A stretch of 64,000 bases of DNA from contig MKTA01000015.1 in the NCBI GenBank assembly GCA_001897515.1, positions 1 through 64,000 on the forward strand, given 5' to 3'. Positions 1 through 64,000 of this stretch are shown piece by piece. Below the pieces are notes generated by a model that was not told the DNA's origin, did not search any database, and worked only from the letters and a program-made list of their open reading frames with translations. The stretch's first letter is position 1; the number at the start of each line of letters is the position of its first letter. The DNA comes from Bacteroidetes bacterium 41-46. GTDB lineage: Bacteria > Bacteroidota > Bacteroidia > Bacteroidales > UBA932. Position numbers and translations under genes: made by a program.

Positions 1-34
1 CATCAGCCTGATAGATTATGATTTCATCTTTCAT
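1..34 (-). CDS. Partial gene running off the left edge
   Basis: An ATG at 34..32 on the minus strand opens a frame that stays open to the window edge and begins MKDEIIIYQAD. Only 11 residues are visible. The opening resembles the start of RhuM-family (virulence/cell filamentation-like) proteins that often travel in accessory DNA of Bacteroidota, but this is recall from a very short stretch and may be wrong. It lies immediately beyond the attC-like element, in the position of the next cassette gene, and has the same orientation as the two genes at 230-903. Confidence 0.4.
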   Translation of the reverse strand, partial: MKDEIIIYQAD

Positions 35-90
35 TGGTTAATTTTTATTGTTGTTTAAAATTTTTAATTGAGTTATTTATCTACAATGTT

Positions 91-220
91 TGCTAACGGT
101 CGAGTGTAAGTGCCGTAAGGGATTGCGGGTGATTTCCTATCAAGTTACACGAAAAGTTAAAGCGGACTTCTGACCTTCGCAAACCTCTGAAACCCTTATG
201 GCATTTACACTTTGTTGTGC
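91..220 (-). repeat. attC-like palindromic recombination site
   Basis: A 130-bp imperfect palindrome follows the two-gene cassette in its direction of transcription. The arms 103-124 and 190-211 pair over 22 positions with three mismatches. Outside the arms lie GCACAAC (minus strand, 220..214) and GTTAGCA (minus strand, 97..91). This is the layout of integron attC sites (R'' = RYYYAAC, R' = GTTRRRY), although GCACAAC departs from the consensus at one base and GTTAGCA at one or two. The size is within the attC range. Similar elements are, from memory, common in Bacteroidota accessory DNA. The label attC is inference. Confidence 0.55.
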
Positions 221-229
221 GGTCGTGCT

Positions 230-583
230 TTATTTTATCCTCTCTCCAAGTATTATTTTCGGCATTGTTGTTAAACATCGGTTGAATTGTTTGTAAAATT
301 TTTCTAATCCAGATTTTGTTGCTACGGCATGAATCAATTCGTTTTCAAGTTCCCAGTATAAAATATAAGTCACGCTTTCTGGTTTTCTTGTCAGTCGGAT
401 TGCAGGTTCTCCATTTTTTACCGAATTAAAGTCCTTTTGTCTATGTGTCCTTTTGATATATTTTACATCAGTCACACCTACAAAGGATTTATGATGTTCT
501 GCGACTTCTTCAATCAATTTTTCAAATTCATCTACCTTGTCAGGCTTTACCTCATAAATACAAATCTCTGAGAAAGTACTCAT
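230..583 (-). CDS. Hypothetical protein, possible dimeric alpha-beta barrel
   Basis: This 117-residue soluble protein has no signal peptide or membrane segment. The N-terminus (a beta strand 'SEICIYEVKPDKVDEFEKL' followed by a helix) and the later 'VTYILYWELENELIHAVAT' are reminiscent of ferredoxin-like dimeric alpha-beta barrel proteins such as antibiotic-biosynthesis monooxygenases, but no catalytic residues can be assigned. Its ATG overlaps the stop of the upstream gene (ATGA, 580-583), so the two are translationally coupled. It ends just before the attC-like site, as the last gene of a cassette. The base composition is AT-rich relative to the rest of the window, which suggests transfer. 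Function unknown. Confidence 0.6.
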   Translation of the reverse strand: MSTFSEICIYEVKPDKVDEFEKLIEEVAEHHKSFVGVTDVKYIKRTHRQKDFNSVKNGEPAIRLTRKPESVTYILYWELENELIHAVATKSGLEKFYKQFNRCLTTMPKIILGERIK

Positions 584-903
584 TTTTTAGTCAAAGTTTT
601 ATTAATTGAAAATCCAAGTAGTCCACCTAAAATTGTTGTCATTATGGTTATTGGTATCAATGAAACAGGCTCTTTCCAACCAATCAAAATTGCAGTTGGT
701 AATAAAACCAAGAAAGCGGTCAAAATACCTTTGATTATCGAATTGATATTTAAATCAATCGTTGCAATTAGAAATCCGACAACTACCCACATAGTAAATG
801 CAGATATATTTGCATCCCATGTCAGGTTTTGCAAAATCATAGGAATTACATCAATAATACCAGCAACAATGCCTAATAATAATCCAATTTTAATTTTTTT
901 CAT
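580..903 (-). CDS. Small integral membrane protein, unknown function
   Basis: This 107-residue protein has four predicted membrane segments (about residues 7-24, 35-50, 57-76 and 80-98) and a basic C-terminus. I recognise no family with confidence. It is the first gene of the two-gene cassette and overlaps the following gene by 4 nt. No obvious Shine-Dalgarno sequence precedes the ATG at 903; the 47 nt from the cassette boundary motif at about 950 leave little room for a promoter, so expression may depend on readthrough from the recombinase side. Confidence 0.6.
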   Translation of the reverse strand: MKKIKIGLLLGIVAGIIDVIPMILQNLTWDANISAFTMWVVVGFLIATIDLNINSIIKGILTAFLVLLPTAILIGWKEPVSLIPITIMTTILGGLLGFSINKTLTKK

Positions 904-936
904 ATCTTATCAATTTAGTAGTCTGCTGTCTTTTTA

Positions 937-950
937 GCATGCCGCACAAC
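937..950 (-). repeat. Cassette boundary motif (half attC-like core)
   Basis: On the minus strand this reads GTTGTGCGGCATGC. Its first seven bases, GTTGTGC, are the exact reverse complement of the GCACAAC core in the attC-like site at 214-220, and GTTGTGCGG is shared by the plus strand at 214-222. In integrons a cassette starts at the cleaved GTT core of the preceding site, so this is where the left end of a cassette containing both membrane protein and barrel protein would be expected. The assignment rests on these short matches and on the position between the recombinase and the genes. Confidence 0.4.
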
Positions 951-1057
951 TTGTTTATGTATACAATTAAATTGAATCAAGGAGTTGAAATAATGGGGCT
1001 TGAAACAGGTTTGTTGAATAATATAAATTAAGCAATTGGGTGCAGTTAATGTTTTAT

Positions 1058-1693
1058 TCATAAGTCAAAGTCATCTGTCGGGTTTTTGATCTTCTGGAGG
1101 CCGGTCATACTTACCCATGTGTATATCTCAGTTGTCTTGCTGCTTTTATGTCCTAACAACTCCTGAATGTATCTCAAACTTACTCCTGCCTCTAATAGAT
1201 GTGTGGCATAACTGTGTCGCAGACAATGTAGTGTAAAGCTATGATTTTTAATAATTTTTCCCAAATATTTGTGAAAGATATTTTCTATGCTTGTTTCGCT
1301 GTATTGCTCTCCTGGTGATTGTCCCTCTATCAGATATTTTTTCGGTCGGTACATTTTGTAATATCTTATAATCATATCCATAAGTTTATCACTTAATGGT
1401 AGCACCCTGTCCTTCTGCACTTTTCCATTTATGACAGTCAATGTCTTACGCTTGGAATCCAAATCCACGAGTTTTAGATTCAGGATTTCACTTCTGCGCA
1501 AACCGCAGGCATAAACAAGGGTGAGTGCCGTTTTGTGTTTGAAGTTGGGAATTGACACAAGCATTTGCTCTACGACTTGCTTTGAGATGACCTTCGGGAG
1601 CGGGCGGTATTTTCTGGGTCTCTCTATCTCTTCAATTGAGAGTTGCCTTTTCTCAATCTTCTGATAATAGAGTTTGATGGCAGGATTACCTCC
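1058..1693 (-). pseudogene. 5'-truncated tyrosine recombinase (XerC/D-like)
   Basis: The catalytic domain of a tyrosine recombinase is intact: Arg in 'ACGLRRSEILNL', 'LHCLRHSYATHLL' (H-x-x-R), 'LLGHKSSKTTEIYTWVS' (His and the nucleophile Tyr), and a C-terminus ending near 'KIKNPTDDFDL'. An ATG at 1564 gives 168 residues, but recognisable family sequence continues upstream in frame ('NPAIKLYYQKIEKRQL...PLPKVISKQVVEQM') to about 1685, where the frame soon meets a stop at 1694-1696. The core-binding N-terminal domain (about 80-100 residues) is missing. The insertion typical of IntI integron integrases between the patch III and box II regions is not evident. The remnant lies on the 3' side of tRNA-Met and points toward the cassette. 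Confidence 0.8.
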
Positions 1694-1742
1694 CTATGGT
1701 CGGTGATCCTGCGATGGTCGGCAAAACAGCCCAAGAGTGGAG

Positions 1743-1784
1743 AGCCCCTGTATGGCATTGCCATACAGGGGGCTTTGTTTTTTC
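1743..1784 (+). terminator. Rho-independent terminator, plus strand
   Basis: A perfect 13-bp stem (1745-1757 with 1759-1771, one central base) is followed on the plus strand by GGCTTTGTTTTTTC. This is a strong terminator shape for plus-strand transcription, although no plus-strand gene is seen to its left. It faces the tRNA terminator at 1817-1857. Confidence 0.6.
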
Positions 1785-1831
1785 GCTCCGGCAAGAGCTA
1801 GCTCTTGGCCGGGTGGAAAAAACAAAGCCCC
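1769..1831. repeat. 63-bp near-perfect inverted repeat between two terminators
   Basis: Outer arms 1769-1784 (GGG, GCTTTG, T-run, C) and 1816-1831 are reverse complements. Inner sequence adds CCGGCAAGAGCTA / TAGCTCTTGGCCGG with a single-base bulge. The centre therefore can extrude as a cruciform, and it shares its T-tracts with the terminators on each side. Confidence 0.65.
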
Positions 1832-1857
1832 GCTTTTGCTTTTGCAAAAGCGGGGCT
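1817..1857 (-). terminator. Rho-independent terminator of tRNA-Met
   Basis: On the minus strand a 14-bp perfect stem (1857-1844 with 1839-1826, loop AAAA) starts six bases after the tRNA 3' end and is followed by a T-rich tail (TTTGTTTTTTC). This is a classical intrinsic terminator for the tRNA transcript. Confidence 0.8.
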
Positions 1858-1863
1858 CTCTTG

Positions 1864-1937
1864 TAGCGCGACCCAGGATTGAACTGGGGACCTCATGATT
1901 ATGAATCATGCGCTCTAACCATCTGAGCTATCGCGCC
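1864..1937 (-). tRNA. tRNA-Met (CAT)
   Basis: The minus strand folds as a complete 74-nt cloverleaf. The acceptor stem GGCGCGA pairs with TCGCGCT (G1-T72 wobble), the D-arm is GCTC...GAGC, the anticodon stem is CATGA/TCATG around the loop TTCATAA (anticodon CAT), and the T-arm is CCCAG TTCAATC CTGGG. The discriminator is A and no CCA is encoded. The anticodon stem lacks the three G-C pairs of initiator tRNA. Elongator Met is most likely; an Ile tRNA with lysidine at the CAT anticodon is the alternative. Confidence 0.9.
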
Positions 1938-1950
1938 GGGTTTGGGAGGG

Positions 1951-1980
1951 CAAAAGTAATACTTTTTTGTGATGTGACAA
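1951..1980 (-). promoter_or_regulatory. Promoter of tRNA-Met
   Basis: A Bacteroidota-type -7 box TACTTTTG lies at 1958..1951, with a TTG (-33) at 1980..1978 separated by 19 nt. It sits 13 nt before the mature tRNA. The same TACTTTTG box precedes the tRNA-Gly gene. Confidence 0.6.
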
Positions 1981-2000
1981 ATTTCCTGTTGTGAATTGTC

Positions 2001-2008
2001 TATTTTTG
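2001..2008 (+). promoter_or_regulatory. -7 box TATTTTTG
   Basis: Matches TAnnTTTG, 23 nt before the ATG at 2032. Its position excludes the earlier TTG start at 1996, because that codon would lie upstream of the transcript start. No clear TTG -33 element is seen at the usual spacing. Confidence 0.5.
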
Positions 2009-2031
2009 TTAATAGTAAAAAGGATATTTTT

Positions 2032-2697
2032 ATGTTTTTTAAGGGATTATTTAGCATTGTAATGGTATGTTGCACTTTATGGTGCGGAAGTGCTGGGGAG
2101 TTACAGGGCAGGGATGTTGTTTTGAATATGGATATGAGGAGCAGGGTTGAGAGTGTGGTCAAAAGGCAGTTGGAGTTGTATCCGCAGTCGAGGCTTATTG
2201 ATTTGTATAAGAACTTCTTTCAGGACAAGTTTGGTCCGGGGCATATGGTGGCCGATACCGCCTCTGCGGGGGCATATATCAGGAGAGAGCTTGCGCTTAT
2301 GAGGAGTGAGAGCGGCGGTAAGGTTGTTGGGCTTACACAGAGCGAGGTGGCGGAGATTATTGGGTGGGAGGGCCGGTTTGTGAGGGTAGATCTTGCAGTG
2401 ATTGAGATGGGGATTGTGAGTTATAAGCGGTTCTCAGAAGCCTTTTTTGAGAGTTCGTCATCGCATATATTGCCCGACATAGAAAAATGGAAGAGAGAAT
2501 GGAGTGAGATTGAAAAGATTATCAGAGAGACAGCCCCTCAGCTCAGAGGTTTTGATGAAGACTCTGACTTTATTGGAGATCTACTGGGAAGAGGAGAATA
2601 TGTTGTTCACCACAGCAGTGAGTACACTGCTGCATACAGGCCGCACTACAGATTAATACGAAGAGATATTTGGGAGAGGCTTATTTCCGAACCATAA
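2032..2697 (+). CDS. Secreted conserved protein of unknown function
   Basis: A 221-residue protein with a hydrophobic N-terminal segment (MFFKGLFSIVMVCCTLWCGSAG) that looks like a signal peptide, then a soluble, charged domain containing 'DLYKNFFQDKFGPGHMVAD' and 'LLGRGEYVVHHSSEY'. Proteins with this look occur in Bacteroidales genomes, but I know of no assigned function. Start 2032 is preferred because it gives a clean signal peptide, follows an AAAAAGGA ribosome-binding region, and lies downstream of the -7 box at 2001. Its 3' end overlaps the converging ispF by 17 bp. Probably periplasmic; cysteines near the signal peptide end could also allow lipidation, though no good lipobox is seen. 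Confidence 0.7.
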   Translation: MFFKGLFSIVMVCCTLWCGSAGELQGRDVVLNMDMRSRVESVVKRQLELYPQSRLIDLYKNFFQDKFGPGHMVADTASAGAYIRRELALMRSESGGKVVGLTQSEVAEIIGWEGRFVRVDLAVIEMGIVSYKRFSEAFFESSSSHILPDIEKWKREWSEIEKIIRETAPQLRGFDEDSDFIGDLLGRGEYVVHHSSEYTAAYRPHYRLIRRDIWERLISEP

Positions 2698-3193
2698 GAG
2701 CACTCGCCCAGCACTCAATCCCCTCCTCTCTGCCTACAAATCCGAGCTTCTCTGTTGTGGTAGCCTTTACTGATACGCAACTCATGTCACACTCCAGTAT
2801 TTCTGCTACGACAGCCCTCATTTGAGGTATGTAGGGGCCTATTTTTGGGCGTTGAAGAGCGATGGTTATGTCACAGTTGCCAACTCTCCATCCGTTGTCG
2901 GCTGCAAGTTTTACAACTCTCCCCAAGAGGATTTTGCTGTCAATTCCGCTGTACTCGTTTGAAGAGTCGGGAAAGTGCTTTCCAATATCGCCAAGGGCGA
3001 GTGCGCCCAGGATGGCGTCACACAGGGCGTGAAGGGGGGTGTCTCCGTCTGAGTGAGCAATGCAGCCCTTCTCGTGAGGAATCTCAATGCCACATACCCA
3101 AAGCTTTAGTCTGGGGGCAAATCTGTGGACATCGTAGCCGTTACCTATTCTGAATTGAGGAGATCTTATCTCTGTTGATTCTGCTGTTTTCAT
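2681..3193 (-). CDS. ispF: 2-C-methyl-D-erythritol 2,4-cyclodiphosphate synthase
   Basis: IspF converts CDP-ME 2-phosphate into methylerythritol cyclodiphosphate in the non-mevalonate isoprenoid pathway. The family signature is present: 'RIGNGYDVHRFA' (metal-binding Asp and His), 'HSDGDTPLHALCDAILGA' (third metal ligand His), 'DIGKHFPDSS', and the C-terminal 'VSVKATTTEKLGFVGREEGI'. At 170 residues it is slightly longer than usual because of about a dozen extra N-terminal residues. The transcript is probably leaderless: a TATTTTTG box ends 7 nt before the ATG. The isoprenoid pathway continues in this window with the polyprenyl synthase at 51948-52925. Confidence 0.95.
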   Translation of the reverse strand: MKTAESTEIRSPQFRIGNGYDVHRFAPRLKLWVCGIEIPHEKGCIAHSDGDTPLHALCDAILGALALGDIGKHFPDSSNEYSGIDSKILLGRVVKLAADNGWRVGNCDITIALQRPKIGPYIPQMRAVVAEILECDMSCVSVKATTTEKLGFVGREEGIECWASALMVRK

Positions 3194-3200
3194 AACAGGA

Positions 3201-3208
3201 CAAAAATA
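3201..3208 (-). promoter_or_regulatory. -7 box TATTTTTG of ispF, 7 nt before ATG
   Basis: The box lies at 3208..3201 and the ATG at 3193..3191, with 7 nt between. A start of transcription about 6-8 nt after the box would fall at or next to the start codon, predicting a leaderless or near-leaderless mRNA. Confidence 0.5.
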
Positions 3209-3224
3209 GAAAATTAAATATTGT

Positions 3225-3232
3225 TATCTTTG
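3225..3232 (+). promoter_or_regulatory. -7 box TATCTTTG of the 3258 gene
   Basis: Matches TAnnTTTG, 25 nt upstream of the ATG at 3258. It probably serves the whole co-directional run of genes from 3258 through mutL to the antiporter at 8700, in which gaps are at most about 30 nt. Confidence 0.5.
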
Positions 3233-3257
3233 TGTAAATATATCAAAAGAGAGGCAA

Positions 3258-3551
3258 ATGGCTTTATTTAATTTCTTTAATGTTCCCAAACACAGATCCT
3301 TTAACTACAGGCCACGCTATTATGATCCTGTAAAGGAGGATCTGGATGACAGGGTAAAGGTGGCTCAAAGCCACAACGATGTCCATATCGTTGGAAGCCA
3401 TATACGCGGCAAGATCCAGAAGGCTGTGTACGAGGGGAGGAAGAGCGCCATGTCTCCCCTGATCTCCAGAATTATCATTCTTGTCTCCATCCTTGTTATG
3501 ATGGCGATGGTGTACTTTTTTGCTGATGCGCTAGGCAACTTTTTTAAATAG
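3258..3551 (+). CDS. Small C-terminally anchored protein, unknown function
   Basis: A 97-residue protein with a basic, soluble N-terminal part ('FNVPKHRSFNYRPRYYDPVKEDLDDRVK') and one C-terminal membrane segment (about residues 71-94, 'LISRIIILVSILVMMAMVYFFADALG'). It is the gene before mutL, and small proteins with the same N-terminal 'F..P.hr.FnY.PRYYDP' pattern lie next to mutL in other Bacteroidales; some have been mis-annotated as riboflavin synthase subunits. No enzyme motif is visible. A tail-anchored membrane protein is likely; its role is unknown. A gap of 28 nt separates it from mutL. Confidence 0.75.
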   Translation: MALFNFFNVPKHRSFNYRPRYYDPVKEDLDDRVKVAQSHNDVHIVGSHIRGKIQKAVYEGRKSAMSPLISRIIILVSILVMMAMVYFFADALGNFFK

Positions 3552-3579
3552 CCTGCGTTAGATTATTGTAAACAATTAT

Positions 3580-5334
3580 ATGCTCAAAATACTTCCCGGA
3601 CATGTTTCAAACCTTATAGCGGCTGGCGAGGTTGTTCAACGACCTGCCTCTGTGGTTAAGGAGTTGATGGAGAATGCCGTTGATGCCGGCGCAACAGAGA
3701 TTGGAGTTACCGTCAGGGACTCCGGAAGGACGCTTATTCAGGTTGCCGACAACGGTTGCGGAATGTCCCGCGAGGATGCGGTGCTGGCTTTTGAACGTCA
3801 TGCTACATCTAAAATCAGTGAAATTGAGGATCTGGAGTCTCTCGGAACTTTTGGGTTCCGTGGTGAGGCTCTCGCCTCCATTGCCTCTGTTGCAGAGGTG
3901 ACTCTCCGCACAAGGAGGGAGGGGGACGAGACCGGATGCGAGGTAAAAATTTCTGAATCAAGGGTGAACTCGGTAAATGCCGTTGCCGCTTCGCAGGGCT
4001 CTCTCTTCTCTGTTAGAAATATCTTTTATAACATACCTGCCAGAAGGAAATTTCTTAAATCCGATGCTGCCGAATATCGCCAGATTCTGGCTGAATTCAC
4101 CCGTATTGCCATAACCCGTCCTGAGCTACACTTTTCTTTGACAAACAATGGAACTGAGGTCTATAACCTTCTGCCCTCTAACCTAAGGCTTAGAATCCAG
4201 GGGATTCTCGGCAGAGAGCTGGGACGTGAACTGGTTGAGATATCAGTTGACACAACAATCGTAAAGATTAAAGGGTACATAGGCAAACCTGAGGATGCCC
4301 GTAAGACTCCCGGTAACCAGTATTTCTTTGCAAACGGACGTTTTTTCAGAAGCCCCTATTTCCAGAAAGCTGTTCTTAAAGCATATGAGAACCTTATACC
4401 GGATGGGCACCTCCCGTCATTCTTTATATTTCTTGAGGCGGATCAGTCAAGGATTGACGTAAACATCCACCCCTCTAAAACCGAAGTGAAATTTGAGGAT
4501 GATTTTGCAATTTTTGACATTCTTCATAGTGCGGTCAGGGAGTCTTTAGGCCGAAACTCTTTTATGCCGAGTATAGATTTTGACCAGGAGGACGCACCTG
4601 ATATTCCAAAGGTGAGGAGCGGTTATTGGGCTCCCCCTCCCAAGATTGACTACGATCCACTTTTCAATCCATTCCTTGAGGAGAAGAGGAGTGTTCAAAG
4701 CAGCGGATGGGAGGATAAGGGAGAGAGGGAGAGTACTCCTCTGTTTACCGAGGAGAGGCCTCTGCAGAAACCTCTGCTTCAGATAGGCAGCCGATACATA
4801 GCCACCACCATAAAGTCAGGACTGATGATTGTGGATACTCTCAGAGCCTGGGAGAGAATCCTTTTTGAGAGATACCTCAGCTCTGTAAAGAGCGACTCTG
4901 CCGAGGTCCAGAGAATGCTCTTTCCGGTGGAGCTGAATCTAAGCGAGGCACAAAAATCTGTAGTTGAAGAGAAGAGAGCACGCATTTTGCAGTTGGGTTT
5001 TGATATCCAGAGAGGCGAAAATGGACAGTACAGACTGACAGGCATTCCGGAGAGCTTCTCCGAAGAGGTTGAGAGTATGGACAAATTGGCAGATACATTA
5101 ATAAATATACTACCTGAGGGGAGGGAAGATATTGGTGCTGAGGTAAGGGAGAGGATTGCCTCCACCCTTGCGACAGCCGGGGCAAGACAAAAGAGCGGAC
5201 TACTAAGCGCTATGGAGGCGAGGGCCCTTGTAGATGCCCTGTTTGCATGCGCGGAGCCGGGACTCTCACCCAACGGATACCCGACAATCTCAATAATGGC
5301 TATTGAGGAGATTGAGGGGCGGATGTCGGTTTAA
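3580..5334 (+). CDS. mutL: DNA mismatch repair protein MutL
   Basis: MutL couples mismatch recognition by MutS to strand removal. The N-terminal GHKL ATPase is intact: 'AAGEVVQRPASVVKELMENAVDAGA' (catalytic Glu and Asn), 'DNGCGM', and 'TFGFRGEAL'. The transducer domain carries 'DVNIHPSKTEVKF'. The C-terminal dimerisation domain spans about residues 400-584. The segment that usually reads DQHxAHxR is here D419-TLRAWE425, so the metal-ligand His and the Gln of the MutL endonuclease motif are missing, and no clear ACRxA or CPHGRP motif follows. It may therefore lack nuclease activity, like enterobacterial MutL. At 584 residues it is in the short end of the family. Confidence 0.95.
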   Translation: MLKILPGHVSNLIAAGEVVQRPASVVKELMENAVDAGATEIGVTVRDSGRTLIQVADNGCGMSREDAVLAFERHATSKISEIEDLESLGTFGFRGEALASIASVAEVTLRTRREGDETGCEVKISESRVNSVNAVAASQGSLFSVRNIFYNIPARRKFLKSDAAEYRQILAEFTRIAITRPELHFSLTNNGTEVYNLLPSNLRLRIQGILGRELGRELVEISVDTTIVKIKGYIGKPEDARKTPGNQYFFANGRFFRSPYFQKAVLKAYENLIPDGHLPSFFIFLEADQSRIDVNIHPSKTEVKFEDDFAIFDILHSAVRESLGRNSFMPSIDFDQEDAPDIPKVRSGYWAPPPKIDYDPLFNPFLEEKRSVQSSGWEDKGERESTPLFTEERPLQKPLLQIGSRYIATTIKSGLMIVDTLRAWERILFERYLSSVKSDSAEVQRMLFPVELNLSEAQKSVVEEKRARILQLGFDIQRGENGQYRLTGIPESFSEEVESMDKLADTLINILPEGREDIGAEVRERIASTLATAGARQKSGLLSAMEARALVDALFACAEPGLSPNGYPTISIMAIEEIEGRMSV

Positions 5335-5354
5335 CAAATGAAAATTTAAATTAT

Positions 5355-6035
5355 ATGATACCATACAGAGGAGGCGGATTCTTTACATCACTTCCGCCGG
5401 TGATAAAAAATCTGGTGATAATAAATGCTGTTATGCTGCTTGTCACCTTCTTTACCGGGAATTTCATGTATGAGAAATTCTCTCTTTTCTATTTTGAGTC
5501 TGAGCTATTCCGCCCGTATCAGTTCGTCACCCATATGTTTATGCACGGAAACTTTATCCACCTGTTCTTCAATATGTACTCTCTGATAATATTCGGGGTT
5601 GTGCTGGAGCATGTATGGGGGAGCCAGAAGTTTTTCCTCTATTATATGGTTACAGGTCTTGGTGCGGCAGTACTCCATTCGCTTGTACTATACCTGGACT
5701 ACTCTTCTCAGGTTGCTGCATTTGAGGCCGGAAATCACTACGCCCTTGAGCGGATTCAGGAGCTGCTGATGACCCCGACAGTGGGTGCCTCCGGAGCTGT
5801 TTACGGTGTACTGCTTGCTTACGGAATGCTTTTCCCTAACAACGTGCTGCAACTTATATTTCCACCGATAGCCCTAAAGGCTAAATGGTTCGTACTCATT
5901 TTCGGGGGTATTGAGCTTCTGCTGGGTCTCTCCAATACCGGAGGAAATATCGCCCACTTTGCCCACCTTGGAGGGATGCTGTTTGGATTCTTTCTTATCA
6001 GATACTGGAAAAAGAACAATAAAATGTACTTCTGA
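5355..6035 (+). CDS. Rhomboid family intramembrane serine protease
   Basis: A 226-residue polytopic membrane protein. The rhomboid signature is complete: 'HMFMHGNFIHLFFNMYSL' (the conserved H-x-x-x-H/N region), the nucleophile Ser146 in 'TVGASGAVYG', and the catalytic His204 in 'FAHLGGMLFGF'. Such proteases cut single-pass membrane proteins within the bilayer; the substrate is unknown. It starts 21 nt after mutL and its TGA shares a base with the next ATG (6033-6037), so it is cotranscribed and probably translationally coupled with the EEP-family gene. Bacteroidales often carry two adjacent rhomboid genes; here there is one. Confidence 0.93.
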   Translation: MIPYRGGGFFTSLPPVIKNLVIINAVMLLVTFFTGNFMYEKFSLFYFESELFRPYQFVTHMFMHGNFIHLFFNMYSLIIFGVVLEHVWGSQKFFLYYMVTGLGAAVLHSLVLYLDYSSQVAAFEAGNHYALERIQELLMTPTVGASGAVYGVLLAYGMLFPNNVLQLIFPPIALKAKWFVLIFGGIELLLGLSNTGGNIAHFAHLGGMLFGFFLIRYWKKNNKMYF

Positions 6036-7141
6036 TGGCTAAAGGCAGAAGAAAGGCTAAAAAAAAGAGGGAGCCTACCGGTCGCTCCCCCTGGCCCTTT
6101 GCCCTCCTGTTCAGGCTAGTACTGATTATTGCAGCAGGGGCACTCGTCCTCTCTTATCTGTCGGTTTATATTAATCCGTCCCTTATTACATTTCCTCTCT
6201 TCTTTGGCCTCTACTTTATCCCCATACTTATTGTAAATCTGGCTCTTCTAGCTGTCGGAATGTTCAGGAGGAGTGCCGCATCCTGGATTACATTTATTGC
6301 AATCCTCCCCTCTCTTCTGTTTGCCGACATGTTTGTAAACTGGGGAGAACCGGGAAAGGGAAGTGAGGGCCTTTCGCTTAAAATAATGACATACAATGTG
6401 GGGATGTTTGCTCACCAAAAGGGGGTAGGCAGAGAGTCTGCACTTGGAAGTGTTGCAAGGTTTACCGGAGAGAACAATCCCGATATAATCTGCTTCCAGG
6501 AGTTTAGTATAAGGGATACGGCCATCATAAAAACTCTGTTCAAGGAGTACCCTTACAGAAGCAGCCATTTCTACAGACTCAGGAGCGGCGGAAGGTTCGG
6601 AAATATTACAATGAGTAAATTTCCAATAACCGAATCGGGAAAAATAACCTTTAAAGGGAGCACAAACTTGTGTATTTACAGCGATGTTGACCATTTTGGA
6701 AGGATGATAAGGATATACAATACCCATCTGGAGTCGCACAGCATATCATTTACCTCGCTTATAAAGCGCATCTCCAACAGCGAGAAGATGTCAGAGGAGT
6801 TGATGGATGTTCACGATAAAATGGCAAACACATTTAAAAGGAGGTCCAGGCAGGTTGATACTATTGCCGCACACTCATCCGCCAGCACACTTCCTGCGGT
6901 TATATGCGGTGACTTCAACGACACCCCTATGTCATACACATACCATATACTCTCCAGCGGGAGAAAGGATAGCTTCCGTGAGTCCGGCAAAGGGATGAGT
7001 GCCACATATGGGAGCTTTTGGCCATTGCTAAGAATTGACTATATACTTTACCCATCTGATTGGTGGGCATTGGGACACACTACCCCAAAGGTTCCCTGGT
7101 CAGACCACTATCCTGTAATTGCAGAACTGCTAATACCTTAA
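6035..7141 (+). CDS. Membrane-anchored endonuclease/exonuclease/phosphatase family protein
   Basis: A 368-residue protein with a lysine/arginine-rich N-terminus, three membrane segments (about residues 22-105), and a C-terminal EEP (DNase I-like) domain. Motifs visible are 'MTYNVGMF', 'DIICFQEF' (metal-binding Glu), 'YNTHLES', 'VICGDFNDTPMS' and 'WSDHYPVIAEL' (catalytic Asp-His). The domain probably faces the periplasm or cytoplasm as a phosphodiesterase; the substrate (nucleic acid, sphingolipid or phosphoinositide-like) cannot be inferred. Position directly after a rhomboid protease gene, sharing an overlapping stop/start, is a recurring arrangement in Bacteroidales. Confidence 0.88.
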   Translation: MAKGRRKAKKKREPTGRSPWPFALLFRLVLIIAAGALVLSYLSVYINPSLITFPLFFGLYFIPILIVNLALLAVGMFRRSAASWITFIAILPSLLFADMFVNWGEPGKGSEGLSLKIMTYNVGMFAHQKGVGRESALGSVARFTGENNPDIICFQEFSIRDTAIIKTLFKEYPYRSSHFYRLRSGGRFGNITMSKFPITESGKITFKGSTNLCIYSDVDHFGRMIRIYNTHLESHSISFTSLIKRISNSEKMSEELMDVHDKMANTFKRRSRQVDTIAAHSSASTLPAVICGDFNDTPMSYTYHILSSGRKDSFRESGKGMSATYGSFWPLLRIDYILYPSDWWALGHTTPKVPWSDHYPVIAELLIP

Positions 7142-7145
7142 AACT

Positions 7146-7730
7146 ATGATATCAAAAGAGAGAGATCTTAAAAAAGCCGTTGAGGAGGCTGTAAAGGTTC
7201 TTAAAGAGGGGGGAGTAATACTCTACCCTACCGACACCGTCTGGGGACTTGGTTGCGATGCAACAAACCCAAAGGCTGTTGAGAGAGTATTTCAAATAAA
7301 ACATCATACAGACAGCAACAGCCTGATCATGCTTGCTGATAGCCCTGACATGCTTGCCCGTTACATCAGGGAGGTGCCTGAGGTTGCCTGGCAAATTCTT
7401 GAGGTAAATGACAAGCCTCTGACAATAATCTACCCCGGAGTTGAAGGGATTGCTGAGAATGCAATTTCCGTGGATAGAAGTGCAGCTTTCAGAATTCCGG
7501 ACCATCAGTTCTGCCAGGCTCTGATAAGAAGGTTCAGAAAACCGATTGTATCAACATCTGCAAACATCTCAGGTTCACCTGAACCATCTCTCTTTGAGAC
7601 AATTTCAATAGAGGTGATTGAGGCAGCCGACTGGGTTGCCGACAACTCCTTTGAGACCGGTTCAACCGGGAGGCTCCCCTCAACAATAATGCTTGGATTG
7701 GGTGGAGAGGTAAAGATATTAAGAGGATAA
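7146..7730 (+). CDS. L-threonylcarbamoyladenylate synthase (TsaC/YrdC-like)
   Basis: This 194-residue protein is a single YrdC/Sua5 domain: '[18 protein letters not shown]', '[18 protein letters not shown]' (a variant of the usual KxRxxxxPL), 'PLTIIYPG', '[16 protein letters not shown]', and '[15 protein letters not shown]'. The family makes threonylcarbamoyl-AMP from threonine, bicarbonate and ATP, the first step of t6A formation on tRNAs. The longer Sua5 C-terminal domain is absent. TsaE, another t6A component, is encoded at 18827-19243. The KR-rich substrate loop is weaker than in E. coli TsaC, so a paralogue of the YciO type is a possible alternative. Confidence 0.85.
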
Positions 7731-7743
7731 ACAAGATACTGTG

Positions 7744-8700
7744 ATGCCATATTTATTACTTATACTGGGATTTGTCGTTCTGATTTTCGGAGCCGACTAT
7801 CTTGTCAAAGGGGCCTCTTCAATCGCCAAGAAGCTAAAGGTGTCTGACCTTATCATAGGACTTACGGTAGTTTCGTTTGGAACTTCTGCCCCTGAACTGG
7901 CCGTCAACATTATGGCCTCATCCGGAGGCTCTCCGGGAATGGCAATCGGAAATGTGGTTGGTAGCAATCTCTTTAATCTCCTGGTAATAGTGGGGCTTGC
8001 AGCAATGATTAAACCTATAAGTCTTCAGAGATCTTTGGTGAAAATTGAGATCCCTTATGCAATACTTGCTGCCTTTGTTCTAATTGCCGTAGCGGGAGAC
8101 GAGTTCCTTGGGGAGGGCTCCGGAATGATTTCAAGGACAGATGGCATAGTTTTGTTGCTCTTCTTCGCCATATTTTTATATTATATATTTCTATCTGCTA
8201 AAAATGGTCAGATTAAGGAGGAGGATGCCCCTAAAGAGGAGAGAGTCTATCCCATATTTCTTTCGGTACTATTTGTTGCCGGAGGTCTGACAGCACTTAT
8301 ATTCGGGGGGGATCTGATTGTTGACAATGCAACCCAGCTGGCCAGAGGATGGGGAATGAGCGAGACGGTTATCGGCCTTACTATTGTAGCTGCCGGAACC
8401 TCTCTTCCTGAGCTGGCGACGAGCCTGATGGCAGCCTACAAGGGCAACAGTGACATTGCTATAGGCAATGTTGTGGGAAGTAATATTTTCAATATATTCC
8501 TGATACTTGGAATATCTTCCTCCATTACTCCTCTTCCTTTCGACGCGGAAAATATGACAGATGTTATCTTCTCTGCCCTGGCGACAATTCTTGTATTAAT
8601 CCTGGCATTCAGAGGGAAAGGCACAAGAATAGACAAGGTTGAGGGTGGAGTGCTTTTTGTAATTTACATTGGATATGTTGCCTGGCTGCTTTCAGCTTAG
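7744..8700 (+). CDS. Calcium/sodium antiporter (YrbG/CaCA family)
   Basis: A 318-residue membrane protein with about ten helices in two inverted halves. Each half carries the CaCA alpha repeat: '[21 protein letters not shown]...[13 protein letters not shown]' and '[21 protein letters not shown]...[15 protein letters not shown]'. The conserved Glu of each GTSxPE motif binds the cation. Family members exchange Na+ for Ca2+ across the inner membrane. A GTG at 7741 precedes the ATG at 7744 directly; ATG is preferred. It is the last gene of the run that begins at 3258 and overlaps the converging rsmE by 9 bp. Confidence 0.93.
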
Positions 8701-9420
8701 AAAGTAGAGTGCTGAAATTGCCGCTACGGCTGCGGTCTCAACTCTGAATCTGGACTCTCCCATTGTGAAGTCCGTGAATCCTTTTTCCAGAGCAAGACTA
8801 ACCTCCTCCGGAGAGAAATCCCCCTCCGGGCCTATGAGTATAATAACCCTCTTTTTCCCCTCCAAAAGTGGAAGTCCGGATATGATTTCACTCAGCTCCC
8901 TCCTCTCTCCGGGGTTACAATGGCCTATAAGTTTTGCCCCTTGAAAACTTTCCAAATATAAAGAGCTTGCAAAGTCTTTAAATTGAGCCGTCTCATCAAG
9001 TACAGGAAGGGATGTCTTCAGCGACTGCTTCATTGCAGAGAGAACTACCCTCTCCCCCCTCTCTCGTTTAAAGACTCTCCTCTCCGAGTGGTCAGCTATA
9101 ATTGGGGTAATCCTGTCAACACCAAACTCAACCGCCTTTTCCAAAAACCACTCATATCTGTCCAGGCTTTTTGTCGGAGCCACTGCAATATGGAGATAAT
9201 ATGGTCTTCTCTCTGCCCTCTCTGCGGCTGAGATTATCTCAAGCTGACAAAATTTTCCCTTTGTATCTGATATTTTTGCCTCATATAGTTTGCCGGCTCC
9301 GTCAGTGAAGGTTATAAGGTCACCTCTCTTATGCCTTAGGACTTTGAGGCAATGTGTGCTCTCTTGCTCGTCAAGCGTAGCAACAGAACCATTAATTTGG
9401 GTAGTGAAAAAGAGTTCCAT
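8692..9420 (-). CDS. rsmE: 16S rRNA (uracil1498-N3)-methyltransferase
   Basis: RsmE methylates N3 of U1498 in 16S rRNA with S-adenosylmethionine. The protein has an N-terminal PUA-like part ('[34 protein letters not shown]') and a C-terminal SPOUT knot domain with '[25 protein letters not shown]' and '[19 protein letters not shown]' (here [12 protein letters not shown]). The ATG at 9420 starts exactly where the family starts and sits 9 nt downstream of a TATATTTG box; a longer frame to 9477 would overlap the divergent gene's promoter and is rejected. Length 242 residues is normal. Confidence 0.94.
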
Positions 9421-9429
9421 AGCAAGAGC

Positions 9430-9437
9430 AAATATAG
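9430..9437 (-). promoter_or_regulatory. -7 box TATATTTG of rsmE, 9 nt before ATG
   Basis: The box is at 9437..9430 and the ATG at 9420. The predicted transcript has at most a few untranslated bases. It is 10 bp from the divergent -7 box at 9448-9455, so the two promoters overlap and may exclude each other. Confidence 0.5.
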
Positions 9438-9447
9438 GAAAAAAGGT

Positions 9448-9455
9448 TATTTTTG
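9448..9455 (+). promoter_or_regulatory. -7 box TATTTTTG, 4 nt before ATG 9460
   Basis: Matches TAnnTTTG, with only CCCT between it and the ATG at 9460. If the start codon is right, transcription begins at or just inside the coding region and the mRNA is leaderless. Confidence 0.45.
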
Positions 9456-9459
9456 CCCT

Positions 9460-10611
9460 ATGAACGTCCAAACACAAAGATATGCGGCACTTGATGTGCT
9501 AAGGGGGATGACTGTTGCCGGGATGATTCTTGTCAACAACCCCGGAAGCTGGTCTAAAATCTTCGCCCCTCTGCGTCATGCAGCCTGGCACGGATGCACC
9601 CCTACAGACCTTGTATTCCCTTTTTTCCTTTTTATTGTGGGAGCAGCCCTGTCATTCTCATTTGCCAAATACGGTGATGGCCTGGATGCAAAATCCTTGG
9701 GCAAACTGGTTAAGAGATCTGCCCTGATCTTCCTTACGGGGCTTCTGCTAAATGCATTTCCCTTCTACCCCACCTCTGCTGACGCATCTCTCACTTTTGG
9801 AGAGAACTATATGAATTATATTGGGTCAATAAGAATAATGGGCGTTCTGCAGAGGATTGCACTCTGCTACCTGGTTGGCGGACTGCTTGCCCTGTGGCTA
9901 AGGAGACCTGTAAGAATTGCAGCTGGAATGGGGATCCTTATGGCTCTGCATACTGCAATACTGGTCATTTTCGGAACAGGAGACCCATTCTCGCTGGAGG
10001 GGAGCATCTCTGGCTCAATAGATGTTGCCTTGTTTGGTGAAGGCCATGTTTACAAAGGATTTGGGAAGCCTTTTGACCCGGAAGGGGTACTTGGTGTGCT
10101 CTCCGGAAGTGCCACGCTGCTTTTTGGTTATATTATCGGGAATATTATAAGAAAGGGCTCTGATAAAAGTGATGTTGTTGCCAGGCTCTACACAATAGGA
10201 TTGATATCTCTGGGTGTAGGAGTTGTAATGAGCATCTTCATCCCTATTAACAAACCTCTGTGGACTCCATCCTATGTCTTTTATGCGGGGGGCTGGTCTA
10301 TTGTAATGCTTGCCCTGTTTATCTATTTCATTGACATAAAGGGGAAGGAGAAGATCTTTTTCCCGTTTAAGGCTATGGGGCTAAATCCACTCTTTGCTTT
10401 CGTAATGGCCGGAGTTTTGGCTAAGACACTTGGCAGGGTTATAAAGTGGAACGAAAATGACTCAGCCTCATCCTGGATCTACAGAAACTGTTGCGTTGAA
10501 CTACTCGGACACAATGAATTCGGATCTCTTCTTTACGCTCTGATGTATGTCGGTCTCTTTCTTCTTATGGCAATCTGGCTCTACAGAAAAAAGATAATAA
10601 TCAAACTCTGA
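9460..10611 (+). CDS. HGSNAT-like membrane acyltransferase (COG4299/DUF5009)
   Basis: A 383-residue protein with ten or so membrane helices. The N-terminus 'RYAALDVLRGMTVAGMILVNNPGSW' and 'HAAWHGCTPTDLVFPFFLFIVGAALSFSF' are the hallmarks of bacterial relatives of heparan-alpha-glucosaminide N-acetyltransferase, in which a loop His carries acetyl across the membrane. In Bacteroidales this family is thought to modify sugars in the periplasm; the acceptor is unknown. The ATG at 9460 is chosen over a frame beginning at 9352 because the family starts with a short tail before the first helix. Its TGA overlaps the next ATG by one base. Confidence 0.88.
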   Translation: MNVQTQRYAALDVLRGMTVAGMILVNNPGSWSKIFAPLRHAAWHGCTPTDLVFPFFLFIVGAALSFSFAKYGDGLDAKSLGKLVKRSALIFLTGLLLNAFPFYPTSADASLTFGENYMNYIGSIRIMGVLQRIALCYLVGGLLALWLRRPVRIAAGMGILMALHTAILVIFGTGDPFSLEGSISGSIDVALFGEGHVYKGFGKPFDPEGVLGVLSGSATLLFGYIIGNIIRKGSDKSDVVARLYTIGLISLGVGVVMSIFIPINKPLWTPSYVFYAGGWSIVMLALFIYFIDIKGKEKIFFPFKAMGLNPLFAFVMAGVLAKTLGRVIKWNENDSASSWIYRNCCVELLGHNEFGSLLYALMYVGLFLLMAIWLYRKKIIIKL

Positions 10612-11126
10612 TGGCATATATAGGTCTTCTGTCTGATACACACACCTTTTTTGACGAAAAGCTCCGGGAGTTCTTCAAAGATGTAGATGAGATCTGGCAT
10701 GCAGGTGACTTTGGAAATAGTTTATTGTCAGATAAGATATCTGCCCTTAAACCGTTATTTGGGGTTTACGGCAATTGCGACGGTACCGATGTAAGGCTCA
10801 TTCACCCTTATATTCAGCTTATGGAGAGGGAGAGTATGAGGATTCTAATGATGCATATCGGCGGATATCCGGGAAGATACGACTACAAGGCTCTGCAGCT
10901 TATTGAGGCCCACCGTCCGGATATTTTCATCTGTGGGCACTCCCATATTCTTAAGGTAGTCAACGATAAAAAATACAATATGCTGGTTATAAATCCCGGT
11001 GCTGCTGGCATTCAAGGCTTTCACCACGTAAGGACGGCTATAAGGTTCAGGATTGAGGCGGGGTCTGTTAAAGATATGGAGGTTGGGGAGTGGTCAAAAA
11101 GTGTAAATATTGAAGAGGAGCTTTAA
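10611..11126 (+). CDS. YfcE/MJ0936-type metallophosphoesterase
   Basis: A 171-residue calcineurin-like phosphoesterase of the small YfcE/MJ0936 class. All metal-site motifs are visible in order: 'GLLSDTHTF' (DxH), 'IWHAGDFG' (GD), 'VYGNCDG' (GNxD), 'LMMHIGG' (H) and 'FICGHSHI' (GHxH). Such proteins hydrolyse phosphodiesters in vitro; the physiological substrate is unknown. It begins inside the stop codon of the upstream acyltransferase gene, so the two form an operon. Confidence 0.92.
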   Translation: MAYIGLLSDTHTFFDEKLREFFKDVDEIWHAGDFGNSLLSDKISALKPLFGVYGNCDGTDVRLIHPYIQLMERESMRILMMHIGGYPGRYDYKALQLIEAHRPDIFICGHSHILKVVNDKKYNMLVINPGAAGIQGFHHVRTAIRFRIEAGSVKDMEVGEWSKSVNIEEEL

Positions 11127-11176
11127 ACTAATTCACACATTTCTTGTCAAATATTAAATCACCTAATATCTAACGT

Positions 11177-13615
11177 ATGAAAAAATCACTCATTCTACTG
11201 GCTGTTCTGTTTGTGGCCTCATTTGCCCTTGCTCAGAACACCCCTGTGACTAAGGCAAACTATGAGCTTGCAGCCAGATTCTCTCCCAAAAAGGTTGGAA
11301 AAATGGTCTTTTCAACCGCCGTCAACCCAAGATGGTTCAAGAATTCCGATAAATTCTGGTACACATGGCAAACCACCGAGGGGACATTCTATTATATCGC
11401 AGACCCTGTTACCGGAACCAAGAAGCAGGTATTTGACAATGCCAAACTTGCCGCCCAGTTAACTGAAATTGTTAAGGATCCGTTTGACGCTCAAAATATA
11501 CCTATCCAGAATATCCGCCTTATTGACGATATCAAATTCAGATTTGAGATAAAGAGTACTGCAGATGTTGATGAGAAGGATGAGAAGACAGGAAAGAGCA
11601 AGAAAGTTAAAAAGGTTCATGGCTTTGACTACGATATTGCTTCCGGCAGGCTGACAGAGATTAAGGATTATAAGGCTCCAAAACCATACCCAAGATGGGG
11701 CAGTATCTCTCCTGATAAGAAATATGTAGTATTCTCCAGAGATTTCAATCTCTACTGGATGGATATGGAGAATTACGAGAAGGCTCGCAAGAATGAGGAT
11801 GACACAACCATAGTAGAGCACCAGCTTACAACAGAGGGCACTAAGGATTTCGGCTTTGGCGGAGGTAACAGCGACCCCTATGCAACAGAGAAGGATAAAA
11901 AGAAGAGAACAGGTGCATACATTCTCTGGTCTCCTGACTCTAAGAGTTTTGCATTTATAAGAAGCAACACCTCTAAAGTTAAGGACCTTTGGGTAATTGA
12001 TGTACTTGCAAATCCAAGACCTAAGCTTGAAACATATAAATACCATATGCCAGGCGAATCTGAGGCTCCGGTACGTCATCTGTACCTCTTCAATATGGAG
12101 AGCAAATCATTTAAAGAGATTAAAAGCGCAGCATTTAAAGATCAGGAGCTAAGGATTTTGAATGAGCCGATTCCTCAGAAAAATTACGGCGACTCAATAA
12201 TGCACAGTGTCTGGATGGGAACTGCCGACAAATTCTTTGTAACCAGAACAAGCCGTGACCTTAAAAGGGTTGACCTATGTGCGGCAGTGGTTTCAGCTGA
12301 CACCCTGAAGACACTTGTTGAGGAGAGACTTAATACATATGTTGAGACAAGACCTCTGAGACTTGTAAATAATGGCAAGGAGTTCATCTGGTGGAGCGAA
12401 AGGTCCGGATGGGCTCATATATATCTGTTTGATGAAAATGGCAACCTTAAGAACCCTGTTACGTCAGGAGAGTTCCATGTAGAAAATGTAACAGCTGTAG
12501 ATCCGGCTCAGAGGGTAATCTATTTCACAGCAAATGCAAAGGAGAGAGGTGAAAATCCATATTATACCCATCAATACAGAGTGAACTTTGACGGTTCCGG
12601 TCTTAAACTGCTTAACTCAGGCAACTACAACTTTGAATCAAATACTTCTGATAACGGAAGATACTTTGTGAGTAACTACTCAAGGGTTGATACAGCTCCA
12701 AAGAGTGCGCTTTATGATAATACAGGGAAGAAGATTCTTGACCTGGAAGAGACTGATCTGGCTCCCCTTTTTGCTGCCGGCTACAAATTCCCAGAACCAT
12801 TTAAAGTGAAGGCAGGTGACGGTATCACTGACCTTTACGGTGTTATGTACAAACCATTTGATTTTGACTCTACAAAGAAATATCCAATAATTGAGTATGT
12901 TTATCCAGGTCCTCAAACTGAGGCTGTTAACGCTTCATGGTCTAAATCCATGGACAGGGTTGACAGGCTGGCTCAGTTTGGATTTATTGTTATCACTGTT
13001 GGAAACAGAGGTGGACACCCTGCCCGCTCAAAATGGTATCATAACTATGGCTATGGTAATCTCAGAGACTACGGACTTGAGGACAAAAAGGTTGTAGTAG
13101 AGAGGCTTGCAGCCAGATATCCCTTTATTGACGGATCAAAGGTGGGAATCCACGGTCACTCAGGCGGAGGCTTTATGTCAACAGCTGCAATGCTTGTTTA
13201 TCCTGATTTCTTTAAAGTGGCCGTCTCATCTGCCGGAAATCATGAAAACAACATATATAACCGCTGGTGGAGCGAACAACATCACGGAGTACTGGAGACA
13301 ATCACAGAGAAGGGAGACACTACTTTTAAATACAGCATAGACAAAAACTCTGAGATTGCCAAGAATCTTAGAGGAAGGCTACTTCTCTTTACAGGCGACA
13401 TTGATAATAATGTGCACCCGGGCAATACACTAAGAATGGTTAACGCTCTTATTCGCGCTAACAAGAGGTTTGATATGATGATGTTGCCGGGCCAGAGACA
13501 CGGATTCGGAGATATGACAGAGTACTTCTTCTGGAGAATGGGGGATTACTTCTCAAAATATCTTATAGGAGACTATAAAAATGAGGTTGAGATACCCGAG
13601 ATGAACAATAACTGA
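11177..13615 (+). CDS. S9 family peptidase, dipeptidyl peptidase IV-like
   Basis: An 812-residue exported serine peptidase. A signal peptide (MKKSLILLAVLFVASFALAQ) is followed by a DPP IV-type eight-bladed propeller (about residues 90-560, with 'PRWGSISPDKKYVVFSRDFNLYWMD') and an alpha/beta-hydrolase domain. The catalytic triad is Ser662 in 'GHSGGGF', Asp in 'LLLFTGDIDNNVHPGN' and His in 'LPGQRHGFGD'. A Glu-rich entry pair like the DPP IV 'EE' N-terminus anchor is not certain. It would release dipeptides or cut after proline in the periplasm or at the surface, feeding amino acid fermentation. It is followed by a clear terminator. Confidence 0.93.
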   Translation: MKKSLILLAVLFVASFALAQNTPVTKANYELAARFSPKKVGKMVFSTAVNPRWFKNSDKFWYTWQTTEGTFYYIADPVTGTKKQVFDNAKLAAQLTEIVKDPFDAQNIPIQNIRLIDDIKFRFEIKSTADVDEKDEKTGKSKKVKKVHGFDYDIASGRLTEIKDYKAPKPYPRWGSISPDKKYVVFSRDFNLYWMDMENYEKARKNEDDTTIVEHQLTTEGTKDFGFGGGNSDPYATEKDKKKRTGAYILWSPDSKSFAFIRSNTSKVKDLWVIDVLANPRPKLETYKYHMPGESEAPVRHLYLFNMESKSFKEIKSAAFKDQELRILNEPIPQKNYGDSIMHSVWMGTADKFFVTRTSRDLKRVDLCAAVVSADTLKTLVEERLNTYVETRPLRLVNNGKEFIWWSERSGWAHIYLFDENGNLKNPVTSGEFHVENVTAVDPAQRVIYFTANAKERGENPYYTHQYRVNFDGSGLKLLNSGNYNFESNTSDNGRYFVSNYSRVDTAPKSALYDNTGKKILDLEETDLAPLFAAGYKFPEPFKVKAGDGITDLYGVMYKPFDFDSTKKYPIIEYVYPGPQTEAVNASWSKSMDRVDRLAQFGFIVITVGNRGGHPARSKWYHNYGYGNLRDYGLEDKKVVVERLAARYPFIDGSKVGIHGHSGGGFMSTAAMLVYPDFFKVAVSSAGNHENNIYNRWWSEQHHGVLETITEKGDTTFKYSIDKNSEIAKNLRGRLLLFTGDIDNNVHPGNTLRMVNALIRANKRFDMMMLPGQRHGFGDMTEYFFWRMGDYFSKYLIGDYKNEVEIPEMNNN

Positions 13616-13639
13616 TCCGGTTTATAATACCAGAATATG

Positions 13640-13668
13640 GAGGCGCAATTACATGCGCCTCTTTTTTT
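13640..13668 (+). terminator. Rho-independent terminator after the S9 peptidase
   Basis: An 8-bp perfect stem (13640-13647 with 13654-13661, loop ATTACA) is followed by seven T. It lies 25 nt after the peptidase stop codon. Confidence 0.85.
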
Positions 13669-13724
13669 ACACAAACAGACTGCTTCAGTATAGTTTTTAA
13701 AGCTCTGTTTAATTGCTCTTTACG

Positions 13725-13756
13725 AGGTTTTGTCAAAAATGAGTATAACAAAACCT
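13725..13756. promoter_or_regulatory. Candidate operator: 9-bp inverted repeat before the fadL-like gene
   Basis: AGGTTTTGT at 13725-13733 and its exact complement ACAAAACCT at 13748-13756 are separated by 14 nt. The right half-site ends 9 nt before the -7 box at 13766, so a bound dimer would cover the -33 region. Whether it is a protein site or an RNA feature cannot be told; it lies upstream of the likely transcript start. Confidence 0.35.
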
Positions 13757-13765
13757 ATTTTATTT

Positions 13766-13773
13766 TAGTTTTG
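13766..13773 (+). promoter_or_regulatory. -7 box TAGTTTTG of the fadL-like gene
   Basis: Matches TAnnTTTG, 23 nt upstream of the ATG at 13797. No TTG is found at 19 nt upstream, which would fit a promoter that needs an activator at the adjacent inverted repeat. Confidence 0.5.
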
Positions 13774-13796
13774 CAGCCGTTCAAAACATTTACAAA

Positions 13797-15137
13797 ATGA
13801 GACTTAAGAAAATTTCATTATTCATTATGGCTAACCTTGTTGGCCTGTCGCTGATGGCTGAGGGCTACCAGCTAAACACTCAAAGTGCCCGCCAGCTTGG
13901 TATGGGCCATTTGGGAGCCGCTCTCAAACTTGGTGGCGAGAGCATGCTTTTTAACCCTGCGGGTCTCTCCTATATGGAGGGGAAGGCAGATATATCGCTT
14001 GGTGCAACTGCCATCTTCTCAAAAGTAAAATTCAATTCAGGAAACTACAATGCAGAGACTGACAATCCTATAGGAACTCCGCTGTTTGGATATGCGGGAT
14101 TCAAAATTATTGAAAACCTCTATGCCGGAGTAAGTATAACAAATCCTGCAGGAAACTCTTTGGTTTGGCCCGATAACTGGAATGGCTCCACATATATTCA
14201 GAATATCTCTCTTAAGGTATTCTCTGTACAGCCTACAATCTCCTATAAATTTAATGACCACCTGAGTATAGGAGCAGGCCTTATGGCAGATTTCGGCAGT
14301 ATGGATATGAGTAAGGGTATTATGCCTGTCGGCTCTATTGCGGCTTTTCTGCCTCTGCTTCCAACTCAGTACCATCCGGTAATAAACAACAATCTTACCG
14401 TTTCTCCTCTAAATATGCACCTGAGCGGTAAATCAAAGATTGGCTTTGGTTTCAATGTCGGTATTCTATACAGCCCTAACGATAAAATAAGTATCGGACT
14501 CTCATACCGCTCCAAGGTAATGATGCGTCTGGAGGGTGGAGATGCGGCCGTAAACTACAGCTCTACGGATCTTGAGGCACTTTTTGCCATGTTAGCGCAG
14601 AGTCCGAATTTCCCAGCAGCAGTTAAGGGTGCAATGCTACTTGATGGAGCTACTTTCAATGCTGAACTGCCTATACCTTCCAATACAAACCTGGGTGTTG
14701 CATGGAGAGCATCAGATAAGATTCTGCTCTCTGCCGAGCTTCAATATGTGGGATGGAAAGCTTACGACAAGCTATCAATTGTATTCCCGAATGTAACAAT
14801 GAACTCTCCTAAAAACTTCTCCAACACAATGATTTACAGAGTAGGAGCTGAGTTCTACTGTACATCTAAATTTACAGCCAGAGCAGGTTTTGTTTACGAC
14901 AACACCCCATCTGATTTAACTCTCTACACACCTGATTCACCTGGCTCAGATAAAATAAGCGTTACAACAGGTTTCACATACAGACCTGTTAAGTTTATGG
15001 ATGTTGACTTTGCTTTCCAGTACAACCATGGTGTTAAAACAAACGGCAAATTCATCCAGAACAATGCTATTCTTTTTGGCGGAGACTATAAGACCACAGC
15101 CTTCCTGCCTTCACTGGGAGTAAGGTTCAAATTCTAG
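13797..15137 (+). CDS. OmpP1/FadL family outer-membrane transporter
   Basis: A 446-residue outer-membrane beta-barrel. After a signal peptide (MRLKKISLFIMANLVGLSLMAEG) comes the FadL N-terminal plug region 'LNTQSARQLGMGHLGAALKLGGESMLFNPAGLSYM', with the NPAG(L/M) motif typical of the family, and the chain ends in 'LPSLGVRFKF' with a terminal Phe, as expected for barrel assembly. FadL proteins take up long-chain fatty acids or other hydrophobic compounds. It stands alone, with its own promoter, a possible operator, and the next gene's promoter starting 10 nt after its stop. Confidence 0.93.
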   Translation: MRLKKISLFIMANLVGLSLMAEGYQLNTQSARQLGMGHLGAALKLGGESMLFNPAGLSYMEGKADISLGATAIFSKVKFNSGNYNAETDNPIGTPLFGYAGFKIIENLYAGVSITNPAGNSLVWPDNWNGSTYIQNISLKVFSVQPTISYKFNDHLSIGAGLMADFGSMDMSKGIMPVGSIAAFLPLLPTQYHPVINNNLTVSPLNMHLSGKSKIGFGFNVGILYSPNDKISIGLSYRSKVMMRLEGGDAAVNYSSTDLEALFAMLAQSPNFPAAVKGAMLLDGATFNAELPIPSNTNLGVAWRASDKILLSAELQYVGWKAYDKLSIVFPNVTMNSPKNFSNTMIYRVGAEFYCTSKFTARAGFVYDNTPSDLTLYTPDSPGSDKISVTTGFTYRPVKFMDVDFAFQYNHGVKTNGKFIQNNAILFGGDYKTTAFLPSLGVRFKF

Positions 15138-15147
15138 AAAAAAAGAG

Positions 15148-15155
15148 TACTTTTG
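15148..15155 (+). promoter_or_regulatory. -7 box TACTTTTG of mnmH, 8 nt before ATG
   Basis: Matches TAnnTTTG within the 26-nt gap after the fadL-like gene. The ATG at 15164 is 8 nt downstream, again predicting a nearly leaderless mRNA. It argues against the TTG start at 15158. Confidence 0.5.
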
Positions 15156-15163
15156 CGTTGATT

Positions 15164-16204
15164 ATGGCAAAGGTACTGTCTGCAGACGAATTTATAAAAA
15201 GGGCGGAGAGCACTCCGCTACTGGATGTGAGATCCCCCGGAGAGTATGCCCATGCGCATATTCCGGGGGCTCTCTCTTTACCCCTGTTTAGTGATGATGA
15301 GAGGGCTAAGGTTGGCACTCTGTATAAAAATCAGGGGAAGGTTGCATCTGTACAGAAGGGGCTGGAATTTGTTGGGCCTAAATTGAAGGGATTTACAAAG
15401 TTTGCTCTCAAACTGGGCTCTGAAGAGTTGCTTATGCACTGCTGGAGAGGGGGCATGCGATCCTCTTCAATGGCATGGCTGATGGAGAGCGTCGGTCTTA
15501 GAGTACTTCTTCTTGATGGTGGCTATAAAGCCTACAGAAAAATGGTTCTTGAGAGCTTTGACTCACCAATGAAGATCATTCTGCTGGGTGGATATACCGG
15601 CTCTGGCAAGACTGAGTTGTTGCTTCAGCTGAATGAGGCAGGCGAACAAATAGTGGACCTTGAGGGGTTGGCAAATCATAAAGGCTCTGCGTTTGGGGCT
15701 CTGGGACAGCCGGATCAACCATCAACAGAACAGTTTGAAAATTTACTTTTTAGAGAGATCTCAAGGCTGGATTTGAGTAGAAGGGTTTGGGTTGAGGACG
15801 AGAGCAGAAATGTGGGCAAAGTTTTTCTGCCACAACCCCTCTGGGAGAGGATGAGGAACTCTCCGCTTATCAGAATTGACACCCCGTATGAGATTAGACT
15901 TGAGAGGCTAATGAGGGATTACGCCTGTTTTGACACAGAGGGGCTCACCGCCTCTATCAAGAAAATTGAGAAGAGACTTGGATTTGATAAATGCAAAAAG
16001 GCGCTTGACGCATGCCTGTCAGACGACAGGGAACTTGCTGCCAGAATATGCCTGGACTATTATGATGCTGCTTATGGCAGCCAACTGGATAATCGGTTTG
16101 GGAGTAGGGAGAGTCTTCCCTCAGTTAAGATGAATTCACTTGACGGCAAAGAGACTGTAAGTGAGCTTATCTCTGTTGCAGACAGCATCAGTTTCAAAGA
16201 ATAA
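15164..16204 (+). CDS. mnmH: tRNA 2-selenouridine synthase
   Basis: MnmH (YbbB/SelU) replaces sulfur in wobble 2-thiouridine of tRNAs with selenium from selenophosphate, through a geranylated intermediate. The N-terminal rhodanese domain carries the catalytic Cys93 in 'LMHCWRGGMRSSSMAWL', and the C-terminal P-loop domain carries 'GGYTGSGKTELL'. 'PSTEQFENLLF' and 'VEDESRNVGKV' are also family-typical. Length 346 is normal. It is the first gene of the selenium cluster mnmH-yedF-selD, with gaps of 12 nt and a 4-nt overlap. selD supplies the selenophosphate. Confidence 0.95.
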   Translation: MAKVLSADEFIKRAESTPLLDVRSPGEYAHAHIPGALSLPLFSDDERAKVGTLYKNQGKVASVQKGLEFVGPKLKGFTKFALKLGSEELLMHCWRGGMRSSSMAWLMESVGLRVLLLDGGYKAYRKMVLESFDSPMKIILLGGYTGSGKTELLLQLNEAGEQIVDLEGLANHKGSAFGALGQPDQPSTEQFENLLFREISRLDLSRRVWVEDESRNVGKVFLPQPLWERMRNSPLIRIDTPYEIRLERLMRDYACFDTEGLTASIKKIEKRLGFDKCKKALDACLSDDRELAARICLDYYDAAYGSQLDNRFGSRESLPSVKMNSLDGKETVSELISVADSISFKE

Positions 16205-16216
16205 AATTTTAAAAAT

Positions 16217-16573
16217 ATGAGTACAAGAGATGGCAACGCAAAGGTTGCTGTTATTATTGACAGATTTGGAATGGGAGAGGCTGACAGGGAGCTGTCTCAC
16301 ACACTTTTAAAGAATTATCTTAATCTATTAATTTCCGAAATGAGGGTACCTGCATACATCTGTATGTACGGAGAGGGGGTAAAGTGTGCCTGCAGGGAGT
16401 CGGGATTTTCAGAGGAGTTAAAAAAACTTGAAAACATGGGTGCCAAAGTTGTAATTTGCAAAACATGCCTCTCTCACTATAAATTGATGGATGAGGTTGC
16501 TGCTGGTGTAGTCGGCACAATGATTGATATAATTGACATTCAGCATAACAGCACAAAAATCATTAAGTTATGA
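16217..16573 (+). CDS. YedF-like (DsrE-fold) selenium metabolism protein
   Basis: A 118-residue DsrE/F-like protein corresponding to the C-terminal half of YedF, the sulfurtransferase-like protein associated with selenium metabolism. Seen are '[29 protein letters not shown]', '[17 protein letters not shown]', and '[16 protein letters not shown]', the last with the conserved CxxC-like pair near the position of the DsrE active Cys. The N-terminal TusA-like domain of full YedF is absent. The ATGA overlap with selD and the location between mnmH and selD make a selenium delivery role likely, but the biochemical function of YedF is not established. Confidence 0.88.
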
Positions 16574-17610
16574 AAGAGGAGATAACGAGGTTAACCCAAT
16601 TCAGTCCGGGGGCAGGGTGCGGATGTAAAATTGCTCCAAAGGATCTTGAGGAGATTCTCAGAGGGAGCGTATCCGGAATGAACTTTCCAAATCTTCTTGT
16701 TGGAAATGAAAGTAAAGATGACGCTGCAGTATATGATATTGGAGGAGGAAGGGCCCTGGTTAGCACAACGGATTTCTTTACTCCTATAGTTGACAACCCC
16801 AGGGACTTTGGGCGTATATCTGCTACTAATGCCATATCTGATATTTATGCTATGGGTGGTGAGCCCCTTATGGCTATAGCCATACTTGGCTGGCCGCTTG
16901 ACAGGCTCCCCGGTTCTGTTGCATCTGAGGTTGTATCGGGCGCAAGAGAGGTCTGTGATAAAGCTGGCATTCCCCTGGCAGGGGGCCATAGCATTAACAT
17001 ATCAGATCCAATATTTGGATTGGCTGTAACTGGTATTGCAGATACTGATAAGATAAAAAAGAACAGTGGAGCCAAAGCTGGATCACTCCTGTTCCTGACT
17101 AAACCGATAGGCATCGGGCTTGTTACAACTGCAGAAAAATTTGGACTGGCAAAAGAGGAGGATAAGGCAGAGGCACTAAGGCTTATGACAACTCTTAATT
17201 CTCCCGGTGTGGCAATATCAAACATCAAGGAGGTGACTGCAATGACAGATGTAACGGGTTTTGGATTGATGGGACATACCATTGAGATGGCAGAGGGGAG
17301 CAATCTGACAGCGGAGATTGAGTATGATTCAGTCCCAAGAATTGAGGGAGCCCCTTTTTATATAGAGAAGGAGTGCATCCCGGGAGGCACTTTTAGGAAT
17401 TTTGCCAGCTATGGAGATAAAATAGCTAATATGACAGAGGTGCAGAAGATGTTATTGTGTGATCCTCAGACAAGCGGAGGACTTCTGATTGCTATACTTC
17501 CGGAAGGGATTGAGAAGTTAAAGGAGCTGGCCGCAAAGGAGGGATTCTCACTAAGCAGAATCGGGCGGCTTAAAGAGCGAAGCTCTGAGGCCTATGTTGA
17601 GATTATATAG
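16570..17610 (+). CDS. selD: Selenide, water dikinase (selenophosphate synthase)
   Basis: SelD makes selenophosphate from selenide and ATP, releasing AMP and phosphate. The N-terminal active-site loop reads '[11 protein letters not shown]' with Cys17 and Lys20; many SelDs have selenocysteine at position 17, so this is a Cys form. Further family motifs are 'KDDAAVYDI', '[33 protein letters not shown]', 'LAGGHSI', and '[17 protein letters not shown]'. Length 346 is standard. Within the window the only consumer of selenophosphate is mnmH, so the evident purpose of the cluster is selenouridine in tRNA; selA and selB are not seen here. Confidence 0.96.
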
Positions 17611-17618
17611 TATATTTG
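17611..17618 (+). promoter_or_regulatory. -7 box TATATTTG of the namZ-like gene
   Basis: Matches TAnnTTTG directly after the selD stop codon and 25 nt before the ATG at 17644. It would uncouple the muramidase from the selenium operon. Confidence 0.45.
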
Positions 17619-17643
17619 AGAAATTGATTAAACTAACCCCATT

Positions 17644-18810
17644 ATGAAAAGAGCACTTTTAACCGCAATCACCCTCTTTATTGCGACTTTGATTTCGGCA
17701 GGCAACATTAAAACCGGAGCAGAGTCTGTAAATGAGTATCTCCCTCTTATTAAAGGGAAAAGGGTGGCAGTCCTTACAAATCAGACAGGAATTATTGGGA
17801 AAACCCATCTTGTTGATTCTCTTGTATCACTTAAAATCAACATTGTCGCAATTCTGTCGCCTGAACACGGATTCAGGGGAGACGCCGATGCCGGAGAGCA
17901 CGTTGCAAGCTCCGTTGACGAGAAGACCGGAATTCCAATTAAATCACTTTATGACGGAAATACCGGCAAACCATCGGTGGACCTGATGAAGCAAATAGAT
18001 GTTATGGTATTTGATCTTCAAGATGTTGGAGTTCGTTACTACACATATCTTACCACTATGGCAAGAATGATGGAGGCTTGTGCTGAGAATGGCGTAAAGA
18101 TGATTATTCTTGACAGACCTAACCCTATTGGCTTTTATGTTGACGGACCTATTTTGGATATGAAGTACAAATCGGCAGTTGGCTGGCTTCCTATCCCAAC
18201 AGTTCACGGCATGACTCTGGGGGAGCTGGCAGGCATGATTAACGGAGAGAAGTGGCTCAAAGACGGAATTCAGTGTGATGTAACCGTAATAAAATGTCAG
18301 AACTACACACACGCAAGCATGTATGAGCTGCCTGTTAAACCATCTCCAAACCTTCCGGATATGCGCTCAATTTACCTGTATCCATCAACATGCTATTTTG
18401 AGGCTACTCCTGTAAGCCTTGGAAGAGGAACAGCACATGCTTTCCAGATGTACGGTCACCCAAACATGAGGGGTTATAACTTCTCGTTCACCCCTAAGAG
18501 CATACCGGGTGCCAAATTTCCTCCTCAGCTGAACAAAGAGTGCTTTGGTGTCGATTTGAGAACTGAACCTTCAATTGAGGAGATAAACAGAGCCGGAATA
18601 AACTTTGAATATGTGATTGATGCATACAAAAATCTTAATCTTGATGACCATTTCTTCCGCTCATTCTTTGAGTTGCTTTCCGGTCAGGCCTATATAAGAA
18701 AGATGATTAAGGAGGGTAAGAGCGCGGCAGAGATTAAGGCTATGTGGACAGACGATGTTGCCAGATTCAAGGTTCAGAGAAGACCGTATCTTCTCTACCC
18801 GGAGAATTAA
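17644..18810 (+). CDS. DUF1343 exo-beta-N-acetylmuramidase (NamZ-like)
   Basis: A 388-residue exported protein: signal peptide (MKRALLTAITLFIATLISAG), then the DUF1343 domain with 'KRVAVLTNQTGII', 'LSPEHGFRGDADAGEHV', 'MVFDLQDVGVRYYTY', and 'ILDRPNPIG'. Characterised members (NamZ of Bacillus subtilis and Tannerella forsythia) remove terminal N-acetylmuramic acid from peptidoglycan fragments, which supports MurNAc recycling. The conserved Glu in 'PEHGFRG' is the suspected catalytic residue. It has its own -7 box and is followed by the converging tsaE gene after 16 nt. Confidence 0.9.
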   Translation: MKRALLTAITLFIATLISAGNIKTGAESVNEYLPLIKGKRVAVLTNQTGIIGKTHLVDSLVSLKINIVAILSPEHGFRGDADAGEHVASSVDEKTGIPIKSLYDGNTGKPSVDLMKQIDVMVFDLQDVGVRYYTYLTTMARMMEACAENGVKMIILDRPNPIGFYVDGPILDMKYKSAVGWLPIPTVHGMTLGELAGMINGEKWLKDGIQCDVTVIKCQNYTHASMYELPVKPSPNLPDMRSIYLYPSTCYFEATPVSLGRGTAHAFQMYGHPNMRGYNFSFTPKSIPGAKFPPQLNKECFGVDLRTEPSIEEINRAGINFEYVIDAYKNLNLDDHFFRSFFELLSGQAYIRKMIKEGKSAAEIKAMWTDDVARFKVQRRPYLLYPEN

Positions 18811-18826
18811 GTATCAGAAGGCTGTT

Positions 18827-19243
18827 TTAGAAAACCAGCTCACGAGAACCATCATTAAGAACAGATATTTTCACCCTGAGAACATCAGCCGGAAGTATCT
18901 GTTCTATCTTTTCCGGCCACTCTATTATACAAAGATTACCTGACTCAATAAACTCTTCAAACCCGATATCAAAGGCCTCTTCCAGTTTGTTGATTCTGTA
19001 GAAGTCAAAGTGGTGGATTGATTCTCCATCTTTTGTCATATAATCATTTATTAATGAAAACGTGGGGCTGCTGACACCATCCGTCACGCCCAGTACCCGG
19101 CACAAAGCCTTTGTAAAGGTGGTTTTACCGGCCCCCATCTCGCCATAGAGCGCGACTATATTACTATCACCCTTTTTATTTAAAAACTCACGGGCCGCAT
19201 CCTCCAAATGCTCAATCCCTTTTATCAATATCATTTCACTCAT
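18827..19243 (-). CDS. tsaE: t6A biosynthesis ATPase TsaE
   Basis: TsaE is the ATPase of the TsaBDE complex that transfers threonylcarbamoyl to A37 of tRNAs. Seen are the P-loop 'ALYGEMGAGKTTFTKALCRVLG', 'VSSPTFSLINDY', 'IHHFDFYRI' and 'NLCIIEWPEKIEQILP'. The ATG at 19243 is preferred: it overlaps the comM stop codon and follows AGAAGGA, a rare clear Shine-Dalgarno match here. A TTG at 19258 is an alternative. Length 138 residues is normal. The order comM-tsaE suggests cotranscription; TsaC-like is encoded at 7146-7730. Confidence 0.93.
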   Translation of the reverse strand: MSEMILIKGIEHLEDAAREFLNKKGDSNIVALYGEMGAGKTTFTKALCRVLGVTDGVSSPTFSLINDYMTKDGESIHHFDFYRINKLEEAFDIGFEEFIESGNLCIIEWPEKIEQILPADVLRVKISVLNDGSRELVF

Positions 19244-20759
19244 TATTCCTTCTGTCAAGACCTCTGTAATTTACAGCCTCTGCAATATGCTTCAAAGATA
19301 TGAATTTTGACGATTCTAAATCTGCTATGCTCCTTGCCACCTTAAGAATTCTGCCATATGCTCTGGCCGAAAGCCCAAGCCTGTTAATTGCTCCGGTAAG
19401 AAACTCAAGCTCCTTTTTCCCAATTTTGCAATATAATCTCAAATCTGAAGTTGTCATCTGAGCATTGCTTTTTGCCCTACCCCCAAATCTCTCACGTTGA
19501 ATCTCCCTTGCTCTCTCAACTCTGTTCCTGATTTCACTGCTGCTCTCAGACCTGAAATCTCCAGTCAAATGCTCAGCCTTTACGGCACTGACCTCGCAAT
19601 GGAGGTCTATTCTGTCAAGAAGGGGGCCTGAGAGCTTTGATCTGTATCTGGATATCTGATAGGGGGTACAGATGCATTTGTCTCCGGGTTCACCGTAAAA
19701 ACCGCATGGGCATGGATTCATGGAGGCAGCAAGCATAAAGTTTGCCGGATATGTAATTTTGTACCTTAACCTGGATATGGAGACACACCTCTCCTCCAGT
19801 GGCTGGCGAAGCACCTCAAGTACCGGCTTACTGAATTCAGATATTTCATCAAGGAATAAAATTCCGTTATGAGACAGGGATATCTCTCCCGGCATTGCAT
19901 TGGTTCCACCTCCGATTATCGCATAGATTGAGGCCGAATGGTGAGGAGACCTAAAGGGTCTTATCCTGATAAGGCCATCCTTTAAAGCCCCTTTACCGGC
20001 GACACTGTATATTTTGCTGGTCTCTACAGACTCCTGCGGTGTCATCTCAGGAAGTATCCCTGGCAAAGCCTTGGCCATAAAGGTCTTTCCGGCACCCGGA
20101 GGGCCACAAAGCAAAATATTATGAGAGCCTGCCGCCGCAACCTCAAGTGCCCTTTTCGCACTCTCCTGCCCCTTTATCTCTGCAAAATCAGGTATATCAT
20201 CTTCCCTCCTCTTTTGAGAGGACGGAGAGGCTTGCATCGGTTGAATAACCTCCTCACCATAGAGGATAGATATCACCTCGCTAAGGCTTCTAGCTCCAAA
20301 AACATCAATGCCTCCAATTTCCACAGCCTCTGCAGCTGACTCAAATGGAAATATGCACCCTTTAAAACCACTTTCCCTTGCATGCTCTGCAACCGGAAGA
20401 GCTCCTGAAACAGGCCTCAGAGAGCCATCCAGAGCCAGTTCTCCCATAATCATGAAATCTTCCAGGTTTGAGAAGGTGTACTGACCTGAAGCTGCAAGAA
20501 TGCCAAGTGCAATTCCCAAGTCAAATGAGGAACCCTCCTTCTTTAGATCTGCCGGAGCCATATTGACAATTATTCGTTTTCCCGGAATTCTGGCCCCGAT
20601 TGTTCCCAAAGCTGTTGTGATCCTCTGCTGACTCTCTCTCACGGCACTGTCCGGGAGCCCCACCAGGTGGAAACAGATCCCGTCCGACACATCAACCTCT
20701 ACTGTTACAGTTATTGCCTCAACCCCAATGCAGGCTGCGCTGAATGTCCTTTTAAGCAT
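19236..20759 (-). CDS. comM: YifB/ComM family AAA+ ATPase
   Basis: A 507-residue member of the Mg-chelatase-like YifB/ComM family. ComM is a hexameric helicase that promotes branch migration during natural transformation. The N-terminal Lon-protease-like fold ('FHLVGLPDSAVRESQQRITTALG' and 'IIVNMAPADLKKEGSSFDLGIALGIL') precedes the AAA+ core with Walker A 'GPPGAGKTFMAKALPGILP', Walker B 'NGILFLDEISEF', and 'AASMNPCPCGFYGEPGDKCICTPYQISRYRSKLSGPLLDRIDLH', which carries the four-Cys zinc motif. Start at 20759 matches the family; a longer frame to 20843 is rejected because it runs through the preceding terminator. Confidence 0.93.
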   Translation of the reverse strand: MLKRTFSAACIGVEAITVTVEVDVSDGICFHLVGLPDSAVRESQQRITTALGTIGARIPGKRIIVNMAPADLKKEGSSFDLGIALGILAASGQYTFSNLEDFMIMGELALDGSLRPVSGALPVAEHARESGFKGCIFPFESAAEAVEIGGIDVFGARSLSEVISILYGEEVIQPMQASPSSQKRREDDIPDFAEIKGQESAKRALEVAAAGSHNILLCGPPGAGKTFMAKALPGILPEMTPQESVETSKIYSVAGKGALKDGLIRIRPFRSPHHSASIYAIIGGGTNAMPGEISLSHNGILFLDEISEFSKPVLEVLRQPLEERCVSISRLRYKITYPANFMLAASMNPCPCGFYGEPGDKCICTPYQISRYRSKLSGPLLDRIDLHCEVSAVKAEHLTGDFRSESSSEIRNRVERAREIQRERFGGRAKSNAQMTTSDLRLYCKIGKKELEFLTGAINRLGLSARAYGRILKVARSIADLESSKFISLKHIAEAVNYRGLDRRNNE

Positions 20760-20814
20760 TTTTTTGCTTAAAGCTATTTGAATAACACTAAAGCGGAAAG
20801 TGTTGTAAAAAGAA

Positions 20815-20853
20815 TTACCCGATTCCGGAAAAGAATTTTCCAAAACCGGGTAA
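20815..20853 (-). terminator. Likely terminator after the actin-like gene
   Basis: On the minus strand the sequence 22 nt past the actin-like stop codon folds as ACCCGG...CGGGT with an inner GGAAAA/TTTTCC pairing and is followed by AATTCTTTTT. The stem has mismatches. It separates the actin-like gene from comM. Confidence 0.55.
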
Positions 20854-20874
20854 ATTTGATAATTCCAGAATTAC

Positions 20875-21960
20875 CTATTCTAAAACGGATACACAAGTAT
20901 TTGCATTTCCAATATCAATTCCCACAAAAGCTACTCCGCCCTTGTCTGTGATATAGAATCCATCCTCACTTATCTTTGACTCTTCGTAATTTGAGTTCAG
21001 CTTTGAGTAGAGGGAGTATCCAATAGATGCCATCCTCTCCGGATTCTCAGGAACAATAACATTGCAGGCATCACCAAACTCCTCTCTGAATAGTGTTATC
21101 AACTCCTCATTATATGCACCACCTCCGGCAAGATAAACAGATGTAGCGTTTTCAACGTCATTGTCACTGATAAACTTTCTTAGAGCAGGCATTATTATGT
21201 TCTTAAAGTATATCTCAATTGCTGTCCTCTTCTCTTTTGTCAGGTCCTTATGTTTTCTTTCTGTATAAGTAAAACCTTTAACAAAAATCTGATCCAGCTG
21301 GTGCTCATTCTTTATACCTATGTTTGTGTTCTTTACAAGCTCCTGGCCAAAGATATCTACTGCATAACTTAAACCATGTGTGCTGAATATGGTTCTGTTA
21401 ACCAATCCCTGAGGTGTGCTGAGAGCCCCTTCACATGTACCGTAACCAAGGCTTATGACAATGTAGTTTCCGTCAACCGGTTGCGCACCCTTTCGTATAG
21501 CATAGTCACATCCCAAAACTTCCGGGATCACGTTTACATTGGCAATAGGTATCAGCTTCTGCTCTGTTGTAACATCTCCTTTATCAGAGGCTACGAAGTA
21601 TGTAATCATGTTCTCTGTTTGCAGGTACTCCTTTGCAAGGTCTCTGTTCAACTGAAAGGTGGCGTAGGGAAAGCCTGCAGTAATGCAAAGTTTTGGCATT
21701 TTTGCAGTTTTAGCAATAGTTGTGCACAAATCTGAAGCCAAGAGAAGGGCAGATTGTGCAATCAACTTGTAGTCTGTCTCTGATGGAGATGCATTGATAT
21801 ATTTGTTAGGCGACACACCCTCGTTGAGGGCCTGTATGCCTATCATATAATCCATGCCTTCGAATTTAATTTTTGAGAAACCCAGAATGGGGTCGTTACT
21901 TGTGTAGTACTCTCTAATTGTAGCCTCATACACACTTGGGAAAGTCAAAGTTTTTACCAT
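20875..21960 (-). CDS. Actin-like ATPase (ParM/Alp family), apparently circularly permuted
   Basis: This 361-residue protein shows actin-superfamily motifs in an unusual order. The phosphate-1 signature, 'FVGIDIGNANTC' (Asp349), lies at residues 345-356, four to five residues from the C-terminus, whereas ParM, Alp, MreB and Hsp70 proteins start with it. The N-terminus begins with 'LTFPSV' (5-10) and 'IKFEGMDYMIGIQAL' (31-45), which in ParM/Alp proteins directly follow phosphate-1. A phosphate-2-like 'VISLGYGTCEG' (168-178) has Ser170 where Asp is usual; an adenosine motif 'YLAGGGAYN' is at 276-284. An in-frame TGA 21 nt before the ATG rules out a hidden N-terminal copy. No partner genes such as parR are adjacent. 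Cellular role unknown. Confidence 0.8.
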   Translation of the reverse strand: MVKTLTFPSVYEATIREYYTSNDPILGFSKIKFEGMDYMIGIQALNEGVSPNKYINASPSETDYKLIAQSALLLASDLCTTIAKTAKMPKLCITAGFPYATFQLNRDLAKEYLQTENMITYFVASDKGDVTTEQKLIPIANVNVIPEVLGCDYAIRKGAQPVDGNYIVISLGYGTCEGALSTPQGLVNRTIFSTHGLSYAVDIFGQELVKNTNIGIKNEHQLDQIFVKGFTYTERKHKDLTKEKRTAIEIYFKNIIMPALRKFISDNDVENATSVYLAGGGAYNEELITLFREEFGDACNVIVPENPERMASIGYSLYSKLNSNYEESKISEDGFYITDKGGVAFVGIDIGNANTCVSVLE

Positions 21961-22049
21961 AGGTGAGGACGGTTTATTTCAAAGTTGTGTAAATATAACA
22001 TTTATTTTTGTTTAAATAATATTAGCGACTTCTTGACCGGGAATTTTTG

Positions 22050-22057
22050 TAGATTTG
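22050..22057 (+). promoter_or_regulatory. -7 box TAGATTTG of aroB, 5 nt before ATG
   Basis: Matches TAnnTTTG, with TATCA between it and the ATG at 22063. It supports the start at 22063 over the longer frame from 21985 and again implies a leaderless transcript for the aroB-aroDA-aroC operon. Confidence 0.5.
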
Positions 22058-22062
22058 TATCA

Positions 22063-23085
22063 ATGGAAATGAAGGAGACGGTACTGTTTTATTGCAAAAA
22101 GATTAAAGATATCCCGGATTTCATACCCGCGGAGAGAAGGATCATTGTACTTGCTGATTTTAAGGTTGAAAGTGCTTTAAAGCGTGTTCTGCACTTTCCG
22201 TTCATTACCATTGAATCTTCTGAAGAGAATAAATGTTTCCGTACTCTTGAAGAGCTCACTTTAAAACTGATGGATTTGGGAGCTGACCGAGGCACGCTGC
22301 TTTTGGTTGCCGGAGGGGGGATAGTTGGAGATATTGGAGGATTTCTTGCATCCACCTACTACAGAGGTATAGATTATTGTCTCATCCCCACAACCCTCCT
22401 TTCCCAGGTTGACGCCTCTATTGGAGGAAAAACAGCAATTAATGTCAAGGGGTTCAAAAACATACTTGGTCTTTTTAACCCCTCAAATTTTACAATTTTT
22501 TGCAGCGAATTTCTGGACACTCTCCCCAGAAAGCAGATTGACGAGGGGCTGGCAGAGATGCTTAAGACCTTCCTTCTGGCGGATAAGGTTGCATACCTTG
22601 ATGCTGTTGATGTAATAATTGGGGGAAGTCCTCATCTTAAAAAGATCTCCACATTTTCTGAGCTATTCCCATTTATCAAAAGAGCCTCTGAGATAAAGAG
22701 CGATATAGTTAAGCGGGACCCTTATGAGAAAGGAGAGCGTAAACTCTTGAACTTGGGTCATACATTTGGCCATGCTATAGAAAAACTGTGCGGACTTTCA
22801 CACGGAGAGGCAGTTAGTATTGGAATTGCCCTCTCAGCAAACCTCTCTGTTAAATTAAGACTGCTTTCAAAATCAGATGGCAACAAAATCATAAGGGATC
22901 TTAAGTCATTGGGACTCCCTGCCGAATCTCCGGTTCACCCATCGGAATTATTTGAAACAATGACAAAAGATAAAAAGAAGGATGGTGAGGCCATCCAGTT
23001 CATCCTCCTTGAGGGAATTGGTAAGGCTATAATATACCCTCTCACTATAGAGAGGCTAAAAGGATTGTTAAATGATTTGTCTTAG
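22063..23085 (+). CDS. aroB: 3-dehydroquinate synthase
   Basis: AroB converts DAHP into 3-dehydroquinate, second step of the shikimate pathway, with NAD+ and a divalent metal. Motifs present: 'LLLVAGGGIVGDIGGFLASTYYRGIDYCLIPTTLLSQVDASIGGKTAIN' region in two parts (NAD-binding GGG and substrate-binding QVDASIGGKT), 'DEGLAEMLKTFLL' (metal-binding Glu), 'LLNLGHTFGHAIEKL' and 'LSHGEAVSIGI' (metal-binding His residues). Length 340 from the ATG at 22063. It overlaps the next gene by 14 nt in another frame, so the operon is tightly coupled. Confidence 0.95.
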   Translation: MEMKETVLFYCKKIKDIPDFIPAERRIIVLADFKVESALKRVLHFPFITIESSEENKCFRTLEELTLKLMDLGADRGTLLLVAGGGIVGDIGGFLASTYYRGIDYCLIPTTLLSQVDASIGGKTAINVKGFKNILGLFNPSNFTIFCSEFLDTLPRKQIDEGLAEMLKTFLLADKVAYLDAVDVIIGGSPHLKKISTFSELFPFIKRASEIKSDIVKRDPYEKGERKLLNLGHTFGHAIEKLCGLSHGEAVSIGIALSANLSVKLRLLSKSDGNKIIRDLKSLGLPAESPVHPSELFETMTKDKKKDGEAIQFILLEGIGKAIIYPLTIERLKGLLNDLS

Positions 23086-25090
23086 TCTTCAAAAACTTGA
23101 CTACAAAAGTCTTGTTAAGGCCGTTTCAAAATCTGAGATGGCCGAGATTCGCCTTGACCTGACTGAACTGACAGAGGTGGAGATTGGCAAGGTATTCTCT
23201 AAGGAGAGGAATTTGATTGCAACATGCAGGCTTGAAAAGCTTCCAAAGGAGGTGTGCATTGAAAAACTGTCTGCTGCAATAAAAGGAAACGGACCGGCTA
23301 AAAAGAGTAAAGTTACAAAGTACCTTGACATAGAATACGATGCTCCCCAGGACTATCGGGAGGCTATGGTTACCTTGGCAAGGGAGAATGGTTTTAAAAT
23401 TATACATTCATATCACAATTTCTCAAACACAGACCCTTTTGAAAGGCTTCTTGAGATAACCGGAAAGTGTTTTGAATATGGTGCCGACATAGTAAAAATT
23501 GCTACTACTGCCATAATTACGGAGGAGGGTGTGAGAACTCTGAGGCTTTACCGCCATTTTGAAAAGAGTCGCCTGTTGGCTTTTTCTATGGGCGATGCCG
23601 GGAAGTTCACAAGGCTACTCTCTCTTAATATTGGAGCCCCGTTTACCTTTGCAGCACCTAAAGAGGAGCTTGCCACAGCTCCCGGACAGCCCCTTGAGGT
23701 GGAGGCAAAGGCGGCGGTAAATCCAAAAAGCTATCCACATAAAATAAAATTCAACTCTCTGCAGACATCAATTAAGGCTCCCTCTTCAAAGAGCCATGCG
23801 CAGAGGGCTATTATTGCTGCAAGCCTTGCAAAGGGCGTATCCAACATATATGGATATACCCCATGTGACGACACAGATGCCGCTCTGGAGATGGCAAAAA
23901 AGTTTGGTGTTCAGGTGAAGTTCAAGAGTAAAAGAGGGCATCTCTTCATTAAAAGCCCCGGGTCCAACGCCATAAGTCTTGAGTTTGCAAAATCCAAATC
24001 TCCACTGACTTTTAATGCCGGAGAGTCGGGATTGCTTTCAAAACTTATGATTCCAATCTCAGGGCACCTATCGGCAAACAGAAAAATTACAATAACCGGA
24101 AAAGGAACCCTGCTGAAAAGAGAGTATTTGGGGGTAGAGGAGCTTCTGGAAAAGGTTGGAGTCTCTTTTGAAACTTCAAATGGTTTTCTTCCGGGTAAAT
24201 TAAAAGGCATGCTTAGGGGGGGGACGATACAACTCTCCGGTAAAGGTGGCTCTCAACTGGTTTCAGGATTGCTGATGGCTCTTCCACTATGTGTAGATTC
24301 AAGCAGACTTGAACTGGAAAGCCCCACCAGTAAACCATATATAGACTTAACTCTAAAGACGCTAAAAGATTTCAACCTAAAGATTACAAATAACAATTAC
24401 TCACAGTTTATTATTCCGGGCAGGCAGAGGTACAGAAAGAAAATTTTTTACCAGCTTCAGGGAGACTGGAGTTCTGCAGCCCTTCTTCTCACCGGTGGAG
24501 CCATTTCCCGTGATGTTACTGTAAAAAACTTAATTATCAACTCATCTCAGGCAGATGAGAGAATTCTTGAGGTATTCAAGGCTGCCGGTGTTGAATTTGA
24601 TGTTGTTGAAGGTCCAAAGTATCTTATTATGTGCGGAGATGTACCATGTGCATTCAGGGATAATCCGGACGACGAAGATTGTTGCTCAGGAAGGGTGGAT
24701 GTGAAGGGTTCAAAATTGCCTTATAAACCCTTTGAATTTGACGCAACGGATTCTCCGGACCTGTTCCCTCCCCTTGTTGTGCTGGCCCTTAATTGCGACG
24801 GAGAGAGCCGAATAAAAGGGGTAAGCAGACTCTACAACAAAGAGAGCAACAGAGCGGAGACTCTATTCTCTGAATTTGTAAAGCTTGGGGCTGACATTGA
24901 TATTCAGGGAGACTACATGATGGTTAGAGGTGGTAAACTCCATGGTGGCTATTGCAATACACACGGAGACCACCGGATTGCGATGGCTCTCTGTATTGCC
25001 GCTTTAAACATTGATGAGCCACTATATCTGGACAATATGGCGTGCATATCTAAGTCCTTTCCTGGTTTTATAAGCAATTTTGTAAAATGA
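23072..25090 (+). CDS. Fused type I 3-dehydroquinate dehydratase / EPSP synthase
   Basis: One 672-residue chain contains two shikimate enzymes. Residues 1 to about 210 are a type I dehydroquinate dehydratase (AroD): 'EIRLDL' (25-30), His115 in 'HSYHNF', the Schiff-base Lys142 in 'DIVKIAT', 'FSMGDAG' and 'APGQ' (203-206). Residues about 225-672 are EPSP synthase (AroA): 'KAPSSKSHAQRA' with Lys240, 'NAGESGLLSKLM', 'GSQLVSGLLMALPL', 'GDWSSAALLLTGGAI', 'DATDSPDLFPPL' and 'HGDHRIAMALCIAAL'. The reading frame is continuous with no stop. The linker holds 'LEVEAKAAVNPKSYPHK'. Most Bacteroidales use a separate type II dehydratase (AroQ), so both the fusion and the type I enzyme are unusual. It overlaps aroC by 4 nt. 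Confidence 0.93.
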   Translation: MICLSLQKLDYKSLVKAVSKSEMAEIRLDLTELTEVEIGKVFSKERNLIATCRLEKLPKEVCIEKLSAAIKGNGPAKKSKVTKYLDIEYDAPQDYREAMVTLARENGFKIIHSYHNFSNTDPFERLLEITGKCFEYGADIVKIATTAIITEEGVRTLRLYRHFEKSRLLAFSMGDAGKFTRLLSLNIGAPFTFAAPKEELATAPGQPLEVEAKAAVNPKSYPHKIKFNSLQTSIKAPSSKSHAQRAIIAASLAKGVSNIYGYTPCDDTDAALEMAKKFGVQVKFKSKRGHLFIKSPGSNAISLEFAKSKSPLTFNAGESGLLSKLMIPISGHLSANRKITITGKGTLLKREYLGVEELLEKVGVSFETSNGFLPGKLKGMLRGGTIQLSGKGGSQLVSGLLMALPLCVDSSRLELESPTSKPYIDLTLKTLKDFNLKITNNNYSQFIIPGRQRYRKKIFYQLQGDWSSAALLLTGGAISRDVTVKNLIINSSQADERILEVFKAAGVEFDVVEGPKYLIMCGDVPCAFRDNPDDEDCCSGRVDVKGSKLPYKPFEFDATDSPDLFPPLVVLALNCDGESRIKGVSRLYNKESNRAETLFSEFVKLGADIDIQGDYMMVRGGKLHGGYCNTHGDHRIAMALCIAALNIDEPLYLDNMACISKSFPGFISNFVK

Positions 25091-26043
25091 ACATATTCGG
25101 CAGAAAATTAAGGCTCTCTATATTTGGAGAATCTCATGGAGCGGGATTGGGGATTATTGTTGATGGCGTACCCTCAGGGATGCCTTTGTCAACATCAGAC
25201 TTCACGGCTGACCTCTCCAGAAGAAGGCCCGGAGCTCCGGGAACAACTGCCAGAAGAGAGGGCGATGCCGTTACGATACTCAGCGGAGTATATAATGGCT
25301 TTTCAACAGGTGCTCCCATTGCCCTTCTTTTCTCAAACGACAACGCAAGACCCTCTGATTATGACAAATTTGCAGAACACCCCAGACCGGGTCACTCAGA
25401 TTATTCATCCAGGGAGAAGTTCGGAAATTTTGCCGATCTCAGAGGGGGAGGTCACCACTCCGGCAGGGTTACCATTGGTATAGTTGCAGCAGGGGTTATC
25501 GCTAAAAAGATGCTTGGACAAATAACGATTAGTGCTAAGATACTGGAGATTGGCGGAAAGAACCCATGGGATAGTGCTCTTGAAGAGGCCGGCAAAAGAG
25601 GCGACTCTCTTGGCGGAATTATTGAGTGCCGGGTAACTCAGGTGCCGGCTGGTTTAGGAGAACCGTTCTTTGACTCAGTAGAGTCTCAGATCTCACATCT
25701 GATATTCTCAATACCCGGGGTAAGAGGAGTAGAGTTTGGCGACGGCTTTGCCTCCGCCAGAATGTATGGTTCCCAACACAATGACCCTATCGCAGATTCA
25801 TCAGGAAGAACCTCAAAAAATGGTGCCGGAGGTGTAAACGGAGGAATTTCAAATGGGAATGACATTGTCTTCAGAGTTGCCGTAAAACCAACATCAAGTA
25901 TTGCTGCTCCTCAGGAGACTTACAATTTTAGCACAAAAAAAGTAGAGAGGCTGGTGGTATCGGGAAGGCATGATACATGTTTTGCACTCAGGTTGCCGGT
26001 TGTCATTGAGGCTGCAACTGCTATTGCACTGGCAAATTTTTAA
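25087..26043 (+). CDS. aroC: Chorismate synthase
   Basis: AroC eliminates phosphate from EPSP to form chorismate, using reduced FMN. Motifs: 'LRLSIFGESHGAGLGIIVDGVPSG' (split here as GESHG and DGVPSG signatures), 'RRRPG', 'PRPGHSDYSSREKFG', 'RGGGHHSGRVTIG' (variant of GGGRSSARET), 'NGGISNGNDI', and 'SGRHDTCFALRLPVVIEAATAIAL'. At 318 residues it is about 30-40 shorter than typical enzymes, with the deletion spread over the middle region. The ATGA overlap with aroDA indicates translational coupling. Its 3' end overlaps the converging acyltransferase gene by 23 bp. Confidence 0.95.
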   Translation: MNIFGRKLRLSIFGESHGAGLGIIVDGVPSGMPLSTSDFTADLSRRRPGAPGTTARREGDAVTILSGVYNGFSTGAPIALLFSNDNARPSDYDKFAEHPRPGHSDYSSREKFGNFADLRGGGHHSGRVTIGIVAAGVIAKKMLGQITISAKILEIGGKNPWDSALEEAGKRGDSLGGIIECRVTQVPAGLGEPFFDSVESQISHLIFSIPGVRGVEFGDGFASARMYGSQHNDPIADSSGRTSKNGAGGVNGGISNGNDIVFRVAVKPTSSIAAPQETYNFSTKKVERLVVSGRHDTCFALRLPVVIEAATAIALANF

Positions 26044-27151
26044 TATAGCACCTTCTCTTTGAATATAGTCTTCCCGGGTAATAGTCAAAAATACTTTGAA
26101 CAGCCTTGTTTGTCTCAAGCTGGGGATTTGCGACCACCCTCTTTACACCAAGTCTTATTAAGTTTGAGTTGAGATGGTCAAAAATTACCGCATTTAATCC
26201 CTTATTCTGATACTCAGGAATAATTCCAATCATATAGAGATCCACAAGCTCAAAGCTCCTGAGTGCCTTTAAAAGCTTTAAAAAGCCAAACGGGAACAAC
26301 CGTCCTCTGCTCTCTCTCATAGCTTTAGAGAGGCTTGGCATTGTAACTGCAAAAGCCACTACCCTATCCTCCTCATTAACTACAAGACAAACAAGATCCA
26401 TGTTAATCAGTGGTAAAAACTGATCTACATACCATTCAATCTGTTTTTGTGAGAGTGGAGTAAAGCCATAAAGAGGAACGAAGGCTTTATTAAGTGCATT
26501 GAATAGATCAATAGCATAGCTTCTCAATTCTCTCTTTGATTTTGTACGTAGTACAGAGACTTTGAACTTCTTCTGAATAATTCTTGAATATTGCTTTAGT
26601 TTGTCGGGGACTGAGTCAGGAACATCAAACTCCCTCTGAATCCACTCGGCATCTTTAGTATATCCTAACTTCTCCATATGCTCCGGATAGTATGGAAAGT
26701 TGTAAAGAGTGGTGAAGGCTCCCATATTTTCAAAACCCTCAGTAAGCATTCCCTCCCTGTCCATATCTGTAAATCCAAATGGCCCGTTGACCGCCTCCAT
26801 CCCCCTTTCTAATGCAAGCTCCTCAACTTTAGTTAGCAAAGCTCCGGAGACCTCAAGATCATCAATAAAATCAAACCAGCCGAAACGCATATATTTAACA
26901 TTCCAGTCTCTGTTTGCGTTATAATTGATTATTGCCGCAACTCTACCAACAATCCGCCCCCCCTTCTCTGCAAGAAAAAGTGTCGCTTCGCAATATTCAT
27001 AGGCTGGATTTTTTGTTCTTAAAAGTGTCTTATATTCGTCACTCCACAAGGCATTAACCCAGTTTGGGCTATTCTTGTAGAGTCTCTCGGGGAAAGAGAT
27101 GAATTTTTTTAATTCAGATCTGTTCTTTACCTCCCGGATCGTTACACTCAT
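26021..27151 (-). CDS. GNAT-fold N-acyltransferase-like protein
   Basis: A 376-residue cytoplasmic protein of a family widespread in Bacteroidota and usually labelled N-acetyltransferase or hypothetical. The N-terminal half carries 'LYKNSPNWVNALWSDEYKTLL' and 'GPFGFTDMDREGMLTEGFE'; the C-terminal half carries a GNAT-like segment 'ELVDLYMIGIIPEYQNKGLNAVIFDHL' with the acetyl-CoA-binding Q/R-x-x-G pattern, then 'VANPQLETNKAVQSIFDYYPGRLYSKRRCYIK'. Two GNAT folds in tandem are likely. The acyl acceptor is unknown. It starts 9 nt after the stop of the serine hydrolase and is its operon partner. Confidence 0.75.
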   Translation of the reverse strand: MSVTIREVKNRSELKKFISFPERLYKNSPNWVNALWSDEYKTLLRTKNPAYEYCEATLFLAEKGGRIVGRVAAIINYNANRDWNVKYMRFGWFDFIDDLEVSGALLTKVEELALERGMEAVNGPFGFTDMDREGMLTEGFENMGAFTTLYNFPYYPEHMEKLGYTKDAEWIQREFDVPDSVPDKLKQYSRIIQKKFKVSVLRTKSKRELRSYAIDLFNALNKAFVPLYGFTPLSQKQIEWYVDQFLPLINMDLVCLVVNEEDRVVAFAVTMPSLSKAMRESRGRLFPFGFLKLLKALRSFELVDLYMIGIIPEYQNKGLNAVIFDHLNSNLIRLGVKRVVANPQLETNKAVQSIFDYYPGRLYSKRRCYIKNLPVQ

Positions 27152-27160
27152 AAGTGCATT

Positions 27161-28360
27161 TTATTTAATTATTGAGCCTGCAACCACGTTGGCTACAAGT
27201 GCACGAAGCCTTACAACGCTCCCCTTATCCTCTGGATGAACTCTGTGGGATAGAAGGATAACAGCTGTTTTTGATACAGGATCAATAATAAAAGATGTCC
27301 CCGTATATCCGGTATGGCCAAATGTCTTTTCCGGATGAAACAGATTCCCGTTGTTTGATGCATATGATGAGAAGTTATCCCAGCCAAGTGAGCGACCCTG
27401 CTGCTTAACACTCTCAGGTACCCTGGTCATAGTCTCAAGGGTGAGCTTGCCAAGTATTCTTTTGCCATTATATTCACCTCCATTCATAAGTGCTGCAGCA
27501 AGTATTGCCAAATCCTCTGCATTTGAAAAAACACCTGCATTTCCTGAATTTCCATCATTCAAAATGTTTGCAATTGGGTCGTGAACTCTGCCAAGCAGTA
27601 CGGAGCCATCTTTTTGTCTCTCAGTAGGGGCAACCATCTTGACCAAATCTCCGGAAGGGTTGTAAGCCGAACTCTTCATTCCTAGAACATCAAAAAGCTC
27701 TCTTTTGGTGTATTCCATTAACTTTTCACCTGTAACTTTTTGAAGAATATTCTGAAGTGTAACGAAGTTAAGGCAGCTGTACTGAAAGTTGGTAGTGGGT
27801 CTGAAATCCCTTTTGCATTTTGCAATCCACTCCATTAAAGCATCCGGATTAGGTGCTCCGCTCTTCTCTACTATTTCCTGAACAGGTGCATATGGAGGCA
27901 GTCCTGATGTGTGTGTAAGCAGATCAATAACTCTGATCTCAATCTTACGGCCGGAAGCCGAATCAATCCAGGGCTGAAATCCCGGTATATACATAGAGAC
28001 ATTATCGGTAAGTCTTATCTTTCCTCTCTCAACCAGTTGCATAATTGGGATTGCTGTCCCGACAGGCTTGCTGACAGATGCCAGATCAAATATTGTATTA
28101 ACAGTCATCTTCTCTGTAGCAGGATATAGTGATTTATTCCCATAAGCCTTAAGATAGACCATTTTCCCATCCCGAACCACTGCGAGAACAGCTCCTGGTA
28201 TCTCTCCGGCTTGGACAGACTCCTCTATCACTTTGTCAACCTGAGATAATCTGGCCGGATCCATTCCTGCCTGTTGAGGGGTTACCCTTTGAAGTGGCTG
28301 ACCGTTAATAGAAATAGAGAAAAGTAATGAGATTAAAATTGAGAGTACAAGTTGTTTCAT
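27161..28360 (-). CDS. Secreted serine hydrolase, class C beta-lactamase fold
   Basis: A 399-residue exported protein: signal peptide (MKQLVLSILISLLFSISINGQ) then a beta-lactamase class C/PBP4*-type domain. The active-site motifs are 'DLASVSKPVGTA' (SxxK), 'FQYSCLNFV' (Y-x-N-like, here Y-S-C) and 'FGHTGYTGTS' (the KTG-box equivalent HTG). Such proteins are peptidoglycan or D-amino acid peptidases or esterases rather than antibiotic-resistance enzymes. Start 28360 is chosen because it gives the signal peptide and follows a TACTTTTG box; the longer frame to 28471 would overlap the divergent gene and its promoter. Confidence 0.9.
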   Translation of the reverse strand: MKQLVLSILISLLFSISINGQPLQRVTPQQAGMDPARLSQVDKVIEESVQAGEIPGAVLAVVRDGKMVYLKAYGNKSLYPATEKMTVNTIFDLASVSKPVGTAIPIMQLVERGKIRLTDNVSMYIPGFQPWIDSASGRKIEIRVIDLLTHTSGLPPYAPVQEIVEKSGAPNPDALMEWIAKCKRDFRPTTNFQYSCLNFVTLQNILQKVTGEKLMEYTKRELFDVLGMKSSAYNPSGDLVKMVAPTERQKDGSVLLGRVHDPIANILNDGNSGNAGVFSNAEDLAILAAALMNGGEYNGKRILGKLTLETMTRVPESVKQQGRSLGWDNFSSYASNNGNLFHPEKTFGHTGYTGTSFIIDPVSKTAVILLSHRVHPEDKGSVVRLRALVANVVAGSIIK

Positions 28361-28382
28361 AATACTAGGGGTTATAGGTAAG

Positions 28383-28390
28383 CAAAAGTA
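28383..28390 (-). promoter_or_regulatory. -7 box TACTTTTG of the serine hydrolase
   Basis: Matches TAnnTTTG, 22 nt before the ATG at 28360. It is divergent from the box at 28414-28421. Confidence 0.45.
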
Positions 28391-28413
28391 CAAAAAACTA
28401 GTGTAATTATTAC

Positions 28414-28421
28414 TACATTTG
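28414..28421 (+). promoter_or_regulatory. -7 box TACATTTG of the porin-kinase pair
   Basis: Matches TAnnTTTG, 18 nt before the ATG at 28440. Confidence 0.45.
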
Positions 28422-28439
28422 CTATGTGAATAATCTATT

Positions 28440-29162
28440 ATGCATTTGCTATATTCTGACAAATTTAACAAATCACATCTGACAATCTTGTTCCTACTAT
28501 TCTCTTTTTGCTCTCTTGCTCAGAGTAAACAAGAGAGCGGCATAACGATTTCAGCCAATGCAGATATTTACAGCAGATACATTTGGAGAGGTTCTGCACT
28601 CTCCTCCGGACCTGTTTTTCAGCCGGGTCTGTCCGCCTCTTACAAAGATTTCACGTTGGGTTACTATGGTTCTTATAAAATAGCCGGGACGGGGGATAAT
28701 GAGATTAATCTCTTTATATCAAAAAGTTTTGGCCCTTTGACACTGGAGATTTGGGACTACTGGTCATACGATAATTTTAACATTAGAGAGATAAAAAACT
28801 ATAACAGGGCGACTACATCCCATCTGCTTGAGGGAATCGTAACTCTCTCCGCAGGAGAGTTCGCACCTCTTAGCCTCTCAGCCGGGTGGCTGTTTTATGG
28901 TACAGATGCTACTAACAGTATCTATATAGAACTTCAGTACGCAATTCCCGTTAAGAGATCTGAAGTGGTTTTTACTGCTGGTTATCAGGCAAATGGAACA
29001 TATTACTCTGACAGAAGAGGTTTTGTAAACCTTAGTGCAACATATAACCAGCCACTTGCAGTCTCTGAGAAGGTCTCTCTGGATTTAATACTTAGTTTAA
29101 CAGCCAACCCTGCAGAAAAAAGAGTTTTTTTCACAGCCGGTATTAGCATATACAATAACTGA
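28440..29162 (+). CDS. TorF-like putative outer-membrane protein
   Basis: A 240-residue exported protein with a signal peptide ending near 'FSFCSLAQ' and a chain of amphipathic beta strands. The opening 'SANADIYSRYIWRGSALSSGPVFQPGLSASYKDFTLGYYGSY' is typical of the TorF family (proteobacterial gcw_chp-like putative porins), in which 'S.YvwRG' follows the signal. No substrate is known. It ends 1 nt before the start of the histidine kinase gene, so the two are cotranscribed; the pairing suggests that the kinase senses or controls something related to this outer-membrane protein, but no regulator gene is next to them. Confidence 0.75.
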   Translation: MHLLYSDKFNKSHLTILFLLFSFCSLAQSKQESGITISANADIYSRYIWRGSALSSGPVFQPGLSASYKDFTLGYYGSYKIAGTGDNEINLFISKSFGPLTLEIWDYWSYDNFNIREIKNYNRATTSHLLEGIVTLSAGEFAPLSLSAGWLFYGTDATNSIYIELQYAIPVKRSEVVFTAGYQANGTYYSDRRGFVNLSATYNQPLAVSEKVSLDLILSLTANPAEKRVFFTAGISIYNN

Positions 29163-29163
29163 C

Positions 29164-30834
29164 ATGAAGAAAAAGTATAGCATTTATACAATATTTGGCA
29201 CACTGCTGATCCTGTTTATAGTATTCTTAACCGCAGTTGTACTTATTACCTCCTCTATGAAACATAAAGAGTATCAAATGATTCAGGAGAGCAATAAGAT
29301 TCAGCTGGATAAGGAGAGCTCTGCGCTGATTACATTAATGGGAAGTTCAGTAAGTCAAGTTGCATGGGATTACACATACTGGGATGATCTTGTATTGGCT
29401 GTCTCAACTAAAGATCCCAAATGGTTCGGAAGTAATATATCAACTATCATCTCCTCTTTCAGGCTTGATTATGTGGCTGTTTATGACAAAAACTACTCAA
29501 AGGTACATGATGCATCATCCTTAGAGGTAAACTCAATACCTGTTATTCCTGAGGAAGCATTCAAATTGTTCACGAATGCCCCTCTTATCTCCTTCAACAT
29601 CAGAACAGGTGATGATCTGTATAGAATATACGGTGCTACTATACACCCCACTTCAGACCCCTCTCACACTAAGACTCCGGCAGCAGGCTATCTTTTTATC
29701 TCTAAAAAATGGGACGAGGAGCTCCTGAATGAGCTATCTGTGCTGAGTGGCTCTGCCGTTAAAATTAACTTTACAGACTCTGCAAAAGTTTCAATAAATA
29801 AAAACTCAATAGTTTCCACCTATAAATTGAATAGCTTTGACGGCACTCCCTCCGCCTGGCTTGAGTTTACAAGGCAGAGCACAATTCTTGAAAGATATCG
29901 TAAAAGTACTTTTAATATTGTATTACTATTATCAGCCAGCCTTCTGGTAATGCTTGCCTCTTATATGTTTGCTGTAATGAGGTGGGGTATTAATCCTTTA
30001 AAAAGTTTGATTTTATGCATTGAGCATGAGGATATTGATGGTTTTAAAGATTTGAAGTCGGCATCTACCGAATACTCTAAAGTAGGAGAGCTTCTTGCTG
30101 AGCATTTTAAACAAAAGGATGAGCTTATTGCAGCCAGAAAAATGGCGGAAGAGTCCGACAGACTTAAATCGGCTTTTCTAGCGAATGTAAGCCATGAAAT
30201 CAGGACACCGATGAATGGAATTATGGGTTTTGCTGGCCTGCTCTCTGAGCCGGGAGTAAGCGAGGAGGAGCGCAGGGAGTATCTGAATATTATTGAAGAG
30301 AGTGGGAGACGAATGCTTAGCATAATAAACGACCTGATTGATATATCAATTATAGACGCCGGACAGATAAAAATTATTCCGGCTCATTTCAAGATAAACG
30401 AACTGTTAAATCATATATATGAGTTCTTCAGGTATGAGATTGAGGCGAGAGGTATTAGTTTTGCATGTGAGAAGGGGCTTGACGACAGTGCAGTTATCTA
30501 TACTGACAGAGATAAGCTGTATGCCATTCTGATAAATCTCCTGAAAAATGCATCAAAATATACCCATACCGGTTCTATCAGGTTTGGTTACTCACATAAT
30601 GACAATTTCCTGACATTCTTTGTATCGGACACTGGAATTGGCATATCTGAAAGCAGACATTCTGCTGTTTTTGAACGATTTATACAGGCTGACGACTCTA
30701 TCTCCAAGCACTATGAGGGGACAGGGCTTGGTCTCTCAATATCAAAAGCCTATGTTGAGGCACTGGGAGGAAAGATATGGCTTGAGAGTTCTGCTGGAAA
30801 GGGGTCAGATTTCTACTTCAAGATACCGCTATAA
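29164..30834 (+). CDS. CHASE4 domain sensor histidine kinase
   Basis: A 556-residue membrane kinase. One N-terminal transmembrane helix (about 7-29) and a second (about 246-268) bracket a periplasmic CHASE4 domain, recognised by 'VSQVAWDYTYWDDLVLAVS' and 'LDYVAVYDKNYSKVHDASS'. The cytoplasmic part has HisKA with the phosphorylated His344 in 'FLANVSHEIRTPMNGIMGFAGLL', and HATPase_c with the N box 'LINLLKNASKYTH', 'SDTGIGI' and 'GTGLGLSI'. There is no receiver or DNA-binding domain, and no response regulator nearby, so the partner must be elsewhere. Ligand unknown. Confidence 0.93.
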   Translation: MKKKYSIYTIFGTLLILFIVFLTAVVLITSSMKHKEYQMIQESNKIQLDKESSALITLMGSSVSQVAWDYTYWDDLVLAVSTKDPKWFGSNISTIISSFRLDYVAVYDKNYSKVHDASSLEVNSIPVIPEEAFKLFTNAPLISFNIRTGDDLYRIYGATIHPTSDPSHTKTPAAGYLFISKKWDEELLNELSVLSGSAVKINFTDSAKVSINKNSIVSTYKLNSFDGTPSAWLEFTRQSTILERYRKSTFNIVLLLSASLLVMLASYMFAVMRWGINPLKSLILCIEHEDIDGFKDLKSASTEYSKVGELLAEHFKQKDELIAARKMAEESDRLKSAFLANVSHEIRTPMNGIMGFAGLLSEPGVSEEERREYLNIIEESGRRMLSIINDLIDISIIDAGQIKIIPAHFKINELLNHIYEFFRYEIEARGISFACEKGLDDSAVIYTDRDKLYAILINLLKNASKYTHTGSIRFGYSHNDNFLTFFVSDTGIGISESRHSAVFERFIQADDSISKHYEGTGLGLSISKAYVEALGGKIWLESSAGKGSDFYFKIPL

Positions 30835-30868
30835 AAAAAAGATTGAGAGAAATTCATCTCTCAATCTT
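30831..30868 (-). terminator. Rho-independent terminator of the rplC-rpsC operon
   Basis: A perfect 12-bp stem (30839-30850 with 30857-30868) lies 27 nt past the rpsC stop on the minus strand and is followed by eight T. On the plus strand the same stem follows the kinase stop but lacks a T tract. This shows that the ribosomal protein operon really ends at rpsC. Confidence 0.9.
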
Positions 30869-30894
30869 AAATATCTCAAAACAAAAACTAAATA

Positions 30895-31707
30895 CTAGTT
30901 TTCGCCTGATTCTCTTTGCTGACGTGGTCCGCGTGAGTTATTTGAACGGCCTCTGCCTCCTCTTTCACCACCACGGCCTCTGCGATCACCTCCACGACGG
31001 TCGCCTCTGCTACCACCCTGATGTCCGCCCTGACCTGCAGATGCGTTAGCAGCCATGCCTACGTTTGGAGAGAGATCTCTCTTTCCGTAAACTTCGCCAT
31101 TGCAAACCCATACTTTAACTCCAAGAACACCTACCTTAGTGTGCGCCTCGGCGTGAGCATAGTCAATATCCGCACGGAAAGTATGAAGAGGTGTTCTACC
31201 CTCTTTATAAAGCTCTCTTCTTGCCATCTCGGCTCCGCCCAGACGACCGCTGATAAGAACTTTAATACCCTCGGCTCCCATTCTCATGGTAGAGGCCATT
31301 GCCATCTTGATTGCACGTCTGTAAGACACGCGTCCCTCTACCTGACGAGCAATATTGTTTGCAACAATATTCGCATCAAGTTCGGGTCTTTTAACCTCAT
31401 AGATGTTAATCTGAACCTCTTTATTTGATATCTTCTTAAGCTCCTCTTTAAGCTTGTCAACCTCCTGGCCGCCTTTTCCGATAATGATTCCCGGACGTGC
31501 AGTGTGGATAGTTACAGTTATTAGCTTAAGAGTCCTCTCAATAACGATTCTTGAGAGTGAAGCCTTTGCAAGACGTGCATTAAGATACTCGCGAATCTTA
31601 GCATCTTCAAGGATTTTGCCTGCGTAATCAGTTCCACCGTACCAGTTAGAGTCCCAGCCACGGATAATACCTAGTCGGTTTGATATAGGATTTGTCTTTT
31701 GTCCCAT
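30895..31707 (-). CDS. rpsC: 30S ribosomal protein S3 with Arg/Gly-rich tail
   Basis: S3 binds 16S rRNA at the mRNA entry site and has helicase-like activity in the ribosome. The body (about residues 1-222) is standard: '[25 protein letters not shown]', the KH domain '[16 protein letters not shown]', and '[14 protein letters not shown]'. The C-terminus (about 223-270) is a low-complexity tail of Gly, Arg, Ser and Asp ('[16 protein letters not shown]'), which resembles eukaryotic RGG boxes. Moderate tails occur in Bacteroidota S3; this one is long. rpsC is last in this operon, followed by a terminator, whereas rplP usually follows. Confidence 0.97.
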
Positions 31708-31708
31708 C

Positions 31709-32134
31709 TTATTGCTCCTCTTTTACGGTTTTACTTTTCTTCTTTCCAAGTACTATGGTAACGTGGTTTGAACGCTTGCGAATTCTTGCGGCACGGCCTT
31801 GCGGCGCAGTCCTGATACGCTTAAGTGAACGACCCTGTCCAACCATAATTGATTGAACACATATGTTTCCATTTTCAAGTTCCTTGCGGTCTGCCTCGTT
31901 TTTAGACTCCCAGTTTGCAATTGCAGAACGTAGAAGTTTCTCCAAACGTACAGATGCCTCCTTCTTGGTATACTTTAGTATATCCAAGGCGCGGTTCACC
32001 TCAACACCTCTGATGATGTCAGCAACAAGGCGCATCTTTCTGGGTGAGGTAGGAACATCATTCAGCTTAGCAAAAGCTGTCTGCTTCCTTATTTCTTTAT
32101 GCCTTTCGGCTGCTTCTCTTTTTCTAGCTCCCAT
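31709..32134 (-). CDS. rplV: 50S ribosomal protein L22
   Basis: L22 lines the peptide exit tunnel. The family core '[32 protein letters not shown]' and the beta-hairpin loop '[35 protein letters not shown]' (tunnel-lining arm and the conserved 'GRAxRIxKRxxH') are present. Length 141, slightly long because of N- and C-terminal lysine-rich ends. Its stop lies one base before the rpsC ATG, so these genes are translationally coupled. Confidence 0.97.
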
Positions 32135-32161
32135 TATTGTGGTTTTTTACACATTAATTAT

Positions 32162-32425
32162 TTAGCGATTACCAGAGTGACCTTTGAAGGTTCTGGTGGG
32201 TGCGAACTCGCCGAGCTTGTGGCCTACCATATTCTCTGTAACATATACCGGAATAAACTTGTTTCCGTTATGAACTGCAATGGTGTGGCCCACAAAGTCG
32301 GGTGAAATCATGCTGGCTCTTGACCAGGTCTTGATAACCTCTTTTTTGCCTGCTTCATTCATGGCAAGTACTCTTTTCTCAAGAGCAGCCTGAATATAAG
32401 GACCTTTTTTTAATGAACGACTCAT
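32162..32425 (-). CDS. rpsS: 30S ribosomal protein S19
   Basis: S19 forms a complex with S13 in the 30S head. The 87-residue sequence has the standard '[19 protein letters not shown]', '[55 protein letters not shown]' content (seen as SRxSxxxPxxxGxTIxVHNG and [11 protein letters not shown]). It lies 27 nt before rplV and 20 nt after rplB in the usual S10-operon order. Confidence 0.97.
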
Positions 32426-32445
32426 ACTCTATTCAGTTTATTCCG

Positions 32446-33270
32446 TTATTTTTTCCTTCTTTCAACAATGAATTTTTTGGTAGTCTTTTTAGGGTTGCGT
32501 GTCTTGTAACCCTTAGCTGGAATACCTTTTCTTGAACGAGGGTGTCCGCCGGATGCTCTTCCTTCACCACCACCCATAGGGTGATCTACAGGATTCATCA
32601 CTACACCACGGGTACGTGGCCTGCGGCCTAACCAGCGCTTACGTCCGGCTTTGCCATCCGACTCCAGATTGTGATCTGGATTGGACACTGTTCCGACAGT
32701 TGCACGGCAAGCGGTCAGCACCATCCTTGTCTCACCTGAAGGGAGTTTAAGGATTGCGTGGTCGCCTTCGCGAGCCAGCAGCTGAGCGTACGCTCCTGCA
32801 CTTCTCGCCATAGCGGCACCCTGACCGGGACGCAGCTCAATGTTGTGAACAAGTGTTCCAAGTGGAATTTCTGACAGAGTTAGAGTATTTCCAATCTCCG
32901 GAGCAACTCCGGGACCCGATGCTATCACCTGACCAACTTTAATTCCGTGGGGAGCTAAAATGTAGCGTTTTTCTCCATCTCCGTAAACAACCAGTGCAAT
33001 TCTCGCACTTCTGTTTGGATCGTATTCAATAGTCTTTACAGTGGCTGTATATTTGTCTTTGTCGCGCAAGAAGTCAATAACACGATACATTCTCTTGTGA
33101 CCACCACCAATATAGCGCATAGTCATTTTTCCCTGTCCGTTACGACCACCACTCTTACGAAGTGGCTGCAAGAGAGATTTCTCCGGAGTTGAACAAGTAA
33201 TCTCTTCAAATGCGCTTATAGCCTTATGTCTTGTGCCGGGAGTTGCCGGCTTGAATTTGCGTATTGCCAT
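32446..33270 (-). CDS. rplB: 50S ribosomal protein L2
   Basis: L2 is needed for subunit joining and peptidyl transfer. Seen are '[22 protein letters not shown]', '[18 protein letters not shown]', '[22 protein letters not shown]', '[25 protein letters not shown]' (the conserved His of the PTC-proximal loop), and a basic C-terminus. Length 274 is normal. It follows rplW with a 5-nt gap. Confidence 0.97.
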
Positions 33271-33275
33271 AGAAA

Positions 33276-33566
33276 TTAAATGTTACTGTAGAAATCAATC
33301 TTATCTTCACCTGCCAGGGTCACATATGCCTTTTTGAAGTGGTTTGTGCGACCAGACAATAATCCCGCCTTTGTAAAGCGGCTCTTCTTTTTTCCGTGGT
33401 AATTAACGGTATTTACATCCAATACCTTTACACCATACATCTCCTCAACCGCAGCTTTGATCTGAATCTTATTTGCTTCGCGGTCAACCTCAAATGCGTA
33501 ACGATTCAACTTTTCGCCTTGAATCGTCATTTTTTCTGTTACTATAGGCTTAATCAATATTCCCAT
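33276..33566 (-). CDS. rplW: 50S ribosomal protein L23
   Basis: L23 sits at the exit tunnel and docks trigger factor and SRP. '[60 protein letters not shown]' is the family core (seen as IKPIVTEK and KIQIKxAVExxYxVxVxxVNT). Length 96. It lies 14 nt after rplD and 5 nt before rplB. Confidence 0.96.
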
Positions 33567-33580
33567 TTCAATGCGGCTTA

Positions 33581-34210
33581 TTAGCGTCCGTACTGTGCCT
33601 GCAGTATATCCTGAACTCCGTCAACAAAAATAAGGCTGGTAGAGTTTACCAGATCATATGTGCTGATTTCGTTTACAGTGATAACCTTTACATTTTGCAG
33701 GTTACGTGAAGACATGTAAATATTTTCTGAGTTTACAGGAAGCACAAAGAGAACTTTTCTGTCATTAACCTTAAGGTTTTTAACAAGTTTAATCATCTCT
33801 TTAGTTTTAGGAGCCTCCATGTTGAATGACTCTACAATGGTAAGAGCATTCTCTTTCACTTTATATGAAAGTGCAGAAAATCTCGCCAGCTGCTTGAGCT
33901 TCTTATTCAGTTTAAAGCTGTAATCGCGGGGCTGAGGACCAAATGCTCTTCCTCCGCCGACAAATGTAGGCGATTTGATGCTGCCGTGGCGAGCACCGCC
34001 TGAACCCTTTTGTCTTACAATCTTTTTAGTACTGTATGCTACTTCCCACTTCTCCTTAGTTTTGTGGGTGCCCTGACGCTGATTCGCAAGATACTGCTTT
34101 ACATCAAGATAAATAGCGTGATCGTTCGGCTCAATGCCAAAGATACCGGAATCAAGAGTCACCTTCTTGCCTGACTCAGATCCATCTGTTTTGTAAACTG
34201 ATAATTCCAT
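33581..34210 (-). CDS. rplD: 50S ribosomal protein L4
   Basis: L4 lines the exit tunnel together with L22 and in enterobacteria represses its own operon. Family features: 'VKQYLANQRQGTHKTKEKWEVAYSTKKIVRQKGSGGARHGSIKSPTFVGGGRAFGPQPRDYSFKLNKKLKQLA' in the N-terminal half with the extended tunnel loop (KGxGxARxGxxxxPxxxGGGxxFGP), and a C-terminal nucleotide-like fold. Length 209. It lies 6 nt after rplC. Confidence 0.96.
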   Translation of the reverse strand: MELSVYKTDGSESGKKVTLDSGIFGIEPNDHAIYLDVKQYLANQRQGTHKTKEKWEVAYSTKKIVRQKGSGGARHGSIKSPTFVGGGRAFGPQPRDYSFKLNKKLKQLARFSALSYKVKENALTIVESFNMEAPKTKEMIKLVKNLKVNDRKVLFVLPVNSENIYMSSRNLQNVKVITVNEISTYDLVNSTSLIFVDGVQDILQAQYGR

Positions 34211-34216
34211 AGACGC

Positions 34217-34846
34217 TTAATCCTCCACGATTACATAAGAACCTTTCGCTCCGGGAACAGATCCCTTTACAATAAGAAGATTATTCTCAGGTATTACCTT
34301 TATAACCTTCAGGTTCTGAATTTTTACCTTGTCACCGCCCATTCGGCCGGCCAGTCTCTTACCTTTAAATACTCTTGAAGGCCAAGATGAAGCACCCATA
34401 GAACCCGGAGCACGTAGTCTGTTGTGCTGACCGTGAGTAGCGCCTCCCACTCCTGCGAATCCATGGCGTTTCACAACTCCCTGAAATCCTTTACCTTTAG
34501 ATATTCCTACTACATCAACCCACTCCAGAGGCTCCTTTGCGAAGACATCTGAAACAGTGACGGTGTCACCTAACTGAAGCTCTTTTGTAAAATCCATAGG
34601 GAATTCTACAACTTTTCTTTTAGGTGTGGTGTCTGCCTTTTTGAAATGGCCCTTGAGCCCTCCGCTGGTGTGTTTTTCTTTCTTTTCGTCATAGGCAAGC
34701 TGTACAGCGGCATAACCATCTTTCTCTTCTGTACGAATTTGCGTAACAACACACGGACCAGCCTCAATAACGGTGCATGGAATATTTTTTCCATCGGCAC
34801 CGAAAACGGAAGTCATTCCGATTTTCTTTCCAATTAATCCAGGCAT
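34217..34846 (-). CDS. rplC: 50S ribosomal protein L3
   Basis: L3 reaches the peptidyl transferase centre and is an early assembly protein. Seen are '[32 protein letters not shown]', '[58 protein letters not shown]' (the GHG loop with the methylatable Gln environment, and KGKxMAGxMG). Length 209. It is the first gene of this operon; the usual upstream rpsJ is absent and a canonical promoter with a short hairpin leader lies directly upstream. Confidence 0.97.
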
Positions 34847-34882
34847 TGGTTGTTAATTTGGTGTATTATAATTAATTACTAA

Positions 34883-34901
34883 CCCGCATAAAATTTGCGG
34901 G
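34883..34901 (-). promoter_or_regulatory. Leader hairpin of the rplC operon
   Basis: CCCGCA (minus 34901..34896) pairs with TGCGGG (34888..34883) around a 7-nt AT-rich loop. It starts about 4 nt after the -7 box, so it would form the extreme 5' end of the transcript. It may stabilise the mRNA or be part of ribosomal-protein autoregulation; there is no T tract, so it is not a terminator. Confidence 0.45.
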
Positions 34902-34904
34902 CTG

Positions 34905-34934
34905 CAAATATACGATAAAAACTTGAAAATGCAA
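34905..34934 (-). promoter_or_regulatory. Canonical promoter of the rplC-rpsC operon
   Basis: A -7 box TATATTTG at 34912..34905 and a -33 TTG at 34934..34932 are separated by 19 nt, the best match to the Bacteroidota consensus in this part of the window. Confidence 0.65.
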
Positions 34935-34973
34935 TAGCTAACTGCGAGATATCAACAGGATATTCACACAATG

Positions 34974-36419
34974 CTATGATTGCCCTAGTCGGGATTGCAG
35001 TGCTTTTTTAGCGGGTGAATCTTTTAACATATTTACAAAATAGATTGCGTCTGATTTCAGATGTTTCAGTTTGCTCTTTTCATACTTCTCAACATAATGA
35101 GTAGCATGCTCCAGTAAATATTTCCTGCAATCAATATTAACCATAACACCACCATCATAATCTGCATACGACATCCCTTTAACCTCATCTCCAGAGGTGA
35201 TAGAGGCAATATCTGCCATTTTAATCCCTTTAACATTTACGGTAACAGATGGATAATAAAAATACTCGGCTGCCGGAAGATTGATCTCTAAATGGAGTCT
35301 TCTACCTGTCCTCTTTACATCTGTTTTGCCGTGAACCCTATAGTAGTTATACTCGTAATACTCCTCAATGTTTGGTGCCCACATTGAGTCGTCTCCATCT
35401 TTACCATATGTATCATTAAGCCATAACAGATTATTCGCCCAAGGAATTCTAGTTCCGTGAACTCCAAGTGAAACAGCCTCTCGTTGCTCTTTGGGCTTGA
35501 TTAACTGATTTTCAACAAAAACTCTGAATGTAGATTCAGTATGAAACCACCGTCCTAAAGCTACCTGGTACAAGTCATTATCTATTTGAAAAGGATGAAT
35601 TCTTAAAACACCCTGTTGAGCAGTAATCACGTGGATAAATGGGAGCATTCTGGCAGCATCAATATACACTTTATTCCCGTTAGGCTCTGCAAGAGTCTTG
35701 CATCCTCTCCCCAATAATGAATCCAGTATAATTGATTGGGATATCTCAATATGTTTGCATACGCTGTCTTTATTATTAACATTTAATGTTTTAACATCAT
35801 GAAAAGCAATGCCAACTCCATAATTCATCATCTCCTTGACATTATTATAAGTCAATCCAGATTTCATCAAAAACCTATTGAAATTTCCAGTAAAACCAGG
35901 ATTTACATTAGGCTTTACACCCATCCACTCCTCTTGGGGCTGAACAGTAATCAAAAAAGAAAACCTCACCTCGTTTCCCGCACCGTCTGTGTGTCCTAAT
36001 GTTTTACCAAAAGAAAGCGTATCAGGAGGAAGGTCGTTTTTCTCAAGATGCTCAATATCATAATAATATTTCTCAGCTGGAACAGGTCTTCCATGAATTG
36101 CAGCAAAAGTTGAACTAAATGAATCTTGCCGAGTGTCATCCTGAGAAATTAGCAGAAGCCAGGTTTTATTATATTTTAAATGTGGAATTTCAGTTATTAT
36201 ATCATTAAACTCCGGCTGATTCAGATCTACGTCCTCATTAATATCAATATAAATATTGGCAATGATATTATTTACCTCATTAGAAAACGGATATAGATAC
36301 CTCTTCTCTTCTTCTTCTGGTTTTGGATTAGATGGCATAACCAACTTCAAGCAGGAGTTGAATGTTAGCAATAATAGCGAGAAAAATAGATATGGTTTAT
36401 ACGCTTTAAGTAAATTCAT
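34974..36419 (-). CDS. Secreted lipoprotein, possible polysaccharide deacetylase-like
   Basis: A 481-residue exported protein. The N-terminus 'MNLLKAYKPYLFFSLLLLTFNSC' is a lipoprotein signal with the lipidated Cys at position 23. The mature part contains 'SFSSTFAAIHGRPV', 'KTLGHTDGAGNEVRFSFL', 'GVGIAFHDVKTL', 'GRGCKTLAEPNGNKVYID' and 'GVHGTRIPW'. From memory, this matches a family of large Bacteroidales surface proteins with a distorted NodB-like fold, but the NodB metal triad cannot be assigned with certainty. The gene is AT-rich compared with its neighbours and stands alone between rplC and marC. Start 36419 is chosen over 36488 for the signal peptide. Confidence 0.6.
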   Translation of the reverse strand: MNLLKAYKPYLFFSLLLLTFNSCLKLVMPSNPKPEEEEKRYLYPFSNEVNNIIANIYIDINEDVDLNQPEFNDIITEIPHLKYNKTWLLLISQDDTRQDSFSSTFAAIHGRPVPAEKYYYDIEHLEKNDLPPDTLSFGKTLGHTDGAGNEVRFSFLITVQPQEEWMGVKPNVNPGFTGNFNRFLMKSGLTYNNVKEMMNYGVGIAFHDVKTLNVNNKDSVCKHIEISQSIILDSLLGRGCKTLAEPNGNKVYIDAARMLPFIHVITAQQGVLRIHPFQIDNDLYQVALGRWFHTESTFRVFVENQLIKPKEQREAVSLGVHGTRIPWANNLLWLNDTYGKDGDDSMWAPNIEEYYEYNYYRVHGKTDVKRTGRRLHLEINLPAAEYFYYPSVTVNVKGIKMADIASITSGDEVKGMSYADYDGGVMVNIDCRKYLLEHATHYVEKYEKSKLKHLKSDAIYFVNMLKDSPAKKALQSRLGQS

Positions 36420-36456
36420 TAGACTGCTTTTTGGGGATTTCCCCAAATATAAGCAA

Positions 36457-37035
36457 TTATGAGAGAAGCGTATGCAAATTTGAAACAATTAGCTTAACAG
36501 CTATTGCTAAAAGAATAATTCCAAAAAATTTTCTCATTACATATATACCTCCTTTGCCCATTTTCCTGGAAATGAAGTCCAGATTGCTGAGAACAAGGTA
36601 AACGATAAGTATATTAATGAAGAGAGATACGATAATATTCTCTACCGCATATTCAGCCCTAAGAGACAGGAGAGTAGTAAAAGAAGCGGCCCCGGCAATA
36701 AGGGGAAAAACAATTGGGACAATGGTTGCGGAATCCGTAGGGCCATCATCTTTAAATATTTGAATTCCAAAAATCATCTCAATTGCTAGTACAAGCAATA
36801 CGAGTGCCCCAGCCACTGCAAAGGAAGAGATATCAACACCAAACAGTCCGAGCATTGCCTGTCCCACAAATAGAAAAGCAACCAAAATGGCAAAAGAGAT
36901 AAGCGCTGCATTAAGGGGACTAAAACTCTTCTTCTTCTCCTTCATTCCAATAATAATAGGAACCGAGCCCAGAATATCTATCACTGCAAACATAACAATG
37001 AATGCACTGAAAATCTCTTTAATACTGAAATTCAT
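36457..37035 (-). CDS. MarC family integral membrane protein
   Basis: A 192-residue protein with six membrane helices. 'AFIVMFAVIDILGSVPIIIGM', 'GVDISSFAVAGALVLLVLAIEMIFG', and 'PIVFPLIAGAASFTTLLSL' (the P-l-i-a-GPG-like loop) identify the MarC/UPF0056 family. Despite the name, MarC proteins have no proven role in antibiotic resistance; amino acid export has been suggested for relatives. Its upstream region is the left edge of the REP/RAYT element. Confidence 0.88.
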   Translation of the reverse strand: MNFSIKEIFSAFIVMFAVIDILGSVPIIIGMKEKKKSFSPLNAALISFAILVAFLFVGQAMLGLFGVDISSFAVAGALVLLVLAIEMIFGIQIFKDDGPTDSATIVPIVFPLIAGAASFTTLLSLRAEYAVENIIVSLFINILIVYLVLSNLDFISRKMGKGGIYVMRKFFGIILLAIAVKLIVSNLHTLLS

Positions 37036-37070
37036 CTCATTAAAATTTTGAACAAAGGTAAAGAAAATTC

Positions 37071-37088
37071 CAACGCCGTCATTTCTGG
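37071..37088 (+). repeat. REP-like copy 1 (left end of RAYT element)
   Basis: This 18-bp sequence (CAACGCCGTCATTTCTGG) recurs inverted at 37168-37185 with one mismatch and inverted at 38139-38156 with two. Together with copy 2 it forms a 20-bp perfect inverted repeat (37073-37092 and 37164-37183). Confidence 0.75.
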
Positions 37089-37167
37089 CAATATTTTATA
37101 TAATAGATAATTATATATGTTCGCCTTCTTTAGCGAATCAAACATCTTATTCATTATTAAACGATTG

Positions 37168-37185
37168 CCAGAAATGACGGCGTAG
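37168..37185 (-). repeat. REP-like copy 2, inverted
   Basis: Inverted relative to copy 1. The two enclose 79 nt of AT-rich sequence that itself contains a small hairpin TTCGC...GCGAA at 37120-37137. The pair has the layout of a REPIN, two REP sequences in opposite orientation. Confidence 0.7.
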
Positions 37186-37207
37186 AAATTTTTGCGTAGA
37201 AATTTTT
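37180..37207 (+). repeat. Tandem duplication of a 14-bp unit
   Basis: GCGTAGAAATTTTT occurs twice in direct succession, starting inside REP-like copy 2 and ending 28 nt before the transposase ATG. It extends the REP-like tail and may hold the transposase promoter or a binding site. Confidence 0.7.
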
Positions 37208-37235
37208 TTCTAACTTTAGGCATTAAATTGATAAA

Positions 37236-38144
37236 GTGAAAGAGATGGTGGGGTTTGAAAACAAGTCGACAAATTCGTCGCAAAGCAGCAGTAAAAGAAT
37301 CAACAGAACAATTATCCAAAACAAGCAAAGACCAAGGCTTCAGGAAGGTTACATCCACTTTTGTGTACGAGGGAATTGTCGGAAAGTAGTTTTTCTTGAC
37401 GATGATGATAAAATTGAATTCCTTAAACGGTGTAACATCGCATGTGAACTATATGCCACAAAAATTGAAGCATTTGTAATAATGGACAATCATGTTCATC
37501 TGCAACTCATTACTAGCCAAGTGACAAATTTTGCAACATGGCTCCTAAGAGGATATTCGTTTTGGTATAATCGCAAATATTCCTTGTCCGACAAATTGTT
37601 TCGTACTCCATTTATGAGTTATTGTAAATTTAGTGAAGAGTGGAGATTAAAAAGTATTCTTTACATCCTTGAAAATCCCATAAAGGCATCAATCTGCATT
37701 CATCCTATAGAGTATATATGGAGTTCATATCACTTGGCATTTAAGAATCACGGAGACAAGTATAATAATCCTGTGCTAAAAGAAATAATCAAATCAATAA
37801 AAGTTGATAATACGTTTATTTCTACTCACTTTATTAGTTATAACGAATTGGACAGTGCGATTGAAGATTTTACAAATCACAGAAAAGAGATAGAAAACAA
37901 TAGTTTAAATGGAGCGAGCTACTGTCCAGAGTTTAACAGCAGGGCACGTATTGCAACTCATGAAGTTATTAAATATATAAATCAAAGTATGGATATAAAA
38001 GATTTCCACACATTGAATAGAAAGGAACAAAAAGAGTTAATAATCAAAGTTAGGCAGAATACCAGAGCTTCATATTCTCAGTTGGCAACAATTTTTAATG
38101 AAAGTTACGAATACATTAGACGCATCTTCAGAGAGTTACCATAA
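37236..38144 (+). CDS. REP-associated tyrosine transposase (RAYT)
   Basis: A 302-residue Y1 transposase of the IS200/IS605-related RAYT type, which nick single-stranded REP DNA. The catalytic His-hydrophobic-His is in 'VIMDNHVHLQLI' and the nucleophile Tyr is in the helix 'WLLRGYSFWYNRKYSLSDKLFRTPF'. The C-terminal extension ('HTLNRKEQKELIIKVRQNTRASYSQLATIFNESYEYIRRIF') has a helix-turn-helix look, as in other Bacteroidota RAYTs. The last codons and stop lie within REP-like copy 3. The gene is AT-rich, in keeping with mobile origin. It appears full length. Confidence 0.9.
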   Translation: MKEMVGFENKSTNSSQSSSKRINRTIIQNKQRPRLQEGYIHFCVRGNCRKVVFLDDDDKIEFLKRCNIACELYATKIEAFVIMDNHVHLQLITSQVTNFATWLLRGYSFWYNRKYSLSDKLFRTPFMSYCKFSEEWRLKSILYILENPIKASICIHPIEYIWSSYHLAFKNHGDKYNNPVLKEIIKSIKVDNTFISTHFISYNELDSAIEDFTNHRKEIENNSLNGASYCPEFNSRARIATHEVIKYINQSMDIKDFHTLNRKEQKELIIKVRQNTRASYSQLATIFNESYEYIRRIFRELP

Positions 38145-38156
38145 ATCACGGCGTTG
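38139..38156 (-). repeat. REP-like copy 3 (right end of RAYT element)
   Basis: The sequence CCATAAATCACGGCGTTG is the inverted counterpart of copy 1 with two mismatches, giving the element imperfect terminal inverted repeats. It supplies the RAYT stop codon and ends 8 nt before the 3' end of tRNA-Leu. Confidence 0.7.
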
Positions 38157-38163
38157 AAAAATG

Positions 38164-38249
38164 TGCTCGGGACGGGAATCGAACCCGTACGGACATTACT
38201 GCCCACAGGATTTTAAGTCCTGCGTGTCTACCTATTCCACCACCTGAGC
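38164..38249 (-). tRNA. tRNA-Leu (TAA)
   Basis: An 86-nt class II tRNA. The acceptor stem GCTCAGG pairs with CCCGAGC except for one A-C mismatch (5-68). The anticodon loop CTTAAAA gives anticodon TAA, a variable arm follows (TGGGCAGTAATGTCC), and the T-arm is ACGGG TTCGATT CCCGT. Discriminator A, no encoded CCA. No TAnnTTTG box is seen just upstream; a terminator-like stem lies between it and tRNA-Gly, so readthrough from the tRNA-Gly promoter may be needed. Confidence 0.93.
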
Positions 38250-38261
38250 ATTTCAAAAAAC

Positions 38262-38292
38262 ATTAAAAAAACCTCCCATTGCGGAGAGGTTT
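38262..38292 (-). terminator. Terminator-like hairpin between tRNA-Gly and tRNA-Leu
   Basis: On the minus strand, a 7-bp stem (AAACCTC/GAGGTTT around a 10-nt loop) is followed by a run of T, 11 nt after tRNA-Gly. Leaky termination here would set the ratio of the two tRNAs. Confidence 0.6.
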
Positions 38293-38302
38293 CTTAAAGT
38301 AG

Positions 38303-38375
38303 AGCGGAAAACGAGACTCGAACTCGCGACCCTAACCTTGGCAAGGTTATGCTCTACCAACTGAGCTATTTCCGC
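38303..38375 (-). tRNA. tRNA-Gly (GCC)
   Basis: A 73-nt cloverleaf: acceptor GCGGAAA with TTTCCGC, D-arm GCTC...GAGC, anticodon stem AACCT... with loop TTGCCAA (anticodon GCC), and T-arm GCGAG TTCGAGT CTCGT (one G-T pair). Discriminator T, no encoded CCA. Confidence 0.94.
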
Positions 38376-38387
38376 GTTTTGGGACTG

Positions 38388-38395
38388 CAAAAGTA
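38388..38395 (-). promoter_or_regulatory. -7 box TACTTTTG of tRNA-Gly
   Basis: Identical to the -7 box of tRNA-Met (1951-1958), 12 nt upstream of the mature tRNA. Confidence 0.55.
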
Positions 38396-38420
38396 ATAAT
38401 TTTTTCTCTCCTTCCAAAAA

Positions 38421-38456
38421 AATTATCAAACAACAGCCTCAATTATCAAACAACAG
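38421..38456 (-). repeat. 20-bp tandem duplication at the pheS stop codon
   Basis: AATTATCAAACAACAG (plus strand) occurs at 38421-38436 and 38441-38456. On the minus strand the second unit encodes the last PheS residues and stop, and the first repeats them directly downstream, out of frame by 20 bp. It looks like a recent slippage or duplication that left the protein unchanged. Confidence 0.8.
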
Positions 38457-39471
38457 TTTCAAACTGTTTTAGAAATCTAAGATCGTTTTCAAAATAGTGG
38501 CGAAGATCCTTCACCTGCCATTTAAGCATTGCTATCCTCTCTATGCCCATACCAAAAGCGAAACCGCTGTAAGTTTTGCTGTCTATACCGCTTGCTTCCA
38601 GCACATTCGGATCTACCATTCCACAACCCATTATCTCAAGCCACCCTGTTCCTTTGCATATATTACAACCTTTACCTCCGCAAATATTACAGCTCACATC
38701 AACCTCAGCACTTGGCTCGGTAAATGGAAAATATGATGGTCTGAGCCTTATGCTGGCATTTTCTCCAAACATCTCTCTGGCAAAGAGTAAAACTGCCTGT
38801 TTGAGATCTGCAAAGGATACATTTTTATCAATATACAATCCCTCTACCTGATGGAATATGCAGTGTGCACGTGCAGAGATCGCTTCATTTCTGAAAACCC
38901 TTCCCGGACATACTATTCTTATTGGTAACGGCATCCTCTCCATTGCTCTCACCTGTACAGAGCTTGTGTGGGTCCTGAGAAGTACCGGATTCTCTCCATC
39001 TGAGATAAAAAAGGTATCCTGCATATCTCTGGCGGGATGTTCGGGAGGGAAGTTTAGTGCTCCAAATACATGCCAGTCATCCTCTATCTCTGGCCCTTCG
39101 GCAACCTCGTACCCAAATTTGCTGAAAATAGAGAGAATTTCACCCCTTGTAACAGATATGGGGTGCCTTGTCCCTAACTCAAAAGAGTCTCCTGGCTTAG
39201 TAAGGTCAAAGCCTGGGTTTTCGCTCTCCATACTCTCCTCCAGAACAGCTCTAAGTTGCTCTATTTTATTCTGGGCTGATACCTTAAGGGTATTCAGAAC
39301 CTGTCCGAGCTCTCTCTTCTGCTCCGGGAGGACATTTCTAAACTCATCAAAAAGCTGGGTAATTGAACCCTTTTTTCCAAGGAGCCTTACCCTTATTTCC
39401 TCAATCTCCTGCTCTCGTTTAGCGGCAAGTTGCTCAACCTCCAGGAGAAGTTTCTCAATTTTTTCTCTCAT
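38446..39471 (-). CDS. pheS: Phenylalanine-tRNA ligase alpha subunit
   Basis: PheS is the catalytic subunit of the heterotetrameric PheRS. The N-terminal coiled-coil arm (residues 1-90, 'LLEVEQLAAKREQEIEEIRVRLLGKKG') binds tRNA. The class II core has motif 2 'PIRIVCPGRVFRNEAISARAHCIFHQVEGLYID' (FRxE) and motif 3 'GMGIERIAML'. 'CNICGGKGCNICKGTGWLEIMGCGMVDPNVL' shows a four-Cys zinc-like insertion seen in many bacterial PheS. pheT is not adjacent, as is usual in this phylum. It has its own -7 box inside the 3' end of the upstream gene. Confidence 0.96.
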   Translation of the reverse strand: MREKIEKLLLEVEQLAAKREQEIEEIRVRLLGKKGSITQLFDEFRNVLPEQKRELGQVLNTLKVSAQNKIEQLRAVLEESMESENPGFDLTKPGDSFELGTRHPISVTRGEILSIFSKFGYEVAEGPEIEDDWHVFGALNFPPEHPARDMQDTFFISDGENPVLLRTHTSSVQVRAMERMPLPIRIVCPGRVFRNEAISARAHCIFHQVEGLYIDKNVSFADLKQAVLLFAREMFGENASIRLRPSYFPFTEPSAEVDVSCNICGGKGCNICKGTGWLEIMGCGMVDPNVLEASGIDSKTYSGFAFGMGIERIAMLKWQVKDLRHYFENDLRFLKQFETVV

Positions 39472-39490
39472 CTTTTCTGAAATTTCAGGG

Positions 39491-42400
39491 CTACAAAGGT
39501 AATAATTCTTTTATTGCCCTGTCAAGTTGAGGGTCTTTTGACTCCAATCTGTCTTTGAAAGTATTTCTAATACTTATATCCGGCTTTACCCCTGTCATCT
39601 CCATATTCTTTCCGTCAAGAGTATAACAGCCCCATGCCGGAAGTCTTACAGATGACCCGTCCACCAGCCTCACCCCTGATGTAAAAATTATCCATCTGTA
39701 TGTCTCGGTCCCTATAAGTTTGGCAATTGAAAGTTCTCTTATCCCATTTGAGGTAACCTCTGCATCGCTGAGACTTCTTTCATTGATTAGAACCACTATT
39801 GGCTTGTCTCCTGGTGTAACATTAGGGTGAGTCGTTACAGCCCCTTCTCTGTATTTCCAGTTGAAGTGCTTTTTCTGTGATAAAAATTCTATAACCTCAT
39901 TATGAACATTTCCACCGTTATTGAACCTTAAATCCAGAATCAAACCCTCCTTATGGACTGCGTATGTATTCATCTCAATCAGAAAATTCTCAAGAGAGCC
40001 GGCGGACATATCTCTCATATGCAGATACGCAATCTTTCCGTTTGAACTCTTCTCCACATAGTCCCTGTTTGAATCTTCCCACTCGGTATAGATAAGGCTT
40101 CTTAAAGCCGCTGTAGAGATTGTATGAATTCTGGCTTCATACTCAGATCCGGCTCTGGCAAACCTTAAAAGTAACTCCTTCTGCTGGGCAGGAGATACAA
40201 AATAGCTCTCCCTGTTTTTGGACGGATCAACTTTAACGCCGTTTACAGCTATAAGTCTGTCTCCAGCTTGTACAGCGGATCCGTAGAAATCTGCAGGGGA
40301 TCCCGGAACAATCCTGTCAACAATATATGGCTCACCCTCCCTGAATAAAACTCCTGTTACTGCTGAGACATTCCTTACCGGCGTCTCTTCATCTTTACCG
40401 AAAGTACTGAACCCCATATGAGAAGAGTTAAGTTCATTCAGCATGTCATTAATCAGGTTCCTTACATCATCCCTTGTTCCTACATAGGGGAGGAATGATG
40501 AGTAGTATTTCCGTTTTGCTTTCCAGTCAACTCCGTGAAACTTCTCGTCATAAAAGTTCTCTTCAAGAGTAGCCCAGGCCTCATAGAACATTTGGCTAAA
40601 TTCCGATGAGATATTTTTTGTAAAATTTGCTTCAATTTCAATTTTTGTAGCTGATGCCCCTGACGGATCCACCTTATACAGTCCTCCTCTTTCAAGAATA
40701 AAGAGCTCTTTGCCATTTGAGATATACTTCCATGCTGAAGAGACACCGTTTATCCTCTTTGGCGGTTTTTGATCCCAGTCTTTTATTTCTTGGACATACA
40801 GACCATTTGAACCTTCATGATTTGATCCAAAAAGGAGCCAGCTTTTATCTTTCTGTGCGAAAATATAAGGCGAACTTTGAGAACCTCCTCTTAATACCTG
40901 TGTAAATCTCCTCTGCAGGTTTTTACTATTTATTATAACCACTGAATCCCTCTTTGAATCATCCTTTGAGAACAATTTGCTGTACTCGTTTGCTTCAAGT
41001 GGTCTCTGAATCCTCTCCAGATCAACTTTGAAAAGAGAGGAAGAGGCACCTCTTGGGTATGTTGATGTAAGCCTGTTTGTAGTCAAATAGAGAGACTTCC
41101 CATCTGGTGAGAAAACAGGATTACTCTCTGTTGTTGCCGAATTGGTAAGATTAATAGTCTTTTTATCAGCGAACGAATAAATGTAAACATCCTGCTCAAA
41201 CATATTCATTGCTGTAAAAGCAATGTGATTCTGGTCTGATGAAAATGAGATACTGTATGTCTGATAAGCCCAGAACTCCTGATCAGAAATCTTCTCAACC
41301 TTATCTTTTCCGGCATCAAGAATCATTATACTCCGTTTTCCGCTAACAAATGCGATTTTGTCGCCTTTAGGGGATGGAGTCAAGCCTCTGGCCCCCTCCT
41401 CTGCAACATATATCGGTTTCTCGGCTGACAGGGTATCTGCCCTCTGCTTGAATATATTATAATAACCCTTATTGGTCCTGGTGTAGTAAAGTGTTTTATT
41501 GTCACTGGCCCATACTACTTCAGAGACTCTCTCACTATCCGGAGTCTCTATTTGTTTTGAAAACTTACCCTTAGCATCGCTGACAAAGAGCATCCCTCTG
41601 AATGCAAAAGCAAGCTTTTTGCCGTCAGGAGATATGGCGGCATCTTCAGGAGCTTCAACCTTATAATTTTGGTCATTGCTCCTTTTTGAGTCTGCAACTC
41701 TAATTGCGGGCTTGATAACCTCACCGCTTTTTGTGTCAAGAATATTAATTTCATATCCCTTAAGGAATACTATTTTTGAACCATCCCTGCTTATTGAAGG
41801 GTTTCTTACAGACTCTTTAAAGTTTGTTAAAAAGACTCTTCTATCCCCATCTTGCTTAACTATATTATCCTCTCCCCCTTTCTCATCCGAGACATAATAC
41901 AGGTTCCCTTTAGCGTCAACCATCGGCCACTGATCCTTACCAATCCAAGATGTTATCTCTCTGTACTCCTTTGTGGCGGGTTTCCATGAAATTATATTTG
42001 CATTATGCTCACCCTTATAACCTTTCCTTGTAGCAAAGCGATAGCTCTCTGCCGACTCAGTAAAATAGTACTCTCCTGTAACAGGGTTCTCAACAAGAGC
42101 AGAGATTGTATTAAAATAATTCGGGAACAACCTTTCAGGAGTTCCGCCCGCTGCCGGAACAGAGTATATGCTTACCGAGTTGTATCTATTGGACTCAAAG
42201 TAGATTTTTCTGGAATCTGCTGACCACGAAACCGGTATGTCAGAACCATCATGGAAGGTCAACTGAGTCACCTCTCCCCCTCCAAGCGGTACAATATACA
42301 CATTATTATTGCCCGTCTCATTTGATGCAAAAGCAAGATGTTTTCCATCAGGAGAGACAATTGGAGATGTCTCATTTCCAGACATGGATATCATTCTCAG

Positions 42401-42565
42401 AGCCAGACCACCCTTTGCAGATACTCTGAAAATATCCCCGGACCACGAAAAGAAAATCTCTGAACCATCCGGCGACAAAGCGGGTTGATTAGCAAAACGA
42501 AGGCTTTGCGCATTAATTGTCATACCTGCTATTGCAGATATGAACAAAAGAAGTGACTTTTTCAT
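39491..42565 (-). CDS. Tricorn-like S41 family peptidase
   Basis: A 1024-residue exported protein. A signal peptide (MKKSLLLFISAIAGMTINAQ) is followed by WD40/PD40-type propeller repeats (about residues 25-600, e.g. 'NQPALSPDGSEIFFSWSGDIF' and 'SPIVSPDGKHLAFASNETGNNNVY'), a helical C1-like domain ('YEAWATLEENFYDEKFHGVDWKAKR'), a PDZ domain ('VSPAD...VQAGDRLIAVNGVKVDP') and an S41 domain with the nucleophile Ser in 'NERSLSDAEVTSNGIREL'. It resembles archaeal tricorn protease but is periplasmic. It would degrade oligopeptides. It starts 7 nt after the arginine deiminase gene. Confidence 0.92.
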   Translation of the reverse strand: MKKSLLLFISAIAGMTINAQSLRFANQPALSPDGSEIFFSWSGDIFRVSAKGGLALRMISMSGNETSPIVSPDGKHLAFASNETGNNNVYIVPLGGGEVTQLTFHDGSDIPVSWSADSRKIYFESNRYNSVSIYSVPAAGGTPERLFPNYFNTISALVENPVTGEYYFTESAESYRFATRKGYKGEHNANIISWKPATKEYREITSWIGKDQWPMVDAKGNLYYVSDEKGGEDNIVKQDGDRRVFLTNFKESVRNPSISRDGSKIVFLKGYEINILDTKSGEVIKPAIRVADSKRSNDQNYKVEAPEDAAISPDGKKLAFAFRGMLFVSDAKGKFSKQIETPDSERVSEVVWASDNKTLYYTRTNKGYYNIFKQRADTLSAEKPIYVAEEGARGLTPSPKGDKIAFVSGKRSIMILDAGKDKVEKISDQEFWAYQTYSISFSSDQNHIAFTAMNMFEQDVYIYSFADKKTINLTNSATTESNPVFSPDGKSLYLTTNRLTSTYPRGASSSLFKVDLERIQRPLEANEYSKLFSKDDSKRDSVVIINSKNLQRRFTQVLRGGSQSSPYIFAQKDKSWLLFGSNHEGSNGLYVQEIKDWDQKPPKRINGVSSAWKYISNGKELFILERGGLYKVDPSGASATKIEIEANFTKNISSEFSQMFYEAWATLEENFYDEKFHGVDWKAKRKYYSSFLPYVGTRDDVRNLINDMLNELNSSHMGFSTFGKDEETPVRNVSAVTGVLFREGEPYIVDRIVPGSPADFYGSAVQAGDRLIAVNGVKVDPSKNRESYFVSPAQQKELLLRFARAGSEYEARIHTISTAALRSLIYTEWEDSNRDYVEKSSNGKIAYLHMRDMSAGSLENFLIEMNTYAVHKEGLILDLRFNNGGNVHNEVIEFLSQKKHFNWKYREGAVTTHPNVTPGDKPIVVLINERSLSDAEVTSNGIRELSIAKLIGTETYRWIIFTSGVRLVDGSSVRLPAWGCYTLDGKNMEMTGVKPDISIRNTFKDRLESKDPQLDRAIKELLPL
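39494..39501 (-). promoter_or_regulatory. -7 box TACCTTTG of pheS
   Basis: Matches TAnnTTTG at 39501..39494, 22 nt before the pheS ATG and within the last codons of the tricorn-like gene. Confidence 0.5.
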
Positions 42566-42572
42566 TTTGGAT

Positions 42573-43850
42573 TTATTTTGGCCAATTAACAGGTTGTCTT
42601 CTTAAAGGCATAGTCATACACCTTGCTCCTCCTCCACCTCTAGGCAATTCAGAGCCATCAATAGTAATAACACACTGTCCGGTTTTTGAAAGATCCCTTT
42701 TTCCGTTTACCACATCCCACGCAGGAATAATTTCAAAATCCATCTTACTGAGCTCATTCAGAGTGTGTATATTTCTAGCATATGACATAACCTTTCCGGG
42801 AGCAAAGGCAAAGAAATTTGCCCCGCTGTGCCACTGCTCTCTCTCCTGATTCCACTCATCTGCATTACCTCCGCATACAATTGGCTCAAGTTCCATTCCA
42901 AGCCTTTTAAGAACAGAAAGAATATTATTTACCGTTTTAATCTTTGTTACCTTCCCACCCTCAATTGTCATATGAACGGTTTGATACTGATTATCGTTTA
43001 GAACCAGCGGTTCAAAGACCATAGCCTTATCAACATCCAAAAGGGTAAATACCATATCAAGGTGAATAAATGATTCAGGTGACTCCGGAAGTTGTTGAAC
43101 AATAACATGCCATTTCTCCTGACTTGTAGATCTGCACAATCTGTTTATAAGCTGATCTATGCCCTGGCTACTGGTTCTCATGCCATTACCAATAATGAGA
43201 ATATCCTCCCTGGCAATTAAAATATCTCCACCCTCCATAAATATCTCATCATTGCCTGGCTGAAAATCGTGTGCATTCAGGAGGTTACAGTTGAAAAACT
43301 GAGGGTTTCTGAAAATAGCCTCTGTGATAAGAGACTCTCTCATACGCACCTTACTGGCCATTTTACAGATAAGTGCCCTGTTGCCGATAGAGACCGATGC
43401 ATCTCTTGTAAAATAGAAGTTGTACAGCGGAAGAAGTGCATAGTAGTCATCTTTGAGATATGCTGTAAGGGTATTTATCTTCGCCGGCAGACCCTCAATG
43501 AGTACAGCTGCAAGATTTTTTGAGGACATGTCCATCAAATATTCAAAGTAATCTGTAACACTCTCTGTAACGCAAATTTTACCTATCAATGCCTCCCTCT
43601 CTGAGTGGTTATCCAGAATTTTAATGAGCAAATCTCTTACCTGGTATGTTTTTGCCACTTTATTCAACACTCCCGACACCTGCTCATACTCTTTTTGTGC
43701 TATGGAGAGATTGAGAATGTCGCTGTACAATGCCCTCTGTGCGTTTCTGGGGGTCATGTTCTCCACTTCAGCACCCGGAGAGTGAAGTAGTACAGCATCA
43801 AGTTTACCTATTTCAGACTGAACCTCAATTGTTAACGGTACGTTTGCCAT
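42573..43850 (-). CDS. arcA: Arginine deiminase
   Basis: A 425-residue enzyme of the guanidino-group-modifying superfamily, hydrolysing arginine to citrulline and ammonia. The signature residues are visible: 'YFTRDASVSIGN' (FTRD), 'FMEGGDILI' (ExGD), 'FIHLDMVFTLLD' (HxD), and the nucleophile Cys411 in 'LPRGGGGARCMTMPLRRQ'. Length is typical for bacterial ArcA. No carbamate kinase or ornithine carbamoyltransferase is adjacent; CtlX and RocD, which can take citrulline and ornithine further, are encoded at 60969-63120. It lies 7 nt after the nucleotidyltransferase gene in a minus-strand operon. Confidence 0.92.
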   Translation of the reverse strand: MANVPLTIEVQSEIGKLDAVLLHSPGAEVENMTPRNAQRALYSDILNLSIAQKEYEQVSGVLNKVAKTYQVRDLLIKILDNHSEREALIGKICVTESVTDYFEYLMDMSSKNLAAVLIEGLPAKINTLTAYLKDDYYALLPLYNFYFTRDASVSIGNRALICKMASKVRMRESLITEAIFRNPQFFNCNLLNAHDFQPGNDEIFMEGGDILIAREDILIIGNGMRTSSQGIDQLINRLCRSTSQEKWHVIVQQLPESPESFIHLDMVFTLLDVDKAMVFEPLVLNDNQYQTVHMTIEGGKVTKIKTVNNILSVLKRLGMELEPIVCGGNADEWNQEREQWHSGANFFAFAPGKVMSYARNIHTLNELSKMDFEIIPAWDVVNGKRDLSKTGQCVITIDGSELPRGGGGARCMTMPLRRQPVNWPK

Positions 43851-43857
43851 ATATATT

Positions 43858-44952
43858 TTATTGATATTTCATAAACTCATTAAGCGGAAGGTCTGTCAAT
43901 ATGCTTTTAAAGGCAGCCTCCTCCCTTGGGCATATAAGAAGTACATCTTCTGTATTAACCACCATATAGTTTTTGAGTCCCTTTACAACAACCAGCTTCT
44001 TCTTTTCCTGAGTAAGAATGATACTGTCATTTACATCTGAAACCATAGTTTCATCTCCTACAACATGGTTTCCTCTCTCATCCCTGCTAGCCTCTGAGTA
44101 TAGGGATTCCCAAGTTCCCAGGTCAGACCAGCCAAAGGTTGCTGGGTAAACCACAGCCTTCTCTGTCTTCTCCATAATACCGTAATCTATAGATATACTG
44201 GTACAATCCTCATATACAGATTTAATAAAATCCTGCTCAGCCTGAGTATAATAGAGCCCACTTCCTTTGCTGAACATTGAGGCTATCCCCTTTTGATGGA
44301 GTTCCAGCTCATTTTTAATTGTCTGAAGATTCCAAATAAAGATACCGGAGTTCCATAAAAACTCTCCGGATTTAACAAAAACCTCTGCCAGTTCATCGTT
44401 TGGTTTCTCTGTGAAGGTTTTTACCATATAGGCAGGCTTATCTCCAATGGTAACTTTTTCAGATTTGTTAGCCTGTATATAGCCGTATGCAGTTTCCGGT
44501 CTTGTCGGAGTTATTCCTAAAGTAAGCAGAACATTGTGGCCTCCAGCATACTCAAGAGCATTCTCAATGGTATCCAAAAAGAGTTTGTCGTTGACAATAA
44601 GATGGTCGCTCGGAGCAACTACAACTGTTGCAGCAGGATTCTTTTCAAGAATCTTATAGGTAGCATATGCGATACATGGTGCTGTATTACGCCTGTATGG
44701 CTCAAGTAGCACATTATCCTGATTTATTCCGGGTAATTGCTCAATCACCAAATCCTTATAACTTACTGATGTGACAATTATAATATTATCCTTATCTATA
44801 ATATTTGAAAACCTTTCATAGGTTTGCTGAAGAAAAGATTTTCCGACACCAAGAATATCCAGAAACTGTTTAGGTTTAGAGTTTCTGCTAACTGGCCAGA
44901 ATCTGCTCCCGATTCCCCCGGCCATTATTATGCAATAGTTGTTCTTGTTCAT
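43858..44952 (-). CDS. Mannose-1-phosphate guanylyltransferase
   Basis: A 364-residue nucleotidyltransferase that makes GDP-mannose from GTP and mannose 1-phosphate, for fucose- or mannose-containing glycans. The N-terminal 'IIMAGGIGSRFWPVSRNSKPKQFLDILG' holds the G-x-G-x-R-x-x-P-x(5)-PKQ signature. 'PYRRNTAPCIAYATY', 'VVVAPSDHLIV', 'TLGITPTRPETAYGYI', 'FTEKPN' and 'FLWNSGIFIWN' follow. The C-terminal isomerase domain of bifunctional ManC is absent. It lies in the operon yraN to tricorn-like peptidase. Confidence 0.94.
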   Translation of the reverse strand: MNKNNYCIIMAGGIGSRFWPVSRNSKPKQFLDILGVGKSFLQQTYERFSNIIDKDNIIIVTSVSYKDLVIEQLPGINQDNVLLEPYRRNTAPCIAYATYKILEKNPAATVVVAPSDHLIVNDKLFLDTIENALEYAGGHNVLLTLGITPTRPETAYGYIQANKSEKVTIGDKPAYMVKTFTEKPNDELAEVFVKSGEFLWNSGIFIWNLQTIKNELELHQKGIASMFSKGSGLYYTQAEQDFIKSVYEDCTSISIDYGIMEKTEKAVVYPATFGWSDLGTWESLYSEASRDERGNHVVGDETMVSDVNDSIILTQEKKKLVVVKGLKNYMVVNTEDVLLICPREEAAFKSILTDLPLNEFMKYQ

Positions 44953-44969
44953 TTTTTTTTGCAGTTACT

Positions 44970-45332
44970 TTACCATTTTGGAGAGAATGCATTTTGAAAA
45001 TATTCAATGATTGTATTGTTGTTTTCAAACAATACAGAAACAATGTCAAGTGAAACCTCCTTTCTAATCCCTTTTATGGATACATATGCAGAGGCTGCAT
45101 AAATCAGGTTTCTTTGCTTAGCCGGTCCTATAGTCTCATATGGTTTAAGCAATGACGGAGATGATAACGATCTAACCTCCACAAAATGGATAGAATCCCT
45201 TCCCTCCATTATAAGATCAACCTCCTTATGCCTGTAGCGCCAGTTCCTCTCCAATATCTTAAGCCCCATATCTGTCAGGAACCTCTCTGCCTCTCTCTCC
45301 CCTCTGCTACCCCTCTCCTGTCTGTATGCCAT
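44970..45332 (-). CDS. YraN/UPF0102 family endonuclease-like protein
   Basis: A 120-residue protein with the YraN fold: 'GSRGEREAERFLTDMGLKILERNWRYRHKEVDLIMEGRDSIHFVEVRS' content, i.e. G-x-x-G-E-x-x-A, RNWR, and E-V-D-L-I followed by FVEV. The nuclease-like E-x-K signature of the family reads EVR here, a conservative change. It probably acts on Holliday-junction-like or recombination DNA; no member is well characterised. Start 45332 is chosen because the longer frame to 45422 runs through the terminator of the upstream TonB receptor gene. A TAACTTTG box lies upstream. Confidence 0.85.
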   Translation of the reverse strand: MAYRQERGSRGEREAERFLTDMGLKILERNWRYRHKEVDLIMEGRDSIHFVEVRSLSSPSLLKPYETIGPAKQRNLIYAASAYVSIKGIRKEVSLDIVSVLFENNNTIIEYFQNAFSPKW

Positions 45333-45359
45333 ATTGCAATTCTCTCTCACTAGCTTAAA

Positions 45360-45367
45360 CAAAGTTA
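45360..45367 (-). promoter_or_regulatory. -7 box TAACTTTG of the yraN operon
   Basis: Matches TAnnTTTG, 27 nt before the ATG at 45332. It lies between the TonB-receptor terminator and yraN. Confidence 0.5.
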
Positions 45368-45383
45368 GTAAAATTAAAGGCAA

Positions 45384-45420
45384 TAAAAAAAGCGGAGCCG
45401 CCATTAACAGGCAGCTCCGC
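45384..45420 (-). terminator. Rho-independent terminator of the TonB-receptor gene
   Basis: On the minus strand, GCGGAGC...GCTCCGC (45420..45414 with 45398..45392, inner GCC/GGC pairs) is followed by a run of T. It lies 23 nt after the receptor stop codon. Confidence 0.85.
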
Positions 45421-45443
45421 ATAAGTTATTCCAAGAAATACTC

Positions 45444-48400
45444 TTAGAAAGTAAGTCTGATTCCTAGCAACATACCCCATGTGCTACCTGTTACAACCTG
45501 GTTAATCATTTGATTTTTTGCATCAAAGTTATCAAGGTCTGTAGCATTTAGCGTGTAGGTAGGCTGACCCATGTGATTAACGCCTTTATAAGTCAGAGGC
45601 ATAATCTGGTCATACTGGTTTGCAAGTCCTGATCTCTTGTAAAGACCCCAGTTTTTGCTCAAAAGGTTTGCTGCATTGACAATGTCAAGTGAAAGCTGAA
45701 GAGTGTAGCGTCTGTCAGTTCCGAAATCCGCAAACACATCCTGAAGAACCTTCATATCCCAACGGTTTCTCCATGGGTTAACAACAGCAAATCTGCCGGC
45801 ATACTCACCCATGTGCTTGCTAAGATATTTGTCATTCTTAACATACTCCATGAATTTGTCTGCCTGCTGAGCTGCTGTCATTTTTCCGGCAACGTCAACA
45901 AAAACTATCTCATCCTTATGGTTAGGAATATAGATAAGGTCTGTAGATGCTCCGTCACCATTCATATCATTAGAGTAGGTAACCGAAGATCTTCCGGATG
46001 CAGCTCCGTTGTAGTAGATAGATATTGTTGTTGCAAGATGTCTTGCATACTCTATTCTGTAAGATAGTGTACCCACTACTCTGTGAGGAACGGAGAAGCT
46101 AGAGTAACCCAGTGCCGGGTTGTTAAGGTTGAATGCATCCAGATTACTTGTCCATGCTGAATAAGCAGAAGAGCCCGGATTAGCTGTAACATCCTTAGAT
46201 ACATTGTAAGTATATGCCAATGATCCTGAGAAGCCATACTCAAAATTCTTAACCAGCTGAGCTGTAAAGAGTGCCTGATAACCTTTGCTTGAGTTGTCTA
46301 GAACCATTGCAGAACCAATATTGCTGTTTACAAAACGATTTGTCCAGCGTGGACGAGAGTCAACTCCCATAAATACGTTTTGCGGATCCGGAAGGTTTTT
46401 ATTCTTCTGAACAATGGCATTAATATCTTTTGAATAAAGAGCTTCAAGAGTAAGGATCATATTACCTGGGAGTTCAAAGTCTCCGGCAAGATTAGATCTC
46501 CAGATCTGAGGCATCTTAAAGTCCTTGCTAACCTCAGCTAACGCAGCTCCTCTTGCAAGAGTTGTGCTCATTGTTGGAGGGAATAGGGAAGGATATTTAG
46601 CAACCTGAGCCTTGAAATCAGGATTAAATCTGAAGTCAGCAGGCAGGTTTGTGCCAAGAATACCTACCTCTGGACTCTGAACTGTACCTGATGCAGTAGG
46701 CTGATTTGTGAACCATACAAATGGAAGCACTCCCGAGAAGATACCTGTACCTCCGCGAAGCTGAATGCTTCTGTCTCCTTTAACATCCCAGTTGAAACCA
46801 ACTCTAGGGTTGATCTGAACTTTACTGTTTGGCCATTCGCCTAGTCTCATTTTGTAACCGTTGAAATCAAGAGCGGCAACAGCAGGGTTGTCAATCAACT
46901 TGTTATGGTAAAGAGGAAGCTCTGCACGAACACCGTAAGTTAACTTAAACTTAGGATCAATCTGCCACTCATCCTGAATGTATGCACTTGCAAGACCAAA
47001 GCTCATCTCAACACCTTTGATATCTTGTCCTTCATAACCGTAAGTAACTCCAAAACCGATTGGTTTTGCGTTGTTGATGAAGTCATCAAGAGATGCATAT
47101 CTGTAGTAGCTTGTACCCTCGCGAATGTAAGAGTTGTTTACATAGATGTTTGAGTAAGACAGACCTGCTGTAAGTGTGTGTTTGTCAAGATTGATGGAGA
47201 GGTTGTCAGTAACTGAGAATGTGTTGTTAAGAACCTGATTCTTGTATGTGAAGAGCTCATAACCGAATGACATATAAGGGTCACCATCTTTGTAGATATC
47301 CACGAATGGGAAAAGATCACTGTTGGAAGTTCTTCTAGGGTCTGTAGTTGCAGTATATGAAACAAGGAGTTTGTTAGCTACTCTTGCTCCAAATGTACTG
47401 TTCAACTCAGCCGCAAAAGCGTCAATTGCATTTTCGTTGCCATAGAAAGCGTTTGAGAATGAAATTGACTTCTCAGAAACACGACCATAGTTTGATCTTG
47501 GAACTGAAGGAGGGCCTGATGTTGCATTTGTAAGGTTGGTTGAGGTGTTCCTCAATCTGTTGTATCTTGCAACAAACTTGTGGTTCTTTGCAATATTCCA
47601 GTCAATTCTGGCAAGAATCTTATAGTTCTGAGATGGAAATGCAGAGAAGTTTTGGTATTCACCTGGATCATATCCGTAAGTGTTAATCAGGTGATTCTTT
47701 GCTCTCTCAAGGTCAGCTACTGTAGTACGCGAAATCCTGTTTGTAAGGTCAGCAACTCCGTTTGTGCTTGGCTCCCATGCACCGCTTGGAGAAGATTCCT
47801 TCTCATATTCGCCGCTTACAAAGAAGAATAATTTGTTTTTGATGATAGGTCCGCCTACAGTAAAACCATACATCTGAGACTCTCTTTCGCGGGCACCCTT
47901 AACTATTGATTCACCAACCTTCTCGCCGGTGAATGCTTTAGGTCTCAGGTAGCTGTAAACAGATGCCTTCCAATTGTTGTCTCCTGATTTTGTAACCGCA
48001 TTGATTGCAGCACCGGTGAACTGAGACTGGCGAACATCATATGGGGCGATGTTAACTGAAACCTCAGCAATAGCGTCCAGTGATACCGGCTGAGCAGTAC
48101 CTCCGGGAAGTGCGTTGCTTGAAAGACCAAAATTGTTGTTGAATGCTGCACCGTCAATAGTCACAGTATTGAAACGACCATCACGACCTGCAAACGAAGT
48201 TCCGTTCGCCTGAGGAGTAAGTTTGGTAAAGTCAGTAATACTTCTGCTTATTGAAGGGAGCGAGTTAATCTCTCTTGAACTAATGTTCATGGAAGCGCCT
48301 GTTCTGTCGCTGTTAAGAATTGGGTTAACTCCCGCTGAGATAACTACTTCGCTCAGACTAACAGCCTCTTCAGAAAGAACTGCGTCATGAACATAGTTTT

Positions 48401-48704
48401 CACCCAGTCTGAGTACAATGTTACCACTCTTAACAGAACCGAAACCCAGGAAAGAGACCTCAACTTCATACGGTCCACCTACACGCATATTCTGAATGCG
48501 GTAGTTACCTGCATTGTCAGTAATTGAGTAGTACTGAGTGCCTGAAGGGGTGTGAACGGCAACAACAGTAGCACCAACTACCGGTCTTCCGTCGGCCTCG
48601 GAAATTCTTCCGCTCATTGAGGATGTAGTAACCTGTGCAAAAGCTGCAAAGGCAACAAACATACTCATGGCCACCATGGCAAATTTCTTAAGTGTTTGTT
48701 TCAT
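45444..48704 (-). CDS. Oar-type TonB-dependent outer-membrane receptor
   Basis: A 1086-residue outer-membrane protein. A signal peptide (MKQTLKKFAMVAMSMFVAFAAFAQ) precedes a carboxypeptidase-regulatory-like beta-sandwich (about residues 28-115, 'SGRISEADGRPVVGATVVAVHTPSG'), a plug domain (about 125-230, 'SRSITDFTKLTPQANGTSFAGRDGRFN' and 'TIDGAAFNNNFGL'), and a beta-barrel ending in 'WGMLLGIRLTF'. The arrangement matches Oar-like receptors. No SusD partner is adjacent, so it is not a polysaccharide-utilisation SusC. Substrate unknown; peptides or proteins are possible given the neighbouring secreted peptidases. Confidence 0.93.
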   Translation of the reverse strand: MKQTLKKFAMVAMSMFVAFAAFAQVTTSSMSGRISEADGRPVVGATVVAVHTPSGTQYYSITDNAGNYRIQNMRVGGPYEVEVSFLGFGSVKSGNIVLRLGENYVHDAVLSEEAVSLSEVVISAGVNPILNSDRTGASMNISSREINSLPSISRSITDFTKLTPQANGTSFAGRDGRFNTVTIDGAAFNNNFGLSSNALPGGTAQPVSLDAIAEVSVNIAPYDVRQSQFTGAAINAVTKSGDNNWKASVYSYLRPKAFTGEKVGESIVKGARERESQMYGFTVGGPIIKNKLFFFVSGEYEKESSPSGAWEPSTNGVADLTNRISRTTVADLERAKNHLINTYGYDPGEYQNFSAFPSQNYKILARIDWNIAKNHKFVARYNRLRNTSTNLTNATSGPPSVPRSNYGRVSEKSISFSNAFYGNENAIDAFAAELNSTFGARVANKLLVSYTATTDPRRTSNSDLFPFVDIYKDGDPYMSFGYELFTYKNQVLNNTFSVTDNLSINLDKHTLTAGLSYSNIYVNNSYIREGTSYYRYASLDDFINNAKPIGFGVTYGYEGQDIKGVEMSFGLASAYIQDEWQIDPKFKLTYGVRAELPLYHNKLIDNPAVAALDFNGYKMRLGEWPNSKVQINPRVGFNWDVKGDRSIQLRGGTGIFSGVLPFVWFTNQPTASGTVQSPEVGILGTNLPADFRFNPDFKAQVAKYPSLFPPTMSTTLARGAALAEVSKDFKMPQIWRSNLAGDFELPGNMILTLEALYSKDINAIVQKNKNLPDPQNVFMGVDSRPRWTNRFVNSNIGSAMVLDNSSKGYQALFTAQLVKNFEYGFSGSLAYTYNVSKDVTANPGSSAYSAWTSNLDAFNLNNPALGYSSFSVPHRVVGTLSYRIEYARHLATTISIYYNGAASGRSSVTYSNDMNGDGASTDLIYIPNHKDEIVFVDVAGKMTAAQQADKFMEYVKNDKYLSKHMGEYAGRFAVVNPWRNRWDMKVLQDVFADFGTDRRYTLQLSLDIVNAANLLSKNWGLYKRSGLANQYDQIMPLTYKGVNHMGQPTYTLNATDLDNFDAKNQMINQVVTGSTWGMLLGIRLTF

Positions 48705-48737
48705 AGGTATTTATAAAAGTTGTTTGGTTTTGTGTCG

Positions 48738-48745
48738 CAAAAATA
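48738..48745 (-). promoter_or_regulatory. -7 box TATTTTTG of the TonB-receptor gene
   Basis: Matches TAnnTTTG at 48745..48738, 33 nt before the ATG. Confidence 0.5.
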
Positions 48746-48824
48746 GGAAAATCATAAGTAAAAATGACAATTATTTTGAAATATTTAACAATATCGTAAC
48801 CACTTTTTATTAACAAATTATTTA

Positions 48825-48832
48825 TATCTTTG
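48825..48832 (+). promoter_or_regulatory. -7 box TATCTTTG of metK
   Basis: Matches TAnnTTTG. The transcript would start about 10 nt before the riboswitch and carry a leader of roughly 150 nt to the metK ATG. Confidence 0.55.
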
Positions 48833-48842
48833 CACAAAATAT

Positions 48843-48893
48843 CGGGTGGAGAGATTTGACTGCTTGCAACCACGTGAAAAAATGCTAAAACGA
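48843..48893 (+). promoter_or_regulatory. SAM-II riboswitch upstream of metK
   Basis: The sequence matches the SAM-II (metA-motif) aptamer by its conserved stretches in order: P1 5' strand GTGG (48846-48849), GATTTGA (48852-48858), GCTTGCAACCAC (48862-48873, carrying the P1 3' strand CCAC), then GTGAAAAA and the pseudoknot 3' element ATGCTAAAA (48882-48890). SAM-II aptamers bind S-adenosylmethionine and usually hide a ribosome-binding site, lowering expression. Here it precedes metK, the SAM synthetase gene, so feedback control by its product is expected. The metK ATG is about 95 nt downstream, farther than in most SAM-II leaders. Confidence 0.85.
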
Positions 48894-48935
48894 TTCTTAA
48901 TCCTGTTTTTCCGTTTATCATTCCGTGTTGCCTGA
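48882..48935 (+). CDS. Possible 17-residue upstream ORF in the metK leader
   Basis: An ATG inside the 3' pseudoknot element of the SAM-II aptamer opens the frame MLKRFLILFFRLSFRVA and ends at TGA (48933-48935), 52 nt before the metK ATG. The peptide is rich in Leu, Phe and Arg. SAM binding would sequester this start codon. It could be a leader peptide whose translation links the aptamer to metK expression, or a chance frame; only its position and clean termination speak for it. Confidence 0.35.
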   Translation: MLKRFLILFFRLSFRVA

Positions 48936-48987
48936 ACTCATCCATGCCTGAGATGTTTATTAATTAACTATTTTAATTTATTAGATT

Positions 48988-50238
48988 ATGTCATATCTAT
49001 TTACATCTGAGTCGGTATCTGAAGGGCACCCTGACAAAGTAGCCGATCAGATATCAGATGCAATTCTTGACGAATTCATAAGACAAGACAAAAATTCAAA
49101 GGTAGCCTGCGAGACTTTCGTAAGCACAGGACTTGTTGTTGTAGGCGGAGAGGTTAACTCGTCTGCTTATGTTGACATTCAGCAAATTACCAGAAGGGTT
49201 ATAAACAGAATCGGATATACCAAGGCGGAGTATATGTTTGACGGGAACTCATGCGGGATACTATCTGCAATACACGAACAATCTCCCGACATCAACAGAG
49301 GGGTTGACGTTGCCGTTCCGGAGGAGCAGGGAGCCGGGGATCAGGGGATGATGTTCGGTTACGCATGTACCGACACTGAGGAGTTTATGCCACTGCCTCT
49401 GACTCTGTCACATATAGCTTTACTCGAACTGGCAAAGATCAGAAGAGAGGGAAGGGAGATGACCTATCTCAGACCCGACTCAAAATCTCAGTTTACAATT
49501 GAGTACGACGACAATAACAATCCACTCAGAGTCCACACAATAGTGATTTCTACCCAGCATGATGAGTTTGCAGACGATGCTGCTATGCAGGCAAGAATCA
49601 GAGAGGACGTCAGAACCATCCTTATACCAAGGCTGGTTGACAGGCTTCCTGAATACACACAGAGACTTTTTAAAGGAGACTATATACTCCATGTAAACCC
49701 CACAGGGAAGTTTGTAATTGGTGGTCCTCACGGAGATACCGGTTTGACTGGTAGAAAAATAATCGTTGACACATATGGTGGTAAAGGGGCCCACGGAGGC
49801 GGTGCTTTTTCGGGTAAAGACCCTAGCAAAGTTGACAGATCTGCGGCATACGCTGCGAGGCATATTGCTAAGAACCTTGTAGCAGCAGGTGTAGCCAAAG
49901 AGGTGCTCGTACAGCTTGCATACGCCATAGGTGTGGCAAAACCTGTTAGTGTTTTTGTTAACACCTACGGTACGGCAAAAAATGGGTTTACTGATGGAGA
50001 AATTGCCGAGAGGGTTCAGCAGATTTTTGACCTAAGACCGGCAAAAATAATTGAGAGACTAAAACTGAAATATCCTATCTATGAGATGACTGCCGCTTAC
50101 GGCCATATGGGAAGAGACCCGTTTACAAAAGTGGTCGAGATAATGGAGAATGGCAAGGTTGTAAAAAGAGAGGTAGAGTTTTTTGCATGGGAGAAGCTTG
50201 ACGCCGTTGAGGATATTAAGAGAAATTTCCGGATTTAA
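48988..50238 (+). CDS. metK: S-adenosylmethionine synthetase
   Basis: MetK makes SAM from methionine and ATP. Seen are '[27 protein letters not shown]' (ATP and Mg2+ loop, with the HPDK signature), '[13 protein letters not shown]' (the GAGDQG hexapeptide), '[25 protein letters not shown]' and '[19 protein letters not shown]'. Length 416 is slightly longer than E. coli MetK (384), as usual in Bacteroidales. It follows a SAM-II riboswitch. Its 3' end overlaps the converging flavin-fold gene by 23 bp. Confidence 0.97.
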
Positions 50239-50677
50239 ATATCATCTTCTTTCCAAATCCAAGGCGATTATCGGTGAATTTGGCTTCTGTTATTCGCAGA
50301 AGCCAAAGGTCGCCGGATTTGAAAACCGCATAAGGGAAACTCTTAAGATACAATATCTTATATTTTGAAAAGATTGAAGAATTGCACTGCTCAATTGTTG
50401 CCTTAAACTGAATACCCCGTATCTCTCCAACACTCTTTGTCTCCAGCGCAACCCCTCCAGACACAACCGGAGATCTTCCGGCAATCTGAATATGGCGGGT
50501 TTTACTCTCTGAGATTATCAGAAAGGAGTTCTCCTCTTTAATATAAACATAGAAAGCGTGGGAACACCATAAATCCTGACCATCGGCTACAGCCATTGTA
50601 AGCAGATGGTGCTCTCCCAGAAAGTCAACCATTCTCTGAGGCAGTCTGTCTCCTGTATATATATCCTTTACTTCCAA
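50216..50677 (-). CDS. PNPOx-like flavin-fold protein (YhbP-related)
   Basis: A 153-residue protein with the split-barrel flavin-binding fold of pyridoxamine 5'-phosphate oxidases: '[47 protein letters not shown]' and '[18 protein letters not shown]'. It resembles E. coli YhbP, and in E. coli yhbP likewise lies beside U32 genes (yhbU, yhbV). The start appears to be a TTG at 50677 overlapping the U32 stop codon; an ATG at 50632 is an alternative that would cut into the first helix. Cofactor and substrate are unknown. Confidence 0.8.
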
Positions 50678-51912
50678 ATGTAAATTTTATCAGATCTTCT
50701 TAGCTTAATGCCAGGAGGGACTGAGATTGAACATAACTCCCCCTTTATTGCTGACTCAACCCTCTCAAGATTTGTTCTTATCTCATTCACATTATGCTCA
50801 ACAACACCTGTTGATGGTCCGATTATGAGTATATCATCCCCTACCTTAAGCTCTCCACTCTCTATCAGCACCTCTGCTACAGAGAGGTTAGAGAAAAAGT
50901 TGGTCACCTTTGCAATATATACTTTCCTCTTAGTTGCTTTATTCCCATAGACATCACTCCACTCTCCAAGCCGGGCACCCTGATAATAACCATCCCAGAA
51001 ACCTCTGTTAAAGACCTCGGAGACTCTCCTCTCCAACTCTTTTGCCAGTTCAGGGGTGTACGAACCGTCACAAACAGCATTTGCTGCCTCCCGGTATGCC
51101 GAAACCACTCTTTTAACATATTCAGGAGCCCTCGCCCGACCCTCAATTTTAAAGACTCTAACCCCGGAATCAATAATCTTATCTACAAATAAAATTGTTG
51201 AGAGATCCTTGGGTGACATAATATACTTGTTGTCTATCTCAAGTGTATTGCCTGTCTCTCTGTCCTTCACCTCATATGACCTTCTGCATATCTGATAGCA
51301 ACTACCTCTGTTTGCTGAGGCATTGTATTCGTGAAGACTAAGGTAGCATTTTCCGGATACGGCCATACACAGGGCTCCGTGACAGAATAGCTCCAACCTT
51401 ATAAGTTCACCGGATGGCCCCTTGATTTGCTCCCGTTGTATGGTTTTGTATATATCCCTCACCTGATCCAGAGTAAGCTCTCTGGCAAGCACTACCACAT
51501 CAGCGAAGTTTGCGTGGTATTTAAGGCTCATAATGTTTGAAACATTAAGCTGAGTAGAAATATGTACCTCCACTCCCCTCTCCCTGGCGTAAAGTATTGC
51601 TGCCATATCAGATGCTATTATTGCCGAAACACCAGCTTCTGCAGCCTTATCCACGGCATCCTTCATTGAAGGAATATCCTCGTCGTAAATAACAATATTT
51701 AGAGTCAGATAAGATTTTACTCCGGCTTTATTGCATATTTCAACAATATCCTTAAGCGAATCAGCAGAGAAGTTGTTTGCAGAGTGAGACCTCATATTCA
51801 AATTACCTATCCCGAAGTATATTGAATCTGCACCTCCCTGAATAGCTGCATGCAGGCTTTCAAAATTGCCCGCAGGAGCCATTATCTCTATTTCGTTTTG
51901 CTTTAAATTCAC
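50668..51912 (-). CDS. U32 family protein, TrhP/YegQ-like tRNA hydroxylation
   Basis: A 414-residue member of peptidase family U32, better described as prephenate-dependent hydroxylation enzymes (TrhP, RlhA, UbiU/V). The N-terminal 'EIMAPAGNFESLHAAIQGGADSIYFG' and 'LELFCHGALCMAVSGKCYLS...NRGSCYQICRR' carry the conserved glycines and the four cysteines of the 4Fe-4S cluster. 'VFKIEGRARAPEYVKRVVSAYR' and the C-terminal beta-barrel ('GELKVGDDILIIGPSTG') match TrhP, which hydroxylates U34 of tRNAs. Start is a GTG at 51912; an ATG at 51882 would remove the first strand. Chorismate, the source of prephenate, comes from the aro operon in this window. Confidence 0.85.
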   Translation of the reverse strand: MNLKQNEIEIMAPAGNFESLHAAIQGGADSIYFGIGNLNMRSHSANNFSADSLKDIVEICNKAGVKSYLTLNIVIYDEDIPSMKDAVDKAAEAGVSAIIASDMAAILYARERGVEVHISTQLNVSNIMSLKYHANFADVVVLARELTLDQVRDIYKTIQREQIKGPSGELIRLELFCHGALCMAVSGKCYLSLHEYNASANRGSCYQICRRSYEVKDRETGNTLEIDNKYIMSPKDLSTILFVDKIIDSGVRVFKIEGRARAPEYVKRVVSAYREAANAVCDGSYTPELAKELERRVSEVFNRGFWDGYYQGARLGEWSDVYGNKATKRKVYIAKVTNFFSNLSVAEVLIESGELKVGDDILIIGPSTGVVEHNVNEIRTNLERVESAIKGELCSISVPPGIKLRRSDKIYIWK

Positions 51913-51947
51913 AATCTTTTCATTAGTAGTAATAACAATAACAGAGA

Positions 51948-52925
51948 TTACCTCTCTCTGTTTAGCAGAGCATTTGCAAAATCGGCTAACTGACTCATCT
52001 GCCTGCTGTTCAAACCAGCCCTCTCAATGCAACGCCACGCCTCCTCATGCAGATACTCCACAGCTTTGTCCCCATCTCTTCTGACGCCAAGTCTTGTATA
52101 AAGTCTTTGCATAGAAGGGACCTTCCCCTCTCTTGGTAAATTTTTATCTTTTAATAAACTCTCCAGCTCTTTTTTGTCATCCCCTGACGCTCTCTTCATA
52201 CTCTCGGCAAGGAGCCATGTCTTTTTATTGCTCATTATATCTCCGCCGATATTTTTTCCAAACACAGCTGTCTCACCAAAGCTGTCCAGCAAATCGTCCT
52301 TAATCTGAAATGCAAGGCCAAGTTTGTACGCAAATTCGCTCAAAGCATCTGCGGTTTTGCTGTCTGCCCCTCCTATTATGGCACCTATCTTTGCGGAGCA
52401 TGAGATCAGGACTGCTGTTTTAAGCCCTATCATCTGCATATAATCATCTATAGTTATATAGGGCTCTCTCTCAAAATTCATATCATACTGCTGCCCTTCG
52501 CAAACTTTTGATGCTGTATCCGAAAATATATCAAGAACCTGTCTGAGGCACCTCTCAGGCGCATATGTCATCAACTGGTAAGATTTAATACACATGACAT
52601 CTCCTGATAGAATAGCAATGTTATTGTCCCACTTTTTATGAACTGTAGGCTGGCTCCTCCTCATATCCGCGCCATCCATAATGTCGTCATGAATTAGAGT
52701 AAAGCCGTGAAATACCTCCAGGGCCAGTGCAGGATACAAAATTGATTTGTCAATGTTCTCAGAAAAAAGGTTACAACACAATACTGCAAGTCTTGGTCTT
52801 AGTCTTTTCCCGCCAATTGATATAAGATACTCAATAGGTTCATACAACTCCTCAGGCTGCATCTTCCAGTCAAGCGAGCCAAGCCCCTTTTCTACGATGT
52901 TTTCAATTTCAGTTGCGGATAACAT
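51948..52925 (-). CDS. Polyprenyl diphosphate synthase (trans)
   Basis: A 325-residue all-alpha prenyltransferase that condenses isopentenyl diphosphate units. The first aspartate-rich motif 'LIHDDIMDGADMRR' (DDxxD) with the preceding 'ALEVFHGFTL' and the second 'AFQIKDDLLDSFG' are intact, as are 'GGKRLRP' and 'GDVMCI'. The residues before the first motif (F-H-G-F-T) do not allow a confident chain length; farnesyl or geranylgeranyl diphosphate is likely. It is the first gene of the minus-strand run to the U32 and YhbP-like genes. Confidence 0.9.
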   Translation of the reverse strand: MLSATEIENIVEKGLGSLDWKMQPEELYEPIEYLISIGGKRLRPRLAVLCCNLFSENIDKSILYPALALEVFHGFTLIHDDIMDGADMRRSQPTVHKKWDNNIAILSGDVMCIKSYQLMTYAPERCLRQVLDIFSDTASKVCEGQQYDMNFEREPYITIDDYMQMIGLKTAVLISCSAKIGAIIGGADSKTADALSEFAYKLGLAFQIKDDLLDSFGETAVFGKNIGGDIMSNKKTWLLAESMKRASGDDKKELESLLKDKNLPREGKVPSMQRLYTRLGVRRDGDKAVEYLHEEAWRCIERAGLNSRQMSQLADFANALLNRER

Positions 52926-52947
52926 TCTGACATATTTTATTAGAGTG

Positions 52948-52984
52948 CGAAGTTAATCCTTTTTTACACATTTTTGTATCTTCG
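52948..52984. promoter_or_regulatory. Divergent -7 boxes TAACTTCG (-) and TATCTTCG (+)
   Basis: Two boxes of the form TAnnTTCG, each one base off the usual TAnnTTTG: minus strand 52955..52948 for the polyprenyl synthase (22 nt before ATG) and plus strand 52977-52984 for rsgA (5 nt before its GTG). The shared deviation on both sides is notable. Confidence 0.35.
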
Positions 52985-52989
52985 CAGCC

Positions 52990-53934
52990 GTGGAAGAGAG
53001 AGGCAAAAAAAGAGGAACTGTTGTAAAACACACTGGCAGCCACTATTTGGTGAGCCCCGTCCCACTGTGGGAGCCGACAGAGTGTGTAGTAAGGGGAAGG
53101 TTGAGGCTCAAAGGTTCCAAAACTACCAATCCCATCTCAGTTGGAGATATTGTTGAGTATATTCCTGGAAGTGAGAGTGGAGACAAAGGGGTTATAATCT
53201 CAATTGAACCCAGAAAAAATTACATCATAAGAAAATCTGCAAACCTCTCTAGAGAGTCCCACATCATAGCTTCAAATATTGATACTGCATACCTTGTTAC
53301 AACAATAGATTTTCCGGAGGTAAAGCCCGCTTTTATTGATAGGTTTCTTGTTACCTGCGAAGCTTACAGGGTTCCTGTAAAAATTGTCCTCAATAAACGG
53401 GATCTTATAAGCGGAGAGAGTGAGGATAAACTTGAGTATTTTAAGGATATATATACTAAAGCAGGATATGAAATCATTGAGACATCTGTAAAGACTGGCC
53501 TCAACATTGATAAAATAAAAAACGAGTGCATGAACAGAGTCTCTCTTTTCTCAGGTCAGTCAGGAGTGGGCAAATCATCCCTTATAAGCGCAATGGATCC
53601 TGAGCTGGTCCTAAAAACAGCAGATATATCAGATTATCACCTTCAGGGAAAGCATACAACAACATTCTACGAGATGCACCCCCTCTCCAGCGGGGGATTT
53701 ATAATAGATACTCCCGGAATAAGGGGGTTTGGACTTGTAGAGATGGGAAAAGAGGAGCTAAGCCACTACTTTCCGGAGATGCTGAGACTTTACGAGGAGT
53801 GCAGGTTCACTCCGTGCACACACACTCATGAGCCGGGATGCCGAATTAAGGAGGCGGTAGAGAGAGGAGAGATCTCTCCCGAACGGTACTTCTCCTATAT
53901 AGGAATGCTTGAAGAGGAGGAGAAATACCGATAA
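52990..53934 (+). CDS. rsgA: Ribosome small subunit-dependent GTPase RsgA
   Basis: RsgA (YjeQ/EngC) is a circularly permuted GTPase that checks 30S subunit maturation. An N-terminal OB fold ('GTVVKHTGSHYLVSP') is followed by the permuted G domain with G4 'VLNKRDL' before G1 'LFSGQSGVGKSSLISAM', then 'GKHTTTFYEM' and 'IIDTPGIRGFGL' (G3), and the zinc-binding region 'CRFTPCTHTHEPGCRIKEAVERG'. Length 314. The start is a GTG at 52990; no in-frame ATG precedes the OB fold. Confidence 0.95.
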   Translation: MEERGKKRGTVVKHTGSHYLVSPVPLWEPTECVVRGRLRLKGSKTTNPISVGDIVEYIPGSESGDKGVIISIEPRKNYIIRKSANLSRESHIIASNIDTAYLVTTIDFPEVKPAFIDRFLVTCEAYRVPVKIVLNKRDLISGESEDKLEYFKDIYTKAGYEIIETSVKTGLNIDKIKNECMNRVSLFSGQSGVGKSSLISAMDPELVLKTADISDYHLQGKHTTTFYEMHPLSSGGFIIDTPGIRGFGLVEMGKEELSHYFPEMLRLYEECRFTPCTHTHEPGCRIKEAVERGEISPERYFSYIGMLEEEEKYR

Positions 53935-53938
53935 CCAC

Positions 53939-55240
53939 ATGAACAGAAAAATACTTAAACTTGCCGGACCCAGTATCCTTGCAAACATTACAGTGCCTCT
54001 GGTTGGGATGGCAGACCTGGCAATAGCAGGCAGACTTGGGGATGCAGCAGCAATAGGAGGTATTGCCGTAGGCACAATGCTATTTGACCTTCTATATTGG
54101 AATCTTGGTTTTTTAAGAGTAGGGACAGGAGGAAAGGCCGCTCAGTCATACGGAAGAAGAGATTTTAATGAGAGTGTTAATGTCCTTGTACAGTCTTTGG
54201 GCACAGCTTTGGTTGCAGCTCTTTTCTTAATTGCTGTTCAATATTTTTATATAATAGGAGCGTTTGCGGTTTTAAATACAACTCCTGAGGTTGAATCAAT
54301 GGCCCGGGAGTATTTTTTTATACGCATCTGGGCTGCACCTGCAACGCTCAGCCTATTCTCCTTTAAGGGGTGGTTTATTGGAATGCAAAATACCATAAGC
54401 CCTATGGTGACTGATGTGGTTGTGAATGTTGCCAACATACTGCTCAGTGTCCTATTCGCTTTTCCCCTCAACATGGGGATCGCCGGAGTTGCCCTGGGAA
54501 CTGTTGCAGCTCAGTATATCGGTATAGCAACGGCGGTTATTCTTATGTCAAAGTACTACCGGAAACTATATAAATACATTAATCTAAGAGGTTCTCTCAA
54601 ACTAAAGGAGATGAAAGATTTCTTTCTCCTCAATGGCAATCTGTTCTTGAGGTCTGCCTCTCTGCTGCTTGTTTACTCCGGCTTTACTGCTCTTTCAGCC
54701 AATTACGGAGACACTCTACTGGCTGTAAGCACAATTATGATGAAGCTTATGCTACTCTACTCATATCTTGTGGATGGGTTCGCATATGCAGGGGAGGCTC
54801 TCACCGGAAGGTATGTTGGAGCAAGAGATCTTGTGTCTCTGAAAAAAGCTGTAAAGCTTCTCTTTTTATGGACATTTGTTATTGCCGCAGTATCAACCAT
54901 CGCATACCTTGCTGCCGGAGAACCAATATTCAGAATGCTTACAAATAATGAAGAGGTTATAGCCGCATCTACTCCATTTATGCCCTGGCTACTGCTTGTC
55001 CCCGTTATTAGCTGCGTTGCGTTTATGTGGGACGGAATATTCATAGGTGCCACAGCCGCCTCTGCAATCAGGAACACAATGATTGTGTCAGCTGTTACAT
55101 TTTTTGCAGTCTATTATGCAGCTGAATCTCAACTGGGAATTCAGGCATTATATCTGGCCTACTCTGCACATTTGATTGTCAGAAGCGCAATGATGACAAT
55201 TATGTCTAAAAAAGAGGTTTACGGGGGATTAGTATCTTGA
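53939..55240 (+). CDS. MATE family efflux transporter
   Basis: A 433-residue, 12-helix exporter of the multidrug and toxic compound extrusion family (DinF-like branch). 'ILKLAGPSILANITVPLVGMADLAIAGRLGDAAAIGGIAVGTMLFD' and 'NLGFLRVGTGGKAAQSYGRRD' are typical, as are 'PATLSLFSFKGWFIGMQNT' and the second-half repeat 'YSYLVDGFAYAGEALTGRYVGARD'. Substrate and coupling ion (Na+ or H+) are unknown. The ATG at 53939 lies 4 nt after the rsgA stop codon. It overlaps the converging sodB by 12 bp. Confidence 0.92.
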   Translation: MNRKILKLAGPSILANITVPLVGMADLAIAGRLGDAAAIGGIAVGTMLFDLLYWNLGFLRVGTGGKAAQSYGRRDFNESVNVLVQSLGTALVAALFLIAVQYFYIIGAFAVLNTTPEVESMAREYFFIRIWAAPATLSLFSFKGWFIGMQNTISPMVTDVVVNVANILLSVLFAFPLNMGIAGVALGTVAAQYIGIATAVILMSKYYRKLYKYINLRGSLKLKEMKDFFLLNGNLFLRSASLLLVYSGFTALSANYGDTLLAVSTIMMKLMLLYSYLVDGFAYAGEALTGRYVGARDLVSLKKAVKLLFLWTFVIAAVSTIAYLAAGEPIFRMLTNNEEVIAASTPFMPWLLLVPVISCVAFMWDGIFIGATAASAIRNTMIVSAVTFFAVYYAAESQLGIQALYLAYSAHLIVRSAMMTIMSKKEVYGGLVS

Positions 55241-55804
55241 AGAGACAGCCTCCCAGTCAACAATATTCCATAAAGCCTCAACATAGTCCGCCCGCCTGTT
55301 CTGGTAGTCCAGGTAATAGGCGTGTTCCCAAACATCAAATACAAGTAGTGGCTCCAGCCCTTTTACAACAGGTGTTCCTGCATTACTCTCCTTTACTATT
55401 GAGAGGTTGCCCTCCTTGTCCTTTACTAACCACGCCCATCCAGACCCGAACACAGATACAGCAGCTGCAGAAAACTCCTTTTTAAACCTGTCAAAGCTAT
55501 CCCAGTTCTTATGAATGGCATCAAGCAGATCTTCAGAAGGAAGTCCGTTTCCTCCGGGTGTAAAACAATTGAAATAGAATGTATGGTTCCACACCTGAGC
55601 AGCATTATTGAAAATAGCTCCTTCAGATTTACGGATAATATCCTCAAGCCCCATATTCTCAAAATCAGTACCTTCAATCAGAGAATTTAGATTGTTAACA
55701 TATGCCTGATGGTGCTTGCCGTGATGGAACTCAATTGTGCGCGAGCTAATTGCCGGCTCCAGCGCATTGGCCTCCCAGGCCAGTTTTGGTAATTCAAACC
55801 TCAT
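55229..55804 (-). CDS. sodB: Fe/Mn superoxide dismutase
   Basis: A 191-residue cytoplasmic superoxide dismutase. Metal ligands are in 'TIEFHHGKHHQAYVNNLN' (first His), 'AAQVWNHTFYFNCFTPGG' (second His) and 'LLVFDVWEHAYYLDYQNRRADYVEALW' (Asp and His). 'FNNAAQVWNHTFYF' with the Gln in the first half (AxQ motif) is typical of Fe-dependent or cambialistic enzymes, as in Bacteroides SOD. It would protect an anaerobe during oxygen exposure. Confidence 0.94.
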   Translation of the reverse strand: MRFELPKLAWEANALEPAISSRTIEFHHGKHHQAYVNNLNSLIEGTDFENMGLEDIIRKSEGAIFNNAAQVWNHTFYFNCFTPGGNGLPSEDLLDAIHKNWDSFDRFKKEFSAAAVSVFGSGWAWLVKDKEGNLSIVKESNAGTPVVKGLEPLLVFDVWEHAYYLDYQNRRADYVEALWNIVDWEAVSSRY

Positions 55805-55869
55805 AATGATATATATTTTCTAATTATTGGTTTACTAACAAATTTAAACAATTAGGAGGAATAATTTAC

Positions 55870-55877
55870 TAACTTTG
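55870..55877 (+). promoter_or_regulatory. -7 box TAACTTTG of the hybrid kinase gene
   Basis: Matches TAnnTTTG, 31 nt before the ATG at 55909, which is preceded by a clear Shine-Dalgarno sequence CAGGAG. Confidence 0.5.
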
Positions 55878-55908
55878 ATAGCAATTATGCCTTATCTCTT
55901 CAGGAGTT

Positions 55909-58900
55909 ATGATATCAAACAAATTGAACAAATTTATTATTGCCGTAATCCTAATGATGGCGGCATTTGTTTCAAATGCCCAAAACATATTATCTGATAC
56001 AACATCAAGAGAGAGAGATGCAAAAAGGATTATGCTACTCTTTTCCAAAGAGAGAAATAATGAAAGGGTAAGGGAGTTCGGTGCCGGATTTTCAACCTAT
56101 CACTCAAATAATAAAACTAGTACCAGAATTACATCTCTTCACATTAATGCAGAGGGTGACCGTACAAAAGAGGATATGATCAGAGTGCTTGGGGTTGCCT
56201 GGAATGCCTACCGGAACAATCTGCCAGACATTGTAATAGCTACTGACAGTGAAGCTTTAGAGGTACTACTCTCTCTGGATCGCACATCATCAGGAACTGC
56301 ACCAAGGATACTTTGTGTAAAATTGTTAAGTCCAGGAGATAAGAGGGTTATGGGGGTCTCCTACATCCATACTGAATTCCCGATAAAAGAGAATATTGAA
56401 CTGGGAACAAAGCTCTTTCCTGAAGCAAAGGAGATTATACTTATTACAGACAATAGCTCCTATGGGGCATTGGAGGCCGAATATGCCAGAAGGATTATAT
56501 CTGAACAACGTATTAAAAGAGATATTACTGTCAATTATCTCTCTCCCAAAAAAGAGAATCTGGACGAATTCACAAAGCGAATAAGCGGAGCCCCGCTCAA
56601 CTCTTTTGCTATCTTGTCAAGCTGGATGATGGATAATAATGGAAACTATATTATGAATGGCTATAGTTATCCGTTTTTGTCAAAGGTTGAAAACATTCCT
56701 GTTCTTGGTGTGCAAAATCTTTTGACCGGAACAGGTGTCGTCGGGGGATACACAGTCTCCAGCTGGGATCATGGATTTAAAGCCGCAGAAATTTCAGAGC
56801 GTCTGCTTGAGGATCCAAAACTTGTAATTAACGACACTTTAAGACAATATAGACTCCAGTTTGATTTCAACCAGCTTAAAAGGTGGAACATCTCCGGGGA
56901 TAAAATTCCAAAGCAGGCGGTCATAATAAATAAACCTGTAAGCATATACGATGATTTTAAGGTTGAGGTCCAGCTCTTTCTAGCATTTATTTTGCTGCTT
57001 ATTACTTCACTTCTTGTATTTGCCGTTTACCATTTCCGGCACAGAAACCTTAATCGCGAACTTATCAGGCTAAGTTCAGAGAACATAACAAGAAGGGAGC
57101 TTCTTAACAACACCTTCTCTGTTATGGAGGAGGGGGTTATTTCATTTGATAATAATCTTCAGATTATTTACGCAAATGAGTCAGCTATAAAACTGTCCGA
57201 GTCAAAGAGGGTGCTGCTTGGCAGAAAATTTCATGAGATTTATAACACAAGTCAGCCTGAGAGCAGCGAATGCATTCACTCTCTGCTTAAACAATCTCTT
57301 GAAGAGAAGAGAAGTCTGGCAATTCCTGAATATTCAAGGATAGATTACCATGAGAAGGAATCAAGGTTTATTGCCGGTAATATTTCTCCTGTCTTTACAA
57401 AAGAGGGCGAGGTAAGTCAGGTTGTTCTGGTTATGAGAGATGTCACGGAGATATATAAACAGAGGCAGTATTTAAATTTGGCAATGGAGTCTGCAAAGGC
57501 TTTTATTTGGTTTTACAGCACTGCTACCAAGCAGTTTTCGGTTGTTGTCAATAAAGAGAATGTTTTTGGAACAGATGTGGACAAATTCATGACTCACAAG
57601 CATTTTCTGGAGTTTGTACACCCAGAGGACAGAGAGAAACTCTCTCTATCATACGAAAAGCTGATGACCAGAAAGGCCAAGAGTTTTAATGTTGAATACC
57701 GAATCTCCCTTAATGGAGACGGGAACTGGGAGTGGTGGGAGAGAAGGGGTATTATTTACTCAGTTTCATCCGGAACATCGAACAAGGATGCACGATTCCT
57801 GTACGGTATGGATATAAACATACAGGAGATTAAACTCAGGGAAAATGAGCTGGTAGAGGCGAAGCTCAAGGCGGAGGAGTCAGACAGGCTGAAAAGCTCT
57901 TTCCTTTCAAATATGAGTCATGAAATAAGAACACCTCTGAACGGAATTGTGGGATTTGCCAACCTTATTTGTGACCCAACTTATACAGAGGAGGAGAAGG
58001 CTGAATTCTCCAAAATTATCAATAGCAACTCCGTCTCTTTAATGACCCTGATTAACGATATTCTGGACATATCCAGAATTGAATCCAACAGTCTGAATTT
58101 TGAATTTACATCTTTTAACCTCTCCACAGTTATAAAAGAGGTTGCGGAGACAAGCAGGCTGAATGTAAAAAACGGTATCTCCATAAATACTGAGGTTCCG
58201 TCTGATGATGAAAATGTTTTCTACGATCCTGTCAGATGCAGGCAAGTAATAAGCAATCTTGTCAATAATGCTCTAAAATTCACTGATACAGGTGAGATAG
58301 TAATTGGTTTAAGAAGAGAGAAAAAAGAGATAGAGGTCTATGTTAGAGATACGGGCAGAGGAGTACCCCCTGAAGCTCTGGAAAAAGTTTTCAACAGGTT
58401 TTACAAGTTAGACGAATTTGCCTCTGGAGCCGGATTAGGGCTTCCAATTTGCAAAGCAATTGTGGAGAGACTAGGTGGGAAAATATCAATAGCCTCTACA
58501 TACGGCAAAGGAACAACAGTCTCTTTCACTATACCTCTTGATCTGAAAAACAGGATTAAAAAAAGTGATTCTGAGAGTGAAGTTGTGTCAGATACCTCTC
58601 AGAATATAATGCAATCTACCGAGGTCACCGCAAAGAGGAGAGTTCTGGTTGCAGAAGATCTGGACAGCAATTTTATGCTTATAGATATAATTCTTTCAAA
58701 GATATACGACATTGCAAGGGCAGTAAACGGCCAGGAGGCTGTGGAGCTGTACAGATCCTTCAGACCGGAGGCCATTATTATGGATATTAAGATGCCCGTT
58801 ATGAATGGTCTTGATGCAACAAAAACAATAAGAGAACTTGATACCATTATCCCAATAATAGCCCTAACAGCAAACGCATTTGAATCTGACCAGCTGGAGG

Positions 58901-58989
58901 CCAGAGAGGCTGGTTGTAACGAGGTCATCACTAAGCCTGTCAAGTCCTCAATATTACAAATGGTACTGGAAAAATATTTAAACAACTAA
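55909..58989 (+). CDS. Hybrid sensor kinase with periplasmic substrate-binding-like sensor
   Basis: A 1026-residue one-gene two-component protein. After a signal peptide (to about residue 24) comes a periplasmic domain (about 35-345) that looks like an ABC-type substrate-binding fold ('DIVIATDSEALEVLL', 'PEAKEIILITDNSSYGALEAEYARRI', 'VPVLGVQNLL'-like 'IPVLGVQNLLTGTGVVGGYTVS'). A transmembrane helix (about 354-376), two PAS domains (about 395-510 and 515-640), HisKA with His671 in 'SFLSNMSHEIRTPLNG', HATPase_c ('NLVNNALKFTD', 'DTGRGV', 'GAGLGLPI') and a C-terminal receiver with Asp959 in 'IIMDIKMPVMNG' follow. There is no DNA-binding domain. Ligand unknown. Confidence 0.92.
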   Translation: MISNKLNKFIIAVILMMAAFVSNAQNILSDTTSRERDAKRIMLLFSKERNNERVREFGAGFSTYHSNNKTSTRITSLHINAEGDRTKEDMIRVLGVAWNAYRNNLPDIVIATDSEALEVLLSLDRTSSGTAPRILCVKLLSPGDKRVMGVSYIHTEFPIKENIELGTKLFPEAKEIILITDNSSYGALEAEYARRIISEQRIKRDITVNYLSPKKENLDEFTKRISGAPLNSFAILSSWMMDNNGNYIMNGYSYPFLSKVENIPVLGVQNLLTGTGVVGGYTVSSWDHGFKAAEISERLLEDPKLVINDTLRQYRLQFDFNQLKRWNISGDKIPKQAVIINKPVSIYDDFKVEVQLFLAFILLLITSLLVFAVYHFRHRNLNRELIRLSSENITRRELLNNTFSVMEEGVISFDNNLQIIYANESAIKLSESKRVLLGRKFHEIYNTSQPESSECIHSLLKQSLEEKRSLAIPEYSRIDYHEKESRFIAGNISPVFTKEGEVSQVVLVMRDVTEIYKQRQYLNLAMESAKAFIWFYSTATKQFSVVVNKENVFGTDVDKFMTHKHFLEFVHPEDREKLSLSYEKLMTRKAKSFNVEYRISLNGDGNWEWWERRGIIYSVSSGTSNKDARFLYGMDINIQEIKLRENELVEAKLKAEESDRLKSSFLSNMSHEIRTPLNGIVGFANLICDPTYTEEEKAEFSKIINSNSVSLMTLINDILDISRIESNSLNFEFTSFNLSTVIKEVAETSRLNVKNGISINTEVPSDDENVFYDPVRCRQVISNLVNNALKFTDTGEIVIGLRREKKEIEVYVRDTGRGVPPEALEKVFNRFYKLDEFASGAGLGLPICKAIVERLGGKISIASTYGKGTTVSFTIPLDLKNRIKKSDSESEVVSDTSQNIMQSTEVTAKRRVLVAEDLDSNFMLIDIILSKIYDIARAVNGQEAVELYRSFRPEAIIMDIKMPVMNGLDATKTIRELDTIIPIIALTANAFESDQLEAREAGCNEVITKPVKSSILQMVLEKYLNN

Positions 58990-58999
58990 ACAAAAAGCT

Positions 59000-60958
59000 A
59001 TGAAGGATCTAAAGTATCTGCAGCTCCTTTCTAAAAGTTTCCCGACAATATCTGCCGCAAGCACAGAGATTATAAACCTTGAGGCAATACTTAATCTTCC
59101 CAAAGGAACTGAGCATTTTTTAACAGATATCCACGGAGAGTATGAATCATTTCAGCATGTTCTGAAGAATGCATCGGGAGTAATCAGAAAAAAAGTAGAG
59201 GATATATTTGGGCACCGACTTAGAGAGTGGGAGAAGAGAGAGTTGTGTACTCTGATTTACTACCCTGCAGAAAAGCTTAAAGTTATTCAGGCAAGAGAGA
59301 GGGATATCAACGACTGGTATAAGATGGTGCTCCTTCAGCTATTAAGCGTACTAAGCAATGTCTCCTCAAAATACACACGTTCAAAAGTCAGAAAGGCCCT
59401 CCCTCCGGAGTTCTCTTACATAATCCAGGAACTTTTGCACGAATTCAAAACAGATCCAAACAAACAGGATTATGTTCATGCAATCATCACTACAATTGTA
59501 TCTACAGGCAGGGCAGAGCAGTTTATTATAGCAATGAGCAAAATTATTCAACGTCTGACCATTGACCATCTCCATGTTGTAGGTGATATTTACGACAGGG
59601 GACCGGGAGCCCATATAATAATGGATATATTGTGCGACTATCACAATTTTGACATACAGTGGGGTAATCACGACCTTGTTTGGATGGGAGCAGCAGCAGG
59701 AAGTGAGGCATGCATGGCTAATGTCCTGAGAATAAGCCTTAGATACGGCAATCTATCAACTCTTGAGGATGGATACGGTATAAACCTGTTACCACTTGCC
59801 ACATTTGCTATGGAGACTTACGGAGAGGATCAGTGTTTGCTGTTCAAACCAAAGGCCAGAGATGATGAGCCGGTTAAACAGAAACATGTTAAACTTATTT
59901 CTCAGATGCACAAAGCCATCTCAGTAATCCAATTCAAGTTAGAGGGTCAGTTGATAGATAGGAATCCGGAGTTTGGCATGGAGGATAGAAAGTTACTTCA
60001 CAGAATAAATTTTGAAAAGGGTACAATAGACCTGTACGGAAAAGAGTACGCCTTAAGAGATAACTTTTTACCTACAATTGATCCAAAGAATCCATACAGG
60101 CTTACCGACGACGAGAAGGAGGTGGTTGAGACCATGAAACACTACTTCACTCATAGTGAAAAACTCAGAAAGCATATGAGGTGCATTTATGCCAATGGCT
60201 CTCTTTATTTGGTAAAAAACTCAAATCTCCTTTACCACGGCTCAGTTCCGTTGAATGCAGACGGAACTTTTAAGAGTGTTAGAATCAGGGGTGCCGAATA
60301 CTCAGGAAAAGCTCTTTTTGACAAGATTGATCAGTTGGTGAGACAAGCCTATTTTGAAGAGAAGAGAAAAAGGGAGAAACTTTATGCAATGGATTTTGTC
60401 TGGTACTTATGGTGCGGACCATCCTCACCCCCTTTTGATAAAGACCGGATGACCACTTTTGAGAGGTACTTTATTGCCGAGAAAGAGACTCATAAAGAGA
60501 ATAAAGGGCACTACTACCACCTGAAGAACAATCGCGAGATATGCGAATCCATACTAAAAGAGTTTGGCATAACCGATGAGATCTCCCATATAATTAACGG
60601 ACATATCCCTGTCAAGACAGGAAAGGGCGAATCGCCGATTAAGGCTGGAGGAAAGCTTCTGGTCATAGATGGAGGCTACTCTAAGGCATATCAGCCGGAG
60701 ACAGGTATTGCCGGTTATACTTTAATCTATAATTCACACGGGCTCATGTTGATACAGCATGAACCTTTTGAGTCAACAAAGAAGGCAATAGAGGATGGAC
60801 ATGACATAATATCTGAGACAACCGTTCTGGAGTTCAGCAATAAAAGAAGGCTCGTAAGAGATACTGACATAGGGGTAGAGCTGAGGAGACAGATTGAAGA
60901 ACTTACCCGTCTCCTTGCAGCATACAGGGGTGGTTATCTTAAAGAGGACGATAATTAA
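59000..60958 (+). CDS. fbp: Class 3 fructose-1,6-bisphosphatase
   Basis: A 652-residue gluconeogenic phosphatase of the Firmicutes/Bacteroidetes type, which belongs to the calcineurin-like phosphoesterases. The metal motifs are 'FLTDIHGEYESFQHVL' (DxH), 'VVGDIYDRGPGAH' (GDxxDRG), 'IQWGNHDLVWMGAA' (GNHD) and 'IINGHIPVK' (GHxP). Length matches the family (about 640-670). It starts 11 nt after the hybrid kinase stop and may be cotranscribed with it. Confidence 0.96.
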   Translation: MKDLKYLQLLSKSFPTISAASTEIINLEAILNLPKGTEHFLTDIHGEYESFQHVLKNASGVIRKKVEDIFGHRLREWEKRELCTLIYYPAEKLKVIQARERDINDWYKMVLLQLLSVLSNVSSKYTRSKVRKALPPEFSYIIQELLHEFKTDPNKQDYVHAIITTIVSTGRAEQFIIAMSKIIQRLTIDHLHVVGDIYDRGPGAHIIMDILCDYHNFDIQWGNHDLVWMGAAAGSEACMANVLRISLRYGNLSTLEDGYGINLLPLATFAMETYGEDQCLLFKPKARDDEPVKQKHVKLISQMHKAISVIQFKLEGQLIDRNPEFGMEDRKLLHRINFEKGTIDLYGKEYALRDNFLPTIDPKNPYRLTDDEKEVVETMKHYFTHSEKLRKHMRCIYANGSLYLVKNSNLLYHGSVPLNADGTFKSVRIRGAEYSGKALFDKIDQLVRQAYFEEKRKREKLYAMDFVWYLWCGPSSPPFDKDRMTTFERYFIAEKETHKENKGHYYHLKNNREICESILKEFGITDEISHIINGHIPVKTGKGESPIKAGGKLLVIDGGYSKAYQPETGIAGYTLIYNSHGLMLIQHEPFESTKKAIEDGHDIISETTVLEFSNKRRLVRDTDIGVELRRQIEELTRLLAAYRGGYLKEDDN

Positions 60959-60968
60959 TATCGGGTAA

Positions 60969-61880
60969 TCAGAAGAAAATTTCGGCCAGCATACAGCGGG
61001 CAGAGCCGCCCCCGTTCACCTCTATTGACTCTAGCTCAGGAGCCACGATCTTGCAATATGAAGATAGTATCTCCAGTTGCTCAGATGTGAGTGCCCTTTT
61101 AGCAGTTGCAGACATCACCAGAAGAGGCTCGCCATCTCTGCTTTTTAGCTGAAGCATATTGCCAGCAAACTGCTCCATCTGCTCCATAGATATCTCCACA
61201 AGCTCCTTATCACAATCCTCAACAAAGGCAATGAACTCTGTTCTCTCATTGATGTCTGTTATTGAGTCAAGACATGCCACAACAAATTTTTCTCCCACAC
61301 ACATCATTACATTTGTATGATATATTGGTTTACCTTCTCTGTCGTATGCTCCAAAATCCAGATACTCATAATCCATTCTCTCTGCAAAATCCTCCAGAAC
61401 CTCCAGATTGCATCTGGGAGATCTGCATGCAAATGCAAGTTTTTGCTTTCTGTCAAATATCAGGCTGCCCGTACCCTCCAGAAAAAGCTCTTTGCTCTCC
61501 CAACTCGTCAGGTCCACTACACTCTTCATCCTTCCTTTCTCCCCTGTCTCATTTATTGCTTTCAGAACACTCTCCTTTCTTTCAAGTCTTCTGTTGGGTG
61601 CGCACATAGGATAGAGGACCAGCTCTCCGGTAGAGTGGGTAGAGAACCAGTTATTCGGAAAAATTGAATCTGGCGTATGGGGTTCAGGTGTGTCTTCAAC
61701 AACAATAACATCAACTCCATTTGCCCTCAGAAGTGCAACAAAAGCATCAAATTCCTGCAGAGCCATCTCTTGAGCACTAAGTTCATAGCCCCTCTTCTGA
61801 AAAGAATTATTTACTGCTGTCTGCTCATTAAAGCCGAATCTAACCGGCCTAATCATTAAAACCTTTGAAGTAGTCTGCAT
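60969..61880 (-). CDS. ctlX: Citrulline utilization hydrolase CtlX-like
   Basis: A 303-residue amidinotransferase-fold enzyme. 'KVLMIRPVRFGFNEQTAVNNSFQ', 'DTPEPHTPDSIFPNNWFSTH', 'LEGTGSLIFDRKQKLAFACRSPRCN', 'YHTNVMMCVGEKFVVACLDSI' (catalytic His) and the nucleophile Cys296 in 'NGGGSARCMLAEIFF' match the CtlX group of the arginine deiminase superfamily. CtlX has been linked to citrulline use in other bacteria. It lies 7 nt after rocD, so the pair would convert citrulline to ornithine and then to glutamate semialdehyde. Confidence 0.88.
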   Translation of the reverse strand: MQTTSKVLMIRPVRFGFNEQTAVNNSFQKRGYELSAQEMALQEFDAFVALLRANGVDVIVVEDTPEPHTPDSIFPNNWFSTHSTGELVLYPMCAPNRRLERKESVLKAINETGEKGRMKSVVDLTSWESKELFLEGTGSLIFDRKQKLAFACRSPRCNLEVLEDFAERMDYEYLDFGAYDREGKPIYHTNVMMCVGEKFVVACLDSITDINERTEFIAFVEDCDKELVEISMEQMEQFAGNMLQLKSRDGEPLLVMSATAKRALTSEQLEILSSYCKIVAPELESIEVNGGGSARCMLAEIFF

Positions 61881-61887
61881 AGGGAAA

Positions 61888-63120
61888 TTAGCCCTCCAGT
61901 TCTTTTATTGAGGCAACAATGATTTTAATTGCATCTCTGAGCTGCTCCTCTGTAATAACCAATGGCGGGGCAAATCGTATTATATGTCTGTGAGTTGGCT
62001 TTGCTATCAAACCATTTTCGGCCATTTTTTCACATACATCCCAGGCCTCCTTGCCATTATAAGGTTTAATTATTACAGCATTCAGAAGACCTTTACCCCT
62101 GACAAGTTCAATAAACGGCGAGTCAATTTTTCTCATCTCATCGCGAAAAATTCCTCCCAGATAGTCTGCCCTTTCAACCAGATTCTCCTCCTTCACAACC
62201 TCCAGAGCAGCCATTGCAACTCTGCAGGCCAGCGGGAAGCCTCCAAAAGTAGAGCCATGTTCACCGGGTTTTATTGTCAGCATAATCTCGTCATCTGCAA
62301 GTACGGCAGATACCGGTAAAACACCTCCTGAAATAGCTTTACCAAGTATTACAATATCCGGCCTTATCCCCTCGTGGTCACAGCAGAGCATCTTGCCGGT
62401 TCTGGCTATTCCTGTCTGAACCTCGTCAGCTATAAAGAGAACATTATGCTTTTTGCAGAGATCGTAACATTTTTTCAGATAGCCCTCATCCGGTACAAAA
62501 ACCCCTGCCTCACCCTGAATGGGTTCCAGCATAAATCCCGCAATATTTTCTGAGTGCTTCTGAAGAACCTCTTCCAGTGCTTTAGCATCGTTGTATGGAA
62601 TTTTCAGCAATCCCGGTGTAAAGGGGCCATACTGTGAGTATGAGTCGGGATCTGTTGACAGTGATACAATACTTATAGTCCTTCCATGAAAATTACCTTC
62701 ACAACCTACGATAAGTGCCTGATTATCTTTAATTCCTTTCTTAACATAACCCCACCTTCTTGCTAGCTTAAGTGCTGTCTCAACGGCCTCAGCGCCTGAG
62801 TTCATAGGAAGAACCTTGTCATATCCAAAATAGTTGTGCATGAACTCCTCGTAAGGGCCAAGACAGTCATTGAAAAATGCTCTGGATGTCAGGCAAATTC
62901 TCTCTGCCTGATCCTTTAAGGCTCCTATAATCTTTGGATGACAATGACCTTGGTTTACAGCTGAATAAGCCGATAAAAAGTCATAATAACGCTTTCCGTC
63001 CACATCCCACACAAAGGGACCTTCTCCTCTGGAGAGTACCACCTCCAGCGGATGGTAGTTATGAGCTCCGTACTTCTCCTCCTGCGCGATGTAGGCAGCA
63101 GATTTTTGTGAAATTTTCAT
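61888..63120 (-). CDS. rocD: Ornithine-oxoacid aminotransferase
   Basis: A 410-residue PLP enzyme that transfers the delta-amino group of ornithine to 2-oxoglutarate, giving glutamate semialdehyde. Class III aminotransferase motifs: '[20 protein letters not shown]', '[19 protein letters not shown]', 'CEGNFHGRT', '[17 protein letters not shown]' and the PLP Lys261 in '[17 protein letters not shown]'. The '[11 protein letters not shown]' segment is typical of ornithine aminotransferase. Together with ctlX it forms a two-gene operon; it complements the arginine deiminase at 42573-43850. Confidence 0.95.
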
Positions 63121-63184
63121 AGCTTGTTAATTGTTTATCTAGCAAATATAACCCTTTTTTAACTTAAAAAATGTTAATAAGTTG

Positions 63185-63215
63185 TTTGTAGTTAGGAAAA
63201 GAAAGCGTATCTTTG
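63185..63215 (+). promoter_or_regulatory. Promoter of the rpsL operon
   Basis: -33 TTTG at 63185-63188 and -7 TATCTTTG at 63208-63215, separated by 19 nt, a full match to the Bacteroidota consensus. The leader to the rpsL ATG is about 45 nt, AT-rich and without visible structure. Confidence 0.6.
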
Positions 63216-63266
63216 CAACCCGTTTTATATAACGTAATTACATAAAGTAAAGATTAACAATTAATT

Positions 63267-63668
63267 ATGCCAACAATTCAACAATTAGTACGCAAGGGCC
63301 GTACGGTTCTGGTTGAGCAGAGCAAATCAAGAGCGCTTGACTCATGCCCTCAAAGGCGTGGAGTTTGCGTTCGCGTTTACACTACTACTCCCAAGAAGCC
63401 AAACTCGGCTATGCGAAAAGTTGCCCGTGTTCGCTTGACTAACCAAAAAGAGGTTAACGCTTACATACCGGGTGAGGGCCACAACCTCCAGGAGCACTCA
63501 ATTGTGCTTGTTCGTGGTGGTCGTGTAAAAGACCTTCCGGGTGTTCGCTACCACATTCTTCGTGGTGCACTTGACACAGCAGGTGTTGAGGGTCGCAAGC
63601 AAGGGCGTTCGCTCTACGGCGCTAAGAGGCCTAAGAAAGGCGCGGCAGCTCCGGCTAAGAAAAAGTAA
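63267..63668 (+). CDS. rpsL: 30S ribosomal protein S12
   Basis: S12 is at the decoding centre. '[13 protein letters not shown]', '[52 protein letters not shown]' (with the PKKPNSA loop carrying the Lys of streptomycin resistance, and [10 protein letters not shown]) and '[21 protein letters not shown]' are standard; both streptomycin-sensitive lysines are wild type. Length 133 with an Ala/Lys C-terminus. It opens the str operon. Confidence 0.98.
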
Positions 63669-63692
63669 AACTAAAATTATTAAGAGAAACAA

Positions 63693-64000
63693 ATGAGAAA
63701 AACGAAGCCTAAAAAGAGGATTCTGCTTCCTGATCCCAAGTATCACGATGTGTTGGTGACACAGTTCGTGAATAACCTAATGTACCAGGGGAAGAAGAGT
63801 ATTGCCTACAGCATTTTTTACGATGCTATGGATATTATTGGCGAGAAGATGAAAGATTCTGACAAGGCTCCGCTGGAAATCTGGAAAAAAGCTTTAGAAA
63901 ACATTACTCCACAGGTTGAGGTGAAAAGCCGCAGAGTGGGTGGTGCAAACTTCCAGGTTCCAACAGAGGTGCGTCCTGAAAGGAAAATTTCGCTCTCAAT
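63693..64000 (+). CDS. rpsG: 30S ribosomal protein S7, partial at right edge
   Basis: The frame starts at ATG 63693, 24 nt after rpsL, and runs off the window after about 102 codons. It reads '[19 protein letters not shown]', '[28 protein letters not shown]', '[32 protein letters not shown]', the S7 core. S7 organises the 30S head. fusA and perhaps rpsJ are expected beyond the edge. Confidence 0.96.

Follow-up and report, generated by a model that had tools for sequence, protein, structure and literature searches.

The window, by which we mean the whole stretch of 64,000 nucleotides analysed here (contig MKTA01000015.1 of Bacteroidetes bacterium 41-46), encodes an actin-like protein of 361 residues that appears to be a natural circular permutation. 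Relative to a canonical protein its segments stand in rotated order, and the old ends are predicted to be rejoined by a linker. This reading is well supported by sequence comparisons and by a structural model, and we regard the permutation, taken by itself, as nearly certain. In canonical actin-like proteins the phosphate-1 hairpin is N-terminal. In the window protein the phosphate-1 loop, IDIGNANTC, occupies residues I348 to C356, near the C-terminus, and the N-terminal sequence, MVKTLTFPSVYEA, is the segment that in canonical proteins comes right after phosphate-1.

The open reading frame begins with an ATG, and an in-frame stop codon lies 21 nt upstream of it (the order is stop, NKPSSP, M). 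A phosphate-1 copy at the N-terminus is thus absent from the frame, and a misassigned start site hiding an upstream phosphate-1 was ruled out. The initial annotation had described exactly this arrangement, and the reading frame together with the upstream stop codon confirmed it. A second paralogue in the same genome was rejected, because the ALP_N and family profiles matched the window gene alone. Comparison with a relative of 91% identity (L017) gave a dN of 0.064 and a dS of 1.79, the latter being near saturation. The features of the gene are collected in Table 1.

Table 1. Positions in the window of the permuted gene and of the parts of its product
Feature	Position	Strand	Evidence
Gene for the permuted actin-like protein (361 aa)	20875..21960	-	Profile matches to ALP_N and phrog_691
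Residues 343-360, predicted strand hairpin at the C-terminus, carrying the phosphate-1 loop G347-D349-G351-N352-T355	20881..20934	-	AF2 strands; invariance in 40/40; weak match to 7yyl_E
Residues 322-342, low-confidence linker between the former C-terminal helix (307-321) and the former first strand	20935..20997	-	pLDDT <50 at residues 328-340
Adenosine-site GGG, residues 279-281	21118..21126	-	Invariant in 40/40
Phosphate-2 loop, residues 170-178, SLGYGTCEG, with Ser170 in place of the canonical Asp	21427..21453	-	Alignment to pCBH ParM and Dh-cParM1
Glu147, presumably at the position of the catalytic Glu148 of ParM	21520..21522	-	Invariant in 40/40
New N-terminus, residues 1-11: strand E2-8 and FPSV motif	21928..21960	-	AF2; alignment of the family profile to pCBH ParM, starting at chain residue 25

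Rotation of the sequence provided the most direct evidence. In its native order the protein was matched by Pfam ALP_N over residues 3-150 (profile positions 17-148; 32.9 bits, above the cut-off of 26.3 bits) and by phrog_691, a phage 'partition protein' family, over residues 4-322 (profile positions 25-325; 83.1 bits). The first 16 positions of ALP_N and the first 24 of phrog_691, where phosphate-1 sits, remained unmatched. The initial annotation had predicted that the scores should rise when the C-terminal tail is moved to the N-terminus. The last 18 residues were therefore placed at the front, and shuffled tails in the same position served as controls (ten tails for ALP_N in total and one for phrog_691). 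The ALP_N score rose from 32.9 to 44.4 bits, with coverage now extending over profile positions 1-148, compared with 32.4 bits for a shuffled tail. For phrog_691 the score rose from 83.1 to 99.6 bits (coverage 6-325), versus 83.6 bits with the shuffled tail. With a fragment of 203 aa, the true tail scored 46.4 bits against ALP_N, and nine further shuffles scored 34.1-35.7 bits. Thus the prediction was borne out, and the profile start was matched after rotation alone. All three relatives tested behaved likewise in both libraries: rotation raised the ALP_N scores of L018, L013 and L009 from 38.9 to 50.6, from 47.4 to 59.1 and from 30.7 to 34.8 bits, and their phrog_691 scores from 64.5 to 77.7, from 80.5 to 95.2 and from 49.6 to 53.5 bits, respectively.

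Comparisons with protein structures and with more distant relatives did not yield uniform results. A four-member profile in native order matched the ASKHA chain 7yyl_E in inverted order, positions 332-349 aligning with residues 2-19 and positions 262-311 with residues 193-240; this match is weak, the piece 332-349 scoring -2.1 bits. The rotated four-member profile matched the same chain collinearly, and rotation added only 0.3-2.2 bits against four PDB chains. Positions 315-339 of the 40-row family profile were placed on residues 5-52 of three Hsp70/DnaK chains, again as weak matches (E 0.18-0.67). A single-sequence phmmer search of the PDB with the protein returned one nonsense match and nothing else.

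A canonical ParM-like gene with an N-terminal phosphate-1 was observed in the same taxonomic order as the window (L045 in genome G139, 1474-2397, minus strand). Its neighbours are presumably recombinase-like ORFs, and it probably lies on a mobile element. When the permuted family was compared with a profile of this distant canonical group (nine rows, two of which, L120 and L125, are shortened by stops), only residues 60-289 were aligned, no match to phosphate-1 was obtained, and rotation brought no gain (47.9 before and 47.8 after).

The structure was predicted with AlphaFold2 on the alignment of 40 rows. The model shows an actin-like fold (pLDDT 86.2, pTM 0.88) with a C-terminal hairpin formed by strands 343-350 and 354-360 (block pLDDT 87 and 90), as the initial annotation had anticipated, and an earlier model from 15 rows contained the same hairpin. 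Judged by the model, the protein belongs to the actin fold class. The top matches in a Foldseek search of the PDB were the archaeal Ta0583 (2fsj), the ParM of the Clostridium botulinum plasmid pCBH (6izr, 6ixw) and Dh-cParM1, with TMq values of 0.58-0.67; the E values for Ta0583 and pCBH ParM are about 2e-15. As Foldseek alignments are sequential, they cannot reveal a moved hairpin. pCBH ParM and Ta0583 share the nucleotide-site loops with the permuted protein, but their phosphate-1 hairpin is N-terminal, whereas that of the permuted family is C-terminal. The matches also included CorM of Anabaena (9rmi, known to us by its PDB title), a ParM-like fold with a TMq of 0.57; a literature search on CorM returned nothing relevant.

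Family-profile searches covered the phylum of the window, Bacteroidota, and detected the family in 15 of the 295 genomes sampled from the window's order and in 24 of 395 genomes of a phylum sample, the window's genome being included in both counts. Two more loci came from a set of genome contigs. Together with the window gene, 40 full-length relatives were available; this count omits duplicate fetches of a locus, a fragment at a contig edge in G628 (L042) and the gene of G030 that is broken (L015, L016). The carrier genomes searched number 37, including the one with the broken copy and excluding G628.

The permuted order is uniform throughout this family. All 40 proteins start at the [FILY]PS segment, and each contains the strict phosphate-1 pattern exactly once, at the C-terminus. 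The motif D-x-G-x-x-x-T/S/C was found in the first part of none of the 40 proteins; two of them have a bare D-L-G some 28 residues behind the start motif. The initial annotation had named a C-terminal motif that is a second, extra copy as an observation that would contradict the permutation; such a copy was looked for in all 40 sequences and was found in none. Residues G347, D349, G351, N352 and T355 of phosphate-1 are invariant in 40/40, as are E147, G172, G174, E177 and G279-281, so that phosphate-1 is as conserved as the other nucleotide-site residues. The spacing between the columns of G314 and G347 varies from 16 to 37 residues, and between 6 and 23 residues follow T355, except in L010. 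In this protein (1114-2502, minus strand) 130 mostly charged residues stand behind the C-terminal phosphate-1 hairpin, at a site that lies inside the chain in canonical actins.

The missing phosphate-1 match in the comparison with the L045 group would be compatible with a protein that is not permuted at all, namely a degenerate actin-like protein without its former N-terminal hairpin, whose C-terminus bears a phosphate-1-like motif that is either unrelated or a duplicate. We consider this extremely improbable, because rotation, unlike shuffling, restores the whole profile length, the C-terminal hairpin is predicted with confidence, and the C-terminal motif is invariant in a family that has no N-terminal copy. 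The rotation tests, the identical order in all homologues and the predicted fold with its C-terminal hairpin thus jointly support a circular permutation. All members of the family are cut at the same point, which argues for a single event, and the permutation was probably fixed once. An unpermuted sister near enough to root the permutation was not found in the Bacteroidota samples. A survey of the phylum sample with ALP_N gave 12 matches in 11 of the 395 genomes, all 12 starting at profile position 15-21. This survey missed 13 of the 24 carriers found with the family profile, among them the window's genome, although the window's own gene was found by another ALP_N search. The survey was therefore insensitive, and its absence of canonical matches is weak evidence.

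The second deviation from canonical actin-like proteins concerns the phosphate-2 loop. The initial annotation had noted that the phosphate-2 Asp is replaced by Ser170, and alignments to pCBH ParM, Dh-cParM1 and the canonical L045, all of which have an Asp at this position, verified the replacement. It is common to the whole family: among the 40 proteins, position 170 is Ser in 37, Gly in two, Asn in one, and Asp in none. Canonical ALP_N proteins combine a hairpin at the start of the chain with a phosphate-2 Asp, and the permuted family has neither (0/40). According to PMC5539076, the D170A mutant of ParM and the equivalent mutant of AlfA lost their dynamics but still formed static filaments, whereas the equivalent mutants of Alp7A and AlpC formed no filaments; loss of the Asp could therefore also mean that no polymer is formed. 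By analogy with these mutants, hydrolysis is likely to be slowed or absent in the permuted family. Binding of ATP and Mg should be retained.

Clustering of the genes surrounding the permuted loci identified bactofilin as the most recurrent neighbour. Bactofilins are beta-helical polymers that do not bind nucleotides; the bactofilin is a gene neighbour and proposed partner of the permuted protein, not a relative. In a six-frame profile search, a bactofilin was found at a distance of at most 1.3 kb from 20 of the 40 permuted genes, and in 20 of 20 cases on the same strand. Eighteen of these bactofilins lie downstream and two upstream; in 16 cases the distance is at most 0.42 kb. PF04519 scored above its cut-off in all 17 neighbours that were scanned, and the other three were identified by genome search. 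The 37 carrier genomes contain 55 bactofilin genes, of which 19 are located beside a permuted gene, against an expectation of about 0.07 within 2.5 kb, as calculated arithmetically from the genome sizes. The twentieth linked pair (L018) comes from a MAG that is not among the 37 carriers, and the genome-wide positions in these carriers revealed no further linked pair. Neither the bactofilin linkage nor the spread of the family across the phylum had been part of the initial annotation.

The arrangement of the linked genes varies in detail. At L075 the bactofilin gene overlaps the permuted gene by one base. At L077 a TPR gene lies between the permuted gene and the bactofilin gene, an M23 peptidase gene (Pfam) is located on the other side, and beyond it are genes that we take to be ATP-synthase-like; by clustering, L084 has the same gene order. 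Two genomes, G441 (L079, L080) and G489 (L028, L044), each contain two paralogous permuted genes, and each paralogue has its own divergent bactofilin. The sole broken copy seen is a permuted gene split by in-frame stops (L015/L016 on contig C131 of G030). This genome belongs to the three carriers of one family (G144, G239, G030) in which a bactofilin match was absent, as if the permuted gene and bactofilin were being lost together.

The window gene itself has no bactofilin neighbour, and the same is true for 19 other members. Its neighbours are presumably aroB-like and ComM-like genes. The window's genome encodes two bactofilins elsewhere. The second, divergent one (L186, on contig C1 of G000, 3265 bases) lies directly behind a reading frame that we take to encode an M23-like peptidase, and it may be the unlinked partner of the window's permuted protein.

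At least two bactofilins were present in 16 of the 37 carriers, compared with 2 of 34 non-carriers, in which the 40-row profile detected no family member (Fisher p 0.0003, kinship ignored). This comparison is confounded by taxonomy, because the hand-picked non-carriers all belong to the window's order and class and 21 of the 37 carriers belong to other classes. Within the window's order and class the figures are 5 of 16 carriers versus 2 of 34 non-carriers (p 0.027, kinship again ignored). On the tree of the actin-like proteins the linkage label needs six changes. On the bactofilin tree the linked bactofilins do not form one clade, and eight changes are needed; this tree has long branches and little resolution, with 30 of its 76 inner branches open.

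The genomic context also bears on a role in segregation. The name 'partition protein' of phrog_691 and the presence of ParM among the closest folds would fit a motor for plasmid or chromosome segregation of the ParM type that happens to be permuted. However, ParMRC segregation systems are borne by plasmids or phages, and pCBH ParM is both plasmid-borne and equipped with the phosphate-2 Asp, whereas tblastn searches at E 1e-3 matched the permuted family in none of 72,556 plasmid records and none of 50,697 phage records. A pattern search of viral contigs gave 25 matches, none of them to a relative. In addition, the recurrent neighbour is a bactofilin and the Asp needed for ParM dynamics is missing, and we therefore judge a segregation motor to be very unlikely. 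A mobile or plasmid gene likewise found no support in these searches. Four members reside on contigs of 3.5-5.3 Mb (G441, G594, G406, G257); the family is chromosomal and is present in more than one class of Bacteroidota.

We propose, with moderate confidence, that the family provides an ATP-binding, slowly hydrolysing or non-hydrolysing scaffold of permuted actin-like protein that works with bactofilin at the cell envelope. It would have originated by circular permutation of an actin-like protein of the ParM/Ta0583 type, in which a flexible linker (approximately residues 322-342) joined the old termini and new ends were opened in the turn that connects the second strand of subdomain IA with the third. 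The C-terminal phosphate-1 hairpin and the usual loops would rebuild the nucleotide site, so that ATP and Mg should still bind. The loss of the phosphate-2 Asp throughout the family would slow or abolish hydrolysis, as in the static ParM D170A filaments, and the resulting stable, non-dynamic polymer or switch might act with the bactofilin scaffold at the envelope.

The main rival to such a scaffold also retains the permutation. It holds that the protein is a non-polymerising ASKHA ATPase, similar to EutJ, an activase or Hsp70, whose task would be to load, remodel or regulate either bactofilin or an enzyme of the envelope. Profile matches to a CoA-type activase and to DnaK point in this direction, as do weak matches in NCBIfam to AnmK and EutJ, and it would agree with the loss of the phosphate-2 Asp in a family whose filament formation is putative. 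However, the top folds and profiles are ParM-type proteins, and the NCBIfam scores are far below the cut-off (at best 19.8 bits versus 435). We therefore regard the ATPase as unlikely, if by no means negligible, and prefer the actin-like scaffold. A more far-reaching form of the scaffold, which is tentative and in our view doubtful, would be a composite cytoskeleton: the new, surface-exposed ends and the missing Asp could have turned a dynamic motor of the ParM type into a strut that stays assembled permanently, forms jointly with a dedicated bactofilin and positions cell-wall enzymes independently of MreB.

MreB was found in all 71 genomes searched, of which 37 were carriers. It is likewise a chromosomal bacterial actin, and the window protein weakly matches its C-terminal part, below the cut-off. 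All 37 carriers contain MreB as a separate canonical gene, which rules out that the permuted actin replaces it; the permuted protein would operate alongside MreB and not in its place.

To our knowledge, the phosphate-1 hairpin is always first in the chain across the actin fold, from actin to Hsp70, and the cytoskeleton of Bacteroidota has been little studied. A natural family with the hairpin last indicates that the fold and its nucleotide site tolerate moved chain ends, and it could offer a ready-made system for studying the coupling between chain ends, ATP hydrolysis and filament dynamics. The recurrent pairing with bactofilin suggests a connection, open to testing, between an actin that binds nucleotides and a scaffold that does not. 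A literature search confined to PMC and judged by titles and abstract openings revealed no report of a circularly permuted actin-like protein, ParM or bacterial actin, and none of a bactofilin paired with ParM or an actin-like protein in Bacteroidota. The terms looked for are absent from the accessible part of PMC7203096.

Two further gene groups were observed in the window. At 15158-17610, three adjacent ORFs of the selenium-use type look like SelU, a DsrE/YedF-like protein and SelD. At 22050-26043, three ORFs follow in a row, which we take to be an aroB-like gene, an ORF of 672 aa in which type I dehydroquinase is fused to EPSP synthase, and an aroC-like gene.
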